Assembly (NCBI GenBank): GCA_020723185.1
Contig: DYJI01000008.1
Span: forward strand, 1-64,000
Origin: Sideroxydans lithotrophicus
Lineage (GTDB): Bacteria > Pseudomonadota > Gammaproteobacteria > Burkholderiales > Gallionellaceae
Direction: 5' to 3'
Length of the DNA: 64,000 bases
Position numbers and translations under genes: made by a program. Of the stretch, positions 1-64,000 are shown piece after piece. How positions within the stretch are numbered: position 1 is the first letter of the stretch; each line of letters opens with the position of its first letter. Below the pieces are notes generated by a model. That model saw nothing but the letters and a program-made list of their open reading frames with translations. It was not told the origin of the DNA and made no database searches.

Positions 1-50
1 GCAATGAAATAGAAATTCAAAACCGGTTGTGAAATTGGGGAAGCCCTTGT
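1..50. other. AT-rich junction upstream of the truncated Lon-like gene
   Basis: This stretch is clearly richer in A and T than the sequence after it and has stops in all three forward frames; the frame of the following Lon-like gene is stopped by TGA at 30-32. Family-like protein sequence seems to begin near position 51. It could be a contig end, a repeat boundary or a real deletion junction. It contains GGGGAAGCC, also found in the degenerate repeat at 9111, but that alone is weak evidence. Confidence 0.4.
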
Positions 51-86
51 AGCGATGCTAAGGGGAAGACGCTGACCGAAGAAGAT

Positions 87-1913
87 ATGCTGGCACTGCC
101 CAAAGAGAAGCGGGCGCAGATCGACCAGGCGGAACTGGAGTTGCGCGCCGAGATCAGCCAGTATTTCGACCGGACGCTCGCCATGGGGCGTACCAAAGAC
201 GAGGCGCAGGCCGCGCTGCGGCGGCAGGTGGTGAAGCCGCTGCTCGATCACGCCTTGCAGGAGATACGCGCCGCCCTGAAGAAACAGATCAAGGACTCGG
301 TCAAGCTGGGCAACTATCTGGACCAGGTATCACGCGACGTGCTGGACAAGGTGGAGCTGTTCGAACCGCTGCCCAGCGACGACGACATCCGGCTGGAGGC
401 GCTGAACAAGACGCTGTCTCGTTACCGCGTCAATCTGGTGGTGGACAACGACGGGCTGTCCGGTGCGCCGGTGATCATCGAAGACAATCCCATGCATCGC
501 GCGCTGCTGGGCAGCATCGAATACCAGTCCGAGAACGACGTGCTGATGACCGATTTCTCGCGCATCCGCGCGGGCAGCCTGCACAAGGCGCACGGCGGTT
601 TCCTCATGCTGCATCTGCGCGACCTGCTGGTAGACGGTCTGGTGTGGGAGAAGCTGCGCCGCCTGTTGCGCAGCGGCCGTTTGCAGATCGAGGAACCGGG
701 CACGGCCTTCACACCCATCGCCACCGTGTCGCTGGAACCGGAAGCGGTGGATGTGGACATCAAGATCGTGCTCATCGGCTCGCGTGAACAGTATTACGAA
801 CTGCAGGAGAACGATCCCGAGTTCGCCCGCCACTTCCGGGTCAAGGTGGATTTCGCCGGGAGCTTCTACGCCAACGCCGAGACGCGCCATGCCACGGCGA
901 TCTTCGTCGCCAACGCCTGCAAGCAGCGCGGCCTGCCGCATTTCACGTCCGCCGCCGTGGCGCGCTTGCTGGAGGACGCGCACCGCGCCGTGGACGACCA
1001 GTCGCGCCAGAGCGCGAACTTCGCGCGTATCGAATCGCTGGTGATGGAGAGTGCCGCGCTGTGTACCGCGCGCAACGCGAGACTGGTCGAGGCCGCCGAT
1101 GTCGATGCCGCGCTGGCCGCGCGCATCAGGCGTCACGACTATCCCGAGCAGCGCATGCACGAAGCCTTTGCCGAGGGCGATCTGCTGGTCGATGTGCACG
1201 GTGCCAAGGTCGGGCAGATGAACGCGCTGACCCAGATCGATCTGGGCGAATACCGCTTCGGCTTCCCGGTGCGGCTCACCGCGCGCACCTATGCCGGCGA
1301 GGACGGCCTGCTCAACATCGAGCGCGAAGTGGAACTGTCCGGTCCCATCCACGACAAGGGCGTGTTCATCCTGCAGAACTACCTGTCCGCCCTGTTCGCG
1401 CACAACGCGCCGCTCAACTTCAACGCTTCCATCGTGTTCGAGCAGGAATACAACGGCGTGGAGGGCGACTCCGCCTCCTGCGCCGAGCTGTACACCCTGC
1501 TGTCGTCGCTGTCCGGTCTGCCGATCAAGCAGGGCATCGCCGTCACTGGCGCGGTGAACCAGCACGGCGAAGTGCTGCCGGTGGGCGGGCTCAATGAAAA
1601 GATCGAGGGCTACTTCCGTGTCTGCGTGTCGGCCGGGCTGGACGGCAGCCAGGGCGTGCTGATCCCGCACCGCAACCGCCGCCACCTGATGTTGTCACGC
1701 AAAGTGCTCGAAGCGGTCGACCAGGGCTTGTTCCATATCTACACGGCGGAACATGTGAGCGAGGGGATCGAATTGCTCACCGGCCTGCCCGCCGGCGTGG
1801 CGGACGAGCACGGGGACTATCCGCAGGGCAGTGTGCTGGGACACGCGCAGCAGACCTTGCTGGCTTTCCATCACGCCTGCCAGGAATCGGGGCACCACAA
1901 GAAAGAGGACTAG
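87..1913 (+). CDS. Lon-like ATP-dependent protease (LonB/AAA_32 type), 5'-truncated
   Basis: The protein matches the Lon-like family with an AAA_32-type ATPase region followed by a Lon C-terminal proteolytic domain. Residues 1-90 are a charged helical part, 90-350 the rest of the ATPase module, and 370-580 the protease. The Ser-Lys dyad is visible: Ser462 in GDSAS and Lys505 in GGLNEK, 43 residues apart as in classical Lon. Family members are usually near 780-800 residues, so roughly 180 N-terminal residues, including the P-loop region, are absent. Similarity appears to continue upstream of the ATG at 87 to about position 51, so the ATG may not be a natural start. Either the gene is cut at the edge of an assembly or it is a 5'-deleted pseudogene. 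An ATP-dependent role is therefore doubtful for this copy. Confidence 0.8.
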   Translation: MLALPKEKRAQIDQAELELRAEISQYFDRTLAMGRTKDEAQAALRRQVVKPLLDHALQEIRAALKKQIKDSVKLGNYLDQVSRDVLDKVELFEPLPSDDDIRLEALNKTLSRYRVNLVVDNDGLSGAPVIIEDNPMHRALLGSIEYQSENDVLMTDFSRIRAGSLHKAHGGFLMLHLRDLLVDGLVWEKLRRLLRSGRLQIEEPGTAFTPIATVSLEPEAVDVDIKIVLIGSREQYYELQENDPEFARHFRVKVDFAGSFYANAETRHATAIFVANACKQRGLPHFTSAAVARLLEDAHRAVDDQSRQSANFARIESLVMESAALCTARNARLVEAADVDAALAARIRRHDYPEQRMHEAFAEGDLLVDVHGAKVGQMNALTQIDLGEYRFGFPVRLTARTYAGEDGLLNIEREVELSGPIHDKGVFILQNYLSALFAHNAPLNFNASIVFEQEYNGVEGDSASCAELYTLLSSLSGLPIKQGIAVTGAVNQHGEVLPVGGLNEKIEGYFRVCVSAGLDGSQGVLIPHRNRRHLMLSRKVLEAVDQGLFHIYTAEHVSEGIELLTGLPAGVADEHGDYPQGSVLGHAQQTLLAFHHACQESGHHKKED

Positions 1914-1926
1914 GGGCGGATTTGAC

Positions 1927-2035
1927 TGTCATTCCGGCGCAGGCCGGAATCCAGTGGTTTCATTGATATGCTGTTATGGCAGTGCGTTGCACTGTTTGTT
2001 CAATTGACTGGACACTGGCCTTCGCCGGTGTGACG
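1927..2035. repeat. Nested inverted-repeat element
   Basis: Two 28-base segments, 1927-1954 and 2008-2035, are inverted copies of each other with about 21 of 28 positions matching. Each segment is itself a hairpin: the left one has ATTCCGGC and GCCGGAAT around a 4-base loop, the right one ACACTGGC and GCCGGTGT around CTTC. Palindromes of this GTCATTCCGGC kind are dispersed in many proteobacterial genomes. It lies between the ends of the Lon-like gene and the opposing gene and could also stop transcription. Confidence 0.65.
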
Positions 2036-2059
2036 AGTTGATCTGCCTTCCCCGTCCGT

Positions 2060-2554
2060 TCAGCGCGACCAGTGCACCCGCAACAGGTTCTGGTCCGGGT
2101 TGTAGTGGAACTCCAGCTCGCCCTGATAGGCATGATGCAGCGCCTCGCCGATGCCGCGTGCCAGATGCATGTCGGTGGTGGTCACCATCAGACCGTCCGG
2201 CGTCTCCTCGATGTCCATCACGCGCTGCAAGGGGTGCTCGGCTTTTTCGCGATCCTCGTGGTGGCTGATCAGTTGGCGGATCTCCGCCTCGTGTACGGCC
2301 AGGAAATCCCCGCTCAATGCAAGGAAGCCGGCCGGAAAGCTGTCGCGTATGCGGTGGCAGGCCGGGCACAGTGTCTCGTGCGCGCCGGCAGGCGCTTCCA
2401 TCCACTGCCAGCGGCCATCATGGAACACGGCACCGCAATCCGGGCAGCGTGTCGGTTCGGCGGGTTTGCCTTTGCTCTGGTAGGTGTCGTGCACCGCTTC
2501 CTGCATGAGCTGGTCGCGACGGACGAGTATGAAACCGGGGGGATGTTTGGACAT
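2060..2554 (-). CDS. BCAM0308-type protein with zinc-ribbon cysteines
   Basis: This is a 164-residue soluble protein. I start it at the ATG at 2554 because AAGGAGAT lies just upstream; a longer frame exists but has no supporting signal. CPDCG near residue 37 and CPACH near residue 64 form two Cys pairs typical of a zinc ribbon. The C-terminal half is predicted mixed alpha/beta and contains a DMHLARGIGEAL stretch. It resembles the conserved BCAM0308 family of proteobacteria, whose function is unknown. It lies 14 bases downstream of the small SAP-like gene on the same strand, so the two probably form an operon. Confidence 0.75.
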   Translation of the reverse strand: MSKHPPGFILVRRDQLMQEAVHDTYQSKGKPAEPTRCPDCGAVFHDGRWQWMEAPAGAHETLCPACHRIRDSFPAGFLALSGDFLAVHEAEIRQLISHHEDREKAEHPLQRVMDIEETPDGLMVTTTDMHLARGIGEALHHAYQGELEFHYNPDQNLLRVHWSR

Positions 2555-2568
2555 GGCGATCTCCTTTT

Positions 2569-2766
2569 CTAGCTGCGGGCTGCAGATTCGAAACAATCCT
2601 TGCGCCAGCGGCAATCCAGCTGGTCGCATTTGCCTTCCCTGGCCGTGGCGAAACAGTCGAAATTGCCCTCTGCGAGCTGGATGCTGCGGATCAGTTCGAT
2701 CTTGTACATATACTCGGGGCGGATGCCTCGAGACTTGGCGATGACGTGCAACTCTTGCATGTTCAT
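2569..2766 (-). CDS. Small SAP/Rho-N-like protein with C-terminal cysteines
   Basis: The protein has 65 residues. The N-terminal part, MNMQELHVIAKSRGIRPEYM, is a helix-turn-helix of the kind seen in SAP and Rho N-terminal domains, which bind nucleic acid. The C-terminal half carries four cysteines (FDCFA, KCDQ, LDCRWRKDC) that could bind a metal. The start is set by AAGGAG eight bases before the ATG at 2766; the longer open frame upstream is not supported. It is the first gene of a two-gene unit with the BCAM0308-type gene. A DNA- or RNA-binding role is inference. Confidence 0.7.
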   Translation of the reverse strand: MNMQELHVIAKSRGIRPEYMYKIELIRSIQLAEGNFDCFATAREGKCDQLDCRWRKDCFESAARS

Positions 2767-2934
2767 GACGACACTCCTTGTTGCAAGGCACATGTCACAA
2801 AAAGCTTGCACGCGGACGGCGTGACAGGGGAAGAGTATTCTTCTCCCATAAGGATATGATTGCAAGCGGTATTATCCTTTCGGTCGCGAACGGTCAGACG
2901 GCAGCGTATGGGGCTGCCACACAAGGAGGGACGA

Positions 2935-4023
2935 TTGGTCAGGATATTGCGGGGATTGTTGCTGCTCGTTGTGCTGCTGTCGGCAACGGCGGGTGCGGTG
3001 CAGGACGCCGCGCCGACGGCGGACATCGAAGCCTTCGTGCACGAGGGCTGTCCGCACTGTGCCAGGGCGCAAGAGTTCCTTGCACAGTTGCAGCAGGAGC
3101 AGCCGGGCTTGCGCATCGTCATTCGCGATGTGGGCAAGGAAGCGGCCGCCATGCAGCGCCTGCAGCAGATCGCAGCCAGCCACGGCCCGGTGCGCGTGCC
3201 GACCATTTCGATCGGCGAACAACTCATCGTCGGCTATTCCGAAGAGAGCGGCACCGACCGCCTCATCCGGGACACACTGGCAAAGCGCCGCAGCAGCGAG
3301 TTCAGCGTTTCCCTGTTCGGCCATGAACTGACGCTGGCACAGATCGGCCTGCCGCTGTTCACGCTCACGCTGGGCCTGCTGGACGGGTTCAATCCCTGCT
3401 CGATGTGGGTGCTGTTGCTGATGCTCTCGCTGCTCGCGCCGCTCAACGACCGCAAGCGCATGTTCGCCGTGGCGGGCACCTTCATCGCGGTGCAGGGCAT
3501 CGCCTACTTCATCTTCCTCGCCGCCTGGCTCAATCTGTTCCTGCTGGTCGGCCTGTCGCGCATCTCCGAGATCGTCATCGCGGCGCTCGCGCTGTTCGCC
3601 GGGGCGGTCAACCTCAAGGACTACTTCGCCTTCGGGCGCGGGCTGTCACTGTCCATCCCGCAAGCAGCAAAGCCCGGCATCTACCAGCGCATGCGCAACA
3701 TCCTGCAAGCAAAGGATCTAACCGCCGCCATCGTTGCCACCATCGTGCTCGGCGTGCTGGTGCAACTCGTCGAGATGATGTGCACCTCCGGTTTCCCCGC
3801 GTTGTTCACGCGCATCCTCACCCAGCACGAACTGGACGGCGCGAGCTACTATGGCTACCTGCTGTTGTACGACCTGGCCTACATGCTGGACGATCTGCTC
3901 ATCCTCGCGGTGGGTGTCTACACACTCAGCCAGCGGAGGTTGCAGGAGAGGGAAGGGCGGTTGCTCAAACTGTTGAGCGGGCTGGTGATGGTGGGGCTGG
4001 GGGTCTATCTGTTGTTGCCGTGA
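2935..4023 (+). CDS. Thioredoxin/glutaredoxin domain fused to CcdA-like membrane domain
   Basis: I place the start at TTG 2935 because AAGGAGG lies five bases upstream and a signal-like segment, VRILRGLLLLVVLLSATAGA, follows; the upstream ATG at 2908 lacks a site. The 362-residue product has a periplasmic redox domain with CPHC (Cys39, Cys42) and a cis-Pro loop RVPTISI, then about six membrane segments. The membrane part has the two conserved cysteines of the CcdA/DsbD transporter family, in FNPCSMW (Cys155) and MMCTSGFP (Cys283). It should carry electrons across the inner membrane to a periplasmic thiol. It resembles DsbD with the domain order reversed and no C-terminal domain. The physiological partner cannot be told from the neighbours. 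Confidence 0.8.
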   Translation: MVRILRGLLLLVVLLSATAGAVQDAAPTADIEAFVHEGCPHCARAQEFLAQLQQEQPGLRIVIRDVGKEAAAMQRLQQIAASHGPVRVPTISIGEQLIVGYSEESGTDRLIRDTLAKRRSSEFSVSLFGHELTLAQIGLPLFTLTLGLLDGFNPCSMWVLLLMLSLLAPLNDRKRMFAVAGTFIAVQGIAYFIFLAAWLNLFLLVGLSRISEIVIAALALFAGAVNLKDYFAFGRGLSLSIPQAAKPGIYQRMRNILQAKDLTAAIVATIVLGVLVQLVEMMCTSGFPALFTRILTQHELDGASYYGYLLLYDLAYMLDDLLILAVGVYTLSQRRLQEREGRLLKLLSGLVMVGLGVYLLLP

Positions 4024-4025
4024 GG

Positions 4026-4670
4026 CTAGGCCGTATGCAACGCCAATCTGAACAACGCTCCGCCTTCCGGCGCATCCGATAGCGAGACATCGCCGCCGCC
4101 GTGTGCCTCCACTACCGCTTTGCACAGCGCCAGCCCCACGCCGGTCGATGGCGCATTGCCTGACGGGTGGTGCAGTCCGGGGCCGTCGTCCTGCACGAAG
4201 AACGTCACCTTGTCCGCATCCTGTTCGAACCACACCCGCACATTCCCGGCGGCATAGCGCACGGCGTTGTTCAGTGCCGACTCGATCGCCACGCCGGTCA
4301 GGTATTCATCGAGCAGTGCCGTGCCGCCGCGCTTCATTCCGGGCGCGATGCGGATGCGCGCTTCGTCCACTTCCATCTCGAACGCGTGGCCGTGTTTGCC
4401 GCTGGCGGAAGGGCTGACATCCAGCGTGTCTTGCAGGAACTCGCGCAGGTCGACCTCGGCCAGGTTCGGCCTCAGTCCGAACTGCTCGTGTTTGTAGAGC
4501 GTGAGGAAAGAGACCAGCCGTCCCTTGAGTTCGCTGCAACGCTGGTAAGCCTTGCGCGCTTCTTCCGGCATGTCCGGATGATGGTTGAGCTGCTCAAGAT
4601 CGGCTTCCAGCAGCGCCAGCGAGTTCTTGATGTCATGGATGACCAGTGTAGAAAGCGCTTCTTTCATCAT
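4026..4670 (-). CDS. Cytoplasmic sensor histidine kinase without a sensor domain
   Basis: The 214-residue protein is little more than a kinase core. His12 in VIHDIKNSL is the phospho-acceptor, the N box is ESALNNAVRYA, and the G boxes are DDGPGL and STGVGLALCK. There are no membrane segments and no sensory domain. Its start codon overlaps the stop of the upstream response regulator (ATGA at 4667-4670), so the two are translationally coupled and almost certainly cognate. Signal input must come from a protein partner, perhaps through the TPR part of the regulator; that is inference. Confidence 0.85.
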   Translation of the reverse strand: MMKEALSTLVIHDIKNSLALLEADLEQLNHHPDMPEEARKAYQRCSELKGRLVSFLTLYKHEQFGLRPNLAEVDLREFLQDTLDVSPSASGKHGHAFEMEVDEARIRIAPGMKRGGTALLDEYLTGVAIESALNNAVRYAAGNVRVWFEQDADKVTFFVQDDGPGLHHPSGNAPSTGVGLALCKAVVEAHGGGDVSLSDAPEGGALFRLALHTA

Positions 4671-6352
4671 GCCCCCGATATCTGATCATAAAAACGGTAG
4701 AACGCCATCACCTTCTCGTTCTGCGGCACCAGTTTGTCCAGTGTTGCCAGATAGTGCTTGGCGCGTTCATCGATCTCTTCATCCATGCCGTCCTGCTTCA
4801 GCCACAGCAGATGCAACTGCGCGGCGGCGAGCAGGGCTTCGATGTTCTCGTCGTGGATGGCCAGCGCTTCATTCACCTTGCCGAACGCTTCTTCGAAATG
4901 CGCGCTGCGCATCAGCTTGTGCGCCTCGTCCACCAGCACCAGGATGCGCCGCTGTCCTGCATCGATGACATCCTCCACCTGGTCGTGACGTCCGGTGTCG
5001 CGCATCGACTTGGTGACATGGCGCGCGATGCGGTGGCGCTCCTTGCCGCTGGCCTGCACCGCCTGCGTCATCAGCTTCAGGCCGAGTATCTCGTCTCCCA
5101 GCTTCAGCGCGGCCTTGCCCAGCCGGTTCATCGCCGCGCTGGTGTTGTTGTCGGGCGTGATGAGGCGTTGCGAACGCTCCAGATATTTCTTCGCCTTGTC
5201 CTCGTCGCCGCTGTCGAAATACGCCTGTGCCAGGATGGCGTTCTTCGAGATACCGAACTCGTCCTTCTCCGCATATTTGCGCGCCAGTTTCTCCAGCGTG
5301 TGGATGGCGGCCTGCGGTTCGCCCAGGTCGGTCTGGATCTGCGCCAGCGCCAGGAAGTCGTCCGGCCTTTCCGTGATGGAGCCGGTGGAGAGCTTGATCG
5401 CCGCTTCCGAGTTCTTCTTCGCGTCGTCCAGCTTGCCCAGCAGGAAGGCCGATTCCGAGGTGGTGCGGAAGCGCCGGGCGGTGGGCAATATCTCGGCGGC
5501 GCGCGTCGCCATCTCGTAAGCGCCTTCCTCGTCGTGCAACTCAAGACGGATGTCGGCCAGCAACTCGTAGGCCGCCACATAGCTCGGGTGGCTCTCGATG
5601 ATCTCCTGTGCCGACTTGGCCGCCCCTTCCAGATCGCCGGACATGCGCTGTGCCCGTGCGAAACCGATCTTCACCCAGGGCACGTTGTCGTGCAGCGCCA
5701 GTGCCTGCCGGTAGGTGGCCAGCATGTTCGTCACATCGTGCAATGCATGCTGCGCTTCGGCCTTGAGGCGCAGGGCCGCCATCTGCCAGCGCTCGTTGCT
5801 TTCCAGCGCCAGCAGCCTGTCGGACTCGCTCACCACCCGCGCGTAATCCTTCGCGTCCATCGCCGTAAGCGCCGGCATCAGGAAGTGACGCCGGTCGAAC
5901 AGGCGCTCCAGCCGCGCGCGCAGTTTCTTCTCGGGGCAGGGCTTGAGGATGTAATCGTCCGGTGCGAACTCGGCCGCGTTCGCCACATAGGCGTATTCCG
6001 CCTCGGCGGTGACCATCACGAAGATGGTCTTCGCGCTCAAAAGGTGTTCGTTGCGCAGGTATTCGAGGAAGTGCTGGCCTGAGCTGGCCTTGTTCAGGTT
6101 GTAGTCGCACAGGATCAGGTCGAACTGGTAGATCTCCAGCTGGCGCAGCGCCTCTTCCGCGTTCGACACGCCCTTAACAGAATTGATGCCCATCCATTCC
6201 AGTTGCGAACGCAACGCATGGCGCATCGCGCCCATGTCGTCGATCACCAGAGCGGTGAACTTGTCGAACTGGATGAATTCGCTCGATATGACGGTCGGCT
6301 TGGTGCCGCCGATGATGTCGGCCATCGTGTTTGCGCCGGACTTTTCCTGCAT
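4667..6352 (-). CDS. Response regulator with TPR domain
   Basis: Residues 30-155 form a receiver domain with acidic pocket Asp38/Asp39, phospho-acceptor Asp83 (LILCDYNL), Thr115 and Lys137. Residues 170-555 are a chain of helical repeats of TPR type, with no DNA-binding or enzymatic output. I use the first ATG, since GGGAG lies eight bases upstream. Output is therefore likely through protein contacts. It is the first gene of a two-gene operon with the sensorless kinase. Related CheY-TPR proteins occur across beta-proteobacteria without a settled function. Confidence 0.85.
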   Translation of the reverse strand: MQEKSGANTMADIIGGTKPTVISSEFIQFDKFTALVIDDMGAMRHALRSQLEWMGINSVKGVSNAEEALRQLEIYQFDLILCDYNLNKASSGQHFLEYLRNEHLLSAKTIFVMVTAEAEYAYVANAAEFAPDDYILKPCPEKKLRARLERLFDRRHFLMPALTAMDAKDYARVVSESDRLLALESNERWQMAALRLKAEAQHALHDVTNMLATYRQALALHDNVPWVKIGFARAQRMSGDLEGAAKSAQEIIESHPSYVAAYELLADIRLELHDEEGAYEMATRAAEILPTARRFRTTSESAFLLGKLDDAKKNSEAAIKLSTGSITERPDDFLALAQIQTDLGEPQAAIHTLEKLARKYAEKDEFGISKNAILAQAYFDSGDEDKAKKYLERSQRLITPDNNTSAAMNRLGKAALKLGDEILGLKLMTQAVQASGKERHRIARHVTKSMRDTGRHDQVEDVIDAGQRRILVLVDEAHKLMRSAHFEEAFGKVNEALAIHDENIEALLAAAQLHLLWLKQDGMDEEIDERAKHYLATLDKLVPQNEKVMAFYRFYDQISGA

Positions 6353-6384
6353 CGATACACTCCCTGATCGATGTTGCGAAATGG

Positions 6385-6405
6385 CGTAACGTACGTTGCG
6401 TTACG
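6385..6405. promoter_or_regulatory. Perfect inverted repeat between divergent genes
   Basis: CGTAACG at 6385-6391 and CGTTACG at 6399-6405 are perfect 7-base arms around a 7-base spacer, and a second palindrome, AACGTACGTT, lies inside at 6389-6398. The site is 33 bases upstream of the response-regulator start and in the shared region with ettA. It looks like the operator of a dimeric regulator. No regulator can be named. Confidence 0.4.
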
Positions 6406-6530
6406 GTAATGACCGGAATCATATCCAAAAACGCATGCGCGTCAGGGTTTTTCTCGGTGAACATGGCGGAGCTTTGCGGTAAGCTACGCCACCCTTTTGA
6501 ATCAACCTCCAGCAAGGAAAGCACAAGCAA

Positions 6531-8201
6531 ATGGCACAAGGTCAATATGTAATGTCCATGCTCCGCGTGAGCAAGACAGTCCCCCCCAAGCGTCAGATCA
6601 TCAAGGACATCTCCCTCAGCTTCTTCCCCGGCGCCAAGATCGGCCTGCTGGGCCTGAACGGCTCCGGCAAATCCACCGTGCTGCGCATCATGGCGAAGCA
6701 GGACAAGGAATACGACGGCGAAGTGCAGCACCTGCCCGGCATCAAGATCGGCTACCTGCCGCAGGAACCGCAGCTCGACCCGACCAAGACCGTGCGCCAG
6801 GAAGTGGAGTCTGCGCTGGGCGAAGTGATGGAAGCGCAAGCCAAGCTGGATGCCGTATATGCCGCCTATGCTGAGCCGGATGCTGACTTCGACGCACTCG
6901 CCGCCGAACAGGCGCGGCTGGAAAACATCATCGCCGCCAGCGGCAGCGATGCCTCGCACCAGATGGAAATCGCCGCCGATGCGTTGCGCCTGCCCGAGTG
7001 GGATGCCGTGATCAAGAACCTTTCCGGCGGCGAGAAGCGCCGCGTGGCGCTGTGCAAGCTGCTGCTGGAAAAGCCCGACATGCTGCTGCTCGACGAACCC
7101 ACCAACCACCTCGATGCCGAATCGGTGGAATGGCTGGAACAGTTCCTCGTGCGCTTCCCCGGCACCGTGGTCGCCGTCACCCACGACCGCTACTTCCTCG
7201 ACAACGCCGCCGAATGGATCCTCGAACTGGACCGCGGCCACGGCATCCCGTGGAAGGGCAATTACTCTTCATGGCTGGAGCAGAAGGAAGCGCGGCTGGA
7301 GCAGGAGAACAAACAGATCGACGCGCACATGAAGGCGATGAAGCAGGAACTGGAATGGGTCCGCCAGAACCCCAAGGCGCGCCAGGCCAAATCCAAGGCG
7401 CGTCTGCAACGCTTCGAAGAACTCTCCAACACCGAATACCAGAAGCGCAACGAAACGCAGGAGATCTTCATCCCCGCAGGTGAGCGCCTCGGTAACGAAG
7501 TCATCGAATTCGACGGCGTGAGCAAAGCCTATGGCGACCGCCTGCTGATCGACAACCTCAGCTTCAAGATCCCGCCCGGCGCGATTGTTGGAATTATTGG
7601 CCCGAACGGCGCGGGTAAATCGACCTTGTTCCGCATGATCACCGGCAAGGAACAACCGGACAGCGGCACTGTGAAGATCGGCTCCACCGTCAAGATCGCC
7701 TTCGTCGACCAATCACGCGAAGGGCTGGACAACGACAAGACCGTGTTCGACGCCATCTCCGGCGGCAACGACATCTTGACCGTGGGCAAATACGAGACCC
7801 CGGCGCGTGCCTACATCGGCCGCTTCAACTTCAAGGGCGCGGACCAGGGCAAGATCGTCGGCCAGCTCTCAGGTGGTGAGCGCGGCCGCCTGCATCTGGC
7901 GCAGACGCTCATCTCCGGCGGCAACGTGCTGCTGCTCGACGAACCTTCCAACGACCTCGACGTGGAGACCCTGCGCGCGCTGGAAGATGCGCTGCTGGAG
8001 TTTGCGGGCTGCGTCGCCGTCATCTCCCACGATCGCTGGTTCCTCGACCGTATCGCCACCCACATCCTCGCCTGCGAAGGCGATTCGAAGTGGACGTTCT
8101 TTGATGGCAACTATCAGGAATATGAGGCGGATAAGAAGAAGCGGCTGGGTGAGGAGGGGGCTAAGCCTAAGAGGATTCGGTATAAGCCGATTAGCAGATA
8201 A
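6531..8201 (+). CDS. ettA: Energy-dependent translational throttle protein EttA
   Basis: The 556-residue ABC-F protein matches E. coli EttA in length and architecture. It has two ATP-binding cassettes with Walker A sequences GLNGSGKS (41-48) and GPNGAGKS, two LSGGE signatures, and Walker B stretches [11 protein letters not shown] and [11 protein letters not shown]. The linker between the cassettes is long and charged ([17 protein letters not shown]), and the arm region is short, as in EttA. ABC-F proteins of this group bind the ribosomal E site and gate the first peptide bond according to the ATP/ADP ratio. The ATG follows AGCAAGGAAAG. It stands alone, divergent from the kinase/regulator operon. 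Confidence 0.95.
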
Positions 8202-8242
8202 AGATGGTGCTCTGCTTCGACTAACCTGATAAGGAAAATCCC

Positions 8243-9088
8243 ATGGCAAGTGCAACTATCAAGATATTCTTGGCGCACGGAGATCCTAAAAGACTTCGTA
8301 CTGCTGAACTTTCAAACTGGACTGGAAAAGCAGTTGCGGGTCCAAGAAGTGAATTTGATAGCGTGCTTGCTAGAGAGGAATCGACTAATTCCGGCGTATA
8401 TTTTCTTACCGGAAATGATCCTGAATCAGGAAAGACGGCCGTATATATTGGCGAAGCAGAGTCTATTAAAGACCGAGTTAAATCACATCTGGAAAAAGAT
8501 TTTTGGAATCACATCGTCTTTTTTATCAGTAAAGATGAAAATCTCACGAAGGCGCACATTCGATATCTTGAAGGCCAGCTTATCGAGCATGCAAAAAAAG
8601 CTGGACGTGCAGTTTTGAAAAACAATCAAGGTAGCGGGTCAAAGTTGCCTGAATCAGACAGGGAGGATATGGAGGTCTTTTTGGAAAAGATGCTTCAACT
8701 TTTGCCTGCGCTTGGAATTGAGATTCTCGTTCCTGCAATCTCAGAAACTGCTGCACCTAAAAACACAGATCTTCTGTCGTGTGAAATTAAAGGGTTGAAG
8801 GCTACGGGGTATCTGACCCCTAACGGGATTGCTGTCCTGAAAGGATCGCAAGCAGTGCTTGCTGTAAGGGAGTCGTCTCACAAATATCCCTGGGCGATTT
8901 CGCTGCGTGACCGATTAACTGAGGATGGGAGCCTTGTGGTTGATGGCGACAAGTTGGTTTTTGCGAAAGATGTTGAGTTTTCTAGCCCAAGTGCAGCAGC
9001 AGCCGTTGTGCATGGCGGTCAGGCAAACGGTTTAACAGCTTGGAAAAACAAACATGGGAAGAGTCTAAAAGAATTAGAGGCTGAGTAA
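8243..9088 (+). CDS. GIY-YIG nuclease-fold protein with C-terminal DUF4357
   Basis: Residues 48-130 carry a GIY-YIG fold: GVY (51-53), YIG (68-70), Arg78, Glu110 and Asn127, the usual catalytic set. Residues 240-280 match DUF4357, with VHGGQANGLTAWKNKHGKSL. AAGGAA lies upstream of the ATG. The gene is visibly AT-richer than the genes on both sides, with codons such as ATA, AAA and TTT that are rare elsewhere here, which suggests transfer. GIY-YIG/DUF4357 proteins are scattered in genomes near defence genes and are of unknown function; a DNA-targeting role is inference. Confidence 0.85.
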   Translation: MASATIKIFLAHGDPKRLRTAELSNWTGKAVAGPRSEFDSVLAREESTNSGVYFLTGNDPESGKTAVYIGEAESIKDRVKSHLEKDFWNHIVFFISKDENLTKAHIRYLEGQLIEHAKKAGRAVLKNNQGSGSKLPESDREDMEVFLEKMLQLLPALGIEILVPAISETAAPKNTDLLSCEIKGLKATGYLTPNGIAVLKGSQAVLAVRESSHKYPWAISLRDRLTEDGSLVVDGDKLVFAKDVEFSSPSAAAAVVHGGQANGLTAWKNKHGKSLKELEAE

Positions 9089-9110
9089 CTAGCAAACCAA
9101 CTAAAGGTAC

Positions 9111-9147
9111 CGAGTTAAAGGGGAAGCCTCGCAATTGTTTTGGCACA
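9111..9147. repeat. Degenerate repeat, copy 1 (TTAAAGGGG type)
   Basis: The segment beginning CGAGTTAAAGGGGAAGCC aligns with that at 9809-9845 over about 36 bases with two small gaps and roughly 80% identity. It sits directly upstream of the DUF4160 gene. Sequences with TTAAAGGGG cores are often seen beside REP-associated elements; that link is from general knowledge and not proven here. Confidence 0.5.
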
Positions 9148-9175
9148 AGGTCGCTCCAGTTGAAGGGGATATGCA

Positions 9176-9481
9176 ATGCCCAAGCTCTATGAATATTTCG
9201 GTTTGATCATCATGTTTTATGCTAACGAGCATGAGCCGGTTCATGTTCACGGCAAATTTCAGGATCGGGAATCCCGTGCCGAGATCATCGTGGTGAACGG
9301 CGAGATTGTGGAGATTCGCTATACGAATGTCGCCGGGCGTTTGCCTTTGGCGAATACCGAGATGCGCAACTTCGAGGAGTTGGTGACAGCTCGTGCCAGC
9401 GATATCGTAAGCAAGTGGATCGATTTTTTCGTGCTGCACAAACCTGTAAAATCGGAACGCATCACAAGGAGGCTGAAATGA
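9176..9481 (+). CDS. DUF4160 protein
   Basis: This 101-residue protein shows the DUF4160 pattern: MPKLYEYFGLIIMFYANEH, then EPVHVHGKFQDRESRAEI, then a conserved helix at the end. The family is small, common in mobile regions and of unknown activity. AAGGGG lies upstream of the ATG. Its stop overlaps the start of the DUF2442 gene in ATGA at 9478-9481, so the two are translated together. Such DUF4160/DUF2442 pairs have the size and layout of a toxin-antitoxin module, but I cannot show toxicity from sequence. Confidence 0.85.
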   Translation: MPKLYEYFGLIIMFYANEHEPVHVHGKFQDRESRAEIIVVNGEIVEIRYTNVAGRLPLANTEMRNFEELVTARASDIVSKWIDFFVLHKPVKSERITRRLK

Positions 9482-9759
9482 TTCCTGAGACCCTAAACAT
9501 CACATCGGTGGAACAGGTGAGCGACTATGCGCTGCGCCTGTCATTCGATGACGGCACGGCACAGACAGTGGATTTCAAGCCATTCCTTTCTTCGTCCCGC
9601 CACCCCGACATTCGCGCCTACCTCGAACCTGCGCGCTTCGCCGCATATCGAATCGAATATGGCGAACTGGTGTGGGGAGACTATGATCTCTGTTTCCCCA
9701 TCGCCGACCTTTACCAAAACAGATTGCTGACGGATTCTGCGCTGGAAATGGCGGCGTGA
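9478..9759 (+). CDS. DUF2442 protein
   Basis: The 93-residue product matches DUF2442: a beta-rich fold with YALRLSFDDGTAQTVDF and a GELVWGDYDLCFPIADLY segment. I start at 9478 because AAGGAGG precedes this ATG; an upstream in-frame ATG has no site. It is the second gene of a coupled pair with the DUF4160 gene. DUF2442 proteins are frequent partners of DUF4160 proteins; an antitoxin or regulator role is inferred from pairing only. Confidence 0.85.
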   Translation: MIPETLNITSVEQVSDYALRLSFDDGTAQTVDFKPFLSSSRHPDIRAYLEPARFAAYRIEYGELVWGDYDLCFPIADLYQNRLLTDSALEMAA

Positions 9760-9808
9760 TAGAAAAAGATAGGTATCGGACGAATTGTTGTGCGCAAAGT
9801 CGTGTGAG

Positions 9809-9845
9809 CGAATTAAAGGGGTCAGCTTCGCATTATTCCGTGGCA
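9809..9845. repeat. Degenerate repeat, copy 2 (TTAAAGGGG type)
   Basis: This copy begins CGAATTAAAGGGGTCAGC and ends TGGCA, in the same order as copy 1 at 9111-9147. The two copies are direct repeats that bracket the DUF4160/DUF2442 pair exactly. Confidence 0.5.
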
Positions 9846-9882
9846 ATCATTGAGTAGCTCCCGAACCACCGGCCCCACGATC

Positions 9883-10836
9883 ATGATGAACACCAACCTG
9901 CAGGAATCCATTGAACGCCAGCGCAAGATACTCAAGGGCTGGCTCGCTTCTTCACTCTCGATACTGGCAGAGGATTGCGCGCAGGTGTGGCCGCAGCGGG
10001 CGGCGCTGGAAGCGAGGTTGATGGAAGGCATCGCCGAGCTGCCCTACTGCAAATATCTCTACCTGATGGATGCCAAGGCGCACCAGATCACTTCCAACGC
10101 ATCGCGCGTCGGCCTGATGGAGAAGCAGTTCGGCCGCGACCGTAGCCATCGCCCCTATGTTGCAGCAGCGCTTGCGGGGAGCGATTTCTCTCTTTCGGAT
10201 GCGTATATCAGCCAGAACGCGAAGCGGCCTTCGCTCACTGCGGTGCAGGCGGTGCACGGGGCGCAGGGCGAGGTGCTGGGTTTTCTGGGGGCGGACTTCG
10301 ACCTGCGCGAACTGCCCGCGACGCAGGCCATGTATGCGCAACCGGGGCAGTGGATGCAGCTCAAGGGCGACCCGGCGATACGGGGCGGGCTGTTCCGTCA
10401 GCAGCGCTTCGACAGTCCGATGGACCAGCAGATCGACACCGTGCTGCATATCGTCAACGAGCTGGTCACCATGCATGGCGTGTTCCACATCAAGCTGCAT
10501 TTCTCCAGCTCGCGCGCCACCATCATCGCGATGAACGATCCCTACCGTTTCCGGCTGCACGGCATCGACGAGCTCGGCAAGCCCGATCTGTGTCTGGCGT
10601 ATCCGCGCGTGGATTATCCCGCCGATGCGCTGATACCCGCGGATGCGGTGCACAGCATACTGGAGGTGTTCCGCGCGCTGCGCTTCATGGATGAGACGAT
10701 CTATCTGCGTTCGGGGATGCTCAACATCTTCAACGGCATGGTCGGCCTGACTTTCTCTTGCGATGGCTCCCACTACTTGCCATGGGAGGAGTTCCTGAAG
10801 CGGAAGGACGATTTTCTGACGGGGGTGGCGATGTAG
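9883..10836 (+). CDS. Soluble PDC/Cache-type sensor-domain protein
   Basis: The protein of 317 residues has a helical start, then a PDC-like sensor fold at about 55-165 (YCKYLYLMDAK, then FGRDRSHRPYVAAAL and a GFLGADFDLREL strand). PDC domains bind small ligands such as organic acids or amino acids, normally in the periplasm. Here there is no signal peptide and no membrane segment, so it should be cytoplasmic. The C-terminal 150 residues are unassigned. The start is uncertain: a TTG at 9850 is possible, but the ATG pair at 9883/9886 is more likely, although no clear ribosome site is seen. Confidence 0.6.
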   Translation: MMNTNLQESIERQRKILKGWLASSLSILAEDCAQVWPQRAALEARLMEGIAELPYCKYLYLMDAKAHQITSNASRVGLMEKQFGRDRSHRPYVAAALAGSDFSLSDAYISQNAKRPSLTAVQAVHGAQGEVLGFLGADFDLRELPATQAMYAQPGQWMQLKGDPAIRGGLFRQQRFDSPMDQQIDTVLHIVNELVTMHGVFHIKLHFSSSRATIIAMNDPYRFRLHGIDELGKPDLCLAYPRVDYPADALIPADAVHSILEVFRALRFMDETIYLRSGMLNIFNGMVGLTFSCDGSHYLPWEEFLKRKDDFLTGVAM

Positions 10837-10840
10837 GGAG

Positions 10841-10898
10841 CAAACGGGGCTGCATCGTAATTGTTCCTGCTGGAACAATTACGATGCAGCCCCGTTTG
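10841..10898. repeat. Perfect 27-bp-arm palindrome
   Basis: Positions 10841-10867 and 10872-10898 are exact reverse complements around a 4-base loop, TGCT. It lies in the gap between the convergent PDC gene and the TsdA-like cytochrome gene. Neither side is followed by a T run, so it is not a normal intrinsic terminator. A stem this long and free of mismatches suggests recent formation or strong constraint. It could stop or protect transcripts from both sides or extrude as a cruciform. Confidence 0.8.
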
Positions 10899-10903
10899 GT
10901 TGA

Positions 10904-10932
10904 AACCCCGCTTGCTTCGGTTGCGCGGGGTT
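10904..10932 (-). terminator. Hairpin downstream of the TsdA-like gene
   Basis: AACCCCGC at 10904-10911 and GCGGGGTT at 10925-10932 form an 8-base stem with a 13-base loop, 15 bases after the stop of the minus-strand cytochrome gene. The T run after the stem is only three bases, so it is a modest terminator. Confidence 0.5.
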
Positions 10933-10947
10933 CTCGATCAGCGATGC

Positions 10948-11784
10948 TCAGTAGCGAGCATCCTTTGGCTTGTCGCCTTTCGGCCAATCCTTGTGCTTGC
11001 GGGCGTAGTCCGGTCGCGGCTGCTGGGTGAAGAACGCTGCGACGTCGTAGGCCTCCTGGTCGGTGAGGCTGCCGCCTTGCCCCAGCGGCATGTTGGCTTT
11101 GACGAATGCGGCGGCGGTGTTGAGGCGCGCCATGCCGGCGCCGATGTTGAAGGACTTGGCGCCCCACAGCGGCGGGAACATGTACTGACCTTCAGGACCT
11201 TTCATGCCCTGCCCATCGGCTCCGTGACAGACCGCGCACTTCTCGGCATAGATGGCCTTGCCCAAGACGGGGTTCGGCGCGCGTTCTGCCTTGATGCGCT
11301 TGAAGCCGCGTCCTTCCACATCCACGCCCGTCGGCACATCCTTCGACAGCCACCACATGTAGGCCAGTATCCCTTTCATCTCCTTGCTGTCTTCCGGCAA
11401 CGGTTTGCCGTTCATCGAGCGCTGGAAACAATCGTTGACGCGATCCTGCAGCGAATTGACCTCGGCGTTGCGCGTGCGGTATTCCGGGAACACGCCCCAG
11501 ATGCCCACCCAGGGGGCTGCGTTGGGGGTGCGGCCGCCATCCAGGTGGCAACTGCTGCAGTTCAGGTCGTTGCCCACGTATTTTTTGGCGTAGACCTGTG
11601 TCTGGGTCGTCAACTGATGTCCATAACGGATCGCTTCGCCCATGGGGCCGGACGGCATAGTTTCCTCGGCCGGCGGATTGAAGGGGGCTGTGGTCTTTAC
11701 GGCATCTTCTGCCAGTGCGCTGGAACCGTACATGGCCATGACGCCCGCCATCAGCCAGGCTGACAAGGAAAGGGTGGATCTCAT
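10948..11784 (-). CDS. Diheme c-type cytochrome, TsdA-like thiosulfate dehydrogenase
   Basis: The ATG at 11784 follows AGGAGG and opens a 278-residue protein with a signal peptide cut near residue 25 (SSALA). Two heme c sites are present: CSSCH at 76-80 and CAVCH at 183-187. The region between them, with VNDCFQRSMNGKPLP and ILAYMWWLSKDVPTG, is characteristic of TsdA, in which a cysteine at this place is an axial ligand of the first heme; Cys119 is the candidate. TsdA enzymes oxidise two thiosulfates to tetrathionate in the periplasm, or run the reverse. The gene diverges from the SOR-like gene, which supports a role in sulfur metabolism. Direction of catalysis cannot be read from sequence. 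Confidence 0.75.
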   Translation of the reverse strand: MRSTLSLSAWLMAGVMAMYGSSALAEDAVKTTAPFNPPAEETMPSGPMGEAIRYGHQLTTQTQVYAKKYVGNDLNCSSCHLDGGRTPNAAPWVGIWGVFPEYRTRNAEVNSLQDRVNDCFQRSMNGKPLPEDSKEMKGILAYMWWLSKDVPTGVDVEGRGFKRIKAERAPNPVLGKAIYAEKCAVCHGADGQGMKGPEGQYMFPPLWGAKSFNIGAGMARLNTAAAFVKANMPLGQGGSLTDQEAYDVAAFFTQQPRPDYARKHKDWPKGDKPKDARY

Positions 11785-12168
11785 ATTAACCTCCTGTGGT
11801 TGTTGGATGCTGCTGATAAGGTATCGCCGATGGCTTCGCCGGCATCGCTGCCGGGCAAGTTTGAATATTAAAATATCAGCAATTGCTAATATCATTCAAA
11901 ACAGACTGCGTGTCAATGTTGATTAAAATTGTCGGGAATAGCCTTCCCGGAGCAAAGGATTAACAGGCGGCAGTATCGCAATGACCCGCATATCGACCGC
12001 AAGGACGATGCGTTTTCGGAGCACGAATGAGGCTCGCATGATGCCGGGCACCGGATGCCACCGCTTGGAGTAGGGTTGAACTTGGACCGGCAAAGGTGGA
12101 AAGTGCAAAGCATGTGGTTGGTTTGAGCGGTCTCTTTTAACCTGCTTCATTTCAACTGGAGGTGCATC
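11785..12168. promoter_or_regulatory. AT-rich divergent regulatory region with two overlapping dyads
   Basis: The 384-base gap separates the TsdA-like and SOR-like genes. A strongly AT-rich block holds a near-perfect 20-base dyad at 11873-11892 (ATAT, C, AGCAATTGCT, A, ATAT; one mismatched pair) inside an outer pair TTTGAAT (11860-11866) and ATTCAAA (11894-11900). Read on the minus strand, TTGAAT, 18 bases, TATTTT is a possible sigma-70 promoter for the cytochrome, so the dyad would sit between its -35 and -10. A small hairpin, CGGGAA/TTCCCG, lies at 11933-11949. No further gene is seen in the rest of the gap. Confidence 0.5.
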
Positions 12169-12555
12169 ATGTTCTCTCCTGTCACTATCCCCTTCGGGGC
12201 GAAGATGCTTTTCAATACGGCCACGATCAAACCCGGCGTGGCGTTCGAGGATGTCGAGCTGGCGCTGGCCGAGATGTGCAATGTGGTGAAAGACACTTAC
12301 GGCGGCGACAAGGGCGGTTTCATCGCCGGGCAGGTCTATGCGTTCTCGGGTTTCCTTTCGGCAGAAGGCACGCTGGGTGATCCGGGCTCGGCGGAGAAAC
12401 ATATCGCGATCGTGACCTACTGGAAGTCTTTCGAGCAGCACGAGCGCTCGCACGCGGACAAGGTGTTCAAGGAAAAATTCGCGGCGCTGGCCAAGCTGTG
12501 CAGCGAGACCAGGGAGCTGGGTTACGACATGCTGTGGCAGGGGGTGCCGGAATAG
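12169..12555 (+). CDS. Single-domain sulfur oxygenase reductase-like protein
   Basis: The 128-residue protein has a ferredoxin-like (dimeric alpha/beta barrel) pattern and no signal peptide. GGAGG precedes the ATG. Residues that match the archaeal sulfur oxygenase reductase active site are all present: Cys37 (MCNVV) for the essential Cys31, His91 and His95 in YWKSFEQHERSH for the iron ligands His86 and His90 in FWKDWKDHEEMH, Cys111 (KLCSE) near the place of Cys101, and the terminal Glu128 in MLWQGVPE for Glu114 in MIWGPWE. The Cys-to-His distance is 54 here and 55 in SOR. SOR itself has two such domains and about 310 residues, so this is half-size. It faces a TsdA-like cytochrome gene. The alternative is a general ABM/NIPSNAP-fold protein. 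Confidence 0.55.
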   Translation: MFSPVTIPFGAKMLFNTATIKPGVAFEDVELALAEMCNVVKDTYGGDKGGFIAGQVYAFSGFLSAEGTLGDPGSAEKHIAIVTYWKSFEQHERSHADKVFKEKFAALAKLCSETRELGYDMLWQGVPE

Positions 12556-12557
12556 GT

Positions 12558-12577
12558 ATTACAATGCAGCCGGGTAT
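12558..12577. repeat. Imperfect copy of the palindrome right arm
   Basis: These 20 bases, ATTACAATGCAGCCGGGTAT, match 16 of 20 positions of 10878-10897 in the right arm of the palindrome, in direct orientation. The two copies flank the cytochrome and SOR-like genes. Chance cannot be excluded. Confidence 0.3.
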
Positions 12578-12638
12578 GGGCCACGGGCGATTCGGAGAAA
12601 AAACAAAAGTGGCTTGAATGGGAAGCACAGCAGTGCGA

Positions 12639-12668
12639 GGAGTTTAAGGGGAACTCAAGCTATGATTT
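12639..12668. repeat. Degenerate repeat, copy 3 (TTAAGGGG type)
   Basis: GAGTTTAAGGGGAACTC resembles copy 1 (GAGTTAAAGGGGAAGCC) in 13 of its first 14 bases, then diverges. It lies in the gap before the STAND-GGDEF gene. Confidence 0.35.
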
Positions 12669-12743
12669 TCGAAACGAGGGAAGCGCTCGCTCTGTCGCGA
12701 GGCCGATTTCTGCGAGCCACCGTCCAGTCTGTGCATTCATTGA

Positions 12744-15700
12744 ATGCCGCAATCTAACTCTCTGGCAAAGATCAGTCGGCCAAGACTGACCCATATGGTG
12801 TCGCGGGGGCGGCTGTTCGGCTTGCTCGATCAGGCGAGCAAGCGCCCCGTCATTTGGATCACCGGGCCGGGGGGCGCGGGGAAGACTGCACTGGCGGCCA
12901 GTTGGCTGGATGCACGGAACAGATCGCATGTTTGGTATCAGGCGGATGCGGGCGATGCCGATCTGGCCAGTTTCTTCCATTACCTGAGCCTGGCGGCGCA
13001 GAAGCTGCCGTCCCGTTCGGAAGTGCCGCAGCCTGTCTTTACGCCCGAATTCATGCAGGGTGTCGCGGTGTTCACCCGGCGTTATTTCGAGGCGCTGTTC
13101 TGTCGTCTGCCGCCGGCGACGACTTTGTTGTTCGACAATTTCCAGGATGTTCCGGAAGGTTCCGGCTGGCACGAGATGATGGCGCATGCGCTGGAGACGA
13201 TCCCGGAAGGGAGCCATGTCATCGTGTTGAGCCGCGAACCGCCGCCTGCCGCGTTTGCGCGTATGCAGGCGAACAATCTCATTTCCGTCCTCGGCTGGGA
13301 AGACATCAGGTTCTCGCGGGAGGAAGCCCGCGAGCTCCTGTTCTCGCTGGGGGCGCATCCTGATGTGCAAAACATGCTGGATGATCTGTATGAAAAGACC
13401 GAGGGCTGGGCGGCGGGACTGGTGTTGCTGACTTCGCAGTTGCGCGCCGGCGGGACATCGCATCTGGATGCGTGTTCGTCGCAGTATGAGGTCTTCAATT
13501 ATTTTGCCAATGAGATATTCACCAGAACCGAGCCTGATGTGCAGGATGTGCTGCTGAAGACGGCTTTCCTGTCGCGGGTCGAGCCGGTGCTGGCGGTGCG
13601 GCTCAGCGGTGTGGCCGCTGCGCCGGAGATTCTGGAACGCCTGAATCTGATGCACTACTTCACGCAAAGATACGGCACGGCGTACCAGTATCACCCCTTG
13701 TTCAAGGCGTTCTTGCAGGCGCGCGCGGCGGCGACCTTCGCGCATTCGGAGGTTTTGCACATCCAGAGACACTCTGCCGGGCTGCTCGCTGAGGCGGGGC
13801 AGATCGAGGAGGCGGTGCGTCTGTATATCGTCGCAACGGACTGGGGAAACGCCTTGGGTTTGATATTGGGGCAGGCTGCCGAGCTGATCGCTCAGGGGCG
13901 CGGGAGCACGCTGGAAAGATGGCTGCAGGCGTTGCCGCTGCCGCAGATCGGCGCTTCGTCCTGGGGACAATACTGGCTTGGCGTCTGTCGCCTGCCGTTC
14001 GATCCGGCGGAAAGCAGGGTTCTCTTCGAACGGGCGTTCGAGCTGTTCCAGGCGGATGCGGACATCAGCGGTGTCTTTTTGAGCTGGTCCGGCATCGTGG
14101 ATACCTTCCTCTACCAATGGAGCGATTTCTCCCCGTTGGATCGCTGGATCACGGTCATCGAGCAGAAGCTGGCGGATCATCCCGTGTTCCCAACGCCCGA
14201 GATCGAAGCGCGGGTGGCGGCCGGCATGTTGAATGCGCTGGCCTGGCGGCAGCCGCATCGGCCCGATCTGCCTGTGTGGGCGGAGCGGGTGCGGCAGATC
14301 GTGCACCATCATGCGAACGTGCAGTTGCGCGTCATGCTGGGCAGCTATCTGATGATCTATTACCTGTGGATGGGAGATCTCGCGAAGGCCGGCTTGCTGA
14401 TCGATGAGCTGCGCCCGGTCCTTGACGGGAAAGAGCGGGACCCGCTGACACAGCAGAATTGGCATGTGATGGAAGCGATGCATGCCTGGGTCATTGCGGA
14501 TGAGAAGGCGTGTCTGGCGGCGGTCGACAAGGGTTTGCGCAACGCGGCCGAGAGTGGCGTGCATCTGCTGGATATGTATCTGCTGGGGCAGGGCGTCTAT
14601 GCGGGGCTGTCGCTGGACGACCCGGCCTCTGCGGTCGCCTGCCTGAAGAAGATGGTGTTGATCGACAGCCCGCGCATCATGGACAGGTCGTTCTACCAGT
14701 ATCAGGCTTCTTCCGTGGCCTGGATGCAGGGCAATCTGAAGAAGGCGATCGAGCATGGCAGGCTTTCCGTGCAGTTCGCGGATGCCACGGGCAGTCATCT
14801 TTCGCAGGCCTTGTGCCATATCGAATTGGCGGTGGCGCTGTTCGACGATGGGCAGCAGGAGGAAGCGCTGCGGCAATTGGCCATGGGCGAGGCGTATGGT
14901 CGCGGCATGAACCACATCGAGTTCATCGCCGCGCTGCACGCGGCCAGATTCGCCTTCGCGCGGGGCGAGGTGCGTCAGGGGCTGGAGAAGTTGCGGCAGG
15001 GGCTGGCGCTGGGGGCGCGGCAACACTATGTGAATTTCCCGCGCTGGGACGATGAGAACATGTCCATGCTGTGCGCGCAGGCCTTGCAGCATGGTATCGA
15101 GTTGCCCTACGTCAAGATGTTGATCAAGTTTCGCAATCTGTCACCGCCCGAATCCGTGACCGGCGTCGAATGGCCGGTCAGGGTGCGCGGGAACGAAAGG
15201 AAGGCAGTGGACGATGATTCGCTGGAGGCGCAGATCGCCGAGCGCACGCGGGCTTTGCAGGAGCAGAACCGCCGGCTCGAGAACATGGCGCTGACTGACG
15301 AGTTGACAGGGTTGTCAAACCGGCGCCATGCATTGCTGACCTTCGCGCGGGAATGGGAGGTGTCCGTGCAGCAAGACACGCCGTTGTCGTGTCTGATGAT
15401 CGATGCAGATGGCTTCAAGCAAGTGAACGACACGCATGGCCATGATGCGGGGGACGAAGTTCTGCGCAGCCTGTCCGATTGCCTCAGAAGGGCGGTGCGC
15501 GCGGAGGATGTCGTGTGCAGGTTGGGTGGTGACGAATTCCTGGTGATCTGTCCGGGTGTTCATCTGGAGGATGCGATGCATCTTGCAGAACAGATACGTG
15601 CCAGGGTGTCCGGGATGCAGGTGCCGGTCGGCAAAGGCGAGTGGCGCGGGAGCATCAGTGTCGGTGTGGCATCCCGCCTGCCTGATATGATCGATCTGGA

Positions 15701-15785
15701 ATCGCTGATCAAACTGGCGGATGCGGGCGTGTACACGGCAAAACGGAGAGGGCGGAACTGTGTCGCGGCAGGTTGCGGCGTCTAG
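12744..15785 (+). CDS. MalT-type STAND ATPase fused to GGDEF diguanylate cyclase
   Basis: The 1013-residue protein begins like MalT/LuxR-family STAND regulators (SLAKISRPRL), with Walker A GPGGAGKT at 41-48, a Walker B-like TTLLFDNFQD near 130, and a winged-helix-like part to about 340. Residues 350-830 are helical repeats of MalT TPR type. The LuxR HTH that normally ends such proteins is missing; after a charged helix (about 838-860) there is a GGDEF domain (862-1013) with intact GGDEF at 928-932 and an RxxD inhibitory site at 919-922. So a ligand- and ATP-gated STAND switch should drive c-di-GMP synthesis. An in-frame stop directly before the ATG fixes the start, though no ribosome site is clear. 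It is not in an operon with its upstream neighbour. Confidence 0.9.
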   Translation: MPQSNSLAKISRPRLTHMVSRGRLFGLLDQASKRPVIWITGPGGAGKTALAASWLDARNRSHVWYQADAGDADLASFFHYLSLAAQKLPSRSEVPQPVFTPEFMQGVAVFTRRYFEALFCRLPPATTLLFDNFQDVPEGSGWHEMMAHALETIPEGSHVIVLSREPPPAAFARMQANNLISVLGWEDIRFSREEARELLFSLGAHPDVQNMLDDLYEKTEGWAAGLVLLTSQLRAGGTSHLDACSSQYEVFNYFANEIFTRTEPDVQDVLLKTAFLSRVEPVLAVRLSGVAAAPEILERLNLMHYFTQRYGTAYQYHPLFKAFLQARAAATFAHSEVLHIQRHSAGLLAEAGQIEEAVRLYIVATDWGNALGLILGQAAELIAQGRGSTLERWLQALPLPQIGASSWGQYWLGVCRLPFDPAESRVLFERAFELFQADADISGVFLSWSGIVDTFLYQWSDFSPLDRWITVIEQKLADHPVFPTPEIEARVAAGMLNALAWRQPHRPDLPVWAERVRQIVHHHANVQLRVMLGSYLMIYYLWMGDLAKAGLLIDELRPVLDGKERDPLTQQNWHVMEAMHAWVIADEKACLAAVDKGLRNAAESGVHLLDMYLLGQGVYAGLSLDDPASAVACLKKMVLIDSPRIMDRSFYQYQASSVAWMQGNLKKAIEHGRLSVQFADATGSHLSQALCHIELAVALFDDGQQEEALRQLAMGEAYGRGMNHIEFIAALHAARFAFARGEVRQGLEKLRQGLALGARQHYVNFPRWDDENMSMLCAQALQHGIELPYVKMLIKFRNLSPPESVTGVEWPVRVRGNERKAVDDDSLEAQIAERTRALQEQNRRLENMALTDELTGLSNRRHALLTFAREWEVSVQQDTPLSCLMIDADGFKQVNDTHGHDAGDEVLRSLSDCLRRAVRAEDVVCRLGGDEFLVICPGVHLEDAMHLAEQIRARVSGMQVPVGKGEWRGSISVGVASRLPDMIDLESLIKLADAGVYTAKRRGRNCVAAGCGV

Positions 15786-15810
15786 CTTGGGATCGAAAGG
15801 AGAATGGATC

Positions 15811-16257
15811 ATGACTACAGGCACTGTTCGTCTGCATCGCGTGTTGCGCACCAAGCCGGAACGACTCTACAGGGCATTCCTCGATGCGGACGCGATCCCG
15901 AAGTGGTTGCCGCCCTATGGTTTCACCTGCAAAGTGGAACATATGGATGTCAGGGTGGGGGGCACGTTCAGGATGTCGTTCAGAAATTTCTCGACCGGCA
16001 AGGGAGAATCGTTCGGCGGGGAGTATCTGGAGCTCGTCCCCGCGCAACGGATCCGCTATTCGGACAAGTTCGACGATCCGAACCTGCCCGGTGCGATGAC
16101 GACGACGGTGACGCTGACGCCGGTATCGTGCGGTACCGAGATCGCTATCGTGCAGGAGGGGATACCGGATATGATTCCGCTGGAGATGTGCTATCTCGGC
16201 TGGCAGGAATCGCTCGCACAATTGGCGAATCTGGTGGAGCCTGAGATACCGGGTTGA
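15811..16257 (+). CDS. SRPBCC (AHSA1-like) domain protein
   Basis: The 148-residue protein fits the START/Bet v1-like SRPBCC fold of the AHSA1 group: a VRLHRVLRTKPERLYRAFLD start, WLPPYGF, GGTFRMSFRNFSTGK and a long final helix (GWQESLAQLANLVEP). The ATG at 15811 follows AAAGGAGAATGGATC, while the longer frame has no such site. It starts 25 bases after the STAND-GGDEF stop and may be cotranscribed. The fold forms a hydrophobic pocket; ligand unknown. Confidence 0.8.
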   Translation: MTTGTVRLHRVLRTKPERLYRAFLDADAIPKWLPPYGFTCKVEHMDVRVGGTFRMSFRNFSTGKGESFGGEYLELVPAQRIRYSDKFDDPNLPGAMTTTVTLTPVSCGTEIAIVQEGIPDMIPLEMCYLGWQESLAQLANLVEPEIPG

Positions 16258-16324
16258 AGTTGGATCGTCGTAGTCGTGTATCGTGCAGTGCATCGTTGTG
16301 GATCATTAACCAGAGGAGATCGTC

Positions 16325-16399
16325 ATGGGCAGCAAGGACAAGAAGAAGGAATCAAAGGGCAAGAAACCGCAACCCAAGCCGGTGCCGGGGGCGAAGTAA
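16325..16399 (+). CDS. 24-residue lysine-rich peptide
   Basis: An ATG at 16325 follows AGAGGAGATCGTC, a strong ribosome site, and opens 24 codons ending in TAA at 16397. The product is very basic: nine lysines, a KDKKKESKGKK core and a KPQPKPVPGAK tail. A strong intrinsic terminator follows 30 bases later. A good site, a matching terminator and no other use for this stretch suggest a real small gene. The composition recalls small nucleic-acid- or ribosome-associated peptides; no function can be assigned. Confidence 0.55.
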   Translation: MGSKDKKKESKGKKPQPKPVPGAK

Positions 16400-16429
16400 G
16401 CAGGTCCGCCGGGCATGCAATGCCTTATT

Positions 16430-16460
16430 CACATCGCCCGCAAGGGCGATGTGCTTTTGT
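16430..16460 (+). terminator. Intrinsic terminator after the 24-residue ORF
   Basis: CACATCGCCC at 16430-16439 and GGGCGATGTG at 16444-16453 form a perfect 10-base stem with loop GCAA, followed by CTTTTGT. It separates the small ORF from rsgA. Confidence 0.85.
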
Positions 16461-16471
16461 AGAGATACATC

Positions 16472-17530
16472 ATGGGATCGAACGCTCCGGGACTGGGTCC
16501 CGATCTTCAAGTTCAGGCGGATATGCCGTGCGGAACCGGGCTGCATCTGGCGCGTGTGGCCGCGGTCGATCGCGGGCGCTATGTCATCCGCGATGCGCAG
16601 GAGGAGTTGCCGGCCGAGCTGAGCGGCAGGTTCCTGCACCATGCCGCATCCTCCGTGGACCTGCCCTGCGTGGGTGATTGGGTGTGCGCGGAATATCACG
16701 ATGCGGCGTCGCATGCGACCCTCCATGACCTGATGCCTCGGCGTTCTTTCCTGCGGCGCAAGTCGCCCGGCAAGAACATCGATTTCCAGATGATCGCGGC
16801 GAACATCGATGTGGCGTTCATCGTGCAGTCCTGTCATTTCGATTTCAATGTGCGCAGGCTGGAACGCTATCTGGTGATGGTGAACGAGGGGCATATCGAG
16901 CCGGTGCTGTTGCTGACCAAGACCGATCTGGTGAGCGAAACGGAACTGCAACGCATGATCGGCAATATTCGCGCGGCCGGTATCACGGCGCGCATCGTCA
17001 CGCTGAGCAATGTGACGGGCGAGGGCGTGGAGCAGGTGCGCGCGCTGATGCAGCCGGGCAAGACCTATTGCCTGCTCGGTTCTTCCGGCGTGGGCAAGAC
17101 GACGCTCATCAACCAGTTGCTCGGACAGGATGCGCTGCAGACGGGCGCGGTGAGCGGCACGGGCGAGGGCCGGCACACCACCACGCGCCGCCATCTGATC
17201 CCACTCGACAACGGTGCATTGCTGATCGATATGCCGGGCATGCGCGAGCTGGGCATCCTGAGTGCGGGGGAAGGGCTGGACGACAGCTTCGCCGACATCA
17301 AGGCACTCGCCGGGCGATGCCGCTTCTCCGATTGCAGCCACGGCAAGGAGCCGGGCTGCGCGATCCGCAAGGCGATCGAAAATGGCGAGCTGGATGCGGC
17401 GCACTACCAGAGCTATCTGAAGCTCAAGGCAGAGTCCGATTTCAACGAGATGTCGTATGTGGACAAGCGCAACAAGGACAGGGCGTTCGGCAAGATGGTG
17501 CGCACGGTGCTGAAAGAGAAGCAGAAGTGA
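16472..17530 (+). CDS. rsgA: Ribosome small-subunit-dependent GTPase RsgA
   Basis: The 352-residue protein has the circularly permuted GTPase order of RsgA/YjeQ: an N-terminal OB fold (about 20-100), then G4 TKTD, G1 GSSGVGKTT and G3 DMPG, and a C-terminal zinc site with C-x4-C-x-H-x5-C (CRFSDCSHGKEPGC). The length is that of E. coli RsgA. It checks late maturation of the 30S subunit. It begins just after the terminator of the small ORF; no clear ribosome site is visible before the ATG. Confidence 0.95.
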   Translation: MGSNAPGLGPDLQVQADMPCGTGLHLARVAAVDRGRYVIRDAQEELPAELSGRFLHHAASSVDLPCVGDWVCAEYHDAASHATLHDLMPRRSFLRRKSPGKNIDFQMIAANIDVAFIVQSCHFDFNVRRLERYLVMVNEGHIEPVLLLTKTDLVSETELQRMIGNIRAAGITARIVTLSNVTGEGVEQVRALMQPGKTYCLLGSSGVGKTTLINQLLGQDALQTGAVSGTGEGRHTTTRRHLIPLDNGALLIDMPGMRELGILSAGEGLDDSFADIKALAGRCRFSDCSHGKEPGCAIRKAIENGELDAAHYQSYLKLKAESDFNEMSYVDKRNKDRAFGKMVRTVLKEKQK

Positions 17531-17582
17531 GATAATCCTCTGCCATGTCGCTGGATAAGGATTCCATCAGGGAGTGAACGGG

Positions 17583-18059
17583 ATGACAGGATTGAGCAGA
17601 TACATCGTCGTATTGGCCGCATTGGCATTGATAGGCTGCGGCCCCAAAGAGGACCAGTTCATCGACGTCAAGGCTGCGGCCGAGCGGCAGGCGCGCGGCG
17701 AGTTGTTGCTGGATGTGCGCGAGGCTGACGATTACAAGGAATTCCACGCCCCGAACAGCATGAACATCCCGTTCGGACGCCTGGAATATCGTCTGGCCGA
17801 ACTGGAATCCCATAAGGGCAAGCCCATCATGGTCATCGACCATTCCGGGCTGCGTGCGTCCCGGGCATGGGAGATTCTGCAAAAGGCCGGCTTCACGCAA
17901 GTCTCCGTGGTGCAGGGCGGCATGGCCGCGTGGAGAGAAGCCGGGCTGCCGGTCGCGACGCTCCAGCAGCAGTTGGAAAAAGAGCGGGCGGTGGAGGAAC
18001 GGTTGCAGCAGGAGGCCGAGATGCTGGAAAGGGAGCTGGAAGCATTACGGAACGGGTGA
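17583..18059 (+). CDS. Rhodanese-like lipoprotein lacking the catalytic cysteine
   Basis: The ATG at 17583 follows AGGGAG; a GTG nine bases upstream is less likely. The 158-residue product has a lipoprotein signal with lipobox LIGC (Cys19) and a rhodanese fold: LLLDVREADDYKEFHAPNSMNIP, then the active-site loop, then GGMAAWREAGLPV. In the loop the usual C-x-x-G-x-R is DHSGLR, so the sulfur-carrying Cys is Asp. The last 40 residues are a charged coiled coil. It should be an envelope-anchored binding protein and not a sulfurtransferase. It is followed 34 bases later by another lipoprotein gene. Confidence 0.8.
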   Translation: MTGLSRYIVVLAALALIGCGPKEDQFIDVKAAAERQARGELLLDVREADDYKEFHAPNSMNIPFGRLEYRLAELESHKGKPIMVIDHSGLRASRAWEILQKAGFTQVSVVQGGMAAWREAGLPVATLQQQLEKERAVEERLQQEAEMLERELEALRNG

Positions 18060-18093
18060 TGCGTCCTGATGGGGTTGGCCGATCGAGGGGGAT

Positions 18094-19092
18094 ATGAAGA
18101 ATACGATGAGCGGATCATTGAAAGCGGGTTTGCTGGCCGCATCCTTGCTGGTGCTGGGCGGCTGCACTTCCGTGGTGAAGTTGAACGTGAAGCATGCGCC
18201 GGAGATGGATCTGGGGGCGGCAAGGACCTTGAGCGTGGCGCGCTTCACGGTGTCCGGCCAGGTGAATCTGGACGTGGCCAACGGCAATGATATCTGGAGC
18301 AACCTGCTGAAGAACGCCGTGGTGGGCAGCTTCTCTGCACCGTCTGCAGTGAGCGTGCAGGAGAACCACTATTCGAGTCTGGTGGATGCGCTGGTGCGCA
18401 ACGGCTATTACCAGATCGGCACCGGGACGGCTGATGCGAATGTGAGCGGGCATGTGGACTACCGGGTGGATGACAGGCTGTCTTCCCTGGAGGACAAGCA
18501 AGCCCAAGAGGGCAAGCGCATGACTTACACCTTGACCCGCAAAGTGGAAGCGACGCTGCGCTTCATGGTGACGGACAAGCACGGCATGTTGCTGGGGAAT
18601 TCCCGGGTGCAGCATTCCTCCGAGAAGAAGTGGACGGACGACAGCGAGCAGAAGGTGCGCGAGCGCGCGCAACAGTTGAGTGTGTCGTCTTATGTGATGG
18701 ACGAGATCGCCGCCGCGAACGCTTTGCTGGTGCAGAAGATCGCGCCGCACTATGTGCTGGAGAGCCGCGTGCTGGAGGAATGCGACAGCGCGCAGAGCGA
18801 GCAGGGGAACAAGGCGGCCGAGGAAGGAGACTGGCTGGCGGCGGCAAGCCATTGGCAGGCGCTGAGCGCTAGCGGGGACGCGAAGTGTCGTCATGCGGCG
18901 GAATACAATCTTGGCGTGTTCGACGAGAGCCAGGGCCGTCTGGGCGAGGCGCTGATGCGCTATGAGAACGTCTATGCCTTCACGCGCGATGCGAGATTCG
19001 CCGCCGATGCCGAACGTGTCCGCCAGCGCATGCGCGATGAAGAGCGGATGCGGCTGAACGAGTCGAAACGGCAGCAGACGGCACCGCTCTGA
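18094..19092 (+). CDS. Lipoprotein with C-terminal TPR-like region
   Basis: The 332-residue protein has a lipoprotein signal (LLAASLLVLGGC). Residues 30-230 form a beta-rich module with the pattern of assembly-type lipoproteins that combine an NGYYQIGTG-like segment with long beta strands, and residues 235-310 form TPR-like helices (GNKAAEEGDWLAAASHWQAL, AEYNLGVFDESQGRLGEAL). The end is Arg/Glu rich. I do not recognise a named family with certainty; DUF6340 is a possibility. It lies directly after the rhodanese-like lipoprotein and probably shares its transcript. Confidence 0.65.
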   Translation: MKNTMSGSLKAGLLAASLLVLGGCTSVVKLNVKHAPEMDLGAARTLSVARFTVSGQVNLDVANGNDIWSNLLKNAVVGSFSAPSAVSVQENHYSSLVDALVRNGYYQIGTGTADANVSGHVDYRVDDRLSSLEDKQAQEGKRMTYTLTRKVEATLRFMVTDKHGMLLGNSRVQHSSEKKWTDDSEQKVRERAQQLSVSSYVMDEIAAANALLVQKIAPHYVLESRVLEECDSAQSEQGNKAAEEGDWLAAASHWQALSASGDAKCRHAAEYNLGVFDESQGRLGEALMRYENVYAFTRDARFAADAERVRQRMRDEERMRLNESKRQQTAPL

Positions 19093-19148
19093 CTCTGCGC
19101 TGACCGGATCGACACATAATGATCTCCGAAGTCATTCAGGGAAATTAG

Positions 19149-20513
19149 ATGTTCGATTCGATACTCCGCTTGCTGGGTGTCACCCCCAGATTCTCAGATC
19201 AGGATTCATTCCGGCAATTGAATGAAGTGGCACCGCTGAAGCCAGAGCAAGCTGCGGTGCCGGGCAAGAATGTGCAGAAGGGGTCTTCCTTCATCCGCCG
19301 TGAGGCGATCCTGGACCGGAACGAGCGGATCGCTGGCTATGAGTTCGCCTTGGGACAGAAAGTGCAGAACCGCCTGCTCGACAAGAGTGCGCTGATCCGG
19401 CGCGTGTACGACGAGGCGATGCTGAGCAACCTTGCACCGCTGGGCGTGTCGTCGTTGCTGGGCGGGCGAAGCGCGTTCATCCGACTGTCGCTGGATTCGT
19501 TGCGCAGTCCGCTGCTGTCCTCCATCGCCCATCCCAATATGGTGATCATGGTCTCCCCGCGTCCGCTGGACGAGGTCGATCTGGCCGCGTTGCGCGATAG
19601 TCTGGCGCATGTGGCGGGGATGGGGTTCAAGCTGGGCTGGTCGATCTGCCGGCCTTGTCCTGAATATGCCGAATTCCTGCAGCAGGCCGCCTATATAGAA
19701 GTCGATACCACTGCGATGGATGGCATCCAGTTGAAGGCCCTGCTGGCCGAGCTGCGCGCCGCCAACCCCGCACAGAAGTTGATCGCCAGCCATCTGCAGA
19801 CGGTGGACGATTTCAAATATTGTTTCGAGCGCCGCTTCGATCATTTCATGGGGCCGTTCGTCTCAAGCCGCGAAGACTGGCATCCGGCCAGGAGCGACGT
19901 GAATCACCTGCCTGTGTTCCAGGCGCTGGAGATGATCCGGGCGGGGGCCGAGTTCGATGTCATCGCCGATTGTTTGCGTACCGATCCGGTGCTGACCTTC
20001 AAGCTGTTGCGTTACATCAACTCGCCCGGCATCGGCCTGCAACAGAAGATCGACGATATCCAGCAGGCGCTGATGCTGCTGGGCCGGGAACGTTTCTACC
20101 GCTGGCTGTCGCTGCTGCTGTTCGACAGCAAGAAGCCCGGATTCCGCGAGAACGTGATCCGCGAACAGGCGCTGACACGCGGTCGACTGATGGAGATGCT
20201 GGCAGGCAAAGGGCGGGTGCCCGCCAGTGCCGATCCTTTGTTCCTGGTCGGGCTGTTCTCGCTGATGAATGTGATGCTGGCCTTGCCGCTGGAGGAGGTG
20301 CTGAAACAGGTGGCCTTGCCGGACGCGGCTGCAGCGGCGCTCAGGGGCGCTGCGGGGCCGATGTATGATGCGCTGCAACTGGCCATCGCGCTGGAATCGG
20401 ACGCTGGCGAGATTGAGGCGGCCGCTGCACAATGCGGACTGGAAGCCGCTGAAGTGGCGGCGCTGATGATCGATGCGCTGGCCTGGGCGCAGGAGATCGT
20501 GGCCGTCAATTGA
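19149..20513 (+). CDS. Degenerate EAL plus HDOD signalling protein
   Basis: In this 454-residue protein, residues 45-235 match an EAL-like fold of the YuxH group (SSFIRREAILDRNERIAGYEF), but no EAL or DDFGTG motif is present, so it should not cut c-di-GMP. Residues 245-440 are an HDOD domain (VNHLPVFQALEMIRAG, DPVLTFKLLRYINSP). Such proteins act as adaptors in motility and signalling. The ATG follows a GGGAAATT stretch. A cyclic-nucleotide-binding gene follows after 48 bases, suggesting a two-gene signalling unit. Confidence 0.85.
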   Translation: MFDSILRLLGVTPRFSDQDSFRQLNEVAPLKPEQAAVPGKNVQKGSSFIRREAILDRNERIAGYEFALGQKVQNRLLDKSALIRRVYDEAMLSNLAPLGVSSLLGGRSAFIRLSLDSLRSPLLSSIAHPNMVIMVSPRPLDEVDLAALRDSLAHVAGMGFKLGWSICRPCPEYAEFLQQAAYIEVDTTAMDGIQLKALLAELRAANPAQKLIASHLQTVDDFKYCFERRFDHFMGPFVSSREDWHPARSDVNHLPVFQALEMIRAGAEFDVIADCLRTDPVLTFKLLRYINSPGIGLQQKIDDIQQALMLLGRERFYRWLSLLLFDSKKPGFRENVIREQALTRGRLMEMLAGKGRVPASADPLFLVGLFSLMNVMLALPLEEVLKQVALPDAAAAALRGAAGPMYDALQLAIALESDAGEIEAAAAQCGLEAAEVAALMIDALAWAQEIVAVN

Positions 20514-20561
20514 GGTGTCGGGTAGCGGGGATTTCATAAACAGAGAGGGAGGTGCAGGGTC

Positions 20562-21047
20562 ATGAGTGCAGTCGCAGACTACAAGATCGTTCGTAATTCC
20601 ACAGTGGGCAGCGAGTTGACCGAGGAGAAGGCCAAGCTGCTGGCGGCCAAGCTGGGCGTGCGCCAGTTGAAGGATGGCGAGCTGCTGGTGAAGGAGGGCG
20701 AGGCCGACCAGACGCTGTTCATCCTGGCTGCCGGGCAACTGGCGGTGACCAGCAAGGATGCCGAGGGCGTGGAGCAGTCTGTGTACACCATGAAAGAGGG
20801 CGAGTGCGCCGGGACGCGCGCCTTCGTTGAGCAGTCCCCGCGCAAGGCGACCTTGCGTTCGGTCGGCCCCTCTACTGTCTACACCTTGAAACCGGCGGAT
20901 TTCGAAACACTGCTCGATGCGCATCCGCGGCTGGCGTTCAAGGTGATGCGCGCCCTGTTCCGCGTCACGCATGCCAACCTGTCGCGCATGAATCGCGAGA
21001 CGCAGGAGCTGGCGAACTACATCACCAAGACCCAGGGGCGATATTAG
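20562..21047 (+). CDS. Stand-alone cyclic-nucleotide-binding domain protein
   Basis: The 161-residue protein is one cNMP-binding beta barrel (about 20-130: LKDGELLVKEGEADQTLFILAAGQLAV, then GECAGTRAFVEQSPRKATLRSV) with a short helical tail. No DNA-binding domain is present, unlike CRP. The phosphate-binding cassette position reads AGTRAFVEQSPRKAT, with the usual Gly-Glu altered, so nucleotide binding is uncertain. GAGGGAGG lies upstream. It follows the EAL/HDOD gene and a class III cyclase is encoded at 49.3 kb, but a link is inference. Confidence 0.85.
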   Translation: MSAVADYKIVRNSTVGSELTEEKAKLLAAKLGVRQLKDGELLVKEGEADQTLFILAAGQLAVTSKDAEGVEQSVYTMKEGECAGTRAFVEQSPRKATLRSVGPSTVYTLKPADFETLLDAHPRLAFKVMRALFRVTHANLSRMNRETQELANYITKTQGRY

Positions 21048-21083
21048 TCAGCGGATAGCGCCTCCCTTGCGTTAATGCCGCAT

Positions 21084-21116
21084 GGGGCACGTACGGTCCG
21101 TGCCGGACGTTGCCCC
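21084..21116 (+). terminator. Weak hairpin between cNMP and Trx-MsrB genes
   Basis: GGGGCACGT at 21084 pairs with ACGTTGCCCC at 21107-21116 with one bulge. There is no T run after it, so it may be an attenuator or a chance stem. Confidence 0.3.
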
Positions 21117-21136
21117 GCTTCCAACAGGAGGTGATC

Positions 21137-21874
21137 ATGAAACGCTCCATCCCTTTCCTGCTGCTGGCTGGCGCATTGGCAGGTTCTCCGCCTGTCATAG
21201 CGGCCGCTCAGCCTGTCCCGATGACGAAGACACTCGATCCGCAACGATTGGAACTGGCTCGCCAGCTCATCGTGTTCGAGGGCGAGCATTGCGCCTATTG
21301 CCGCCAATTCGAGGCAGAGGTGCTGGCGCACTGGCGGTCGCCGGTGCCGGTGGTGCGTACGCTTTCCACCGTGCCGCCCAAAGGCTGGACGCTGGAGCAG
21401 CCGCTGTTCGCCACGCCGACCATCGTGCTGTTCGAGAACGGGCGCGAGGTGTCGCGCTATACCGGCTATAACCACGAGCAGCAACGCTTCTGGCAGTGGC
21501 TGGGCTACCGGCTGCTGACGCCGGATCAGCGGCGCATCGCTTTCGAGCAGGGGACGGAGCGCGCTTTCACCGGTTCCAATCTGGACGAGAAGCGCCCCGG
21601 CATGTTCGTCGACCCGATAACGGGTGCACCGCTGTTCCGCAGCGGCACCAAGTTCGAGAGCGGCACCGGCTGGCCAAGTTTCTTCGAGCCGCTGCCGGGG
21701 TCGGTGACGCTGCACCCGGACGATAGCCTCGGCATGAAGCGCATCGAGGTGCGCAGCGCGAGTTCCGGCATCCACCTCGGCCACGTGTTCGACGACGGTC
21801 CGCCGCCGACCGGCAAACGCTATTGCATCAACGGCAATGTGCTGAAGTTCGTGCCGGATGCCGGGGCGAAGTGA
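21137..21874 (+). CDS. Secreted thioredoxin-MsrB fusion
   Basis: The ATG at 21137 follows AGGAGGTGATC. The 245-residue protein has a signal peptide (MKRSIPFLLLAGALAGS), a thioredoxin/SoxW-like domain with CAYC (Cys52, Cys55), and a methionine-R-sulfoxide reductase domain from about 150: FVDPITGAPLFRSGTKFESG, GTGWPSFFEPL, RSASSGIHLGHVFDDGP and RYCINGNVLKF with catalytic Cys230. The zinc CxxC pairs of many MsrB enzymes are absent. The two domains probably work together in periplasmic repair of oxidised methionine, the thioredoxin part reducing MsrB, as in the longer Neisseria PilB fusion. An MsrA domain is not present. Confidence 0.9.
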   Translation: MKRSIPFLLLAGALAGSPPVIAAAQPVPMTKTLDPQRLELARQLIVFEGEHCAYCRQFEAEVLAHWRSPVPVVRTLSTVPPKGWTLEQPLFATPTIVLFENGREVSRYTGYNHEQQRFWQWLGYRLLTPDQRRIAFEQGTERAFTGSNLDEKRPGMFVDPITGAPLFRSGTKFESGTGWPSFFEPLPGSVTLHPDDSLGMKRIEVRSASSGIHLGHVFDDGPPPTGKRYCINGNVLKFVPDAGAK

Positions 21875-21920
21875 GCGTATATTCGGTGGCGCGGCATCAA
21901 CGACTGGAAAGGGGACGGAT

Positions 21921-22766
21921 ATGAAGATCGGCTTGTGGGGCGCGTCTATAACTTTATCGATCTCGTTGCTGCTGGCCGGTTGTGCCATGTCCAGTGCGCC
22001 GCCGCCGGCCGATGCCATGCGTGCGGATGTCGCCGGTTATCAGTTGCCCAGGCTGCCCGCGGCGGGCAAGGCGCTCGTCTATGTGGTGTTCGTGGAAGCC
22101 TGGTACGGGAGTGTCGGGTTCGATGTGTTCCTCGACGGACAGACACCGGCGTATGCGGTGGGGCGCAACAGCGGCGGGCAATATTTCCACTTCGAGCTGG
22201 AGCCCGGCGAACACAGGATATTCTCCAAGGGCGAGAAATGGGCGGAGTTGCCGATCACGGTGAAGGCGGGTGATGTCGTGTTCATCCGGCAGGAACTGCA
22301 GATGGGGACGATGGAAGCACGGGTGGTACTGGTGCCGCTGGACGAACTGGAAGGGAAGTATTACGTGAGCAAGCTGAAGCCGGGGCAGGCTTTCGCCGCG
22401 CTGGAGGCTGGCGCGCCGTTACCGCAGGGGACGGAACGTTCCCTTTCTGCGGGTGAAGTATTCACGGGCAAGGTCACGGGCGGGAACCTTGCGAAGGGTG
22501 TAGGTTTCTCGAACATCAATATCAAGTTGCTCGTCACTCCGGAAGGCGGTGAGCCGGAGACCTTCTTCGTTCGTTCCGATTCGAAGGTCTATGATGCGAG
22601 CGGCAGGCCGCTCGATTACCAGGAAGCGTTCAAGACTTACGGCAAGCGGGTCGAGATACACCATTTCGTGATACGCGATGCGACCGGGGGGCAGCCCGGC
22701 CGCACCGATTTCGAATATGAGATCGGCCACAAGGGGGTGCGCGAGATGCGCATCCTGGACCAGTGA
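21921..22766 (+). CDS. DUF2846-type lipoprotein
   Basis: This 281-residue protein starts at the ATG following AAAGGGG and has a lipoprotein signal with lipobox LLAGC. Residues 45-170 resemble DUF2846: a beta-rich unit with LVYVVFVEAWYGSVGFDVFLDG, an EPGEHRIFSKGEKW turn and VVLVPLDELEGKYYV. The last 100 residues are another beta domain of unknown type. It probably acts in the periplasm or outer membrane. It follows Trx-MsrB by 46 bases. Confidence 0.7.
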   Translation: MKIGLWGASITLSISLLLAGCAMSSAPPPADAMRADVAGYQLPRLPAAGKALVYVVFVEAWYGSVGFDVFLDGQTPAYAVGRNSGGQYFHFELEPGEHRIFSKGEKWAELPITVKAGDVVFIRQELQMGTMEARVVLVPLDELEGKYYVSKLKPGQAFAALEAGAPLPQGTERSLSAGEVFTGKVTGGNLAKGVGFSNINIKLLVTPEGGEPETFFVRSDSKVYDASGRPLDYQEAFKTYGKRVEIHHFVIRDATGGQPGRTDFEYEIGHKGVREMRILDQ

Positions 22767-22856
22767 TGCGTGTCGGCGGTTCTATGCATATTGGTGGCAG
22801 ACGCCGCCCGTTTCCCGGATTAGAATCGCGCCGTCACTTCCTTTGAGTCCCTCACG

Positions 22857-23381
22857 ATGACCTTGTTACTGAAACAGTTGTTCGCGCTGTTCCGCCTGCT
22901 CAATTCCGATACGGGCACCAACCAGATCGCGGCCGGTGTTGCTTGCGGGCTGATCCTCGGGTTCGCACCCATGCTTTCACTGCAGGGCTTGCTGGTGTTC
23001 GTGTGCATGTTCCTGTTCCGCATCCAGATCGGGGCGGCGCTGACCTCGGCGGTGTTCTTTGCGCTGCTGGCTTGGTTGGTCGATCCGGTGTCGCATGCGC
23101 TCGGTACTGCCATTCTGGAAACGGAATCGCTGCGCCCCTTGTTCACTACCTTGTACAACTTGCCGCTGGTGCCGCTCACGCAGTTCTATAACAGCGTGGT
23201 GATGGGGGCCGGGGTGCTGAGCTTGTTGCTCGCACCGCTGGTGTTCTTCGGCAGCAAGCGTCTGATCGTCGCCTACCGCGAGAAGGTGGTGGCACGATTC
23301 AAGACCAGTCCGTTCTGGAAGCTGTGGAGCGGGACGACTTTCTTCAAGTGGTATTCGACCTATGAGAAGTTCCATGGATAA
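22857..23381 (+). CDS. TIGR03546 family inner-membrane protein
   Basis: The protein has 174 residues with four or so membrane segments (AAGVACGLILGFAPM, GLLVFVCMFLFRIQIGAALTSAVFF, VMGAGVLSLLLAPLVFF). It matches TIGR03546, a family related to DUF2062. In other proteobacteria it is coded next to TIGR03545, as here: the two genes overlap by 8 bases. Function is unknown; an envelope role is likely. Confidence 0.85.
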   Translation: MTLLLKQLFALFRLLNSDTGTNQIAAGVACGLILGFAPMLSLQGLLVFVCMFLFRIQIGAALTSAVFFALLAWLVDPVSHALGTAILETESLRPLFTTLYNLPLVPLTQFYNSVVMGAGVLSLLLAPLVFFGSKRLIVAYREKVVARFKTSPFWKLWSGTTFFKWYSTYEKFHG

Positions 23382-25278
23382 GCCGGCAGAGGGCAAGAAG
23401 CCCGTGAAAAGACAGGGGCCGATCCGCGTCGAGGCCGTGGTGCCGTTGCTGATCGTTGTCGGCGCGACCGTGCTGTATTTCTCGCTGTTCTTCGATAGTC
23501 ATCTGCGGCGCGGACTGGAGTATGGCGCGACGCAGGCGAACGGCGCGGAAGTGAACATCGGGCGGCTGCAGACCAGCGTGTTCAAGGCGAGCATGCTGAT
23601 CGGCGATGTGCAGATGACCGATCCGCTGCAACCGCAGCGTAACCGGGTGCAGATCGGCGAGATGCGCTTCGGCATGCTGTGGGATGCCTTGCTGCGCGGC
23701 AAAGTGGTGATTGAAGAGGCGGTCATCGAGGATGTGCAGATCGATACGCCGCGCAAGCGGGCCGGCAGGGTGTTGCCGCCGCCACCGCCGCAGTCGGGGC
23801 CGAGCGCTTCGGACAAGATGCTGGCGACGTTGAAGGAGGAGTTTTCCGGCAATGTGGTCGGTGATCTGGCCGCCATCGCGGCGGGTGCGAACCCGTCCGA
23901 ACAATTGCAGCAGATCACCGGCGAGCTGAAGAGCGATGCCTACATGGATGCGCTGCAACGTTCGATGGATGAGACCGAGCAGCAGTGGAAGACGCGCATG
24001 GCGGCTTTGCCGCGAGGCGAGGATTTCGGTGCCTTGCGTACCCGGCTGGGCGATGTGAAGGTGAACGACGTCAAGGATGTCGCACAGCTGCAGGCTGCGG
24101 TGAAGGAGTTGCAGGCCATCCGCGACGAGTTCGAGGCGAAGGGCAAAACCATAGGCGAAGCGGGAACGGTCCTGGCGGGCGACCTGAAGGGCTTGCAATC
24201 ATCCTTTGCAGGTATCGACGATGTGGTGCGCGAGGATGTGCGCGGTCTTCAGGCGCGCATGAAACTGCCGACGCTGGATGCCAGCAACCTGTCGCGTGCG
24301 CTGTTCGGCATGGATGTGCTGGGCAAACTTCAGCAGGCGCGTGGATATATGGAACAGGCACGCGAGTACCTGCCCGCCAAGTCTGCAGAGCAGGCCAAGC
24401 CCGCGCCGCGCAATATCCACAAGGGGCGCGACTACGCCTTCGGCCATCCCAGGGGCTATCCGGCCTTCTGGTTGCGCCGTGCGCTGGTGACATCGCGGCT
24501 GCCCGGCGAGAAGGGGCTGTCTGGTGAGATTCGCGATGTGGCGACCGATCAGGCGCTGGTCGGACGCCCCATGATCGCGACGCTGAAGGGCGATTTCCCG
24601 CAGCAGGAGGTGGCCGGGGTCAAAGCCGAACTGGTGATCGACCATACGCAGAGTGAGCCGGTGGAACGCGTACAACTGTCGGTGGCGCGTTATGGAGTGG
24701 CGGGGCGTTCACTGGTGGACAGCCCGAGTGTGAAGCTGGGTTTTGCCAAGGCGGCGGCATCTGCGGCCTTCACTGCCGAGCTGCGCGGTGAGCGGGTGGA
24801 TATCCAGGCCGGCAACCGTTTCCACGACGTGGCATTCGAGACGACTGCGCAATCGCCGGTCGTGCGCGGGATGATGGATGCCTCGCTGGCCGGATTGCGG
24901 ACGGTGAGCATGGATGCCCGTGTGCGCGGGACCTGGGGTGATCTGGACATGAGCCTGTCCACCAACCTCGGGGATGCGCTGGCGCGCGGCATGAAGCGCT
25001 ACCTGCAAGAGAAGATGGACGAGGCACGCAAGCGCATCCAGGCGCAGGTGGATAGTCGTATCGCCGCGCAACGCCAGAAGCTGATGGCGCGCCGGGCGGA
25101 ACTCGAGTCGCGGCTGAAGTCCGTGCTGGCAGACAAGCAGGCGCAGGTGGACAAGCTGCGTGCCGACCTGGATGCGGCACGGCGTGATCTGGAGCAGCGC
25201 AAGAATGCCGCGACGGACGCGCAGAAGCAGAAACTGAAACAGGATGCGAACCAGTTGCTGGACAAGTGGCGACGCTAG
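23374..25278 (+). CDS. TIGR03545 family envelope protein
   Basis: The 634-residue protein has one N-terminal membrane segment (about 18-38) and a long periplasmic part. Residues 50-130 resemble the AsmA-like start (LEYGATQANGAEVNIGRLQT), 150-330 are helical, 340-520 beta-rich, and 540-634 a long coiled coil rich in Arg, Lys and Gln. I choose the ATG at 23374; one at 23362 is also in frame. The pair with the TIGR03546 gene is characteristic. AsmA-like proteins move or shield lipids across the periplasm; extension to this family is inference. Confidence 0.8.
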   Translation: MDKPAEGKKPVKRQGPIRVEAVVPLLIVVGATVLYFSLFFDSHLRRGLEYGATQANGAEVNIGRLQTSVFKASMLIGDVQMTDPLQPQRNRVQIGEMRFGMLWDALLRGKVVIEEAVIEDVQIDTPRKRAGRVLPPPPPQSGPSASDKMLATLKEEFSGNVVGDLAAIAAGANPSEQLQQITGELKSDAYMDALQRSMDETEQQWKTRMAALPRGEDFGALRTRLGDVKVNDVKDVAQLQAAVKELQAIRDEFEAKGKTIGEAGTVLAGDLKGLQSSFAGIDDVVREDVRGLQARMKLPTLDASNLSRALFGMDVLGKLQQARGYMEQAREYLPAKSAEQAKPAPRNIHKGRDYAFGHPRGYPAFWLRRALVTSRLPGEKGLSGEIRDVATDQALVGRPMIATLKGDFPQQEVAGVKAELVIDHTQSEPVERVQLSVARYGVAGRSLVDSPSVKLGFAKAAASAAFTAELRGERVDIQAGNRFHDVAFETTAQSPVVRGMMDASLAGLRTVSMDARVRGTWGDLDMSLSTNLGDALARGMKRYLQEKMDEARKRIQAQVDSRIAAQRQKLMARRAELESRLKSVLADKQAQVDKLRADLDAARRDLEQRKNAATDAQKQKLKQDANQLLDKWRR

Positions 25279-25334
25279 TCTGTGCCCGCACGCCGCTGGG
25301 GCGGCTGTGCTGGACGCGCATAAGGGAGTGAACA

Positions 25335-26063
25335 TTGCAGAGTGTCATCGTGGCGCTGCGGGCCGCTTTCAGGTCGTTCTTCCATCCCCGGATGCTGGCT
25401 TTGGTCTTGTGGCCGATGTTGCTGGCGACCGCGTTGTGGCTGGGGGCGGCATTCATCTTCTGGGGCAGCTGGATGGCGGGCCTGACCGGGCTGTTGGAAC
25501 AGACCTCGCTGGAACAATGGATCGCCCAGGGGGTGCTGGCTGTTGTGGCGCATTATCTGGTGGCGACGTTGCTGGTGTTGCTGTTGTTGCCGGCGATCTT
25601 CGTGACTGCGTTGCTGATCACGGCGATCTTCGCGATGCCGGTGATGGTCGGGCATGTCGCGGAGAAGGACTATCCGCAGTTGGTGCGCAAGCAGGGTGGC
25701 ACGGTGGCGGGGAACGTGTCGAATGCGTTGGTGGCCGTGGCGGTGTATTGCCTGGGCTGGATCGTCACCCTGCCGTTGTGGTTGTTCTCGCCCTTTGCGC
25801 TGGTCTTGCCCATCCTGCTCATGGCTTATCTGAACCAGCGCCTGTTCCGCTATGACGCGCTGGCCGAACACGCCAGTCGCGAAGAGATCGGTCTGGTCGT
25901 GGAGCGTGCTTCGGGGAAACTCTATCTGCTGGGGGCGCTGGCCGGACTGTTGCAGTTCGTGCCGCTGCTGAACTTCATCGCACCGGTCTATGTCGCGCTG
26001 GCGTTCATACACCTGTGTCTTGAGGAGTTGAAGCAACTGCGTGCGCAGGCTGCGGGCAGTTGA
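25335..26063 (+). CDS. EI24/CysZ-like membrane protein
   Basis: The TTG at 25335 follows AAGGGAGTGAACA and is the best start. The 242-residue protein has four long hydrophobic segments and the EI24 pattern (AAFRSFFHPRMLALVLWPM; PLLNFIAPVYVALAFIHL). EI24 includes the sulfate permease CysZ, but this group is broader and the substrate cannot be told. It is 56 bases after the TIGR03545 gene and may belong to the same transcript. Confidence 0.75.
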   Translation: MQSVIVALRAAFRSFFHPRMLALVLWPMLLATALWLGAAFIFWGSWMAGLTGLLEQTSLEQWIAQGVLAVVAHYLVATLLVLLLLPAIFVTALLITAIFAMPVMVGHVAEKDYPQLVRKQGGTVAGNVSNALVAVAVYCLGWIVTLPLWLFSPFALVLPILLMAYLNQRLFRYDALAEHASREEIGLVVERASGKLYLLGALAGLLQFVPLLNFIAPVYVALAFIHLCLEELKQLRAQAAGS

Positions 26064-26104
26064 AGAGCGCCATGGGGGGCATGGCGCGACGGGGGATGCA
26101 GCCT

Positions 26105-26257
26105 CTAGCCGGCGGAGCGGATGCTGCAGTAGTTCAGCAGATCGCCCAGTGTCTCGTAGGCTTCGCGCATCGACTGGAACAGCCCCAGGAACCGGGATTC
26201 ACTGTCATAGAGCGCGCGGTGTGTCTGCGGGTCGGTGGTGAGAAATATCTTGACCAT
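26105..26257 (-). CDS. 50-residue protein of unknown function
   Basis: On the minus strand an ATG at 26257 follows CGGAGGACATC, a near-ideal ribosome site, and opens 50 codons ending in TAG. The product starts MVKIFLTTDPQTHRALYD and has a likely helix, FQSMREAYETLGDLLNYC. Codon use agrees with the surrounding genes. It fills the gap between the EI24 gene and the SEL1 gene, which both lie on the plus strand. No family is recognised. Confidence 0.55.
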   Translation of the reverse strand: MVKIFLTTDPQTHRALYDSESRFLGLFQSMREAYETLGDLLNYCSIRSAG

Positions 26258-26367
26258 GATGTCCTCCGTTTAAGCAGGTTATCGACCGGAGTGGTCAGGA
26301 CTTTAATCGCGGATGGGCCGGAGGCTATGATCAGGATGCGTATTTTGCCGTTTCAGTTTGCCGGATC

Positions 26368-28104
26368 ATGCCGATGAGATCGATTGCCCATGTTTCCATA
26401 TTGTTAATTCTGCTTGGCGCATCGTCGGCCCGGGCGGCAGTGACGGAGTATGTCCGGGAATATACCTACCATGGCGCTACATTCGACACAGAATCGACTT
26501 GCCGCACGAATGCGATCGAGGGGGTGAAGCGCGAGCTGCTGGACGAACTCGGTACCTATGTCAGTTCGGTCGTGGAGATACATCAGGATTCGTTGGGGAA
26601 TTCGCACATGAGTCAGGATGTGATCAATATCACGGCCGGTATCGTGGCGATGAAAGTTCTGGAAGAACGCTGGCGGCGACCGGCGTTCTTCGTGCGTGCC
26701 GGGATGAAGGCCGATCCGGATGATGTGCTGGTCAAGTTGAAAGTGTTGCGAGCCGACCTTGAGCTGGAGAATGCACTTCGGGATTCGAACGAGGCGCTTG
26801 AGCAGGCACGCAGAGAACTTGCTTCGCTGAAGGCGCAACTCCAGAGATTGCAGGCGGAAGCCATGCCAGCCTCTCCTGCGGCAAGCGAGGTTCCCGCTAT
26901 ATCCGAAGTGCCTCTAACTTTGCCCGAAAGTCTCCCCGCAGCAGTCTCCGACTCGACGCCTGTTGCCACGACGAGCGCTCCCGTAGCGGTCACGGAACCG
27001 CCCCCTGCTGCCGAGACGTCCCCTCCCGCATCGGCCTCGGAACCGCCGTCTGTCGCTTTGGCAGAGCCATCCTCGAACTTGCCGGCCGCAGCGCTTGCCT
27101 TGCCTGAAGTGCCGTCACCAGCGGTGGTGGCTGAGGTTCCAGATGCAGCGACAGCGCAGGAATTGGTGGTGCAGTATCAGGATGCGATCAAGGATGTGGT
27201 GGTGGGGGAGGCGTTCCAGCGTGCTTTGGCGGCGCGGTTGAATGGCGACTTTGACAGCTTGTTCAGCGAGATGAACAAGCTGGCGGAGCAGGGCTATGCC
27301 AAGGCGCAGTTCAGACTTGGCTGGCTGTATGAGCGCGGCGTCGGCGTCCGGCAGGACTACGCCAAAGCGCGCGAGTGGTATGAACGTGCGATGCAGAATG
27401 GCGATGATTTTGCATTGGCAAGAATGGGATTGCTCTATGAGCTGGGCCTGGGCGTTGAGAAAGACTATGCAACGGCGCGCGAATATTATTCGCGTGCGCT
27501 GCGCGCGGAGAATGCGTTGGGTTATGCCCAGATGGGTTATCTGTACGAGACCGGGAAAGGTGTCGAGATGGATCGGCTGAAGGCGGCCGAGCTGTATCGC
27601 ACCGCAATGGAAAAAGGGAACTATCTGGCGATGACCCGGCTTGGCTTCCTGTATCAGCAAGGGCGCGGTGTCGAGCGCGATGACTACAAGGCGGTCCAGC
27701 TGTATCAGCAGGCGGTCGATCATGGCCAGCCGCTGGCGATGACGCGGCTCGGGCAGATGTATAACCTCGGGCGGGGCGGACTGACGCGCGACCACCAGCG
27801 CGCGATGGGTTTGATACGCGAATCGATGCGCTACAAGCTGCCGGCGGCTTTCGCATTCATGGGGTTCATGTACGAGAACGGATGGGCGGTAGAACAGGAT
27901 TATGCGCAGGCGCGCATGCTGTATGAGAAGGCGGCAGCATTGGATGCGCCTTTCGCGGAGTTGCGGTTGGGGATCCTGTACAAGGAAGGACGCGGTGTGG
28001 CGCGCAGCCGTGACAAGGCCCTTTATTGGCTGGATCGCGCAGCCGGCAAGGGCGAAGAACGTGCCGCAGAGATCAGTTCGCGGATGAGACGAGGTCGAGA
28101 ATGA
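26368..28104 (+). CDS. Secreted SEL1-repeat protein with Pro/Ala/Ser linker
   Basis: The 578-residue protein has a signal peptide (about 1-23, SSARA), an N-terminal domain to 125, a coiled coil (130-165), a low-complexity Pro/Ala/Ser/Glu linker (about 166-265), then seven SEL1-type repeats of about 36 residues (for example AKAQFRLGWLYERGVGVRQDYAKAREWY in part). SEL1 arrays bind proteins. The linker should let the repeat array reach through the periplasm. Its last bases overlap the next gene in ATGA. Function is unknown. Confidence 0.8.
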   Translation: MPMRSIAHVSILLILLGASSARAAVTEYVREYTYHGATFDTESTCRTNAIEGVKRELLDELGTYVSSVVEIHQDSLGNSHMSQDVINITAGIVAMKVLEERWRRPAFFVRAGMKADPDDVLVKLKVLRADLELENALRDSNEALEQARRELASLKAQLQRLQAEAMPASPAASEVPAISEVPLTLPESLPAAVSDSTPVATTSAPVAVTEPPPAAETSPPASASEPPSVALAEPSSNLPAAALALPEVPSPAVVAEVPDAATAQELVVQYQDAIKDVVVGEAFQRALAARLNGDFDSLFSEMNKLAEQGYAKAQFRLGWLYERGVGVRQDYAKAREWYERAMQNGDDFALARMGLLYELGLGVEKDYATAREYYSRALRAENALGYAQMGYLYETGKGVEMDRLKAAELYRTAMEKGNYLAMTRLGFLYQQGRGVERDDYKAVQLYQQAVDHGQPLAMTRLGQMYNLGRGGLTRDHQRAMGLIRESMRYKLPAAFAFMGFMYENGWAVEQDYAQARMLYEKAAALDAPFAELRLGILYKEGRGVARSRDKALYWLDRAAGKGEERAAEISSRMRRGRE

Positions 28105-28379
28105 GAAGCGATCCAGAAAATACCGGGAATACCCGCAACATCTGGATGCGCGGTTTGTTCATGTTGTTGATGGGGTTCGCCTTGCATGTGAGCGGGACGG
28201 TGCTGGCTGTCGTGGCAGTGGTCCAGTTCGTGATCGTGCTGGCGAACGGCTCGCCCAATGCACGTTTGCTGGTATTCGGCCGCAGTCTGGCCGACTACTT
28301 GCGGCAGATCGTGAACTATCTGACTTTCGTGACGGAGACCATCCCTTTTCCGTTCGGCGAATGGCCGACTGACGAATGA
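28101..28379 (+). CDS. DUF4389 membrane protein
   Basis: The 92-residue product starts at an ATG overlapping the stop of the SEL1 gene (28101-28104). It has one or two hydrophobic helices (RGLFMLLMGFALHVSGTVLAV and VVQFVIVL) and the DUF4389 end LLVFGRSLADYLRQIVNYLTF with IPFPFGEWP. The family is of unknown function. Coupling to a secreted SEL1 protein suggests they work together at the membrane. Confidence 0.8.
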   Translation: MRSDPENTGNTRNIWMRGLFMLLMGFALHVSGTVLAVVAVVQFVIVLANGSPNARLLVFGRSLADYLRQIVNYLTFVTETIPFPFGEWPTDE

Positions 28380-28395
28380 TCACGGGGAATATCCG

Positions 28396-29208
28396 TTGTC
28401 CACTCCGACCGAATTGAGACTGGCGGCACTGCATTGGCTGGCTGAAGGCGATGTGGCCGCGAAGTGCGCGGGGGTGCGCGAGCTGGCCCGCTGCTGGTCG
28501 GACGGACGGCTGGCACTGGCTGCCGATGCGCGCCTGGCTTGCGCACTGCCTGTCCCGGGGCATCCAGCCAGGCCTGAACTGGTCGCTCCGCGCGATGTGC
28601 CGCGCCGTGCCATGCACACCCCCGAGGGACGCGCGGCGATGGTGCACGCGATGGCGCATATCGAATTCAACGCGATCAATCTGGCGCTGGACGCGCTGTG
28701 GCGTTTTGCCGATATGCCGCGCGACTATTACGCGGACTGGCTGCGCGTGGCGGACGAGGAGGCGCTGCATTTCACCTTGTTGTCCGATCATCTGCAGACG
28801 CTGGGCTTCGCCTACGGTGACTTTCCCGCGCACAACGGTTTGTGGGATATGGCGCTGAAGACGCAGCATGATGTGTTGGCACGCATGGCCCTGTTGCCGC
28901 GCACGCTGGAGGCGCGCGGGCTGGATGTGACGCCGGGCATGAAGACCAGACTGGTGCAGGCGGGCGATCAGGCGATCGCACCCATCATGGATATCATCCT
29001 GCGTGACGAGGTGGGGCATGTCGCGATCGGTAACCGCTGGTTCGACTGGTTGTGCGTGCAACGCGGGCTGGCGCCGCTCGCGACCTATGCCGCATTGGTC
29101 GCGCAACATCATCCCGCGCCTTTGCGCGGACCGTTCAATCTTGCGGCGCGGCGTGAGGCGGGATTCAGCGAGGCGGAGCTGGTTGCGCTGCAGGCACAGG
29201 ATGCATAA
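28396..29208 (+). CDS. DUF455 ferritin-like protein
   Basis: The 270-residue protein uses TTG at 28396 as start. It matches DUF455 (PF04305), a ferritin-like four-helix family. Metal-type positions are in MAHIEFNAINLALDAL, DEEALHFTLLSDHL and DEVGHVAIGNRWFDWL, giving the repeated E-x-x-H pattern of a dimetal site. It could be an oxidase or hydroxylase; the substrate is unknown. It is followed after 15 bases by a spermidine-synthase-like gene. Confidence 0.85.
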   Translation: MSTPTELRLAALHWLAEGDVAAKCAGVRELARCWSDGRLALAADARLACALPVPGHPARPELVAPRDVPRRAMHTPEGRAAMVHAMAHIEFNAINLALDALWRFADMPRDYYADWLRVADEEALHFTLLSDHLQTLGFAYGDFPAHNGLWDMALKTQHDVLARMALLPRTLEARGLDVTPGMKTRLVQAGDQAIAPIMDIILRDEVGHVAIGNRWFDWLCVQRGLAPLATYAALVAQHHPAPLRGPFNLAARREAGFSEAELVALQAQDA

Positions 29209-29223
29209 GGGAGAGGCATCGGC

Positions 29224-29970
29224 ATGGGCTTCACGGTAGAGGTCAGGGAGAGCGACGGGCTGCGCTCGCTGCATTTCGGTTCGGCGTGGATGCAGGGCGC
29301 GATGCGCATCGACCATCCCTTCGACCTGGCATTCGAATACACGCGGGTGATGATGGCGGCATTGTTGCTGCGCGAAGGCGACTTTCCGGAAAAGGTCTTG
29401 CAGATCGGTCTGGGCGCGGGTTCGCAGACCAAATTCCTGTACAGGCACAGACCGGCGGCGCACCTGACAGTGGTGGAGATCGAGCCCAAGGTGGTGACGG
29501 CGGCGAGAGATTCGTTCTGTCTGCCGGACGATCCGGCGCGGCTGGAAGTGGTGGTGGGCGACGGGGCGGAATTCGTGCGCCGCACCGACCAGCGCTATGA
29601 CTTGATCATGGTGGACGGATTCAACGACCACTCCCATCCCGGTGATCTGAACACGCTGCCGTTCTACCGGGCGTGTCGTGAGCGCCTGACCGATCAGGGC
29701 ATCCTGGCGGTCAACCTCATCGGTTTGAGCGACGGTGTGAAAGGCGGCTTCGCCTTCATCGAGACTGCATTCGCGCAGCGTGCGGTGAGATTCCCGCGCT
29801 GCGCCAGCGGCAACACTATCGCCTTCGCGGCGGCGGGTGCACCGATTGATATTACGCTCGAAGAGTTGCAGGAGAGAGCGGCCAAAGAAGATGCGTGCCT
29901 GGCGCTCTCGCTGATGCTGGACAGGTTGGCGACCTTGCCGGGCAGCGAGGGCGGCCGTTTGAGAATCTAG
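29224..29970 (+). CDS. Spermidine-synthase-like methyltransferase-fold protein
   Basis: The 248-residue protein has the Rossmann core of the polyamine synthase family: VLQIGLGAGSQTKFL (SAM-binding loop), VVEIEPKVV, VVVGDGAEFV and YDLIMVDGFND. The DxxD pair that binds the polyamine in true spermidine synthase is altered (VDGFNDHSHPG), and the N-terminal beta domain is short. Activity on polyamines is therefore uncertain. GGGAGAGG lies upstream. It is probably in an operon with the DUF455 gene. Confidence 0.75.
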   Translation: MGFTVEVRESDGLRSLHFGSAWMQGAMRIDHPFDLAFEYTRVMMAALLLREGDFPEKVLQIGLGAGSQTKFLYRHRPAAHLTVVEIEPKVVTAARDSFCLPDDPARLEVVVGDGAEFVRRTDQRYDLIMVDGFNDHSHPGDLNTLPFYRACRERLTDQGILAVNLIGLSDGVKGGFAFIETAFAQRAVRFPRCASGNTIAFAAAGAPIDITLEELQERAAKEDACLALSLMLDRLATLPGSEGGRLRI

Positions 29971-30200
29971 TTGTCGGAGTAGACGACGTGGCCGGTCGAG
30001 CGTTCGTCCTCGTGCCGGATCACGGTGGTCGAGACCGTGATGTGCTCGTCCTTGCGCAGGCCGTAATGCTCGGTGAGCAAATGCGCGATCAGATTGGCAT
30101 TGTTCTCGTCGGGCACCAGGGCCATGGTCACGGTGTCTGTCGCGTTGTGCAGCGAGACGCGATAGAAGTGGGCGGGGATGCGTATGTATGTGCGGTGCAT
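29967..30200 (-). CDS. Small protein of unknown function
   Basis: A 77-residue ORF on the minus strand with GAGGAACATC before its ATG. Its stop overlaps the stop of the spermidine-synthase-like gene by three bases, so the genes converge. It begins MHRTYIRIPAHFYRV and has an AHLLTEHYGLRKDEHITVS segment; a mixed alpha/beta fold is likely. No family is recognised. Confidence 0.65.
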   Translation of the reverse strand: MHRTYIRIPAHFYRVSLHNATDTVTMALVPDENNANLIAHLLTEHYGLRKDEHITVSTTVIRHEDERSTGHVVYSDN

Positions 30201-30531
30201 GATGTTCCTCGATGGCTGACTTGCCGTTGTCCGATCGCGGGAATCGCCCTGAGGTCGCAGCTCAGTGTTCGGGCGTTCTGCGAAGCAGGCGTAACGCTAC
30301 CGCTACATTGGACTTTTGTAAACGAGAATCATCCGGTCCGGGGATGATCCGCCGGTATGCGGGGGCGTGACGGCGCGAGGGTATTGCGGAGAAAGCTCAA
30401 CTGGCCCATGCTTCCGGAACCGCTGGCTGCAGCCTCGGGACCGTTTGGACATCCCGACTTGCCGGTACGCGGCAGGGCACTGGATGGGCGCTTGCGATTT
30501 TGCACATAGACCGTATAAGGGCGGGGTGGGG
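30201..30531. other. 331-base gap between divergent genes
   Basis: No gene is seen. A hairpin ATCATCC/GGATGAT with a 7-base loop lies at 30328-30348. TTGCGA (30492-30497), a 16-base spacer and TATAAG (30514-30519) look like a sigma-70 promoter for the next gene, but it would leave a leader of only about 5 bases, so it is doubtful. Confidence 0.4.
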
Positions 30532-30951
30532 ATGAGTCAGGAGTTCCTGGATCGAATGAAAGGGCCGTTCCGCGGCATGTTGCACTGGAGCGACCTGGAT
30601 GCATTGTGGGCGGCGGTGCGGGCGAAGCCTGAGGGGTGGTACATCAGCATGGTCGGCGAGGAGCCGCTGCCGCAGACGATGACGGTCGAGGCATTGAACG
30701 ATTTCATCACCGAAGTGGATGGGCTGCTGCGTCGCGAACATGACTGTACGCACTGCGGCATCGTCTATGCCGATGACATGGCCCAGCCTTCGTTCATCAA
30801 GATCCACGATCCGGCCACTGTCGGCAGCTCGTGCAGCAGTACCCCGGTGCCGCCGCGCTGGATGCTGAGCCGTATGCCGCCGTCATTGATCAAGGACGAG
30901 GCGCCCTTGCCGGGCAATCGCCGGCGCTGGTGGCAGAAGCTGTTCGGGTGA
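30532..30951 (+). CDS. Conserved protein of unknown function
   Basis: I start at the ATG at 30532, which follows a GGGCGGGGTGGGG stretch; the longer frame has no support and lacks protein-like character. The 139-residue protein has MSQEFLDRMKGPFRGML, a WYISMVGEEPLP strand, REHDCTHCGIVYADD with a Cys pair, and a basic end RRRWWQKLF. Similar short proteins occur in beta- and gamma-proteobacteria, as far as I recall, without assigned function. Confidence 0.7.
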   Translation: MSQEFLDRMKGPFRGMLHWSDLDALWAAVRAKPEGWYISMVGEEPLPQTMTVEALNDFITEVDGLLRREHDCTHCGIVYADDMAQPSFIKIHDPATVGSSCSSTPVPPRWMLSRMPPSLIKDEAPLPGNRRRWWQKLFG

Positions 30952-31031
30952 GTCTGTCGTGTCGCAGTCCGGGCATGGTGCACAGAGTACGGCCTGTCTC
31001 GAGGACGGGCCTGCCATAAGGGTGTATTTAA

Positions 31032-33293
31032 ATGGAAATGCTTCCGTTCCTGCATAGAAATAGACGCATCTACCTGCGATACACCCTGCTGGGTCTGGTC
31101 ATCGTTCTTTTTTTCGCCTCGATCCAGATTTTCTTCATCCTGCCCGAGCATCAGCCCCGGCATTTCATCGTGCCGGTCTTGCTCGGCTCATTCATCGGAT
31201 TCCTGTTGTCCACTCTGGTCGCATTGCGTAGCGAGCTCGCCAATGGGCAGAAGATATTCCGTGCCGTGGCCGATCTGGCGCAGGAATTCATCTATGTGCG
31301 CAACATCGATGGCGTGTATGAATACGTGTCGCCGTCCTGTCTTGCGATCACCGGATACAGCGTGGAGGATTTCTATGCCGAGCCACATCTGATGTCGCGG
31401 CTGGTGCTGGTGGAGGATCGCGGGGTCTGGGACCAGCATGTGTACCAGATGCACGAGCAGGGAAAGCCGGAGAGACTGCTGATCCGCATCCGGGCCCGTG
31501 ACGGGCAGATCCGCTGGCTGGAGCATCTGTGCAGCGACCTGCGCGACGAGCAGGGCAAGTTGCTCGGGGTGCGTTCGACCAATCTGGATGTCACCGAGCG
31601 CATGGTGAAGGAGCAGCAGCTGGCCATCGCCGCAACCGCCTTCGAGACGCACGATGCCATCCTGATCACCGATGCGGAAGCACGGATCGTCCGCGCCAAC
31701 CGGGCGTTCACAGAGATCACCGGCTACGAGCCGGACGAGGTGATCGGCAAGACACCGGCCATCCTGAAATCGGGCAAGCATGACAAGGCGTTCTACGAGG
31801 AGATGTGGGCGACCCTGGCGCGCGAGGGTCGCTGGGAAGGCGAGCTGCTGGACCGCCGCAAGAGCGGGGAGATCTATCCCAAGCAATTGACCATCACCGC
31901 AGTCAGGAACGAGCAGGGGCAGGTGACGAACTACGTCGGGATATTCAGCGACATCACCTCCCGCAAGGCCGCCGAGGAGGAGATCAACCGCCTCGCCTAC
32001 TACGATACGCTCACCTCCTTGCCCAACCGGCGTCTGCTGATAGACCGCCTGCAGCTGGCGATGGCGACGTGCGACCGCAACAAGAGTTACGGCGCGGTGC
32101 TGTTCATCGACCTGGACAACTTCAAGGAACTGAACGACACGCAGGGCCACGATGTCGGCGACAAGTTGCTGGTCGAGGTGGCGCACCGGCTGCTCGCCTG
32201 CGTGCGCACGGGAGATACGGTGGCCAGGCTGGGCGGGGACGAGTTCGTGGTGATGCTGGCCAACCTGTTCGACACCGAGCTGGACGTGGTGCCGCGCGCG
32301 GAGTCGGTGGCGACCAAGGTGCTGGCGTCGCTCAATCTGCCTTATCTGCTCAACGGCCAGCAATACCACGGCACGGCCAGTATCGGCGTGACGCTGTTCC
32401 ACGGCAGCGAGAAAAGCGTGGACGAACTGCTCAAGCATTCCGATGTGGCGCTGTATCAGGCCAAGAACAGCGGGCGTGCGACACTGCGCTTCTTCGATCC
32501 CTCCATGCAGCAGGCGCTGGAATCGCGCGCGCGGCTGAACAAGGACATGCATCGGGCTCTGCGTGAACAGCAGTTCCAGTTGTATTTCCAGCCGCAGGTC
32601 GATGCGGACGGGCGCTGCATCGGTGCCGAGGTGCTGCTCCGATGGGAACATCCCGACCGCGGCCTGCTGTTCCCGAATGCGTTCATCGCGCATGCGGAAG
32701 AATCCGGGATGATCGCCGATATCGATTTCTGGGTGCTGCGCGAGGCCTGCCAGCGGCTGCAGCGCTGGCAGGCGAAGCCTGACTTCGCGCGCATCCCGCT
32801 GGCGGTCAATGTTTCGGCGGCGGCTTTCATGCGGGCGGATTTCGTCGAGGATGTGCTGGCCATCGTCAATAGCTGCGGGGTCGAGCCGGGGTTGCTCAAG
32901 CTGGAGCTGACCGAGACCTCACTTGTCGACGGCGTGGATGAGGCGATCGGCAAGATCAGCCGTCTCAAGTCGGCCGGTATCCGTTTCTCGCTGGATGACT
33001 TCGGTACCGGCTATTCCTCGCTCTCCTATCTGCGCCAGTTGCCGATCAGCCAGTTGAAGATCGATCGCGCCTTCGTGCGCAACGTGGTCACCGAAGCGGG
33101 CGACGCGATGATCGCCAAGACCATCATCGGCATGGCGCAGAACCTCGGGCTGGAAGTGGTGGCTGAAGGCGTGGAGACGCAGGCGCAGCTCGACCTGCTG
33201 GTATCCTTCGGCTGTCGCACGTTCCAGGGCTATCTGTTTTCCCGGCCTTTGACGTTGTGGGATCTCGAGGGCAGCAACTGGACGAACGTGTAG
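31032..33293 (+). CDS. Membrane PAS-PAS-GGDEF-EAL protein
   Basis: The 753-residue protein has two membrane segments (about 17-36 and 46-66) with almost no periplasmic loop, two PAS domains (75-190 and 200-320), a GGDEF domain with intact GGDEF at 401-405, and an EAL domain (about 505-745) with EVL at 533-535, a tolerated variant, plus DDFGTGYSS and the catalytic ELTET. Both synthesis and hydrolysis of c-di-GMP are possible; the sum depends on the PAS input. No I-site RxxD is seen before GGDEF (RTGDTVARLGGDEF gives RTGD, which does fit RxxD). It is transcribed alone. Confidence 0.9.
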   Translation: MEMLPFLHRNRRIYLRYTLLGLVIVLFFASIQIFFILPEHQPRHFIVPVLLGSFIGFLLSTLVALRSELANGQKIFRAVADLAQEFIYVRNIDGVYEYVSPSCLAITGYSVEDFYAEPHLMSRLVLVEDRGVWDQHVYQMHEQGKPERLLIRIRARDGQIRWLEHLCSDLRDEQGKLLGVRSTNLDVTERMVKEQQLAIAATAFETHDAILITDAEARIVRANRAFTEITGYEPDEVIGKTPAILKSGKHDKAFYEEMWATLAREGRWEGELLDRRKSGEIYPKQLTITAVRNEQGQVTNYVGIFSDITSRKAAEEEINRLAYYDTLTSLPNRRLLIDRLQLAMATCDRNKSYGAVLFIDLDNFKELNDTQGHDVGDKLLVEVAHRLLACVRTGDTVARLGGDEFVVMLANLFDTELDVVPRAESVATKVLASLNLPYLLNGQQYHGTASIGVTLFHGSEKSVDELLKHSDVALYQAKNSGRATLRFFDPSMQQALESRARLNKDMHRALREQQFQLYFQPQVDADGRCIGAEVLLRWEHPDRGLLFPNAFIAHAEESGMIADIDFWVLREACQRLQRWQAKPDFARIPLAVNVSAAAFMRADFVEDVLAIVNSCGVEPGLLKLELTETSLVDGVDEAIGKISRLKSAGIRFSLDDFGTGYSSLSYLRQLPISQLKIDRAFVRNVVTEAGDAMIAKTIIGMAQNLGLEVVAEGVETQAQLDLLVSFGCRTFQGYLFSRPLTLWDLEGSNWTNV

Positions 33294-33363
33294 CTGTGCA
33301 GGCCGCTGCCGGATGAACAATGGACATCAAATGGAAGTCGGTGCCGGGCACCGTCGCAAGGAC

Positions 33364-34842
33364 ATGACAGCAACAACGAACGAACCGGCCCTGAGCGGCC
33401 TGCACCCCTCCGTAGTTTGGTCGCACTTTGCGACCTTGTGCGCGATCCCGCGTCCCTCCTATCGTGAAGAAGCGCTGAAGCGGCACCTCGCTGCCTGGGC
33501 TGATGCACGTGGCATCGCGCATTTCGAGGATGCGGTCGGCAATCTCATCCTGCACAAGCCGGCCAGTCCCGGCTGCGAGTCCGCGCCGGGTGTGATACTG
33601 CAAGGCCATCTGGACATGGTGTGCCAGGCCAACGCGGGTACGGTGCACGACTTCGAACGCGATGCCATCCGGGCCGTGCTGCGTGACGGCTGGGTGGTGG
33701 CGGAGGACACCACGCTGGGCGCGGACAACGGCATCGGGGTGGCGCTGGCCTTGGCTGCACTGGAAGCTGAAGGGATCGAGCATCCGGCAATGGAGGTGTT
33801 GCTGACTGTCAACGAGGAGTCGGGTATGGACGGTGCGCGCGGTCTGCTCCCCGGCACTTTGCAGGGCCAGCGACTCATCAATCTGGATACCGAGGAATGG
33901 GGACATTTCTATCTGGGTTGCGCGGGCGGGGTGGACGTGGAGGTGCGTCACATCAGTGCGATGGAAGCGTTGCCGCCGGACTATGCGGTGTTGCGTTTCG
34001 ATGTCTCCGGCCTGCGCGGCGGCCATTCCGGGATCGACATCCATCTGGGGCGCGGCAACGCCATCAAGCTGCTGGCCGAAGCCCTGCGCGATCTGGCGGC
34101 GCATACCGATGTGCGCCTGATCGAGATGCAGGGCGGCAGTGCGCGCAACGCCATCCCGCGCGAGGCCTTCGCCATCTGTGCCGTGCCGCTGGCAGCAGTC
34201 TCAGGCATAGACGAATGGGTGGAGCATCGCTTGGCATCATGGCAGCATCGCTTCGCAGAGGTGGATGCCGGTATCGCGTTGCGCTACGAGCTGGACGAGA
34301 TGCCGGTGGAGCAGGCGGTGAGCGAGTCTGAGCGGGACAGGCTGCTGGGCTTTCTCGATAACGCGGTCAACGGCGTGTCACGGATCAGCAGCGACTTCCC
34401 GGATGTGACCGATACGTCGAGCAATCTTGGTGTCTTCAAACTGGCGCAGGGCGAAAGCAAGGTGACGTTCAAAGTGCGTTCCCTGCTGGATGCACGTGCG
34501 GATGTCTTGGCCGACAAACTGGTCTCGTTCGCCGCCGGTTACGGTTTGCGAGCATACAAGGATGGTGCCTATCCGGGCTGGACACCAGATCCGGCTTCGC
34601 CACTGCTGGCGTTGTGTCAGCAGGTGTATGAAGCGCAGTTCGGCACACCGGCTTCGCTGCAGGTGATCCATGCCGGACTGGAATGCGGCCTGCTGGCGGC
34701 CAGCCATCCACAGCTGGACATGATCTCGTTCGGGCCCGACATCCGCGGGGCGCATGCGCCCGGCGAGCGGGTAGAGGTGGCGTCGGTCGCCCGCTGCTGG
34801 GAACTGCTGCAGGCGGTGTTGCAGGCGCTGGCGCGCGCCTGA
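33364..34842 (+). CDS. pepD: Aminoacyl-histidine dipeptidase (PepD type)
   Basis: This M20-family dipeptidase of 492 residues has all expected metal and catalytic sites: GHLDMV, TLGADNG, NEESGMDGA, INLDTEEWG and VIHAGLECG. E. coli PepD is 485 residues. I start at the ATG at 33364 because the family similarity (SGLHPSVVWSHFATLCAIPRPSY) begins soon after it; ATGs at 33313 and 33331 are also in frame. It cleaves Xaa-His dipeptides such as carnosine in the cytoplasm. Confidence 0.9.
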   Translation: MTATTNEPALSGLHPSVVWSHFATLCAIPRPSYREEALKRHLAAWADARGIAHFEDAVGNLILHKPASPGCESAPGVILQGHLDMVCQANAGTVHDFERDAIRAVLRDGWVVAEDTTLGADNGIGVALALAALEAEGIEHPAMEVLLTVNEESGMDGARGLLPGTLQGQRLINLDTEEWGHFYLGCAGGVDVEVRHISAMEALPPDYAVLRFDVSGLRGGHSGIDIHLGRGNAIKLLAEALRDLAAHTDVRLIEMQGGSARNAIPREAFAICAVPLAAVSGIDEWVEHRLASWQHRFAEVDAGIALRYELDEMPVEQAVSESERDRLLGFLDNAVNGVSRISSDFPDVTDTSSNLGVFKLAQGESKVTFKVRSLLDARADVLADKLVSFAAGYGLRAYKDGAYPGWTPDPASPLLALCQQVYEAQFGTPASLQVIHAGLECGLLAASHPQLDMISFGPDIRGAHAPGERVEVASVARCWELLQAVLQALARA

Positions 34843-34847
34843 ACCGC

Positions 34848-35651
34848 TTATCCGTACAACTGCGATACCAGCGAATATTCGGTGAGGGCGGCATACACCT
34901 GCCGCCAGTTGATGCTGCCGTCCTGCGGCTGGTTGGCCAGCAATTGCTGCAGGTTCGCGGTCTGCACCTGCGGCAGGCCGCTGAGCAGGTCGTTGCCGAA
35001 AGAGTTCTGCATCAGGGCATCGAGCGAAGGGAACTGGCTGCCGGAACGGCTGATGAAACTGCCGGCGACTTCACTCAGCGCGTCGGCCGTGCCGGCGAGG
35101 AGGGCGGCCGTGCCTTGCGCATCCTCGGTGAACGCTGCCTCAAGTCGCTCCGTGTCCAGACTCAGGCGACTACCGTTGCCGGGCAGCAGCTCAGGTTGCA
35201 AGTCGATACCGAGCTGCGATAAGCGGGTCAACGGCGAATCGCCGTTCGCATAGCGTGCCAATACCTGCGCATCGAGCGAAAGTGCCAGATCGGCCGCGCC
35301 GGAGACGCCGCCGGCAGGCAGGTTGTTCTGGCTGCCGATGGCGGCGATGCTGCCCTGCAAAGTGTTGAACGCATCGACCAGCCCCTGCGCCCGGGTGGTG
35401 AGCCCGGAGAGGTCGATGGTCTCACCGTCCGTGGTGGTTCGCAGCGGACGCAAGGTGTTCTGGAAGGTGACGCTGGCGGACAGCAACTGACCTCGTGCAG
35501 AGATGCCGACCACGGTCGAGGAGTAGCCGAACAGTGCGGGCGCGGACAAGCTGAGCTCGGCTGAGAGCAGCGCATACGATGGCGTCACCGACGGGCTGGC
35601 GAGGATGCCGGCCACCGATGCGTTGGGATAGACGTTGAGCAAGGGGTCCAT
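34848..35651 (-). CDS. Orphan FliD-like (filament cap C-terminal) protein
   Basis: The ATG at 35651 follows GGGAG, six bases apart. The 267-residue protein resembles the C-terminal part of the flagellar cap protein FliD: LVDAFNTLQGSIAAIG, LSQLGIDLQPELL, GSRLSLDTERLEAAFTEDAQG and TAALLAGTADALSEVAGSFI. It has no signal peptide, and FliD is usually 450 or more residues, so the N-terminal coiled coil is missing. No flagellar gene is near. It may be a domesticated or orphan secreted protein; its stop is 5 bases from the stop of pepD. Confidence 0.6.
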   Translation of the reverse strand: MDPLLNVYPNASVAGILASPSVTPSYALLSAELSLSAPALFGYSSTVVGISARGQLLSASVTFQNTLRPLRTTTDGETIDLSGLTTRAQGLVDAFNTLQGSIAAIGSQNNLPAGGVSGAADLALSLDAQVLARYANGDSPLTRLSQLGIDLQPELLPGNGSRLSLDTERLEAAFTEDAQGTAALLAGTADALSEVAGSFISRSGSQFPSLDALMQNSFGNDLLSGLPQVQTANLQQLLANQPQDGSINWRQVYAALTEYSLVSQLYG

Positions 35652-35777
35652 GACCATCTCCCGAACGGTTGCGTGCATGGGATCACAGCCCCATGCTACT
35701 CCTGAACCGCGCACGTTTGAACCCTCCGCGCTGGCAAATCCGGACCTCGGGCATTAGACTCGGCAACCGGAGGAAGT

Positions 35778-36956
35778 ATGAAAGAACAAAAATGGTTGGA
35801 CCGGCTCGGACCGGAGGATGAGGCCGAGGTCGATAAGCTGTGCATGCGCACCCTGTTCGAGCGGGCGCGACTGGCGGCCATGCTGGCACCGTTCGGGACG
35901 CTGTTCATCGCCTGGCTGGTGCTGGATATCGCGCCGTTCTCGCTGGTGCTCACCTGGGTGTTGCTCAACTGCGTGCCGGATGCGGTCACCTTCGTGCTGT
36001 CCTCGCGCTGGCTGCGCCATCCCCCGCCGCCAGAACGTCTCCCCCATGTGCTCAACTGGCAGATCGTCCTGCGCGTGCTGCAGGGCCTGAGCTGGGGCAT
36101 GGCGCTGGTGCTGTTCCATACCGGCGGCCATGTCGAGCTGATCCACGAGCTGGTCATCCTGCTGGTGCTGGTCTCCATCTCCGCCGTCAGCGTGACCAAC
36201 ATGGCACCGTCCTTCGTCACCATGCTGGCCTTCTGCGCCGCCATCCTGTTCGTGCCGTTCTTACATTTCCTGATACAGGGCGAGGCGTTCTATCTCAACC
36301 TCGCGGTCGGTCTCGCCATCCTGTTCCTGGTCGAGATGCAGATCGGCTGGGATGCCTGGCGGCAGTTCCGTGAGGGCGTGCGCCAGCTGGTGCTGAACCG
36401 GCGCATCCGCCGCGAACTGGAGCTGCGCAACGCCCAGCTCGATGCGCTCAACCGCGACTTGCAGGTGATGGCCATCCACGACCAGCTCACCGGCCTGTAC
36501 AACCGCCATTTCATCGTCGAGCAGCTGGAGCGGCTGCGCGAGCTGTCACAGCGCCACGGCAACGTGTGCAGCATCGTGCTGCTCGACATCGACCACTTCA
36601 AACAGGTCAACGACCGCTTCGGCCATGCGGTGGGCGACGAGGTGCTGCGCGAGTTCAGCCGCCGCATCGAGGGTCTGTTGCGGCAGGGAGATATGCCCGG
36701 ACGCTATGGCGGCGAGGAGTTCCTGCTGGTGCTGCCGATGGCCGATAGCGCGGCGGCCGCTAAACTGGCCGAGCGCGTGCGCCAGCGTGTGGAGGAGAAG
36801 CCGCTGGTCGAGGGGGCACAGACCATCTACGGCACGGCTTCGTTCGGGGTGGCGCAATTGGCGGTGGGTGAGGAGGTGGACGGCTGGCTGGAACGTGCCG
36901 ACCAGGCGCTGTATCGCGCCAAGTCACAGGGACGCAACCGTGTCGTCGTCGCCTGA
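35778..36956 (+). CDS. Six-TM diguanylate cyclase
   Basis: GGAGGAAGT lies before the ATG. The 392-residue protein has about six membrane segments (35-205), a short coiled coil (ELELRNAQLDALNRDLQ) and a GGDEF domain with active GGEEF and an RQGD inhibitory site five residues before it. It should make c-di-GMP under control of the membrane part. It diverges from the FliD-like gene and overlaps a small downstream gene by 17 bases. Confidence 0.92.
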   Translation: MKEQKWLDRLGPEDEAEVDKLCMRTLFERARLAAMLAPFGTLFIAWLVLDIAPFSLVLTWVLLNCVPDAVTFVLSSRWLRHPPPPERLPHVLNWQIVLRVLQGLSWGMALVLFHTGGHVELIHELVILLVLVSISAVSVTNMAPSFVTMLAFCAAILFVPFLHFLIQGEAFYLNLAVGLAILFLVEMQIGWDAWRQFREGVRQLVLNRRIRRELELRNAQLDALNRDLQVMAIHDQLTGLYNRHFIVEQLERLRELSQRHGNVCSIVLLDIDHFKQVNDRFGHAVGDEVLREFSRRIEGLLRQGDMPGRYGGEEFLLVLPMADSAAAAKLAERVRQRVEEKPLVEGAQTIYGTASFGVAQLAVGEEVDGWLERADQALYRAKSQGRNRVVVA

Positions 36957-37299
36957 TGTCCTGTGCTTGCCGCAGGCGCTGGCGGCCTGGGGCAGCGATG
37001 CGTTCAGCGAGGTCCTGCGCCGCGAGCTGATTGCGGCAGGCGAGCACGCCCTGCCGTTGCAGCGCTGCTTGGCGCATGGCAACCATGTCGCCGCGACCCC
37101 GGTCAACCTGTTGCTGCGCAGTGTCGATGCCGATGAGGCACGGATACGGGTACGGCTGGATATCCTGTTCCAGAGCGTGGTCGCCGGTTGTTCGTGCGCC
37201 GATGACCCCACGCCGTTGTCCGAACTGAACGAATGCTGCACTGTGCAGGTCGATATCGACAGGGCGTCGGCGCTGGCCGACATCTGGCTTCTGGATTGA
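36940..37299 (+). CDS. Small cysteine-containing protein overlapping the cyclase gene
   Basis: The likely start is GTG at 36940, inside the 3' end of the diguanylate cyclase in another frame. The 119-residue protein begins VSSSPDVLCLPQALAAWGSD and has an alpha part followed by a beta part with CSCADDP and ECCTVQVDID, four close cysteines that could bind a metal. No family is recognised with certainty. The overlap suggests coupling to the cyclase. Confidence 0.6.
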   Translation: MSSSPDVLCLPQALAAWGSDAFSEVLRRELIAAGEHALPLQRCLAHGNHVAATPVNLLLRSVDADEARIRVRLDILFQSVVAGCSCADDPTPLSELNECCTVQVDIDRASALADIWLLD

Positions 37300-37410
37300 A
37301 GTGGCGCATATCGAAGTCGAGCCGGTTCCCGCCCATCTTCTGTACAATTGCGCCTTCGCAAGCGGTCAGGCCGCGTCGGCTGGCGATAAACATTAACCGG
37401 AGTCCATCGT

Positions 37411-38727
37411 ATGAAAGCACCGATCCCATTACGCAACGTTCCCCAGTCCAACATATTCCGCAAAGGAGATGTCTTTGTGTTGTTCGGCGAACTGTTCGGG
37501 CGGGGATATGCCAACGGTCTGATCAACGAGGCTCGCAAGGCCGGCATGACCATCGTGGGAGTCACGGTGGGACGCCGCAACGAAGACAACACCCTGCGTG
37601 CGCTGACCGCCGAAGAACTGGCGACCGCCGAGGCCAATCTGGGCGGTCGCATCATCAACGTGCCGCTGATGGCCGGTTTCGATCTCGATGCCCCGGCCGG
37701 CACGCCGACACCGACCGACATGGTGGCCGAGATGACGCTCAAGACCTGGCAGGACGACAAGCTGGACTGGGCGCATATCGAGAAGTGCCGCGAGATCGGC
37801 GTCAAGCGTTTCAAGGATTCCGTGGCGAAAGTGATGGCCGAGCTGGACGGCATGATCCCGGACGGCGCCAATGCCTTCTTCGCGCATACCATGGCGGGCG
37901 GCATCCCCAAGACCAAGGTGTTCCTCGCCATTGCCAACCGTATCTACAAGGGGCGCGGCGAGCGTTTCCAGTCCTCGCGTTCGCTGCTGGACAGCGATCT
38001 GGGCAAGCTGATCCTGAAGAACTTCGACGAGGTCACCGCCAATACCTTCCAGTACCTGATCGAAGGCAGCGCCGCCATCCGCGCGCGTCTGGAGAAGAGT
38101 GGCGGCCAGGTGCGCTACACCGCCTACGGTTACCACGGCACCGAGATCCTGATCGGCGGCAGTTACCAGTGGCAGACCTATACCAACTACACCCAGGGCT
38201 ACGCCAAGATGCGTCTGGAGCAGCATGCCGAGCAGGCGTGGGCGCAGGGCATCAAGGCTACCGTGTACAACTGCCCGGAGATCCGTACCAACTCGTCCGA
38301 CATCTTCGTCGGCGTGGAACTGTCGTTGTTCCCCCTGCTGAAGGCATTGAAGCAGGAAGGCGGCGGCGCGTGGGCGGAAGCGCAGTGGCAGGCATGCCGT
38401 GAGGTGCTGCTTGAAGGCGAGTCACTGGAGAATCTGTTGCAGAAGATCGACGACTACAACGACAGCGAAGTGATGAAGGGCTTCCGCAATTTCGAGGCCT
38501 GGCCGATGGACAATACCGCCGACCTGGCGGAAGTGATGATCGGTACCTCGGAAGCGATCACGAAGATGCACAAGTCACGCGATGCGCTGGTGACCGATGT
38601 GCTGAGTGCGCTGGTACTGGAAGGTACTGGACCGCTGATGTTCCACGAGACATCGAAACCGGCCGGTCCCGTGCTGTGGCTGAGCCACGACGTGATCGCC
38701 AAGCAGTTGAACCAGATGCACGCCTGA
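37411..38727 (+). CDS. FabMG-like putative enoyl-ACP reductase family protein
   Basis: The 438-residue protein is conserved and soluble. It starts with a Rossmann-like FRKGDVFVLFGELFGRGYANGL and continues with MTIVGVTVGRR and a YGYHGTEILIGGSYQW segment. It resembles proteins labelled as the FabMG family of enoyl-ACP reductases, known for triclosan tolerance; I give this from memory of annotated homologues and am not certain. It is not FabI, FabK, FabL or FabV. A possible -10 TACAAT is at 37343-37348 without a good -35. A strong terminator follows. Confidence 0.55.
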   Translation: MKAPIPLRNVPQSNIFRKGDVFVLFGELFGRGYANGLINEARKAGMTIVGVTVGRRNEDNTLRALTAEELATAEANLGGRIINVPLMAGFDLDAPAGTPTPTDMVAEMTLKTWQDDKLDWAHIEKCREIGVKRFKDSVAKVMAELDGMIPDGANAFFAHTMAGGIPKTKVFLAIANRIYKGRGERFQSSRSLLDSDLGKLILKNFDEVTANTFQYLIEGSAAIRARLEKSGGQVRYTAYGYHGTEILIGGSYQWQTYTNYTQGYAKMRLEQHAEQAWAQGIKATVYNCPEIRTNSSDIFVGVELSLFPLLKALKQEGGGAWAEAQWQACREVLLEGESLENLLQKIDDYNDSEVMKGFRNFEAWPMDNTADLAEVMIGTSEAITKMHKSRDALVTDVLSALVLEGTGPLMFHETSKPAGPVLWLSHDVIAKQLNQMHA

Positions 38728-38740
38728 TCGACGGGTGCAC

Positions 38741-38772
38741 AAAAAAGCCGCGAGATGTTCGCGGCTTTTTTT
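38741..38772. terminator. Bidirectional intrinsic terminator
   Basis: AAAAAAGCCGCGA (38741-38753) and TCGCGGCTTTTTT (38759-38771) form a 13-base stem with loop GATGT and an extra T. With A and T runs on both sides it serves the FabMG-like gene and the opposing nitroreductase gene. Confidence 0.93.
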
Positions 38773-38793
38773 GCGCCCGCATCCGGCGGTGCG

Positions 38794-39390
38794 TCAGTCG
38801 ATGCGGCAGGCCTCCTCGAAATCCAGACGCGGATTGCGCGGATACACGCCCTTGGGGTCGCCGTAGCCGAGGCTGCAGATGAAGTTCGATCTCACGTTCG
38901 TTCCCGCAAAGAACAACTCGTCCACTTTGGTATTGTCGAAGCCGGACATCGGCCCGCAATCCAGGCCGAGCGCGCGCGCCGCGATGATCAGATACGCGCC
39001 CTGCAGCGTGCCGTTGCGGAAAGCGTTGGTGAAAGCGGTCTGTTCATTCCCGTTGAACCAGCTCGGTGCGTCCGGCGCATGCGGGAACAGCTTGCCCAGT
39101 TTGTCGTAGAAGTGCAGGTCATAGCCGATGATGGCGGTGACGGGGGCAGCCATGACCTTGGCGCGGTTGCCTTCCATCAAGGTGGGCAGCAACTTCTCCT
39201 TTGCTTCCATTGACTTGACGAACACGATGCGCGCCGGACAGGAATTGGCCGAGGTCGGCCCCATGCGCAAGGTCTCATAGAGTCGGCGCAACAGTTCGTC
39301 CGGTACGGGCCGGTCGGTCCACAGGTTGTGGGTGTGTGCCGCGAGGAAGAGTTGGTCAAGGGCGGCTGGGCTCAGGGCGGTGTTGGACAT
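38794..39390 (-). CDS. Nitroreductase family protein, RutE/malonic-semialdehyde-reductase type
   Basis: The ATG at 39390 follows AAGGAATCCATC. The 198-residue protein fits the FMN-binding nitroreductase fold of the RutE/HadB group: [36 protein letters not shown] and [14 protein letters not shown], ending [21 protein letters not shown]. RutE reduces malonic semialdehyde in pyrimidine breakdown, but no other rut gene is near, so the substrate here is open. Confidence 0.85.
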
Positions 39391-39620
39391 GATGGATTCC
39401 TTGTTGGTGTGCTGATTCAGTGATCTTGTTACTGGATTATCCACCCTGAACCCGTTTCTAACCATGCCGTTTTCAACCTGCATCCCTGTGAGAGTTAGAA
39501 TCCGAAAAAAGTGTCGACTGGAATTGTCTCCCAGAATGAAATGTGTCCTAATGCGACAAGTTCGGCGCAGTGCTACTGGTAGATACATAGATCGGACAAA
39601 GGGAAGGGAGGCGAGGGTTG

Positions 39621-41177
39621 ATGGAAAAAGGTCAGGAGAAGCTCGCGATAAGCAAGCTGGTCTTCGAATTGACGGTGTCCGGCAATGATTCGGGTGATCT
39701 GGACGTTCTGCTGGAGCATCTGTTCCTTTTGTTGAAAGAGCAGCGTGACATCCCGGTCGAGTCGCGCGGCGCGGTCCTGTTGCTCAACCCCCGTGGCAAG
39801 TATTTTCAGGTCGCACAGTTCGGCATGCCGCCCGCATGGGACAACACGCTGGATTGGGAGGCGCTGAAACTGCCCGATCCGGAATCCATAGAACGCTGTC
39901 ATACCAAACAGGTCTCCTACGAGGATCCGACAGTCGGAGCCGTCGTCCATACCCGCATCATGCTGCTGCCTTTGCGCGTCGAAGGCCGGTATATCGGCTA
40001 TGTAGCCCTGTTCGTCCCGATGGGCTATGAGCTGTGCGAGGTCTATGCGGATTTCTTCAACGACCTGTCGCGCGCCTTGTCCGGTCTGGTACAGCGCACC
40101 TTGTCCATGGAGACGCTGCGCATCCGCGAGCTTGAACTCGAAGAGGCGCGTGCAGACGCCATCCGCAGCCTGGGCGTGGCCTCCGAGTACCGCGACAACG
40201 AGACCGGCTGGCACATCATGCGCATGACCAACTATGCGCAATCCATCGCCCGCGCCATGCATCTGCCAGAGGAACAGCGTGACCTGTTGTATATCGCCGC
40301 CCCCATGCACGATGTCGGCAAGATCGGCATCGCCGACGCGGTGTTGCTGAAGCCGGGCAAGCTGACAGACGAGGAGTTCGAGGTGATGAAGACGCATACC
40401 GAGATCGGCGTCACCATCCTTGAAGGCAAGGACGAGCTGATCAAGGCGGCACGCGATATCGCCGGTTGCCACCACGAGCGTTGGGATGGCAAAGGCTACC
40501 CCAACGGGATGAAGGGCGAGGAGATCCCCCTGCTGGCCCGTATCTGTGCGGTCGCCGATGTGTTCGATGCGCTCACCTCCACCCGCCCTTACAAGGACCC
40601 CTGGACGGTGGAACAGGCCCATGACTGGGTGGTGAGCGAGGCGGGCAAGCATTTCGATCCGGAAGTGGTGCGTGCCTTCGACGCCTCGATGCCGGAGATC
40701 CTGCGTATCCGCGAGCTGTACCGCGATGACATCATCGATCCCAAACAGGTGTTGACCCTGCCGCCGATCCGCCATCGCGAGAACGAGTGGATCCCATGGG
40801 ATGACAGTCTGAGTGTCGGCATCGACGTCATCGACGAGCATCACCGTTATCTGTTCGACCTGATCAACGACCTGTACCAGGTGGTGATCAGGAAGCGCGG
40901 TGCGCGCGAGGTGGCGCGATTGATCAAATCGCTGGATGCCTATGCCAAGATCCATTTCCGCTCGGAAGAACAGATGATGAACCACTACGCTTTCGCCGGC
41001 ATCGACCGCCAGTTGCACCAGCACCATGCCTTCGAGGAGAAGATCGCCGAGTTCTACGAAGAGCTGCACGCCAACCCGCTGGTGGCCCAGTTCGACGTGC
41101 TGACCTATCTGCGCGACTGGTTGATCCACCACATCCGTGTCGAGGATGCCAAGCTGATCGAGCTGACCCGTCATTGA
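39621..41177 (+). CDS. GAF-HD-GYP-bacteriohemerythrin c-di-GMP phosphodiesterase
   Basis: The 518-residue protein has an N-terminal GAF-like domain (about 1-160), a helix (162-183), an HD-GYP domain with HD at 230-231 and GYP at 292-294 ([13 protein letters not shown]), and a C-terminal hemerythrin (about 390-518). The hemerythrin keeps its diiron ligands: [29 protein letters not shown] and [10 protein letters not shown]. It should break down c-di-GMP under control of oxygen or redox state at the diiron site. I use the ATG at 39621; a TTG directly before it is also in frame. Confidence 0.92.
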
Positions 41178-41192
41178 TACCCCCCCCATCAG

Positions 41193-41227
41193 GAGTAATT
41201 GACTAAATTACTCAGGTTAGGTTAAAT
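41193..41227 (+). promoter_or_regulatory. Sigma-70 promoter with IscR type-1-like box
   Basis: TTGACT at 41199-41204, a 17-base spacer and TTAAAT at 41222-41227 form a good promoter for tusE-bolA-grxD. Over it lies TTGACTAAATTACTCAGG (41199-41216), very close to the E. coli iscR operator (TTGACCAATTTACTCGGG) and one base off the GACTAAATTAGTC core of type-1 IscR sites. GAGTAAT (41193-41199) and ATTACTC (41207-41213) also form a perfect inverted repeat. Control by cluster-loaded IscR is inference. Confidence 0.65.
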
Positions 41228-41259
41228 GGATGCACTTTTTCATCAGAGAGGGGTAGACC

Positions 41260-41553
41260 ATGCAATTACCGGAACGTGACGGCGACGGATATCTCGTCGA
41301 TATGAGCGATTGGACAGAGGAGATCGGCCGTGCCATGGCCGAGGCGGACGGCTACGAGCTGACCGACAAGAAGTGGGAACAGATCATGAAGGCGCGCGAG
41401 TACTACGAGGAATTCAACTCGGTGCCGCCCATCCGCAAGTTCGCCAAATACATCGACGAAGACCAGAAGGACGTGTTCGACCTGTGGATGACCGGGCCAA
41501 TGAAGCCGATCACCAAATATGGCGGCATGCCCAAGCCGACCGGCTGCGTCTGA
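41260..41553 (+). CDS. tusE: TusE/DsrC family sulfur relay protein
   Basis: The 97-residue protein matches the DsrC/TusE/DsvC family, with LTDKKWEQIMKAREYYEEF and the C-terminal arm KPTGCV carrying the penultimate conserved cysteine. The second arm cysteine found in dissimilatory DsrC is absent (YGGMPKPTGCV), so it is TusE-like and should pass sulfur to MnmA in tRNA 2-thiolation. AGAGGGG precedes the ATG. It leads a three-gene run with bolA and grxD. MnmC at 46.2 kb acts later on the same tRNA base. Confidence 0.9.
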   Translation: MQLPERDGDGYLVDMSDWTEEIGRAMAEADGYELTDKKWEQIMKAREYYEEFNSVPPIRKFAKYIDEDQKDVFDLWMTGPMKPITKYGGMPKPTGCV

Positions 41554-41562
41554 GTATCACCG

Positions 41563-41802
41563 ATGAAAGTCACACCCGACAACGTCAGGGACTTCATCCT
41601 GCAGGGCCTGTCGTGCGAGCACATCCAGGTCGAAGGCGACGGTCGCCATTTCGATGCGGTGATCGTGAGCAAGGATTTCGAGGGCAAGGGCATGCTGCAA
41701 CAGCACAAGCTGGTGTATCAGGTGCTGGGCGACAAGATGGAGAAGATCCATGCCCTGTCGATGAAGACTATGACGCCCGCGCAATGGGCCAACATTCAAT
41801 AA
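41563..41802 (+). CDS. BolA/IbaG family protein
   Basis: The 79-residue protein has the BolA fold and signature: FEGKGMLQQHKLVYQVLGDKM with the conserved His, after an HIQVEGDGRHFDAVIVS strand pair. BolA proteins form a complex with CGFS glutaredoxins that holds a [2Fe-2S] cluster. The CGFS glutaredoxin gene follows after 10 bases, which fits exactly. The short IbaG-like form is used here. Confidence 0.92.
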   Translation: MKVTPDNVRDFILQGLSCEHIQVEGDGRHFDAVIVSKDFEGKGMLQQHKLVYQVLGDKMEKIHALSMKTMTPAQWANIQ

Positions 41803-41812
41803 GGAAATAGCA

Positions 41813-42148
41813 ATGGACGAAAAAGAGATCGCACTGGGGATCATCCGCAAGACGGTGACCGAGAACCCCATCGTGCTGTACATGAAAGGCACGCCGCAAT
41901 TCCCGCAATGCGGTTTCTCCGGTCGCGCCGCGCAGGTGCTGAAGGCGGCGGGTGTATCGAAATACGTCGCAGTGAACGTGCTGGAAGACCCGGTGTCCTG
42001 GAACTACCTGAAGTTCTACGCCGACTTCCCGACTTTCCCTCAGCTCTATATCAACGGCGAGTTGATCGGCGGTTCCGACATCATGCTGGCGATGTACGAG
42101 CAGGGCGAGTTGCAGCCGCTGATCGAAAAGGCGACCGCGACCGCCTGA
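41813..42148 (+). CDS. grxD: Monothiol CGFS glutaredoxin Grx4
   Basis: The 111-residue protein has the CGFS motif (QCGFSGRAAQVL) and the family signatures MKGTPQFPQCGFS, WNYLKFYADFPTFPQLYINGELIGGSDI. Monothiol glutaredoxins of this kind carry and pass on [2Fe-2S] clusters with BolA. AAGGAAATAGCA precedes the ATG. It is the last gene of the tusE-bolA-grxD run. Confidence 0.95.
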   Translation: MDEKEIALGIIRKTVTENPIVLYMKGTPQFPQCGFSGRAAQVLKAAGVSKYVAVNVLEDPVSWNYLKFYADFPTFPQLYINGELIGGSDIMLAMYEQGELQPLIEKATATA

Positions 42149-42160
42149 TCGCCGCGCAGG

Positions 42161-42697
42161 TCAGCGCAGTTTGACGCGCTCGATCTCCACGCTGTGTTCG
42201 CCGTCGCTCAGCCACACCTGGCCGTCCTGGATGGTGCACTGCAGGTCCATGGTGCGCCGCACCAGTTTCGGCAGTTCGTGTGTGCATTCGGGCGGCAGGT
42301 TGATGATGGCGAGGTTGTGCTGGCGTTCGAACTGGGCGCGGTTCTGCGTGTACCACATGTCGGCCACGCGGCCGCCGTAGCTGTACACCACTACCTGCCT
42401 GGCGCGACCGCAGGCCTTGCGGATCAGCTTCTCGTCGGGGATGCCGACGTCTATCCATAGTTCGATGGCACCGGTCAGGTCCTTCTGCCACAGATCGGCG
42501 GCGTCCTCGTCGGTCATGCCTTGTCCGAATTCCAGATACTCGTGCGCATGCAGGGCGAATGCCAGCAGGCGTACCATCATGCGTTCGTCGGTCTCGGAAG
42601 GATGCTGAGCCAAGGTGAGAGCGTGATCCTGATAATAGTGTCGTTCCATATCCGCGATCTGCAGATTGGCTTTGAATACCGTCGCTTTGATTGCCAT
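42161..42697 (-). CDS. yaeQ: YaeQ family protein
   Basis: The 178-residue protein begins MAIKATVFKANLQIADMERHYYQDH and has ELWIDVGIPDEKLIRKACGRA and VVVYSYGGR, all typical of YaeQ, a PD-(D/E)XK-fold family. The ATG at 42697 follows CAGGAAAATTC, while the upstream part of the frame lacks support. YaeQ was once reported as a suppressor of RfaH loss; its true role is unknown. It converges on grxD and diverges from the MFS gene. Confidence 0.9.
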   Translation of the reverse strand: MAIKATVFKANLQIADMERHYYQDHALTLAQHPSETDERMMVRLLAFALHAHEYLEFGQGMTDEDAADLWQKDLTGAIELWIDVGIPDEKLIRKACGRARQVVVYSYGGRVADMWYTQNRAQFERQHNLAIINLPPECTHELPKLVRRTMDLQCTIQDGQVWLSDGEHSVEIERVKLR

Positions 42698-42784
42698 GAA
42701 TTTTCCTGATACGGTGCCTGCCTGCTCAGGCAGAGGGGCGCAAGCATAGCGCATCGCCGCGCAGATGCTGTACACAAGTCAACA

Positions 42785-44101
42785 TTGAACGAGGTCGCAC
42801 AGATCCATCACATGCTAGATAGTCATCAATCCGCCCAACTTGTCCGCCTGCGCTGGACCGCTTTCGCCATCGTCGGCCTCGCTTATGTGCTGTCCTTCTT
42901 CCATCGCTTCGCGCCGGCGGCGATCTCGTCCGACTTGCAGCAGGCGTTCGATACCAGCGGCGCGGCACTGGGCGGCCTGGCGGCGACCTATTTCTACGTC
43001 TACACCGTGATGCAGATACCCACCGGCATCCTCGCCGACACACTGGGCCCGCGCCGCGTGGTCGCCATCGGCGGTGTCATCGCCGGCATCGGTTCCATCC
43101 TGTTCGGCATGGCGGATACGCTGGCGATGGCGTCCGTCGGCCGTCTGCTGGTCGGCCTCGGCGTATCGGTCGCCTTCATCTGCATGCTCAAACTCAATGC
43201 GGTGTGGTTCCATGACCGGCACTTTGGCACAGCGACCGGTGCCACCATCCTGCTCGGCAATATGGGTTCGGTATTGGCTGCCGCACCGTTGGCCTGGGCG
43301 CTGGGCTTCGTCTCCTGGCGCACGGTGTTCGTCGCGGTGGGTATCGCCTCACTCCTTCTGGCCGCACTATCGTGGTGGTACGTGCGCAACCATCCCGGCG
43401 AAGCAGGGTTGCCGAGCCTGCGCGAACTGGACGGCAAGGCTTCACATCCGAAGCACGAAGGACACTGGTACGACGGTCTATTGGTGGTGATGAAGAACCG
43501 TGCCACCTGGCCGGGACTGTGGGTGAACATGGGATTGGCGGGCACGCTGTTCGCTTTCGGAGGACTGTGGGCCGTGCCTTTCCTGCGCGACGTGTACGGC
43601 ATGGACCGCGCCGTCGCCACCGACCACACCACACTGCTGCTGGCCGGTTTTGCCGTCGGCGCATTCTTCATCGGTACTTTGTCGGATCGTTTGGGCAGGC
43701 GTAAGCCGGTGATGTTCGTCGGCGCGCTGGTGTACAGCCTGTGCTGGCTACCGCTGTTGGCCGGTATGCAGATGAGCAGTGTGCTGAGTCACACGCTGTT
43801 CTTCGTGATGGGGCTGGCCGCCCCCAGCTTCACGCTGAGCTGGGCCTGCGCGAAAGAAGTCAATCCGCCCGCACTGTCCGGCATGGCCACCAGCGTGGTC
43901 AACGTCGGCGCCTTCCTCGGCACCGCCATCCTGCAACCGCTGGTGGGCTGGGCCATCGACCGTGCGCATGCGGGAAGCGGATCGCCGCTGGGGCTGGCCG
44001 ACTATCAGGTCGGGATGGGCATCATGCTGGGGTTCGCGCTGATGGGGCTGGTCGCCATCGCTTTCGTGCGTGAGACCTACTGCAAATATGTCGACGTCTA
44101 G
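42785..44101 (+). CDS. MFS transporter
   Basis: The protein of up to 438 residues has twelve membrane segments and MFS hallmarks: GILADTLGPRRVVAIGG in the loop after TM2 and GTLSDRLGRRKPVMF after TM8. It belongs to the nitrate/glycerol-phosphate-like OPA/NNP-type cluster by look, but the substrate cannot be told. The start is uncertain between TTG 42785 and ATG 42812; neither has a clear ribosome site. It ends 3 bases from the stop of rsuA. Confidence 0.8.
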   Translation: MNEVAQIHHMLDSHQSAQLVRLRWTAFAIVGLAYVLSFFHRFAPAAISSDLQQAFDTSGAALGGLAATYFYVYTVMQIPTGILADTLGPRRVVAIGGVIAGIGSILFGMADTLAMASVGRLLVGLGVSVAFICMLKLNAVWFHDRHFGTATGATILLGNMGSVLAAAPLAWALGFVSWRTVFVAVGIASLLLAALSWWYVRNHPGEAGLPSLRELDGKASHPKHEGHWYDGLLVVMKNRATWPGLWVNMGLAGTLFAFGGLWAVPFLRDVYGMDRAVATDHTTLLLAGFAVGAFFIGTLSDRLGRRKPVMFVGALVYSLCWLPLLAGMQMSSVLSHTLFFVMGLAAPSFTLSWACAKEVNPPALSGMATSVVNVGAFLGTAILQPLVGWAIDRAHAGSGSPLGLADYQVGMGIMLGFALMGLVAIAFVRETYCKYVDV

Positions 44102-44104
44102 ATG

Positions 44105-44824
44105 TCAGACTGCGGGCTTGAGCGATGCGAGCATCGCTTCGTCCAGATAACACCATTCGCCCTCTGCCAGCCCCAGCGATTCCAGCTTCAGCTCGCATAT
44201 CTGTGTGCGGCATAGCGCGCTGCAATGGTTGCCGGCTGCCGCCAGCATGCGTTTCACCTGATGGTATTTGCCCTGCTCCAGCACGATCTTCAGTCGGTGC
44301 TCGTCCAGTGTTTCGCACAACACTGCGGAAAGCGGTGCCGGTTCGTCATTCAGCTTCACCCCCTGCAGCAGTTGTGCCACCAGTTGCGGTGTGACCGGGT
44401 CGTGCGTGGTGGCGACATAGACTTTGGGTACGTGATGTTTGGGCGAGGATTGCTTGTGGATGAAGCTGCCATCGTCCGACATCAGCAACAGGCCGGTGGT
44501 GTCGTGGTCCAGACGACCAACGGGTTGCACATCGCGGTTCGAGAATTGTTCCGGCAGCAGAGAGAGTACGCCGGGGTGGTGTGAAGGTTTGCGCGAGCAT
44601 TCATAGTCGGCAGGTTTGTGCAGCGCGAGGTAGACATGCTCGCGAAACAGCCACGGTTCGCCGTAAACGCTGAATTCCAACCCGTCGGTCTCGAAGCGCT
44701 GGCGCTCATCGGTGACGATCTCGCCGCCGATGCTCACGTTCCCCTCGGCGACCAGCCCGGCACACCATTTGCGGGTGCCGAAGCCCTGTGATTGCAGGAT
44801 ACGGTCGAGGGATTGTTTGCTCAT
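44105..44824 (-). CDS. rsuA: 16S rRNA pseudouridine516 synthase RsuA
   Basis: The 239-residue protein has an S4-like N-terminus (SLDRILQSQGFGTRKWCAGLV) and the RsuA/RluB catalytic motif GRLDHDTTGLLLMSDDG with the key Asp, then KYHQVKRMLAAAGNH. The length is close to E. coli RsuA (231). I use the ATG at 44824; no strong ribosome site is visible. It modifies 16S rRNA helix 18. It converges on the MFS gene. Confidence 0.85.
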   Translation of the reverse strand: MSKQSLDRILQSQGFGTRKWCAGLVAEGNVSIGGEIVTDERQRFETDGLEFSVYGEPWLFREHVYLALHKPADYECSRKPSHHPGVLSLLPEQFSNRDVQPVGRLDHDTTGLLLMSDDGSFIHKQSSPKHHVPKVYVATTHDPVTPQLVAQLLQGVKLNDEPAPLSAVLCETLDEHRLKIVLEQGKYHQVKRMLAAAGNHCSALCRTQICELKLESLGLAEGEWCYLDEAMLASLKPAV

Positions 44825-44832
44825 GAGGTGAA

Positions 44833-44854
44833 GACCGGCAAACATCTGCCGGTC
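44833..44854 (-). terminator. Hairpin after the outer-membrane barrel gene
   Basis: GACCGGCA (44833-44840) and TGCCGGTC (44847-44854) form an 8-base stem with a 6-base loop, 6 bases past the stop of the minus-strand barrel gene. There is only TT after the stem. Confidence 0.45.
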
Positions 44855-44860
44855 GTGATG

Positions 44861-45523
44861 TCAGAATTGATAGGTGAAGTTCACGCCAAGATGATTGCCG
44901 TTCGCGGACTGGGAGGTGGACATGTCGGCCGTGAAGACACCGTTGATGGTGTACTCCTTGGGCTGGTATTTCTCCAGGACGGCGCGCACGTTGATCCAGA
45001 AGTTCGGTGTCATCGCATAGCCGGCCTCGCCGACCAGACCGAAGGCGTTGTCATACGAGATGCGATATTTTCCATTCAATGTGATGGTGCGCATAGGATT
45101 GGTCACGTAACGCACCCCGCCTCCCAAGCGCCAGCGTTCGTTTCCGGTGTAGTAGGCCAGCGCTTCGATGGGGTAACGGTAGAACAGCACCGAGCCGTTC
45201 GAACCTTGCTCCAGGTCGTAGTGATAGTTGGCCGTGATTTGTAGTGCCATCGGCCGGTCCTGCATCTGATAAAACATGCCTGCGCCGAGTTGTACGAACG
45301 AGCCCGCCTTCACTTTTCCGGAACTGCCATCCGAATAGTTCACTGTCACCAAAGTGTCGCCGCCATAGGTCAGGCCGCCATTGAGGATGAGATGCGCGCC
45401 CGGTGCTGTGACGAAAGAGGCGGGGCTGGCATGTCCGGCAGTAGGTCGGTCATTGAGTGCATGAACGCTGGTGCATGCCGCACCCAATGCCAAAGCGGCG
45501 ATAAATTTGTTGTTACGAATCAC
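44861..45523 (-). CDS. Outer-membrane beta-barrel protein
   Basis: The 220-residue protein has a signal peptide (MIRNNKFIAALALGAACTSVHA) and alternating strands with aromatic ends (LILNGGLTYGGDTLVTVNY, LYWR-like turns, GYAMTPNFWINVRAVLEKY), ending in VNFTYQF, the C-terminal phenylalanine used by BamA. About eight strands are expected, as in OmpW/OmpX-size barrels. Function is unknown. It diverges from the PilZ gene. Confidence 0.8.
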   Translation of the reverse strand: MIRNNKFIAALALGAACTSVHALNDRPTAGHASPASFVTAPGAHLILNGGLTYGGDTLVTVNYSDGSSGKVKAGSFVQLGAGMFYQMQDRPMALQITANYHYDLEQGSNGSVLFYRYPIEALAYYTGNERWRLGGGVRYVTNPMRTITLNGKYRISYDNAFGLVGEAGYAMTPNFWINVRAVLEKYQPKEYTINGVFTADMSTSQSANGNHLGVNFTYQF

Positions 45524-45640
45524 GATCTCTCCCTGAGTATGCAGCGGTTATGGAATTGTGAAGCCCGCGGATTGTATCGGCTACGTGCGTACGCGGCCAT
45601 ACTGTTGTCGGAACGAGGGCAAGGCATAGCCCGATAGCGT

Positions 45641-45667
45641 GGATATATAGACCTTTGCCTATATACC
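45641..45667. promoter_or_regulatory. TATATAG inverted repeat
   Basis: TATATAG (45644-45650) and CTATATA (45659-45665) are perfect arms around ACCTTTGC, with a GG/CC pair outside. It lies in the 244-base region between the divergent barrel and PilZ genes and may be an operator or overlapping -10 elements. Confidence 0.35.
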
Positions 45668-45767
45668 TACAAAACTGCATAGGCCATCCGGCATATTGAC
45701 GCGCTGGAACCCATGCGGATACTTGTGCTTGAAGAATTTTATGGCGTGTCCACCTTGGAGAACGATC

Positions 45768-46157
45768 ATGAAAGACCATCCATCCGCGCACCGCTACCCG
45801 GCGAACTGGCCGGTCCGCTTCCTGTGCGATTGCAAGAAACAGGGCAAGCCGATCACCATACGCGAAGGATTCGCCCACGATATATCTGCGAACACCATGC
45901 GTATCCGCAGTGATCACCACATCTGCACCGGGAAAGAAGTGGCGGTCATGCTGAAGATCCCGCCGCTTGAGCAGGGCTCTGACCATGCGCTGGTGAAGCT
46001 GGTGGGGCGCAGCCTGATGACGGTGGTGCATGAGGGTGACTTCCTGACGGAGATCGAATTCTCGCGATTCGAAGCGGATGGGCACGAACGGTTGAAGCAC
46101 CATCTCAACAATCGTTTCGGCAGTCCTTTCTTCGCCACCCTGCCCAGGATGGCTTGA
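45768..46157 (+). CDS. PilZ-domain protein
   Basis: The ATG at 45768 follows TTGGAGAACGATC. The 129-residue protein looks like a PilZ domain: HRYPANWPVRFLCD at the start, a FAHDISANTMRI segment in the place of the D/NxSxxG motif, and VAVMLKIPPLEQG strands. The final Gly of the motif is changed and the first Arg motif is short, so c-di-GMP binding may be weak or lost. Several c-di-GMP enzymes in the window make a receptor role plausible. Confidence 0.7.
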   Translation: MKDHPSAHRYPANWPVRFLCDCKKQGKPITIREGFAHDISANTMRIRSDHHICTGKEVAVMLKIPPLEQGSDHALVKLVGRSLMTVVHEGDFLTEIEFSRFEADGHERLKHHLNNRFGSPFFATLPRMA

Positions 46158-46179
46158 ACCGGCACCCGCTCCCGCCGCG

Positions 46180-46185
46180 TATAAT
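46180..46185 (+). promoter_or_regulatory. -10 element of mnmC
   Basis: A perfect TATAAT lies 54 bases before the mnmC start. The -35 is weak: TTGAAC at 46154-46159 would need a 20-base spacer. Confidence 0.4.
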
Positions 46186-46238
46186 CCGCTGGTCCAAAAC
46201 CGGAATCCTTTCAGGCGGGTGCCCCCGCCGATCACACC

Positions 46239-48056
46239 ATGCTCGACTGGAAAGACGGCCAGCCATTCTCATCCCGTTTCGGCGATGTGTATTTCTCTTC
46301 CGGATCCGGACTGGAAGAGACGCACCATGTGTTCCTGCAGGGCAATGCGTTGTCCTCTCGCTTCGCGGCCCTGCCCACCGGTGATGGTTTCTGCATCGGC
46401 GAGACAGGTTTCGGTACCGGGTTGAACTTCCTCTGCGCCTGGCGGTTGTTCGAGCAGAACGCGCCGCCCGCTGCCACGCTGGATTTCTTCAGCACCGAAC
46501 GCTTCCCCATCGACGATGACGAACTGAGTGCCGCGCTGGCCTTGTGGCCCCAGCTGGCCGTGCAGGCAGGGGCTTTGCTCGCCTGCTGGAAGCGCCGTGT
46601 GCCGGGCTGGAACCGATGGCATTTCGCGGGCGGCCGCATCCGCCTGACGCTGGCGCTGGAGGATGTGGCGCAGGCCTTGCCGCAATTGCCGGCTGGCGGT
46701 GTGGATGCATGGTTCCTCGACGGTTTCTCGCCGGCGAAGAACCCCGAGATGTGGAGCGATGAAGTGCTGTCTGCCATCGCCCGTGCCTCGCATGCGGGTA
46801 CGACGCTGGCGACCTACACCAGCGCGGGCTGGGTGCGGCGCGGCTTGCAGCAGGCGGGGTTCGCGGTGGAGCGGGTGCCTGGCTTCGGACGCAAGCGCGA
46901 GATGGTGCGCGGCCGGCTGGAGAGTGCCGGGGCGCAGGCGACGAACGGGCGGGTGCCATCCTCGGCCATCGTCATCGGCGGCGGCCTTGCCGGTTGTGCG
47001 GCGGCGCATGCCTTGGCGCAGCGCGGCATCAAGGTCACCCTGCTCGAAGCCGCGCCGCAGCTAGCTGCCGCCGCGTCCGGCAATCCGCGCGGTATTTTGC
47101 ATGCGCGTTTCGGCGCGGGGATGAACGCGCTGCACCGTTTCGTGCTGGCTGCCTACGGTCATGCGCTGGCGCTGCTGGACGAGATGTTGCCGGTCGATGG
47201 CGTGAACCGTGCCGAGTGCGGCTTGCTGCAACTGGCGGCGACCGATGCCGAGGCGAAGCGCATCGCGAAACTGTCCGCGCAGGAGTGGCCGCCGCACCTG
47301 TTGCAGGCGGTGGATGCTGAACAGGCGATCCATCTGGCCGGATTGCCAATGGCGCATGGCGGCTTGTGGTTCCCGGCGGGCGGCTGGGTGGTGCCGCCCG
47401 AGGTCTGTGCACGGCTGGCGGCGCATCCCGATATCACGGTGCGTCTCGATAGCGAGGTGACGGCGCTGGAAGCGGTGGCCGGCGGCTGGCGTGCCAGCGG
47501 TGCCGGTTTTGCCGTCGAGGCGGGGAAGGTGGTGGTGTGCTGCGCGCATCAGGCGAAGCGGCTGGCGCCGTTCGCCGCGTGGCCGCTGCAGCCGGTGCGC
47601 GGGCAGATCAGCGTGCTGCCGGCGACGCCGCAGAGTGCACGATTGAAGGCGGTGCTGTGTGCCGAGGGCTATTGCGCGCCGGCCGTTGCGGACCGCCATG
47701 TGGCGGGTGCCACCTCATCGTTCGATGATGCAGCGACCGACATCCGCGCGACCGATCATGCCGATAATCTGGCGAAGATCGCGGCCCACATGCCTGCGCT
47801 GCATCAGACCTTGGGCGATGTGGAACCATCGGATGGTCGCGCCGCTGTACGCTGCTCGGTGCCGGGGGCGACGCCGCTGGTCGGCGAGGTCGCGCCGGGT
47901 TTGTATTGCAGCCTGGCGCACGGCACACGCGGCTTGCTCACGGCGGGCATCGCTGCCGAAGTCGTTGCCGCGCAGATGTGCGGGAAGCTGCCGCCGCTGC
48001 CGCAGGACATGCTGGATGCGCTGGCGCCAAGCTCGCGCCCCGGACTTCGGGGATAA
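46239..48056 (+). CDS. mnmC: Bifunctional tRNA mnm5s2U biosynthesis protein MnmC
   Basis: The 605-residue protein has an N-terminal methyltransferase (MnmD; IGETGFGTGLNFL and AWFLDGFSPAKNPEMW) and a C-terminal FAD-dependent oxidoreductase (IVIGGGLAGCAAAHALAQRG, then PQLAAAASGNPRG). It finishes mnm5s2U34 in tRNA: the oxidase removes the carboxymethyl group and the transferase methylates. E. coli MnmC has 668 residues. The next gene starts 7 bases after its stop. Confidence 0.95.
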   Translation: MLDWKDGQPFSSRFGDVYFSSGSGLEETHHVFLQGNALSSRFAALPTGDGFCIGETGFGTGLNFLCAWRLFEQNAPPAATLDFFSTERFPIDDDELSAALALWPQLAVQAGALLACWKRRVPGWNRWHFAGGRIRLTLALEDVAQALPQLPAGGVDAWFLDGFSPAKNPEMWSDEVLSAIARASHAGTTLATYTSAGWVRRGLQQAGFAVERVPGFGRKREMVRGRLESAGAQATNGRVPSSAIVIGGGLAGCAAAHALAQRGIKVTLLEAAPQLAAAASGNPRGILHARFGAGMNALHRFVLAAYGHALALLDEMLPVDGVNRAECGLLQLAATDAEAKRIAKLSAQEWPPHLLQAVDAEQAIHLAGLPMAHGGLWFPAGGWVVPPEVCARLAAHPDITVRLDSEVTALEAVAGGWRASGAGFAVEAGKVVVCCAHQAKRLAPFAAWPLQPVRGQISVLPATPQSARLKAVLCAEGYCAPAVADRHVAGATSSFDDAATDIRATDHADNLAKIAAHMPALHQTLGDVEPSDGRAAVRCSVPGATPLVGEVAPGLYCSLAHGTRGLLTAGIAAEVVAAQMCGKLPPLPQDMLDALAPSSRPGLRG

Positions 48057-48063
48057 TGCGTCC

Positions 48064-48906
48064 ATGAAGAAGATCGCTCCCCCTCCCGAATATCCAGAGA
48101 TCCGCCCCGGCCAGTCCGTCGAGCTGCTGAAGGCGCTGCACATCCTCACGCGCGACGGCAAGATGAACCAGGATTCGCGCCGCAAGCTGAAGCAGGTGTA
48201 TCACCTGTACCAGTTCATCGAGCCGCTGCTGGAAGAGGTGCGCAATGAGAAGGGCGCGCTGACGCTGGTGGACCATGGTGCGGGCAAGTCGTATCTGGGG
48301 TTCATCCTGTACGACCTGTTCTTCAAAACACTTGAAGATGCTTCGCATATCTACGGCATCGAGACGCGCGAGGAGCTGGTCAGCCATTCCCGCGAGCTGG
48401 CGCAGCGGCTCGGCTTCGGCGGCATGTCCTTCCTCAACCTGTCGGTGGCGGATTCCATCGTGTCCGCCGAGCTGCCGCAGCAGGTGGACGTGGTGACCGC
48501 GCTGCATGCCTGCAACACCGCGACCGACGACGCCATCAAGTTCGCGCTGGCCAAGCGCGCGAAACATATCGTGCTGGTGCCCTGCTGTCAGGCCGAGGTG
48601 GCGGCGGTGTTGCGCAAGAGCAAGGGCGCTGCGCTGAAGAACACCTTGACCGAACTGTGGCGGCATCCCATCCATACGCGCGAGTTCGGCAGCCATGCCA
48701 CCAACGTATTGCGCTGCCTGCAACTGGAGGCGCACGGTTATCAGGTGACGGTGACCGAGCTGGTGGGCTGGGAGCATTCGATGAAGAACGAGCTGATCAT
48801 CGCCAGCTACAAGGACCTGCCGCGCCAGAAGGCGGCGCAAAGATTGACTGAGATGCTGGAGATGCTGGGCCTGCAAGAGCTGAGTGCACGATTCTTTACG
48901 GAGTGA
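48064..48906 (+). CDS. SAM-dependent methyltransferase (Methyltransf_32-like)
   Basis: The 280-residue protein has a Rossmann methyltransferase core: LTLVDHGAGKSYLGFILYD (SAM loop), HIYGIETREELV, FLNLSVADSIV and DVVTALHACNTATDDAI, then IVLVPCCQAEVAAV. The LHAC and PCC elements are typical of the Methyltransf_32 group, some of which modify tRNA. It follows mnmC closely, which supports an RNA-related role but does not prove it. Confidence 0.85.
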   Translation: MKKIAPPPEYPEIRPGQSVELLKALHILTRDGKMNQDSRRKLKQVYHLYQFIEPLLEEVRNEKGALTLVDHGAGKSYLGFILYDLFFKTLEDASHIYGIETREELVSHSRELAQRLGFGGMSFLNLSVADSIVSAELPQQVDVVTALHACNTATDDAIKFALAKRAKHIVLVPCCQAEVAAVLRKSKGAALKNTLTELWRHPIHTREFGSHATNVLRCLQLEAHGYQVTVTELVGWEHSMKNELIIASYKDLPRQKAAQRLTEMLEMLGLQELSARFFTE

Positions 48907-48908
48907 AC

Positions 48909-49307
48909 ATGCAAGTGACCGAACCGCAGAACGACCATTACCGCCGCATCGGCGGCGAAGCCAAGATACGCGAGCTGGTGCAACGCTTCTATCAATTGAT
49001 GGACGAACTGCCTGAGGCCCACCGCATCCGCAAGATGCATCACATCAGCCTGAAGAACTCGGAGGACAAGCTGTTCATGTTCCTCACCGGCTGGATGGGC
49101 GGCCCGCAACTGTATGTGGAAAAACACGGCCATCCGCGGCTGCGTCAAAGACACATGCCGTTCGCCATCGGAGACGAGGAGCGTGACCAGTGGATGATGT
49201 GCATGTCGCAGGCGCTGGATGACGTGGTGGAGGACGAGGCGCTGCGCAAGGAATTGATGGCGGCATTCCAGAAAGTCGCTGATTTCATGCGCAATCAGGC
49301 AGAATAA
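48909..49307 (+). CDS. Group II truncated hemoglobin
   Basis: I use the ATG at 48909, six bases after GGAG; a GTG at 48903 is also in frame. The 132-residue protein has the marks of trHbII: Tyr28 at B10 (QRFYQLMDE), proximal His82 (RQRHMPF) and Trp95 at G8 (DQWMMCM), with [16 protein letters not shown] between. Such proteins bind oxygen or NO. It starts 2 bases after the methyltransferase stop and 4 bases before the cyclase gene. Confidence 0.93.
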
Positions 49308-49311
49308 GGCC

Positions 49312-51162
49312 ATGCAGACCACAGCCCGCACCGCAGACCGTCAGAGCGCCCAGCACATCGGACTGGTCTTCATGTTGCTCGCGCTGCTGGAGCTGCTGTT
49401 CCTGCATGCGCTGTCGCCGCTGGAGAATCGCCTGTCCGACGCTTTCGTGCGCATGCAGGCTGCGTCACTACAACCCGACCCCGATATCGTCATCGTCGAC
49501 ATCGACGACGCCAGCCTGGCGCAGATGGAGGACGATGTCGGGCGCTGGCCGTGGCCGCGTGCCGTCCATGGCGAGCTGGTGCAGGGCATCGCGGCGCAGC
49601 AACCCAAAGCCATCGTGTTCGATATCCTGTTCAGCGAACGCGACGCGTTCCGTCCCGATAGCGACGAGGCTTTCAACCAGGCGCTGCAAGGTCTCAACAA
49701 TGTCTATTTCCCCATGGTGCGGCGCGATGCCGCGATGGATGCGCAGGGCGCGCCGGTCACGGATATCGCGCCATTGCTTGGTCTGCAGCGCGGGGAGGGG
49801 GCGGACGACCAGGCGAAACTCGCCATCCTGCCGCCGCTGGTGCTGGACCCGGCACACTGGCGCGTCGGCACCATCAACTTCGAGGAGGATGGTGACGGTG
49901 TCGGTCGCCGTTATCAGCTCTACACCGATGCCTATGGCTGGCGCATCCCCTCGCTGCCGGCACGCGTCGCGCAGGACCTCGGTTATGCCGTGCCACAGCA
50001 GCGCGACATGATCCTCGCCTGGCGCGGCAATCCGGGCGCGTTCAAACATATTCCCTATGCCGACCTGTATGCCGACCTCGGCCGCGAGAAGCACCAGCGT
50101 CCGGCGGATGAATTGAAAGACAAGATCGTCATCATCGGCACCGCTGCCACCGGCATGCACGACGTGCGCGTGACGCCCATGGCCAGCCTCTATCCCGGTG
50201 TCGAGATGCTGGCCACTGCCCTCGACAATCTGAAGAACGGACGCCAGATGCGCCAGGCGGATGCGGGCTTCCCGGCCGGTATCGCCATCCTGCTGCTCAG
50301 CGCGCTGAGCATCGCTTTCATGCGCCGCCTCCACACGCTCAAGATCGGCGCGGCCCTGCTCGGCGTGTCGGTGCTGCTGTTCGGTGCGTCCTGGCTGGCC
50401 GTGGGCAGCGAGATGCTGTTGCCGGTGCTCACCCCGGTTCTTCTGGCATGGCTGGCCTATGTCGCTTTCGCCCTGCGCGAATACCTGCGCGAGCGCCGGT
50501 CGCGCGAACAGGCGGTGCAACTGTTCAGTCGTTTCGTCAATCCGCATGTGGTGCAGGAACTGGTGGCGCACGGCGGCCTCAGCCGTTCCGGCGAGAGCCG
50601 CCAGATCACCATCCTGTTCTCCGACATCCGCGGCTTCACCACGCTGTCCGAGAAGCGCACGCCGGAGCAGGTAGTAGAACTGCTCAATCGTTATTTCAGT
50701 CTGCAAGTGGAGGTTGTGTTCCGCCACGGCGGTTCGCTGGACAAGTTCATCGGCGATTGCATCATGGCTTTCTGGGGCGCGCCGCTGGACGATCCCGATC
50801 ATGCCAAACATGCGGTGGAAGCCGCGCTGGAGATGGGCGAGGTGTTGCAGCGCTTCAAGAAAGAATTGGGCGAGGAAGATGCCAGCTTCGATGTGGGTAT
50901 AGGCATCCACACCGGCCCCGCTGTGGTCGGTCTGATCGGCAGCGAACAGCGCCGCGAGTACACCGCCATCGGCGATACGGTGAATCTCGGCAGCCGCATC
51001 GAAGGTTTGACCAAGGGCGTGTCGCGCATCCTGGTCTCTCGCGAGACCAGGGAGGCCTGCGGCGATGCCTTCGAATTCCAGTCGTTCGGATCGTTCAAGG
51101 TGAAAGGGCGCGAGCAGGAAGTCGAACTGTTCGCCCCGACCAGAAAAGGAGAATCGGCATGA
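49312..51162 (+). CDS. CHASE2 class III nucleotide cyclase
   Basis: The 616-residue protein has one N-terminal membrane segment, a periplasmic CHASE2 domain (about 55-320), three membrane segments (about 322-395) and a class III cyclase domain (about 435-600). Metal-binding aspartates are in LFSDIRGFT and [10 protein letters not shown]; substrate positions DKFIGD (Lys) and AIGDTVN (Asp) fit adenylate cyclase. It senses an unknown periplasmic cue and makes cAMP. Its stop overlaps the next start in ATGA. Confidence 0.92.
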
Positions 51163-51653
51163 AGGGATTGATAGCAGTCTGGCTGACACTCGGTTTCATC
51201 GCCAGCGCCGTAGCGGAGGAGGCCATTACTTTGCGCAGCACCGAATTGAAGGCCAAGCCTTACAGCGACGCGGAGACGCTGCTCACGCTGCCGGAACGCA
51301 GCAAGGTGGAAGTGCTGCAGCGCCGCGCCTCGTGGACGCAGGTGAAGAGCGGCAAGACCAGTGGCTGGGTGAAGATGCTCAGTCTGCAACTGGTGCGCGG
51401 CACCACGCAGCGCCGTGCCGACAACGGGCTGCGCTCCCTGTTCAACGTGGCACAGACCGGTCGCGGCGGCAGCACCGTCACCACCGGTGTGCGCGGACTG
51501 TCGGAAGAAGATCTCAAGAACGCCAAGCCGAACCCGCAGGCACTGGAAGATGCGCAGGCGTTCGTGGCCACCAAAGCCGATGCGAAACGTTTTGCCATGC
51601 AAGGAAAACTGAAGGCGCAACAGGTCGACTATCTGCCAGGAGGTGAGCGATGA
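51159..51653 (+). CDS. Secreted SH3-domain protein
   Basis: The 164-residue protein starts with a signal peptide ([19 protein letters not shown]) followed by a bacterial SH3 domain ([20 protein letters not shown], then [18 protein letters not shown]) and an unstructured, Thr/Gly-rich tail. AAAAGGAG precedes the ATG. It overlaps both neighbours in ATGA, so cyclase, SH3 protein and protease are translated in tight coupling. SH3 domains of this kind bind peptidoglycan or proteins. Confidence 0.88.
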
Positions 51654-52486
51654 GAACACTCATAGTGATGTTGGCGGTCTGTCTCGCTGTTCCGGTGCAG
51701 GCGTTCGACTTTGGCAGCCTTGACCTGGAGAAAGCCGTGAAGACGGTGCAGAAGATCAAGAAGGCCAATGAGGACGTGAGCGAACCGCAGGAGATCGAGC
51801 TGGGCAGCGGCATCGCCAGCAACCTGCTGGGGGCCGCGCCGCTACTCGACAACCCGGAAGTTCAGCGCTATGTGAACCGCGTCGGCCGCTGGATCGCGCT
51901 GCAGACCGAGCGGCCGGACATCCCCTGGCAGTTCGGTGTGCTGGACGACCCGGACATCAATGCCTTCGCCGCGCCGGGCGGTTACGTCTTCATCACCAAG
52001 GGATTGCTCGCTCGCATGAACAACGAGGCGGAACTGGCCGGTGTGCTCGCGCACGAGATATCCCATGTGCTGCGTAAACATCATCTGCTGGCATTGAAGA
52101 AAGGCGCACGCTCGGAACTGTTCAGCGACCTCGCCAATGACGCGATCAAGTCGCACGGCGGCGACCCGCGCCTGAGCAAGCTGGTCAGCGCCGGCACCGA
52201 GATCTATGCGCGCGGTCTGGACAAGCAGGACGAATTCGAATCCGACCGCATGGGCGTGGTGCTCGCCGCCCGCGCCGGCTACGATCCCTATGGCCTGCCG
52301 GCCGTGCTGCAGACGTTGCAATCCATCAACCCAAGCGATTCCAACCTCGCTCTCATGTTCAAGACCCATCCTTCGTTCGACAAACGGCTGGAGCTGCTGG
52401 CGAACGAGATGACACCCGCACTGGATGGTTATGAGGGGCAGCCGGATCTTGGCCAGCGGTTCGCGTCGGTGATGGGCGGGCAATAA
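51650..52486 (+). CDS. Periplasmic M48 family metalloprotease
   Basis: The 278-residue protein has a signal peptide (to VQAF) and an M48 peptidase domain with HEISH (His135, Glu136, His139) and a third ligand Glu197 in EFESDRMG. It resembles BepA/LoiP-like proteases without the TPR part and would act on misassembled envelope proteins. AGGAGGTGAGCG precedes the ATG. It is the third gene of the cyclase-SH3-protease block. Confidence 0.9.
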   Translation: MRTLIVMLAVCLAVPVQAFDFGSLDLEKAVKTVQKIKKANEDVSEPQEIELGSGIASNLLGAAPLLDNPEVQRYVNRVGRWIALQTERPDIPWQFGVLDDPDINAFAAPGGYVFITKGLLARMNNEAELAGVLAHEISHVLRKHHLLALKKGARSELFSDLANDAIKSHGGDPRLSKLVSAGTEIYARGLDKQDEFESDRMGVVLAARAGYDPYGLPAVLQTLQSINPSDSNLALMFKTHPSFDKRLELLANEMTPALDGYEGQPDLGQRFASVMGGQ

Positions 52487-52503
52487 AGTACCGGACGCGC
52501 AGG

Positions 52504-53046
52504 ATGATGAAGCAGCGCCGGACCTTCACCTTCTTCTTGCTCGCGGTGCTGCTGGTGCTCGGCGGCTGCGCCAACAACGACTGGCGTACCGCCAGCCGCG
52601 ACTCCGCCGGCATCGCCCCGGATCCCGCGACCACCGAAGAGGCGGTGCTCATCGTGTTCGGCGCGGATACCTGGGGCTGGCGCGGCTGGTTCGCCATCCA
52701 CACCTGGATCGCGGCCAAACGCAGCGGCGAGCATGCGTACACGGTCTACGACGTCGTCGGCTGGCGCGCCCGCAACGGGCAACCCGTCATGCAGGCCGCG
52801 CAGGACATCCCCGACCGCTACTGGTACGGCGAGCGGCCACGCATCATCAAACAGTATCGCGGGGCAGGCGTCGATCGTCTGATCGCCGAAGTCGACAAGG
52901 CCGCGCAGGAATATCCCTGGAAAGACAGCTACACCGCCTTCCCCGGCCCAAACAGCAACACCTTCATCGCCTGGATCGCCAAGCGCGTGCCGGAAATGGA
53001 ACTGAGCCTGCCGCTCTCGGCGATAGGCAGCGGATATGTGGAGTGA
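52504..53046 (+). CDS. DUF3750-like lipoprotein
   Basis: The 180-residue protein has a lipoprotein signal (LLAVLLVLGGC) and the DUF3750 pattern (VLIVFGADTWGWRGWFAIHTWIAAK, then YTVYDVVGWRAR, and a YTAFPGPNSNTFIAWIAK segment with conserved Gly-Pro-Asn-Ser). Family members I know are longer. Function is unknown. It lies 17 bases after the M48 gene and is probably cotranscribed. Confidence 0.75.
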   Translation: MMKQRRTFTFFLLAVLLVLGGCANNDWRTASRDSAGIAPDPATTEEAVLIVFGADTWGWRGWFAIHTWIAAKRSGEHAYTVYDVVGWRARNGQPVMQAAQDIPDRYWYGERPRIIKQYRGAGVDRLIAEVDKAAQEYPWKDSYTAFPGPNSNTFIAWIAKRVPEMELSLPLSAIGSGYVE

Positions 53047-53150
53047 CGATGGTGGATGCACCAGGCATTGCTGTGCTCTGTTCACGGAGCGGGAGAGGTT
53101 GGTCGGTGTGACGTGGTTGGCTTGAATCGGCCGACAGCAGAAGTCTAGCC

Positions 53151-53699
53151 TCAGCCTTTCCTGACCGGCGGTTCCAGATCGCCACGATGCAGTTTGAAGT
53201 CGCCCGTCTTGCGTTCCGCGAAGTAGTGTTCCAGCGCATATTTCACCGGACGGAACGCAAGTTGTTCCCACGGGATGTCCTCTTCCTTGAACAATCTCAC
53301 ATCCAGACTCTCGACACCGGGTGAGAAATCCAGGTCGAGCAGGGTGGCGCGGAACAGCATCTGCACCTGGTTGATGTAAGGCAGGTTGTAGACGGCATAG
53401 AGGTCGTGGATCTGCACGCGGGCGTTGGCTTCTTCCAGCGTCTCGCGGGCGGCACCTTGTTCGGTGGTCTCGCCGTTCTCCATGAATCCGGCAGGGAGCG
53501 TCCACAGGCCGTGCCGAGGTTCGATGGCGCGCAGGCAAAGCAAGATCCTGCCATCTTTCCATTCGGGTATCGCGCCGACGATGATCTTCGGGTTCTGGTA
53601 GTGGATGGTGTCGCAGGCGGTGCAAACGTAGCGCTCGCGGTGGTCGTCCGGCGGGGTGCGCAGTTCGACGGGTGCGCCGCAGTCTGCGCAGTATCTCAT
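53151..53699 (-). CDS. Nudix hydrolase with zinc ribbon
   Basis: The 182-residue protein has an N-terminal zinc ribbon (CADCG and CTACD) and a Nudix box, GFMENGETTEQGAARETLEEANA in part, which fits Gx5Ex7REUxEExGU apart from the last Gly. It belongs to the NudC-like/ADP-ribose pyrophosphatase area; the exact nucleotide substrate is open. It converges on the DUF3750 gene. Confidence 0.85.
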   Translation of the reverse strand: MRYCADCGAPVELRTPPDDHRERYVCTACDTIHYQNPKIIVGAIPEWKDGRILLCLRAIEPRHGLWTLPAGFMENGETTEQGAARETLEEANARVQIHDLYAVYNLPYINQVQMLFRATLLDLDFSPGVESLDVRLFKEEDIPWEQLAFRPVKYALEHYFAERKTGDFKLHRGDLEPPVRKG

Positions 53700-53942
53700 C
53701 TAGGTGAGCCTTGATTAGCCGTCGAGAGCGGTTCGAGTGCAAGGCGCACGGAACGCAGCGACTGAGAAAACGAGTTTCGGTGCGGACTAACCTTCAGGTT
53801 ATGTCGTAGCCACATACCGGGTTGGTAGGCGAGGAAGCGACAACGAATGTTGCGGTGAAGCTCATGCACAACGCGCGTGATGCTGGTGCCAAGGCCGCGC
53901 AACGCCGCAATCGAACCACGCAGTAGGCTAGCGAGGCTCAAC
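53700..53942. repeat. Unassigned non-coding segment, possible dispersed repeat
   Basis: No gene with a ribosome site is seen. The segment includes GTGC/GCAC pairs and reads on the minus strand as a protein-like stretch (HELHRNIRCRFLAYQPGMW) without a start of its own, in frame with no neighbour gene. This mix of protein-like reading and palindromes is usual for dispersed repeats. A GGTTCGAGT box recalls a tRNA T-loop, but no cloverleaf can be drawn. Confidence 0.3.
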
Positions 53943-54746
53943 TTACAGCTCCCAGAACTTCCACCACGGTGTCTCCTTCTCCTTGAAGAAGGTCTTCGAG
54001 GGGCGGATGCCGTCCTTGGCGATGTTGTGTGCCAGCACGCGCTGGGTGTCGCGGCTGAGGTCGTCCATGCCGAGGCGGGTATAGCCTTGCACCATGATCT
54101 GCAGGGCATCGCGTGTCTGCGGGGTGTCGGGGTAGTCGGTCAGCACGCCCTGGGCGCGGTTGACGGCGGCGACATAGGCTCCGCGGCGCAGGTAGTAGCT
54201 GGCGATGGCGATCTCGTGTTTGGCAAGGGTGACCAGCAGGTATTGCATGCGCTGGCGGGCGTCGTCGGCATAACGGCTGGCCGGATAACGGGTGACCAGT
54301 TCCTTGAAAGCGTCGAAGGAGGCGCGCAGGCTGGCCGGGTCGCGTTCGGCCGGGTCCTGCTGGAACAGGGTGCTGAAGTAGCTGTTAAGGTTCTCGTCGA
54401 AGTTGATGAGGCCCTTCAGGTAGAGCACGTAATCGAGCGCATCGCTCTTGGGGAACTGTTTGATGAAGCGGTCCAGTGTGGACAGTGCCGGTGCCGGCTC
54501 GCCCTTTTTGTAATAGGCATAGGCGATGTCCAGTTGTGCCTGTTGTGCATAGCGGCCATAGGGGTAGCGCGATTGCAGGCGCTCCAGCAGTTTGACGGCA
54601 CGCTCGTAGCTCTCGTCCTGCATCTCGGCCTTGGCTTGCCCGTACAGTTCGTCCGCAGTCAGTTTCTGGTCGATGTTGTCGGCTTCGGGGAGTGAACTGC
54701 AAGCAGCTAACGTGAGCAGGAGGAAAACGGCTAAACTATGACGCAT
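53943..54746 (-). CDS. bamD: Outer membrane assembly lipoprotein BamD
   Basis: The 267-residue protein has a lipoprotein signal (LLLTLAAC) and TPR repeats (LYGQAKAEMQDESYERAVKLL, RYPYGRYAQQAQLDIAYAYYK, YPDTPQTRDALQIM) exactly as in BamD. It is part of the BAM complex that inserts beta barrels into the outer membrane. Its start codon overlaps that of rluD on the other strand (CATG at 54744-54747), an arrangement often seen for these genes in proteobacteria but rarely this tight. Confidence 0.95.
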   Translation of the reverse strand: MRHSLAVFLLLTLAACSSLPEADNIDQKLTADELYGQAKAEMQDESYERAVKLLERLQSRYPYGRYAQQAQLDIAYAYYKKGEPAPALSTLDRFIKQFPKSDALDYVLYLKGLINFDENLNSYFSTLFQQDPAERDPASLRASFDAFKELVTRYPASRYADDARQRMQYLLVTLAKHEIAIASYYLRRGAYVAAVNRAQGVLTDYPDTPQTRDALQIMVQGYTRLGMDDLSRDTQRVLAHNIAKDGIRPSKTFFKEKETPWWKFWEL

Positions 54747-55740
54747 GATAGAACCCGAAGAAGAATTGCCCGATTATAGCAAAGACGACGATAGCGCCGA
54801 CCCGCTTGAGTTCAAAGTCCCCACCGAGCTCGGCGGACTGCGTCTGGACCAGATCCTGGTCAAACTGCTTCCCGAATACTCGCGTAGCCGCCTGCAAGAC
54901 TGGATAGGGCAGGGGCTGGTGTCGATCAACGGCAAGACAGCCACTGTCAAACAGAAAGTGTGGGGCAACGAGAAGCTGAGCGTCCTGCCCCAGGTACACC
55001 CTTCCGAGATGGTAGCCGAGCCGGAAGACATCCCTCTGGATATCGTGTACGAGGACGATGCGATCATCGTCATCAACAAGCCGGTGGGGCTGGTGGTGCA
55101 TCCCGGCAGTGGCAACTGGCAGGGCACGCTGCTGAATGCCTTGCTGTTCCATGCGCCGGAGCTGAACGAGGTGCCGCGCGCGGGCATCGTGCACCGGCTG
55201 GACAAGGATACCAGCGGTCTGATGGTGGTGGCCAAGACGCTGGTGGCGCAGACCGCGCTGGTGCGGCAGATGCAGGCGCGCAGCGTGAAGCGCGAATACC
55301 TGGCGCTGGTGTGGGGCGAGGTGGACCGCGATTACACGGTGAACGTGCCGATCGGTCGCCACCCCACGCAGCGCACCAAGATGGCGGTGACCGAGAGCGG
55401 CAAGGAGGCGATCACCCATGTCCACGTCGAGCAGCGCTTCCACAGTTGCACACTGGTGCGTTGCAAGCTGGAGACCGGGCGCACCCACCAGATCCGCGTG
55501 CACATGTCCTACCTCGACCATCCGCTGGTGGGCGATACGCTCTACATCAAGGGTGTGCAGAAATGCGTGCCCGCATTGCGCGATATCCTGATCCACTTCC
55601 CGCGGCAGGCGCTGCATGCCTGGAAACTGGCGCTGGACCACCCGACGACCGGCAAGCGCATGGAGTTCGATACGCCGTTGCCGGACGACATGGACGAGTT
55701 GCTGGAGGCGATCGAAGAGGCGAACGATGAGGTCGTGTGA
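54745..55740 (+). CDS. rluD: 23S rRNA pseudouridine synthase RluD
   Basis: The 331-residue protein has an S4 domain (GGLRLDQILVKLLPEYSRSRLQDWI) and the catalytic motif HRLDKDTSGLMVVAK with the key Asp, then GRTHQIRVHM. It makes pseudouridines 1911, 1915 and 1917 in helix 69 of 23S rRNA. The order bamD, rluD, pgeF is conserved in proteobacteria. It overlaps pgeF by 14 bases. Confidence 0.95.
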   Translation: MIEPEEELPDYSKDDDSADPLEFKVPTELGGLRLDQILVKLLPEYSRSRLQDWIGQGLVSINGKTATVKQKVWGNEKLSVLPQVHPSEMVAEPEDIPLDIVYEDDAIIVINKPVGLVVHPGSGNWQGTLLNALLFHAPELNEVPRAGIVHRLDKDTSGLMVVAKTLVAQTALVRQMQARSVKREYLALVWGEVDRDYTVNVPIGRHPTQRTKMAVTESGKEAITHVHVEQRFHSCTLVRCKLETGRTHQIRVHMSYLDHPLVGDTLYIKGVQKCVPALRDILIHFPRQALHAWKLALDHPTTGKRMEFDTPLPDDMDELLEAIEEANDEVV

Positions 55741-56464
55741 TCCCTTCATCGCGCCAGACTGGCCTGCGCCGGCCAACGTCAAGGCGATGCAGACCACGCG
55801 CAGCGGCGGAGTCAGTCAGGCACCCTACGATTCGATGAACCTGGGGCTGCATGTAGGCGATGACCCGCTGCGGGTGAACCATAACCGTCAGTCGCTCTCG
55901 GCACTGCTTCCCACCGAACCGGTATGGCTGGAGCAGGTACACGGCACTGTGGTGGCGAACGCCGATGCGGCCGCGTGCCGGGTGGTGGCCGATGCCAGCA
56001 TCGCCCGTCATCGCGGTTCGGTGTGCGTGGTGATGACGGCGGATTGTCTGCCGGTGTTGCTGTGCGACGCGGATGGAACGGTGGTCGCTGCCGCGCATGC
56101 GGGCTGGCGCGGACTGTGTGACGGGGTCATAGAAGCGACGGTGCGGGCGATGGGAGTCGCGCCGAACAAACTGATGGCCTGGCTGGGGCCGGCCATCAGC
56201 CAGACGCATTTCGAGGTCGGCGCGGAAGTGCGCGAGGCGTTCATCGCGCAGCATGCGCAGGCGAAGGAAGCCTTCGTCGCCCAGCAGGGATCGGACAAGT
56301 ATCTGGCCGATCTCTACCTGCTGGCACACCAGCGGCTGAACGCACTCGGCGTCACCGCCATCCACGGCGGCTGGCGTTGCACCTACGGCGAGGCCGATTG
56401 TTTCTTCTCTTACCGGCGCGACGGGGCGACCGGTCGCATGGGCACTTTCATCTGGCTCGCCTGA
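55727..56464 (+). CDS. pgeF: Peptidoglycan editing factor PgeF (YfiH)
   Basis: The 245-residue protein has the laccase-domain fold of YfiH with metal ligands in TADCLPVLL and HAGWRGLCDG and an EQVHG motif. PgeF cleaves wrongly built L-Ser-containing muropeptide precursors; related enzymes also split purine nucleosides. The ATG at 55727 lies inside rluD, the usual overlap. It converges on the YcfL-like gene. Confidence 0.93.
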   Translation: MRSCDPFIAPDWPAPANVKAMQTTRSGGVSQAPYDSMNLGLHVGDDPLRVNHNRQSLSALLPTEPVWLEQVHGTVVANADAAACRVVADASIARHRGSVCVVMTADCLPVLLCDADGTVVAAAHAGWRGLCDGVIEATVRAMGVAPNKLMAWLGPAISQTHFEVGAEVREAFIAQHAQAKEAFVAQQGSDKYLADLYLLAHQRLNALGVTAIHGGWRCTYGEADCFFSYRRDGATGRMGTFIWLA

Positions 56465-56471
56465 GTCGGAT

Positions 56472-56840
56472 TCACTGCTTCCCCTCGCGCACTTCCAGCA
56501 GGAACTCTTCCGATTCCTTCACCGTGGACAGCAGCTCGAAATCCTGGGTGGATTCGCGGTCGATGAACACGCGCGTCCAGCCGCCAGCCTTTTCCACTAC
56601 ACGCCCACCGTCGCCCCGGAAAGCGGCGCGCACTTCGATCAGCACGCGCTGCTCGGTGAGGTTCTTCAGCTCGCCCCACACGCGCAGGGTGCCGGTGGCG
56701 GTGCGGCCGGATTGCACATTGTTCACTTCGACCACGTCCTCCAGATGGTCCTCGTCGATCATGATGATGGTGGCATCGGGCAAAGACTGGCAGGCGGCCA
56801 GGAAGCTCAACAGCAGGATGGAAAGTGTCTTTTTCAACAT
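56472..56840 (-). CDS. YcfL-like (DUF1425) lipoprotein
   Basis: The 122-residue protein has a lipoprotein signal (LLLSFLAAC) and a beta-sandwich DUF1425 pattern (NVQSGRTATGTLRVWGELKN, LIEVRAAFRGDGGRVVE). In E. coli, ycfL lies beside lpoB, and here it is the third gene of the lpoB operon. Function is unknown. Confidence 0.88.
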   Translation of the reverse strand: MLKKTLSILLLSFLAACQSLPDATIIMIDEDHLEDVVEVNNVQSGRTATGTLRVWGELKNLTEQRVLIEVRAAFRGDGGRVVEKAGGWTRVFIDRESTQDFELLSTVKESEEFLLEVREGKQ

Positions 56841-56871
56841 GATGTTCTCCTATGTAAGCGGGGTTACGGGT

Positions 56872-58353
56872 TCAGTCCGGCTGGGTGATGAATATTCTGC
56901 GCCTGAAAGTCGGGCGCGGTGCCACTTCGTTCGAGGGTTCGGGCAGGGCTGCAAGCGGCACCAGCGGTGTCTTGAAGTTCGTGGCATCGCGGGCCACTTG
57001 TTCGGCAACGGCGGTGCATGCCCCTTTGCATGTCTCACGGGTGACCGCTTCGTGTCGAAGTGAGCTGTCCTCCCAGCTGGAAGGATAGCTGCCCGGATAT
57101 TGTCTGCCCCACACCAGCATGCAGGCACCGGAACGGAAGGTCTTCATCTCTACCGCACTTTGCAGCGCGCCCTGTGCATCATGGAAACCCAGCGACCATG
57201 GCATCTGCCCGGCCTCTGCGTCGATTTGCGTGGTCGCCACATAGATGCGGTCTGGCAGGCTGGACCAGCTGCGCGTATCGGCTTCGGGATGGGTGGAGGC
57301 GGCGACGATGTTGCTGCCGATGCTGACCAGCATGCCGAGCAGCGCCAGTCCGGCATATTGCTCGGCATCGTCACCGTCTCTGCGCCGGGCCGCGTTGCGC
57401 GCAAGGTCGGAGGAGATGTGCGCGAACACGGCGGCACCGGTCGCGATGCCCTCGGCGGTATCGCGGAACGAGGCCTTGCCCGCCAGGATCTTGTCCACTG
57501 CGCGCCCACCGCGTGTCGAGGCTTGCCAGTACACGTCCTCGATCTGTTGCCCCACCAGCAGATGATCGCCCTGCGTGAAGGTGACACCGCGTACCCTGCC
57601 GTCGTCGCGCCGCACATAGCGCAGTTCCTCCTGATGGCGGCCGCTGGCGATCTTGCCCGGTGCACGGCCGACCTCGGCGATCAGTAGCACGTTGTCTGTC
57701 ACGGAGGGGAGCTTGATGCCCGGCTTTGCTTTCAGTACGGCGGCGAATTCGTCCTTCGCCTGCGCGGCGCGTCCCGAGCAGTTGTACAGCCAGCCACGGA
57801 TGAACGGCATCATCACCATGTCGCTCTGGAAGGTCTCGGAGGCGGACATGGTGTCCTGTATCTCGGCGAAGCGCAGGTCGGCGCGGGCGTTGTCCAGATC
57901 GGCATCGGAGAAATCGGCGAGGGCGAGGTAGTAGCCGACCATGGCGCGCTCGTAGGGGTCGCCCTTGAAATCCTTGTCGGCCTCAGGCACGAAATTGCTG
58001 CGCGCGCGGTTGGCGGCCGGGTCGTGCGCATAGATGGTCTCGATCAGCGCCTGCGCATCGGACAGGAGACGCTGGGCGGTATGAGGTTGCGAAAGTTCCA
58101 GCGCGGTCAGTCCGGCCATCGCCTCGTTCAGCACGCGGTCGCGGCGGCCCTGTTCCTGGTCGCGCAACACATAGTGGCGCAACGCGGTCGGCACTTCCGT
58201 ATCCGGCTCCAGCAGTTGTTCGATGCGGCCCGGCTCGACAGGTTTTCTATCCGGCCCGCTGGTTGCGCAACCGGACAGTGTCAGCCCGAGGGCGCAGGTG
58301 AGGGCAAGTGGAACGAAACGGGATGTCGCTGAAGGATCAGCGATAGATCGCAT
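56872..58353 (-). CDS. COG3014-type lipoprotein
   Basis: The 493-residue protein starts at the ATG at 58353, overlapping the lpoB 3' end by 17 bases. It has a lipoprotein signal (LTLSGC) and helical repeats (RVLNEAMAGLTALELSQPHTA, YERAMVGYYLALADF) followed by a hydrophobic stretch (AEQYAGLALLGMLVSIGSNI) and a beta-rich end. It matches the COG3014 lipoproteins, which co-occur with LpoB and YcfL. Probably acts with them in the outer membrane; its task is unknown. Confidence 0.8.
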   Translation of the reverse strand: MRSIADPSATSRFVPLALTCALGLTLSGCATSGPDRKPVEPGRIEQLLEPDTEVPTALRHYVLRDQEQGRRDRVLNEAMAGLTALELSQPHTAQRLLSDAQALIETIYAHDPAANRARSNFVPEADKDFKGDPYERAMVGYYLALADFSDADLDNARADLRFAEIQDTMSASETFQSDMVMMPFIRGWLYNCSGRAAQAKDEFAAVLKAKPGIKLPSVTDNVLLIAEVGRAPGKIASGRHQEELRYVRRDDGRVRGVTFTQGDHLLVGQQIEDVYWQASTRGGRAVDKILAGKASFRDTAEGIATGAAVFAHISSDLARNAARRRDGDDAEQYAGLALLGMLVSIGSNIVAASTHPEADTRSWSSLPDRIYVATTQIDAEAGQMPWSLGFHDAQGALQSAVEMKTFRSGACMLVWGRQYPGSYPSSWEDSSLRHEAVTRETCKGACTAVAEQVARDATNFKTPLVPLAALPEPSNEVAPRPTFRRRIFITQPD

Positions 58354-58957
58354 CGTCCTGGCCGCCCTTCTTGAACTCATACAGGTTGGACCAGACGCTG
58401 AGCGAAGTCTCCAGATCGATCAGCTCGAAAGTGATCTGCGTGTAGCGCTCCACCGTGCCGCTCTGCGCGCTGCGCGCATCCAGCGAGTTGATGCGGCCGA
58501 TCAGGCGGTAGTCTGCACCGGCGGTAGCCTGGGCCTGCTTGAGTGTGCCCGCATCGGTCACGCCCTGACGCTTCATGTCGCGTTCCTGCGCCACCATGTC
58601 GGCGGACTCGCGCGAGACGAACTGCAATTTGCCCTGGGCGGCGCGCTGGAGATTGATGCGCAGCCTGTCCACCAGCAGGTTCTTGTTGATGCGCTGACTG
58701 CTCTCGTTCTCGAAATAGGCTGCGTCGAGGATGACGCGCGCCGCCTGGCTGCGCTTCACCACTTCCGGCGTGGCGAGGATATCTTTCACCATGGCGTCGG
58801 TGACGGCGGTCACATCCTGGCTCTCCACGCCCACGCCGGCCACCACACCGGTGGAATGCACGTCCTGATAGGTGACCGGTTTGCCGGCATCGGGGGTAGA
58901 ACAGGCGGACAGCAACAGGACTGAAACAGAAAGGGTCAGCAGGATATTCGTGTTCAT
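58337..58957 (-). CDS. lpoB: Penicillin-binding protein activator LpoB
   Basis: The 206-residue protein has a lipoprotein signal (VLLLSAC) and the LpoB fold (AMVKDILATPEV, RVILDAAYFENESSQRINKN, ADYRLIGRINSLD, ITFELIDLETSLSVWSN). LpoB reaches through the periplasm to activate PBP1b. The linker after the signal is short here (about 25 residues against about 50 in E. coli). It is the first gene of a three-lipoprotein operon. Confidence 0.9.
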   Translation of the reverse strand: MNTNILLTLSVSVLLLSACSTPDAGKPVTYQDVHSTGVVAGVGVESQDVTAVTDAMVKDILATPEVVKRSQAARVILDAAYFENESSQRINKNLLVDRLRINLQRAAQGKLQFVSRESADMVAQERDMKRQGVTDAGTLKQAQATAGADYRLIGRINSLDARSAQSGTVERYTQITFELIDLETSLSVWSNLYEFKKGGQDDAIYR

Positions 58958-59120
58958 TGTGATCTCCGAAAATATGGCGGGTATGTGACCGTGCGTAGCG
59001 ACGAATGGTTCATTGCGCCGCCATTGTGTGTGTCTCCACCCCGTAAATCAAGCGCTCGGGTGGACAAGCGCCAGCATATGCTTTATATCCCTGCGCTGTT
59101 CACAATCTACGCTCCATGCC

Positions 59121-60683
59121 ATGAAAACGATAAGCAAGACCCAGCGCAAAGTGGTGTTCGCCGCCTGTTTCGGTACCTTCCTCGAGTGGTACGACTTCCT
59201 CACCTTCGCCACCCTGGCCACCTACTTCAGTGTGCTGTTCTTCCCGCCGGAAGATGCCACCGCCGCCTTGCTGGCGAGTCTGGCGGCGTTCGGCGTGGGC
59301 ATGATCGTGCGTCCCTTGGGGTCGGCGCTGTTCGGTAACTTGGCGGACCGTTATGGTCGCAGACCGATCTTCCTGGTGACCATCTCATTGATGGGCGTCT
59401 CCACCTTCCTCGTTGGCTTGCTGCCGACCTATGCGCAGGTCGGTATGCTGGCCCCCGCGCTGCTGCTGTTGCTGCGCTTGCTGCAAGGCTTTGCGGTGGG
59501 CGGCGAGATCGGCGGGGTGGCGGTGTATCTGACCGAGCATGCGCCAGAAGGACGGCGCGGTTTCTACACCAGCGTGCTGCAACTGATGGGGCCGCTGGGT
59601 ATTCTGGTCTCCACCTTCCAGATCGTGTTGTTGCACCAGTTCCTGGATGATGCGGAGTTCAGCAGCTGGGGCTGGCGCATACCGTTCCTGTTCTCGGTGG
59701 TGCTGTTGTACATCTCGATCAAGACGCGCATGAGTCTGGAAGAATCGCCTGTGTTCAAGGAATTGCAGGAGCAGGGCCGCGTGTCGCAGGCGCCGTTGCG
59801 CGAATGCTTCCGCGACCGCCAGACGCTGAAGGGCATGGCCTTGCTGTTCTTCTGCATCTCGGCGGGCGGTTCGCTGCTGTTCTTCACTTCGCAGGTGTAT
59901 GCCAACGTGTTCCTCAAGAGCGTGGTGCGGCTGGATGCGCAACTCGCCAGCACGCTGGTGATGCTTTCCACGCTGGTGCTGTTCCCGCTCACCATCTGGT
60001 TCGGCTGGCTGTCTGACCGCATCGGGCGGCGCCCCGTATTATTGGCTGGTCTGCTGCTGGGGGCGATCAGCATCATCCCGGTGTTCAACGGCCTGCAGCA
60101 TTTCGGCAATCCCGCGCTGGAGCGTTTCAACAGCGAAGTGTCGGTGACGCTGTCCGGCAGCGACTGCGATTACAGTCCCTTCCAGAAAGCGAAGAGTGCA
60201 TGCGCGCGCAATCAGGAGTTCTTCATCAAGAACGGCATCGTGCACAGCACCGAGCCGGGCGAGGGCGCAGTGGTGCGTATCGGATCGGATGTCGAGGTCA
60301 GCGGCTTCGACCCTGAAGCCCTGAGCGCAGCACTGCGATCCAAAGGCTGGACTGCAAAAGCCGACAGCGAACAGGCCAACACGGTGATGTTGTTCCTGCT
60401 GCTGCTGATACCGGTGGTCGCGGTCGGCCTCATCACCGGGCCGCAGACGGCCGTGCTGCCGGAACTGTTCAAGGCACGCAATCGCTATACCGCCGCCGCG
60501 TTGCCGCATAACCTGAGCGCAGGTTGGATCGGCGGCCTGTCGCCGTTCATGGTGACCCTGTTGTCGGTGCAGGCAGGCGATGTGATGGCGGGACTTTGGT
60601 ATCCGGTCGGGATGCTGATCATGGCTTCCATCATCGGCCTGCTGTTCTTGCCCGAGACCAAGGATGTGGTGCTGGGGGAATAA
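59121..60683 (+). CDS. MHS-family MFS transporter
   Basis: The 520-residue protein is of the metabolite:H+ symporter type (ProP/ShiA-like): FGTFLEWYDFLTFATLATY, GNLADRYGRRPIFLV, LLQGFAVGGEIGGVAVYLTEHAP. A periplasmic insertion of about 90 residues (roughly 325-415) is unusual. I start at ATG 59121. The end (LPETKDVVLGE) is partly repeated at 63776-63808. Confidence 0.88.
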   Translation: MKTISKTQRKVVFAACFGTFLEWYDFLTFATLATYFSVLFFPPEDATAALLASLAAFGVGMIVRPLGSALFGNLADRYGRRPIFLVTISLMGVSTFLVGLLPTYAQVGMLAPALLLLLRLLQGFAVGGEIGGVAVYLTEHAPEGRRGFYTSVLQLMGPLGILVSTFQIVLLHQFLDDAEFSSWGWRIPFLFSVVLLYISIKTRMSLEESPVFKELQEQGRVSQAPLRECFRDRQTLKGMALLFFCISAGGSLLFFTSQVYANVFLKSVVRLDAQLASTLVMLSTLVLFPLTIWFGWLSDRIGRRPVLLAGLLLGAISIIPVFNGLQHFGNPALERFNSEVSVTLSGSDCDYSPFQKAKSACARNQEFFIKNGIVHSTEPGEGAVVRIGSDVEVSGFDPEALSAALRSKGWTAKADSEQANTVMLFLLLLIPVVAVGLITGPQTAVLPELFKARNRYTAAALPHNLSAGWIGGLSPFMVTLLSVQAGDVMAGLWYPVGMLIMASIIGLLFLPETKDVVLGE

Positions 60684-60809
60684 CCCTTGCAGAGGTTGTT
60701 TTCGGATGCCGGGTTTTTATCATTGAAGGACATGACATCACGGATCATGGCAGGATGGCTCAGATTGCATCCATGCCCTGGGGTCGCCGCATGTGATTTT
60801 GTCAGAAGC

Positions 60810-63617
60810 TCATGAGGCGAGCTTGGGCTGAGCGAGCAGTTTTTCTATCAGCATCGAGATATTGACCGGCTTATGCAGTACGGGCCAGGCAAAATCGCCG
60901 GATTTGTATACGAATTCCGGTGAAGTGTCGCCCGTGATCAACACTCCGCACACCGGGAGCGCGCGTTGTTTCTGGAGACGTTCCAGGAATTGCATGCCAT
61001 TCAGTTCCCCGGCGAGCATATAATCCACGATGTAGTAATCAGCCTCCAGCATGCTGGGAGCGTTCAGCGCCGACTCCGCATCGGAGAAGACAGTGGTTTT
61101 CCCACCCATGGTTGAAATCACTTGCGAAAGTGCTTCAGCTACCAGCATCTCATTCTCGATGACGACAAACCTCTTCCCTCTGACGAAGGCACTCTGTGCG
61201 ATCTCCTGGGTATGTCTTGCATCATTGGCGACCGCCTGCGTGCTGCTCGCTTGTTCATCCAGCGGCAAGCGGAAGCAGAACACCGAGCCATGTCCGACAC
61301 GCGAGCGACAATTCAACTCTCCACCCAACAGGGAGATGGAGCGCTTTGCGATGGAAAGCCCGAGGCCAAGACCATTGGAGCGGTCACGCTGCGAGTTGCC
61401 GACCTGATAGAACTCGTCAAAAATTCGCGGCAGGTTTTCTTCGGCGATGCCGACTCCCGTATCCCAGACCTGAATCAGTATTGCATCGCCTCGCCGCCTG
61501 GCGCTGACCATGATCGCGCCCGAGGGGGTGAATTTGAGCGCATTGGTGACCAGGTTCTGCACAACCGATTTCACCAGCCCGAGATCGCTGCACACGAGAT
61601 GATTTTTCTGGCGGGCGTAATGGAGTTTGAAACCGATCTGTTGCTGATGCGCGAGGGATTCAAAATTCTCTGCGATCCAGTGGAACAGCACGCCGATGCT
61701 GAAGGTGGTGTATTGCGGCTTGATCGCGCCGGCATCCAGCTTGGAGATGTTGAGCAAGGATTCGAGCAACTCGTTGAACATCGTCATCGATTGCTCCATG
61801 CGCTGCAGAAGATGGTCTTGTTCGGCTGTGGGCTTGGTATATCTCAGCGCGTCTATGAACAGATTCGCCGCAGCCAGCGGCTGCCTGAGGTCATGACCGG
61901 CAGCCGCCAGGAAACGGGTCTTGCTCTGGTTGGCCTGTTCCGCGACGACCCGCGCTACTTCCAGTTCGCGTGTCCTTTGCGCTACGCGCTCTTCCAGATG
62001 TTCATTCATCTCCTTGATGGTGGCTTCGAGCCGCTTGGGCTCGCTGATGTCGATGTGGGTGCCGATCATGCGTACCGGATTGCCGACGGCATCACGCTCC
62101 ACTACGGCACCCTGTGCCAGGATCCATTTCCAGCTGCCGTCCTTGCATAGCATCCGGAATTCGCTGCGGTAGGCGGTGGCCTTGCCCGCGAAGCAGGCTG
62201 CGATACCCTCGGATGCGCCGGGAAGGTCAAAGGGATGGACCAGCTTGCGCCATGCCTCGACATTGTTGGCGATCTCTTGCTCTTCATATCCCAGCATCCC
62301 TTTCCAGCGTCTGGAATACAGCACATCACCCGATGGGACGCGCCAATCCCAGACACCTTCCCCCGCACTTTCGATGGCCAGACGCCAGCGTTCGTCTTGC
62401 TGTTCGATCTCGGCGCGTGCCTTGTCCTTCTCTTGGCGCATCAGAGAGATGCGGTCGGCGAGGGCGAGCGAGAGCAGAATCGCATCCACCACCATGCCGA
62501 AATCCACAGCGTGGTAGGTCAGGAAGGAGAACGGCAGGATGCCGGAAGTGGTCAGCGGTGTGATGCACGAGCCGATCAGTCCGGATATGGTGCCGAGCAG
62601 GAAGAAACGCGCCGCACGGTTGCCGGAACGTAGCGACCAGATCGCTAACAGCATGACAAACGGACCGTAGAAGATGACCCAGGCAGTTGCCGAGAAGATA
62701 TTGGGGCCGTATCCCCAGAGCGCGGTGAGCAGATAGGTGGAGAGCAGCAGTAGCGCAAAATTTCTCGTCCAGCGGTAAGCCTTGGATAGTCTGGTGCGCA
62801 GCTCAAGGAACAGGATGGCGAACGCCAGTCCCGCGAACATGTAGAGATAGACCAGTGCGGCGAGTATCCAGTTGTTGAACGCCGGCAGGTCCGGCCAGAG
62901 CGCCTGGTAGGCGTGGCCGTTCAGCGTCGCATGCATCACCAGGAAGCTGAGCAGATAGACGGCATATGCTACGTAAATCTTTTCCCGGACAGAGAAAAAC
63001 AGGAACAGGTTGTAGAGCAGCAGCGCGCCCAGCACACCGTAGGTGATGCCCCAGAATCTGGCTTCACTGGCTTCACTGGCGTAGAAGGTCGCATGCTGGA
63101 ACAGGGTCATGCCCACGTCGACGGGGTCCCTGGACTGGACGCGGACCAGCAGTTGACTTTGCCCGGGCGGAACGTGCAGTGCGAAATTGGGTTGTGGATT
63201 ACCCACGCTGCGCTGGCTGAATGGCAACGTATCACCGCCGTGGTATTCCTGCAGCGTGCGGCCATCCTGTGACAGGGTGACTTGAATGTCGTCCAGCCAG
63301 GTCGGCTTGAACACGAGCAGGTAGTCGAGTGTTGCCGCTTCCTTGTTGTGGAGGGGGATGCGGAACCAGTAAGCAGCCTTGCTGAATCCGAAGCTGACGA
63401 ACGCTTTGCTGCCGGCATTGCTTACCTCAGCTTGTGTGGACAGCACCTGGTCAGCCGTCATGGATAGCCTGCGATCCTTGATGATTTCGGCCAGCGGTGT
63501 CAGCGGCAGCTCGGTGACGGAGGCATCCAGATGCGCGCCTCTAGCCTCGGGCAATGACTCCGCACATGACCAGATCGGCCAGAAACAGAGCACTGCGAAC
63601 AGTATGCGGAATGGCAT
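60810..63617 (-). CDS. 7TMR-DISM hybrid sensor histidine kinase
   Basis: The 935-residue protein has a signal peptide (1-19), a periplasmic 7TMR-DISMED2 domain (about 30-170), seven membrane helices (185-390), a PAS domain (405-525), a kinase core with His575 (AGHDLRQPLAAA), N box NLVTNALKF and G boxes, and a C-terminal receiver with phospho-acceptor Asp865 (YYIVDYML). The receiver acidic pocket reads ENE, not DD. DISM domains are thought to bind carbohydrates. No separate regulator is adjacent. Confidence 0.92.
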   Translation of the reverse strand: MPFRILFAVLCFWPIWSCAESLPEARGAHLDASVTELPLTPLAEIIKDRRLSMTADQVLSTQAEVSNAGSKAFVSFGFSKAAYWFRIPLHNKEAATLDYLLVFKPTWLDDIQVTLSQDGRTLQEYHGGDTLPFSQRSVGNPQPNFALHVPPGQSQLLVRVQSRDPVDVGMTLFQHATFYASEASEARFWGITYGVLGALLLYNLFLFFSVREKIYVAYAVYLLSFLVMHATLNGHAYQALWPDLPAFNNWILAALVYLYMFAGLAFAILFLELRTRLSKAYRWTRNFALLLLSTYLLTALWGYGPNIFSATAWVIFYGPFVMLLAIWSLRSGNRAARFFLLGTISGLIGSCITPLTTSGILPFSFLTYHAVDFGMVVDAILLSLALADRISLMRQEKDKARAEIEQQDERWRLAIESAGEGVWDWRVPSGDVLYSRRWKGMLGYEEQEIANNVEAWRKLVHPFDLPGASEGIAACFAGKATAYRSEFRMLCKDGSWKWILAQGAVVERDAVGNPVRMIGTHIDISEPKRLEATIKEMNEHLEERVAQRTRELEVARVVAEQANQSKTRFLAAAGHDLRQPLAAANLFIDALRYTKPTAEQDHLLQRMEQSMTMFNELLESLLNISKLDAGAIKPQYTTFSIGVLFHWIAENFESLAHQQQIGFKLHYARQKNHLVCSDLGLVKSVVQNLVTNALKFTPSGAIMVSARRRGDAILIQVWDTGVGIAEENLPRIFDEFYQVGNSQRDRSNGLGLGLSIAKRSISLLGGELNCRSRVGHGSVFCFRLPLDEQASSTQAVANDARHTQEIAQSAFVRGKRFVVIENEMLVAEALSQVISTMGGKTTVFSDAESALNAPSMLEADYYIVDYMLAGELNGMQFLERLQKQRALPVCGVLITGDTSPEFVYKSGDFAWPVLHKPVNISMLIEKLLAQPKLAS

Positions 63618-63853
63618 GTGATGTTTGTGAAGTATGGGAGGGATTTCTGGCGCAAGCCCCTTTGGGCCGGAATTCTATCAGCAGTTGCAGGCAGGGGAGG
63701 TGCAGTCCGGCCCGGCTGGACTGCCTGCGACAAGTGGGCACTTGATTGCTGAACAAGTTGCCATTAACTTGCCTGCCCGAGACCCGGCATGTGATGCTGG
63801 GGGAATAGAGGCCGGTCGGGTACAATGCGCGCCCCGTATCCCCCTTGTTTGCT
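63618..63853. other. 236-base region upstream of the ZIP gene, with hairpin and transporter remnant
   Basis: A hairpin GCAGTCC/GGACTGC lies at 63702-63724 with a 9-base loop. Then follows the transporter-end remnant (63776-63808, listed separately). TACAAT near 63820 may be the -10 of the ZIP gene; no good -35 is seen. No other gene is present. Confidence 0.5.
63776..63808 (+). pseudogene. Remnant of an MFS transporter 3' end
   Basis: These 33 bases read PETRHVMLGE followed by a stop. They match 60651-60683, the end of the MHS transporter gene (PETKDVVLGE and stop), in 28 of 33 positions and in the same orientation. The similarity does not extend far upstream. It looks like the tail of a second copy. 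Confidence 0.5.
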
Positions 63854-64000
63854 ATGTCTGTTCTATCCTGGATCATCGTCGCCAGCCTGTTCGGCGGCGT
63901 GCTGAGCGTCGCCGCTGCCGCGCTGTTCGCGCTGAATGCGCGCACGCACTGGATCGGCATGCTGGTCAGCTATGCCATCGGTGCGCTGCTGGGCGCGGTG
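63854..64000 (+). CDS. ZIP family metal transporter, 5' part
   Basis: An ATG at 63854 opens a frame that stays open for 49 codons to the window edge. It reads MSVLSWIIVASLFGGVLSVA, then a loop, then IGMLVSYAIGALLGAV, which is the TM1-TM2 start of bacterial ZIP zinc/iron transporters. The rest of the gene is outside the window. Confidence 0.8.
   Translation, partial: MSVLSWIIVASLFGGVLSVAAAALFALNARTHWIGMLVSYAIGALLGAV

Follow-up and report, generated by a model that had tools for sequence, protein, structure and literature searches.

An unnamed half-size protein family with the conserved cysteine and histidine pattern of sulfur oxygenase reductase

Introduction

Sulfur oxygenase reductases (SORs; PF07682; PDB 2CB2 and 6M35) combine two ferredoxin-like domains in one chain of about 300–310 residues and assemble into a 24-subunit hollow sphere with chimneys. 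Sections of two accounts name His86, His90 and Glu114 as the iron ligands, describe these ligands and Cys31 as essential and put the loss of activity upon C101A/C104A substitution at about tenfold (PMC7398979; PMC9529111). At Cys31, one SOR carries a persulfide and other SORs a free thiol, according to the portion of a third account that deals with it (PMC8551704). In the wider superfamily, barrels arise either via dimerization or via fusion of two domains, as set out in part of PMC4835899.

Full-length SOR is rare in the class studied here (10/369 genomes), and 70 of those 369 genomes carry a half-size family with SOR-like residues. Our starting point was one member of this family, encoded in a 64,000-nucleotide stretch of Sideroxydans lithotrophicus DNA (the window). 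A single-domain SOR-like protein was not found in the literature searched, which was mainly open-access papers, with preprints and most subscription papers outside its scope.

Results

A real gene belonging to a widespread, unnamed family

The 128-residue reading frame (Table 1) is a real gene and no chance ORF, because a relative is carried by 23 of 34 same-genus genomes (own genome included; 75–100% identity) and by 70 of the 369 class genomes (E ≤ 1e-3); 1 of 27 other genomes has one. The initial annotation had presented the product as a half-size SOR-like protein with C37, H91, H95, C111 and a terminal E128, and all five residues are where it placed them, as are YWKSFEQHERSH and MLWQGVPE. 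Its spacing argument is likewise correct: 54 residues from C37 to H91 compare with 55 from C31 to H86 in SOR, as numbered in the relevant part of PMC7398979. C37 and C111 are the only cysteines.

Table 1 Coordinates of the half-size gene and of its key codons in the window.
Feature	Position	Strand	Remarks
Half-size SOR-like gene	12169–12555	+	128 residues, stop codon included in the coordinates; ATG start
GGAGG ribosome-binding site	12158–12162	+	Six bases ahead of the ATG, read from the sequence
Cys37 codon	12277–12279	+	Pairs with SOR Cys31; invariant (101/101)
HExxH codons (His91-Glu92-x-Ser94-His95)	12439–12453	+	His91 and His95 pair with SOR His86 and His90; H91, E92, S94 and H95 invariant (101/101)
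Cys111 codon	12499–12501	+	Pairs with SOR Cys101; 99/101
Glu116 codon	12514–12516	+	Strand 4; favoured candidate for third iron ligand; invariant (101/101)
Tyr119 codon	12523–12525	+	Invariant (101/101); in clade-B alignments to SOR pairs with the Tyr three after the iron Glu
Glu128 codon	12550–12552	+	Iron ligand proposed by the initial annotation; clade A 61/79, clade B 0/22; pairs with the SOR Glu in the A+B alignment only

No Pfam or NCBIfam model matches the protein above its cut-off. The sole Pfam match is to PF13826 (residues 34–115, E 0.02, 15.6 bits against a cut-off of 25); neither the SOR model PF07682 (cut-off 25 bits) nor the ABM model PF03992 (cut-off 23.1 bits) matches up to E 10, and phmmer against PDB sequences returned nothing up to the same value.

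A scan of genome contigs confirmed at least 403 relatives, the best 80 of which come mostly from Gallionellaceae, Betaproteobacteria/Burkholderiales and Rhodocyclaceae, with 19 from Nitrospirota. We took 139 distinct sequences (117 from clade A, 22 from clade B) and aligned 101 (79 A, 22 B; alignment A3), dropping one fragment and others more than 90% alike; alignment A1 holds 44 of 53 extracted proteins. Two clades emerge from A3: clade A is at least 52% identical to the window protein, and clade B, at about 150 residues, is 31–36% identical. Both occur together in 5 of the 369 genomes (G103, G186, G297, G369 and G394), and carriers within the class are spread over 43 families. Plasmids searched with both clades and phages searched with clade A gave no match. 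The family is nameless, strongly conserved and widespread: N16, C37, K41, W85, H91, E92, S94, H95, E116, Y119, W123 and G125 are among the residues invariant in all 101 sequences.

The N-terminal half of SOR is the nearest profile

By profile comparison, the N-terminal half of SOR is the nearest in sequence of four profiles compared, for both clades. With hhalign the combined A+B family aligned to it at E 6.9e-6, to ABM at 1e-4, to PF13826 at 2.7e-4 and to the C-terminal half of SOR at 0.02. Clade A alone gives SOR a small lead (1.1e-5 versus 3.8e-5 for ABM) and clade B alone a larger one (1.5e-5 versus 8.6e-4). The ABM control used 20 of 28 loci, chosen by hand, and the PF13826 control the two of five loci that lie above cut-off. 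No column shuffle of the SOR N-terminal half matched the real score (0/100); the ABM profile likewise scored better than 100/100 of its own shuffles. Against ten full-length SORs (L054–L063), hhalign gave E 1.2e-5 and a probability of 81%, setting C37, H91, H95 and C111 on the SOR Cys, His, His and Cys.

Among PDB sequences the family profiles rank SOR chains first at marginal values: 9 of 25 hits for A1 (best 0.0043), 10 of 28 for A3 (best 0.0016) and, with the clade-B profile, 7 of 29 (best 0.0046). The A3 hits also include triosephosphate isomerases at 0.2, and the clade-B hits include them at 0.017. Searching the 369 genomes with the Pfam SOR model (E ≤ 1e-3) recovered the ten SORs and one clade-B member (G315), which the family search had found independently. 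All 22 clade-B proteins match this model at E ≤ 1 (best 1.1e-4) as their top family, and those whose scores are listed all stay under the curated cut-off; one example scores 15.9 bits for SOR (cut-off 25) and 13.3 bits for ABM (cut-off 23.1). Clade-A members scanned singly match PF13826 more often (49/79 at E ≤ 1, best 9.8e-4) than ABM (15/79) or SOR (9/79).

We also considered SOR as a plain duplication of the half-size family, a reading that finds no support: the C-terminal half of SOR lies nearer to ABM (4.5e-6) than to the half-size proteins (0.02).

Within the SOR set, four members (L060–L063) form a divergent two-domain group, 32–34% identical to L054, with GPEEP in place of GPWEP and scores of about 204–218 bits against 446–481 for the other SORs. 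A fifth (L059:1363–2400, + strand) begins, by eye, with a twin-arginine-like N terminus (RRKFLK and a hydrophobic stretch), which would suggest an SOR outside the cytoplasm.

A single ferredoxin-like domain

The AlphaFold2 (AF2) model of the window protein (pLDDT 92.1) has one ferredoxin-like domain, as the initial annotation had it. Foldseek returned 135 hits at E ≤ 1e-3 (best 3.3e-6); the best 50 have TMq values of 0.51–0.68, and the top ones are ABM/Monooxy_af470-like superfamily proteins. SOR, with which the initial annotation had suggested a Foldseek superposition, is missing from those best 50. As modelled, the protein has the ferredoxin-like fold of the dimeric alpha–beta barrel superfamily and, by analogy, would dimerize.

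The SOR-like label stands in part. In its favour are the nearest profile, the N-terminal half of SOR, and the coincidence of the SOR Cys, His and His with invariant C37, H91 and H95; against it are the more frequent clade-A matches to PF13826 and the absence of SOR from the best 50 of 135 structural hits. Membership of the superfamily is firm, with kinship to SOR suggested by the residue set and a modest profile lead.

Glu116 is a likelier candidate iron ligand than Glu128

Relatives keep most of the proposed site: C37, H91 and H95 throughout, and C111 in 99/101. The exception is E128, which the initial annotation had equated with SOR Glu114. It is absent from 18 of 79 clade-A sequences, 16 of which are from Nitrospirota, and from all 22 of clade B, where its counterpart is a tyrosine. 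E116 was missing from the annotated residue set and is invariant.

Alignments point both ways. The NEEIAY stretch of clade B pairs with SOR GPxEPxY, bringing E116 onto Glu114 and Y119 onto the tyrosine three residues later (HMMER against 6M35; hhalign against the ten SORs), whereas hhalign of the A+B family against the SOR N-terminal half pairs E128, not E116, with the iron-ligand glutamate. In the AF2 model E116 lies inside strand 111–120, and E128 is in the tail behind that strand. An AF2 model of SOR for comparison was poor (pLDDT 47.1) and gives a weak hint that strand 4 (126–131 of L054) comes after the iron glutamate (E123). We consider E116 the likelier candidate for the third ligand on account of its conservation and its location within the modelled strand; E128 was set aside as the favoured ligand on conservation, with the A+B alignment still in its support.

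Nearly all carriers within the class hold sulfur-oxidation genes

A genome was scored as having dsrA (TIGR02064) when its best E lay below 1e-50 (118/369 genomes, of which 112 exceed the curated cut-off), and as having soxB (TIGR04486) when it lay below 1e-100 (150/369, 148 over cut-off). Carriers of the half-size gene are enriched for dsrA (61/70 versus 57/299 non-carriers; odds ratio 29, p 6e-27), soxB (63/70 versus 87/299; p 2e-21) and full SOR (5/70 versus 5/299; p 0.02), the significance being overstated in all three cases because each genome counts as independent. One or other of dsrA and soxB is found in 68 of the 70 carriers, and 42 of the 43 carrier families include such a genome; the two carriers with neither (G298, 55% complete; G396, 75% complete) have partial matches. 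Full SOR is over cut-off in ten genomes, half of which also hold the half-size gene. The window's own genome has soxB and dsrA, and a search of it for SOR found none.

Four carriers with dsrA (G202, G315, G347 and G410) have genomes of 1.0–1.1 Mb; our guess is that some of them are thiotrophic symbionts. Among Nitrospirota carriers (13 of 19 loci tested), dsrA or soxB is over cut-off in 0/13; sub-threshold matches to dsrA (10/13) and soxB (5/13) are of a kind that occurs in control genomes too.

Since the half-size protein has an SOR-type Cys/His set, and since nearly all carriers in the class hold sulfur-oxidation genes, it is possibly an enzyme of sulfur handling that has been overlooked.

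Genomic surroundings vary

The minus strand at 10948–11895 encodes a diheme c-type cytochrome that combines a SoxA/TsdA domain (PF21342, 45.6 bits, cut-off 27) with a second cytochrome c domain; it falls far under the NCBIfam SoxA cut-off. The initial annotation took this thiosulfate cytochrome for meaningful context, a view that finds no support: among the loci searched (flanks of about 1.5 to 10 kb), the cytochrome adjoins the half-size gene only in its own genome and in L004. A Cache-like protein (9850–10836, +; PF02743, 28.4 bits, cut-off 45) is a commoner neighbour in near relatives, at varying distance and on either strand.

Operon logic was tried for each clade and rejected. Around clade A, no family recurs at a constant position in over 7 of 80 loci (ORFs overlapping the gene left aside); around clade B, the largest neighbour families reach 4 of 16 loci, four of the 20 having been dropped as their proteins duplicated earlier loci. 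A Pfam scan of 173 of 185 flanking ORFs (12 omitted for size; ORFs from a simple script, some spurious) found any one family in at most 3/135 clade-A ORFs (DsrC among several at three) and 4/38 clade-B ORFs (trypsin/PDZ). No conserved operon was found around the loci of either clade.

Other features of these regions were recorded in passing. DnaJ-like and small heat-shock-like ORFs, named by eye, lie upstream in 4 of 16 clade-B loci (L148, L161 and two others). Within the window, 12744–15785 (+) encodes a 1,013-residue protein that couples a C-terminal GGDEF domain (E 1.4e-40) to a MalT-like ATPase region (NF003420, E 5.6e-45, under its cut-off), and a DUF4357 protein (8243–9088, +) is closely followed by a small DUF4160 protein (9176–9481, +), both over their Pfam cut-offs.

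Discussion

At close to an even chance, we propose that the half-size protein is an SOR-like protein of one domain, located in the cytoplasm and containing mononuclear non-heme iron, and that it acts as a sulfane-sulfur (persulfide) dioxygenase beside Dsr/Sox. The eight-stranded barrel, which SOR builds from two fused domains, would here arise from the pairing of two subunits. Each subunit would hold an iron through His91, His95 and a carboxylate (more probably Glu116 than Glu128), giving up to two iron sites per dimer; close to the iron, Cys37 would carry sulfane sulfur in persulfide form, to be oxidized there by O2. We propose dimerization, iron sites and the Cys37 persulfide because of the analogy with SOR and with superfamily barrels, and the cytoplasmic location, substrate and reaction are likewise predicted. 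The direction of the initial annotation seems right, with Glu128 doubtful as a ligand, the cytochrome unsupported as context, and iron and chemistry predicted from sequence.

The rival that competes most directly takes the protein for an ABM/Monooxy_af470-like superfamily member that serves a different function, as an organic oxygenase, an isomerase or a lyase, its SOR likeness reducing to a common fold and a local WxxFxxHExxH stretch. Such proteins are the top structural hits in the best 50 of 135, the ABM profile beats all 100 shuffles, PF13826 picks up 49 of 79 clade-A proteins, and the tested Nitrospirota carriers have neither dsrA nor soxB over cut-off. We judge this account less likely than the dioxygenase, in view of the SOR N-terminal half being the best of four profiles in both clades, the fall of the SOR Cys, His and His on invariant residues and the strong dsrA/soxB association within the class. 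Less probable again is a metal- or persulfide-binding sensor or a sulfur carrier, which would suit a small stand-alone protein, in single copy and outside any operon, with an invariant cysteine and a possible metal site, present also in the tested Nitrospirota, none of which has dsrA or soxB over cut-off. The full SOR set of a cysteine, two histidines and a glutamate exceeds what binding needs; in other respects the data fit an enzyme equally well.

That the gene is a truncated, decaying SOR might be suspected from its span, which covers the half of SOR with the active site. Conservation refutes this in practice: a whole family has this length, with residues invariant in 101/101 sequences across 43 families of the class and Nitrospirota, and five of ten SOR genomes carry the half-size gene beside SOR.

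The dioxygenase proposal has a wider form, which we advance tentatively and with some doubt: widespread single-domain non-heme iron sulfane-sulfur dioxygenases may perform an O2-dependent cytoplasmic step left out of Dsr/Sox models, also in genomes of about 1 Mb, as a single-domain counterpart to SOR, the caged enzyme with two domains. Should the protein be an enzyme, models of sulfur oxidation in many bacteria would lack a step, 128 residues would make it the smallest protein capable of SOR-type chemistry, and it would offer a one-domain comparison for the origin of the two-domain cage enzyme.

Comparison with known systems

Of the families with which it can be compared, PF13826 (Monooxygenase af470-like) is of similar size and matches weakly. 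The two PF13826 proteins aligned have YWQSF or YWKSF and then no HExxH, which is a feature of the half-size family. With ABM (PF03992) and one-domain dimeric alpha–beta barrels such as IsdG and methylmuconolactone methylisomerase, the protein has its fold and a distant profile kinship in common. The 20 ABM control sequences have no invariant column and hence no fixed Cys/His/His/Glu set, unlike the half-size family.

With SOR the half-size protein shares, by alignment, equivalents of Cys31, His86 and His90, an HExxH on the helix behind strand 3, an equivalent of Cys101 and, as a candidate for the Glu114 position, a glutamate in or near strand 4. It has one domain where SOR has two, without the C-terminal half, and of the Cys101/Cys104 pair it has C111 for Cys101 and none for Cys104. 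The chimney helix-loop, residues 125–152 of SOR in the part of PMC7398979 that describes it, is absent and falls outside the aligned part. By cut-off, length and the Cys101/Cys104 pair, the protein is no member of PF07682. SOR is known as a hollow sphere, and the half-size protein is known here from its sequence and a monomer model; by analogy, it may work like SOR.
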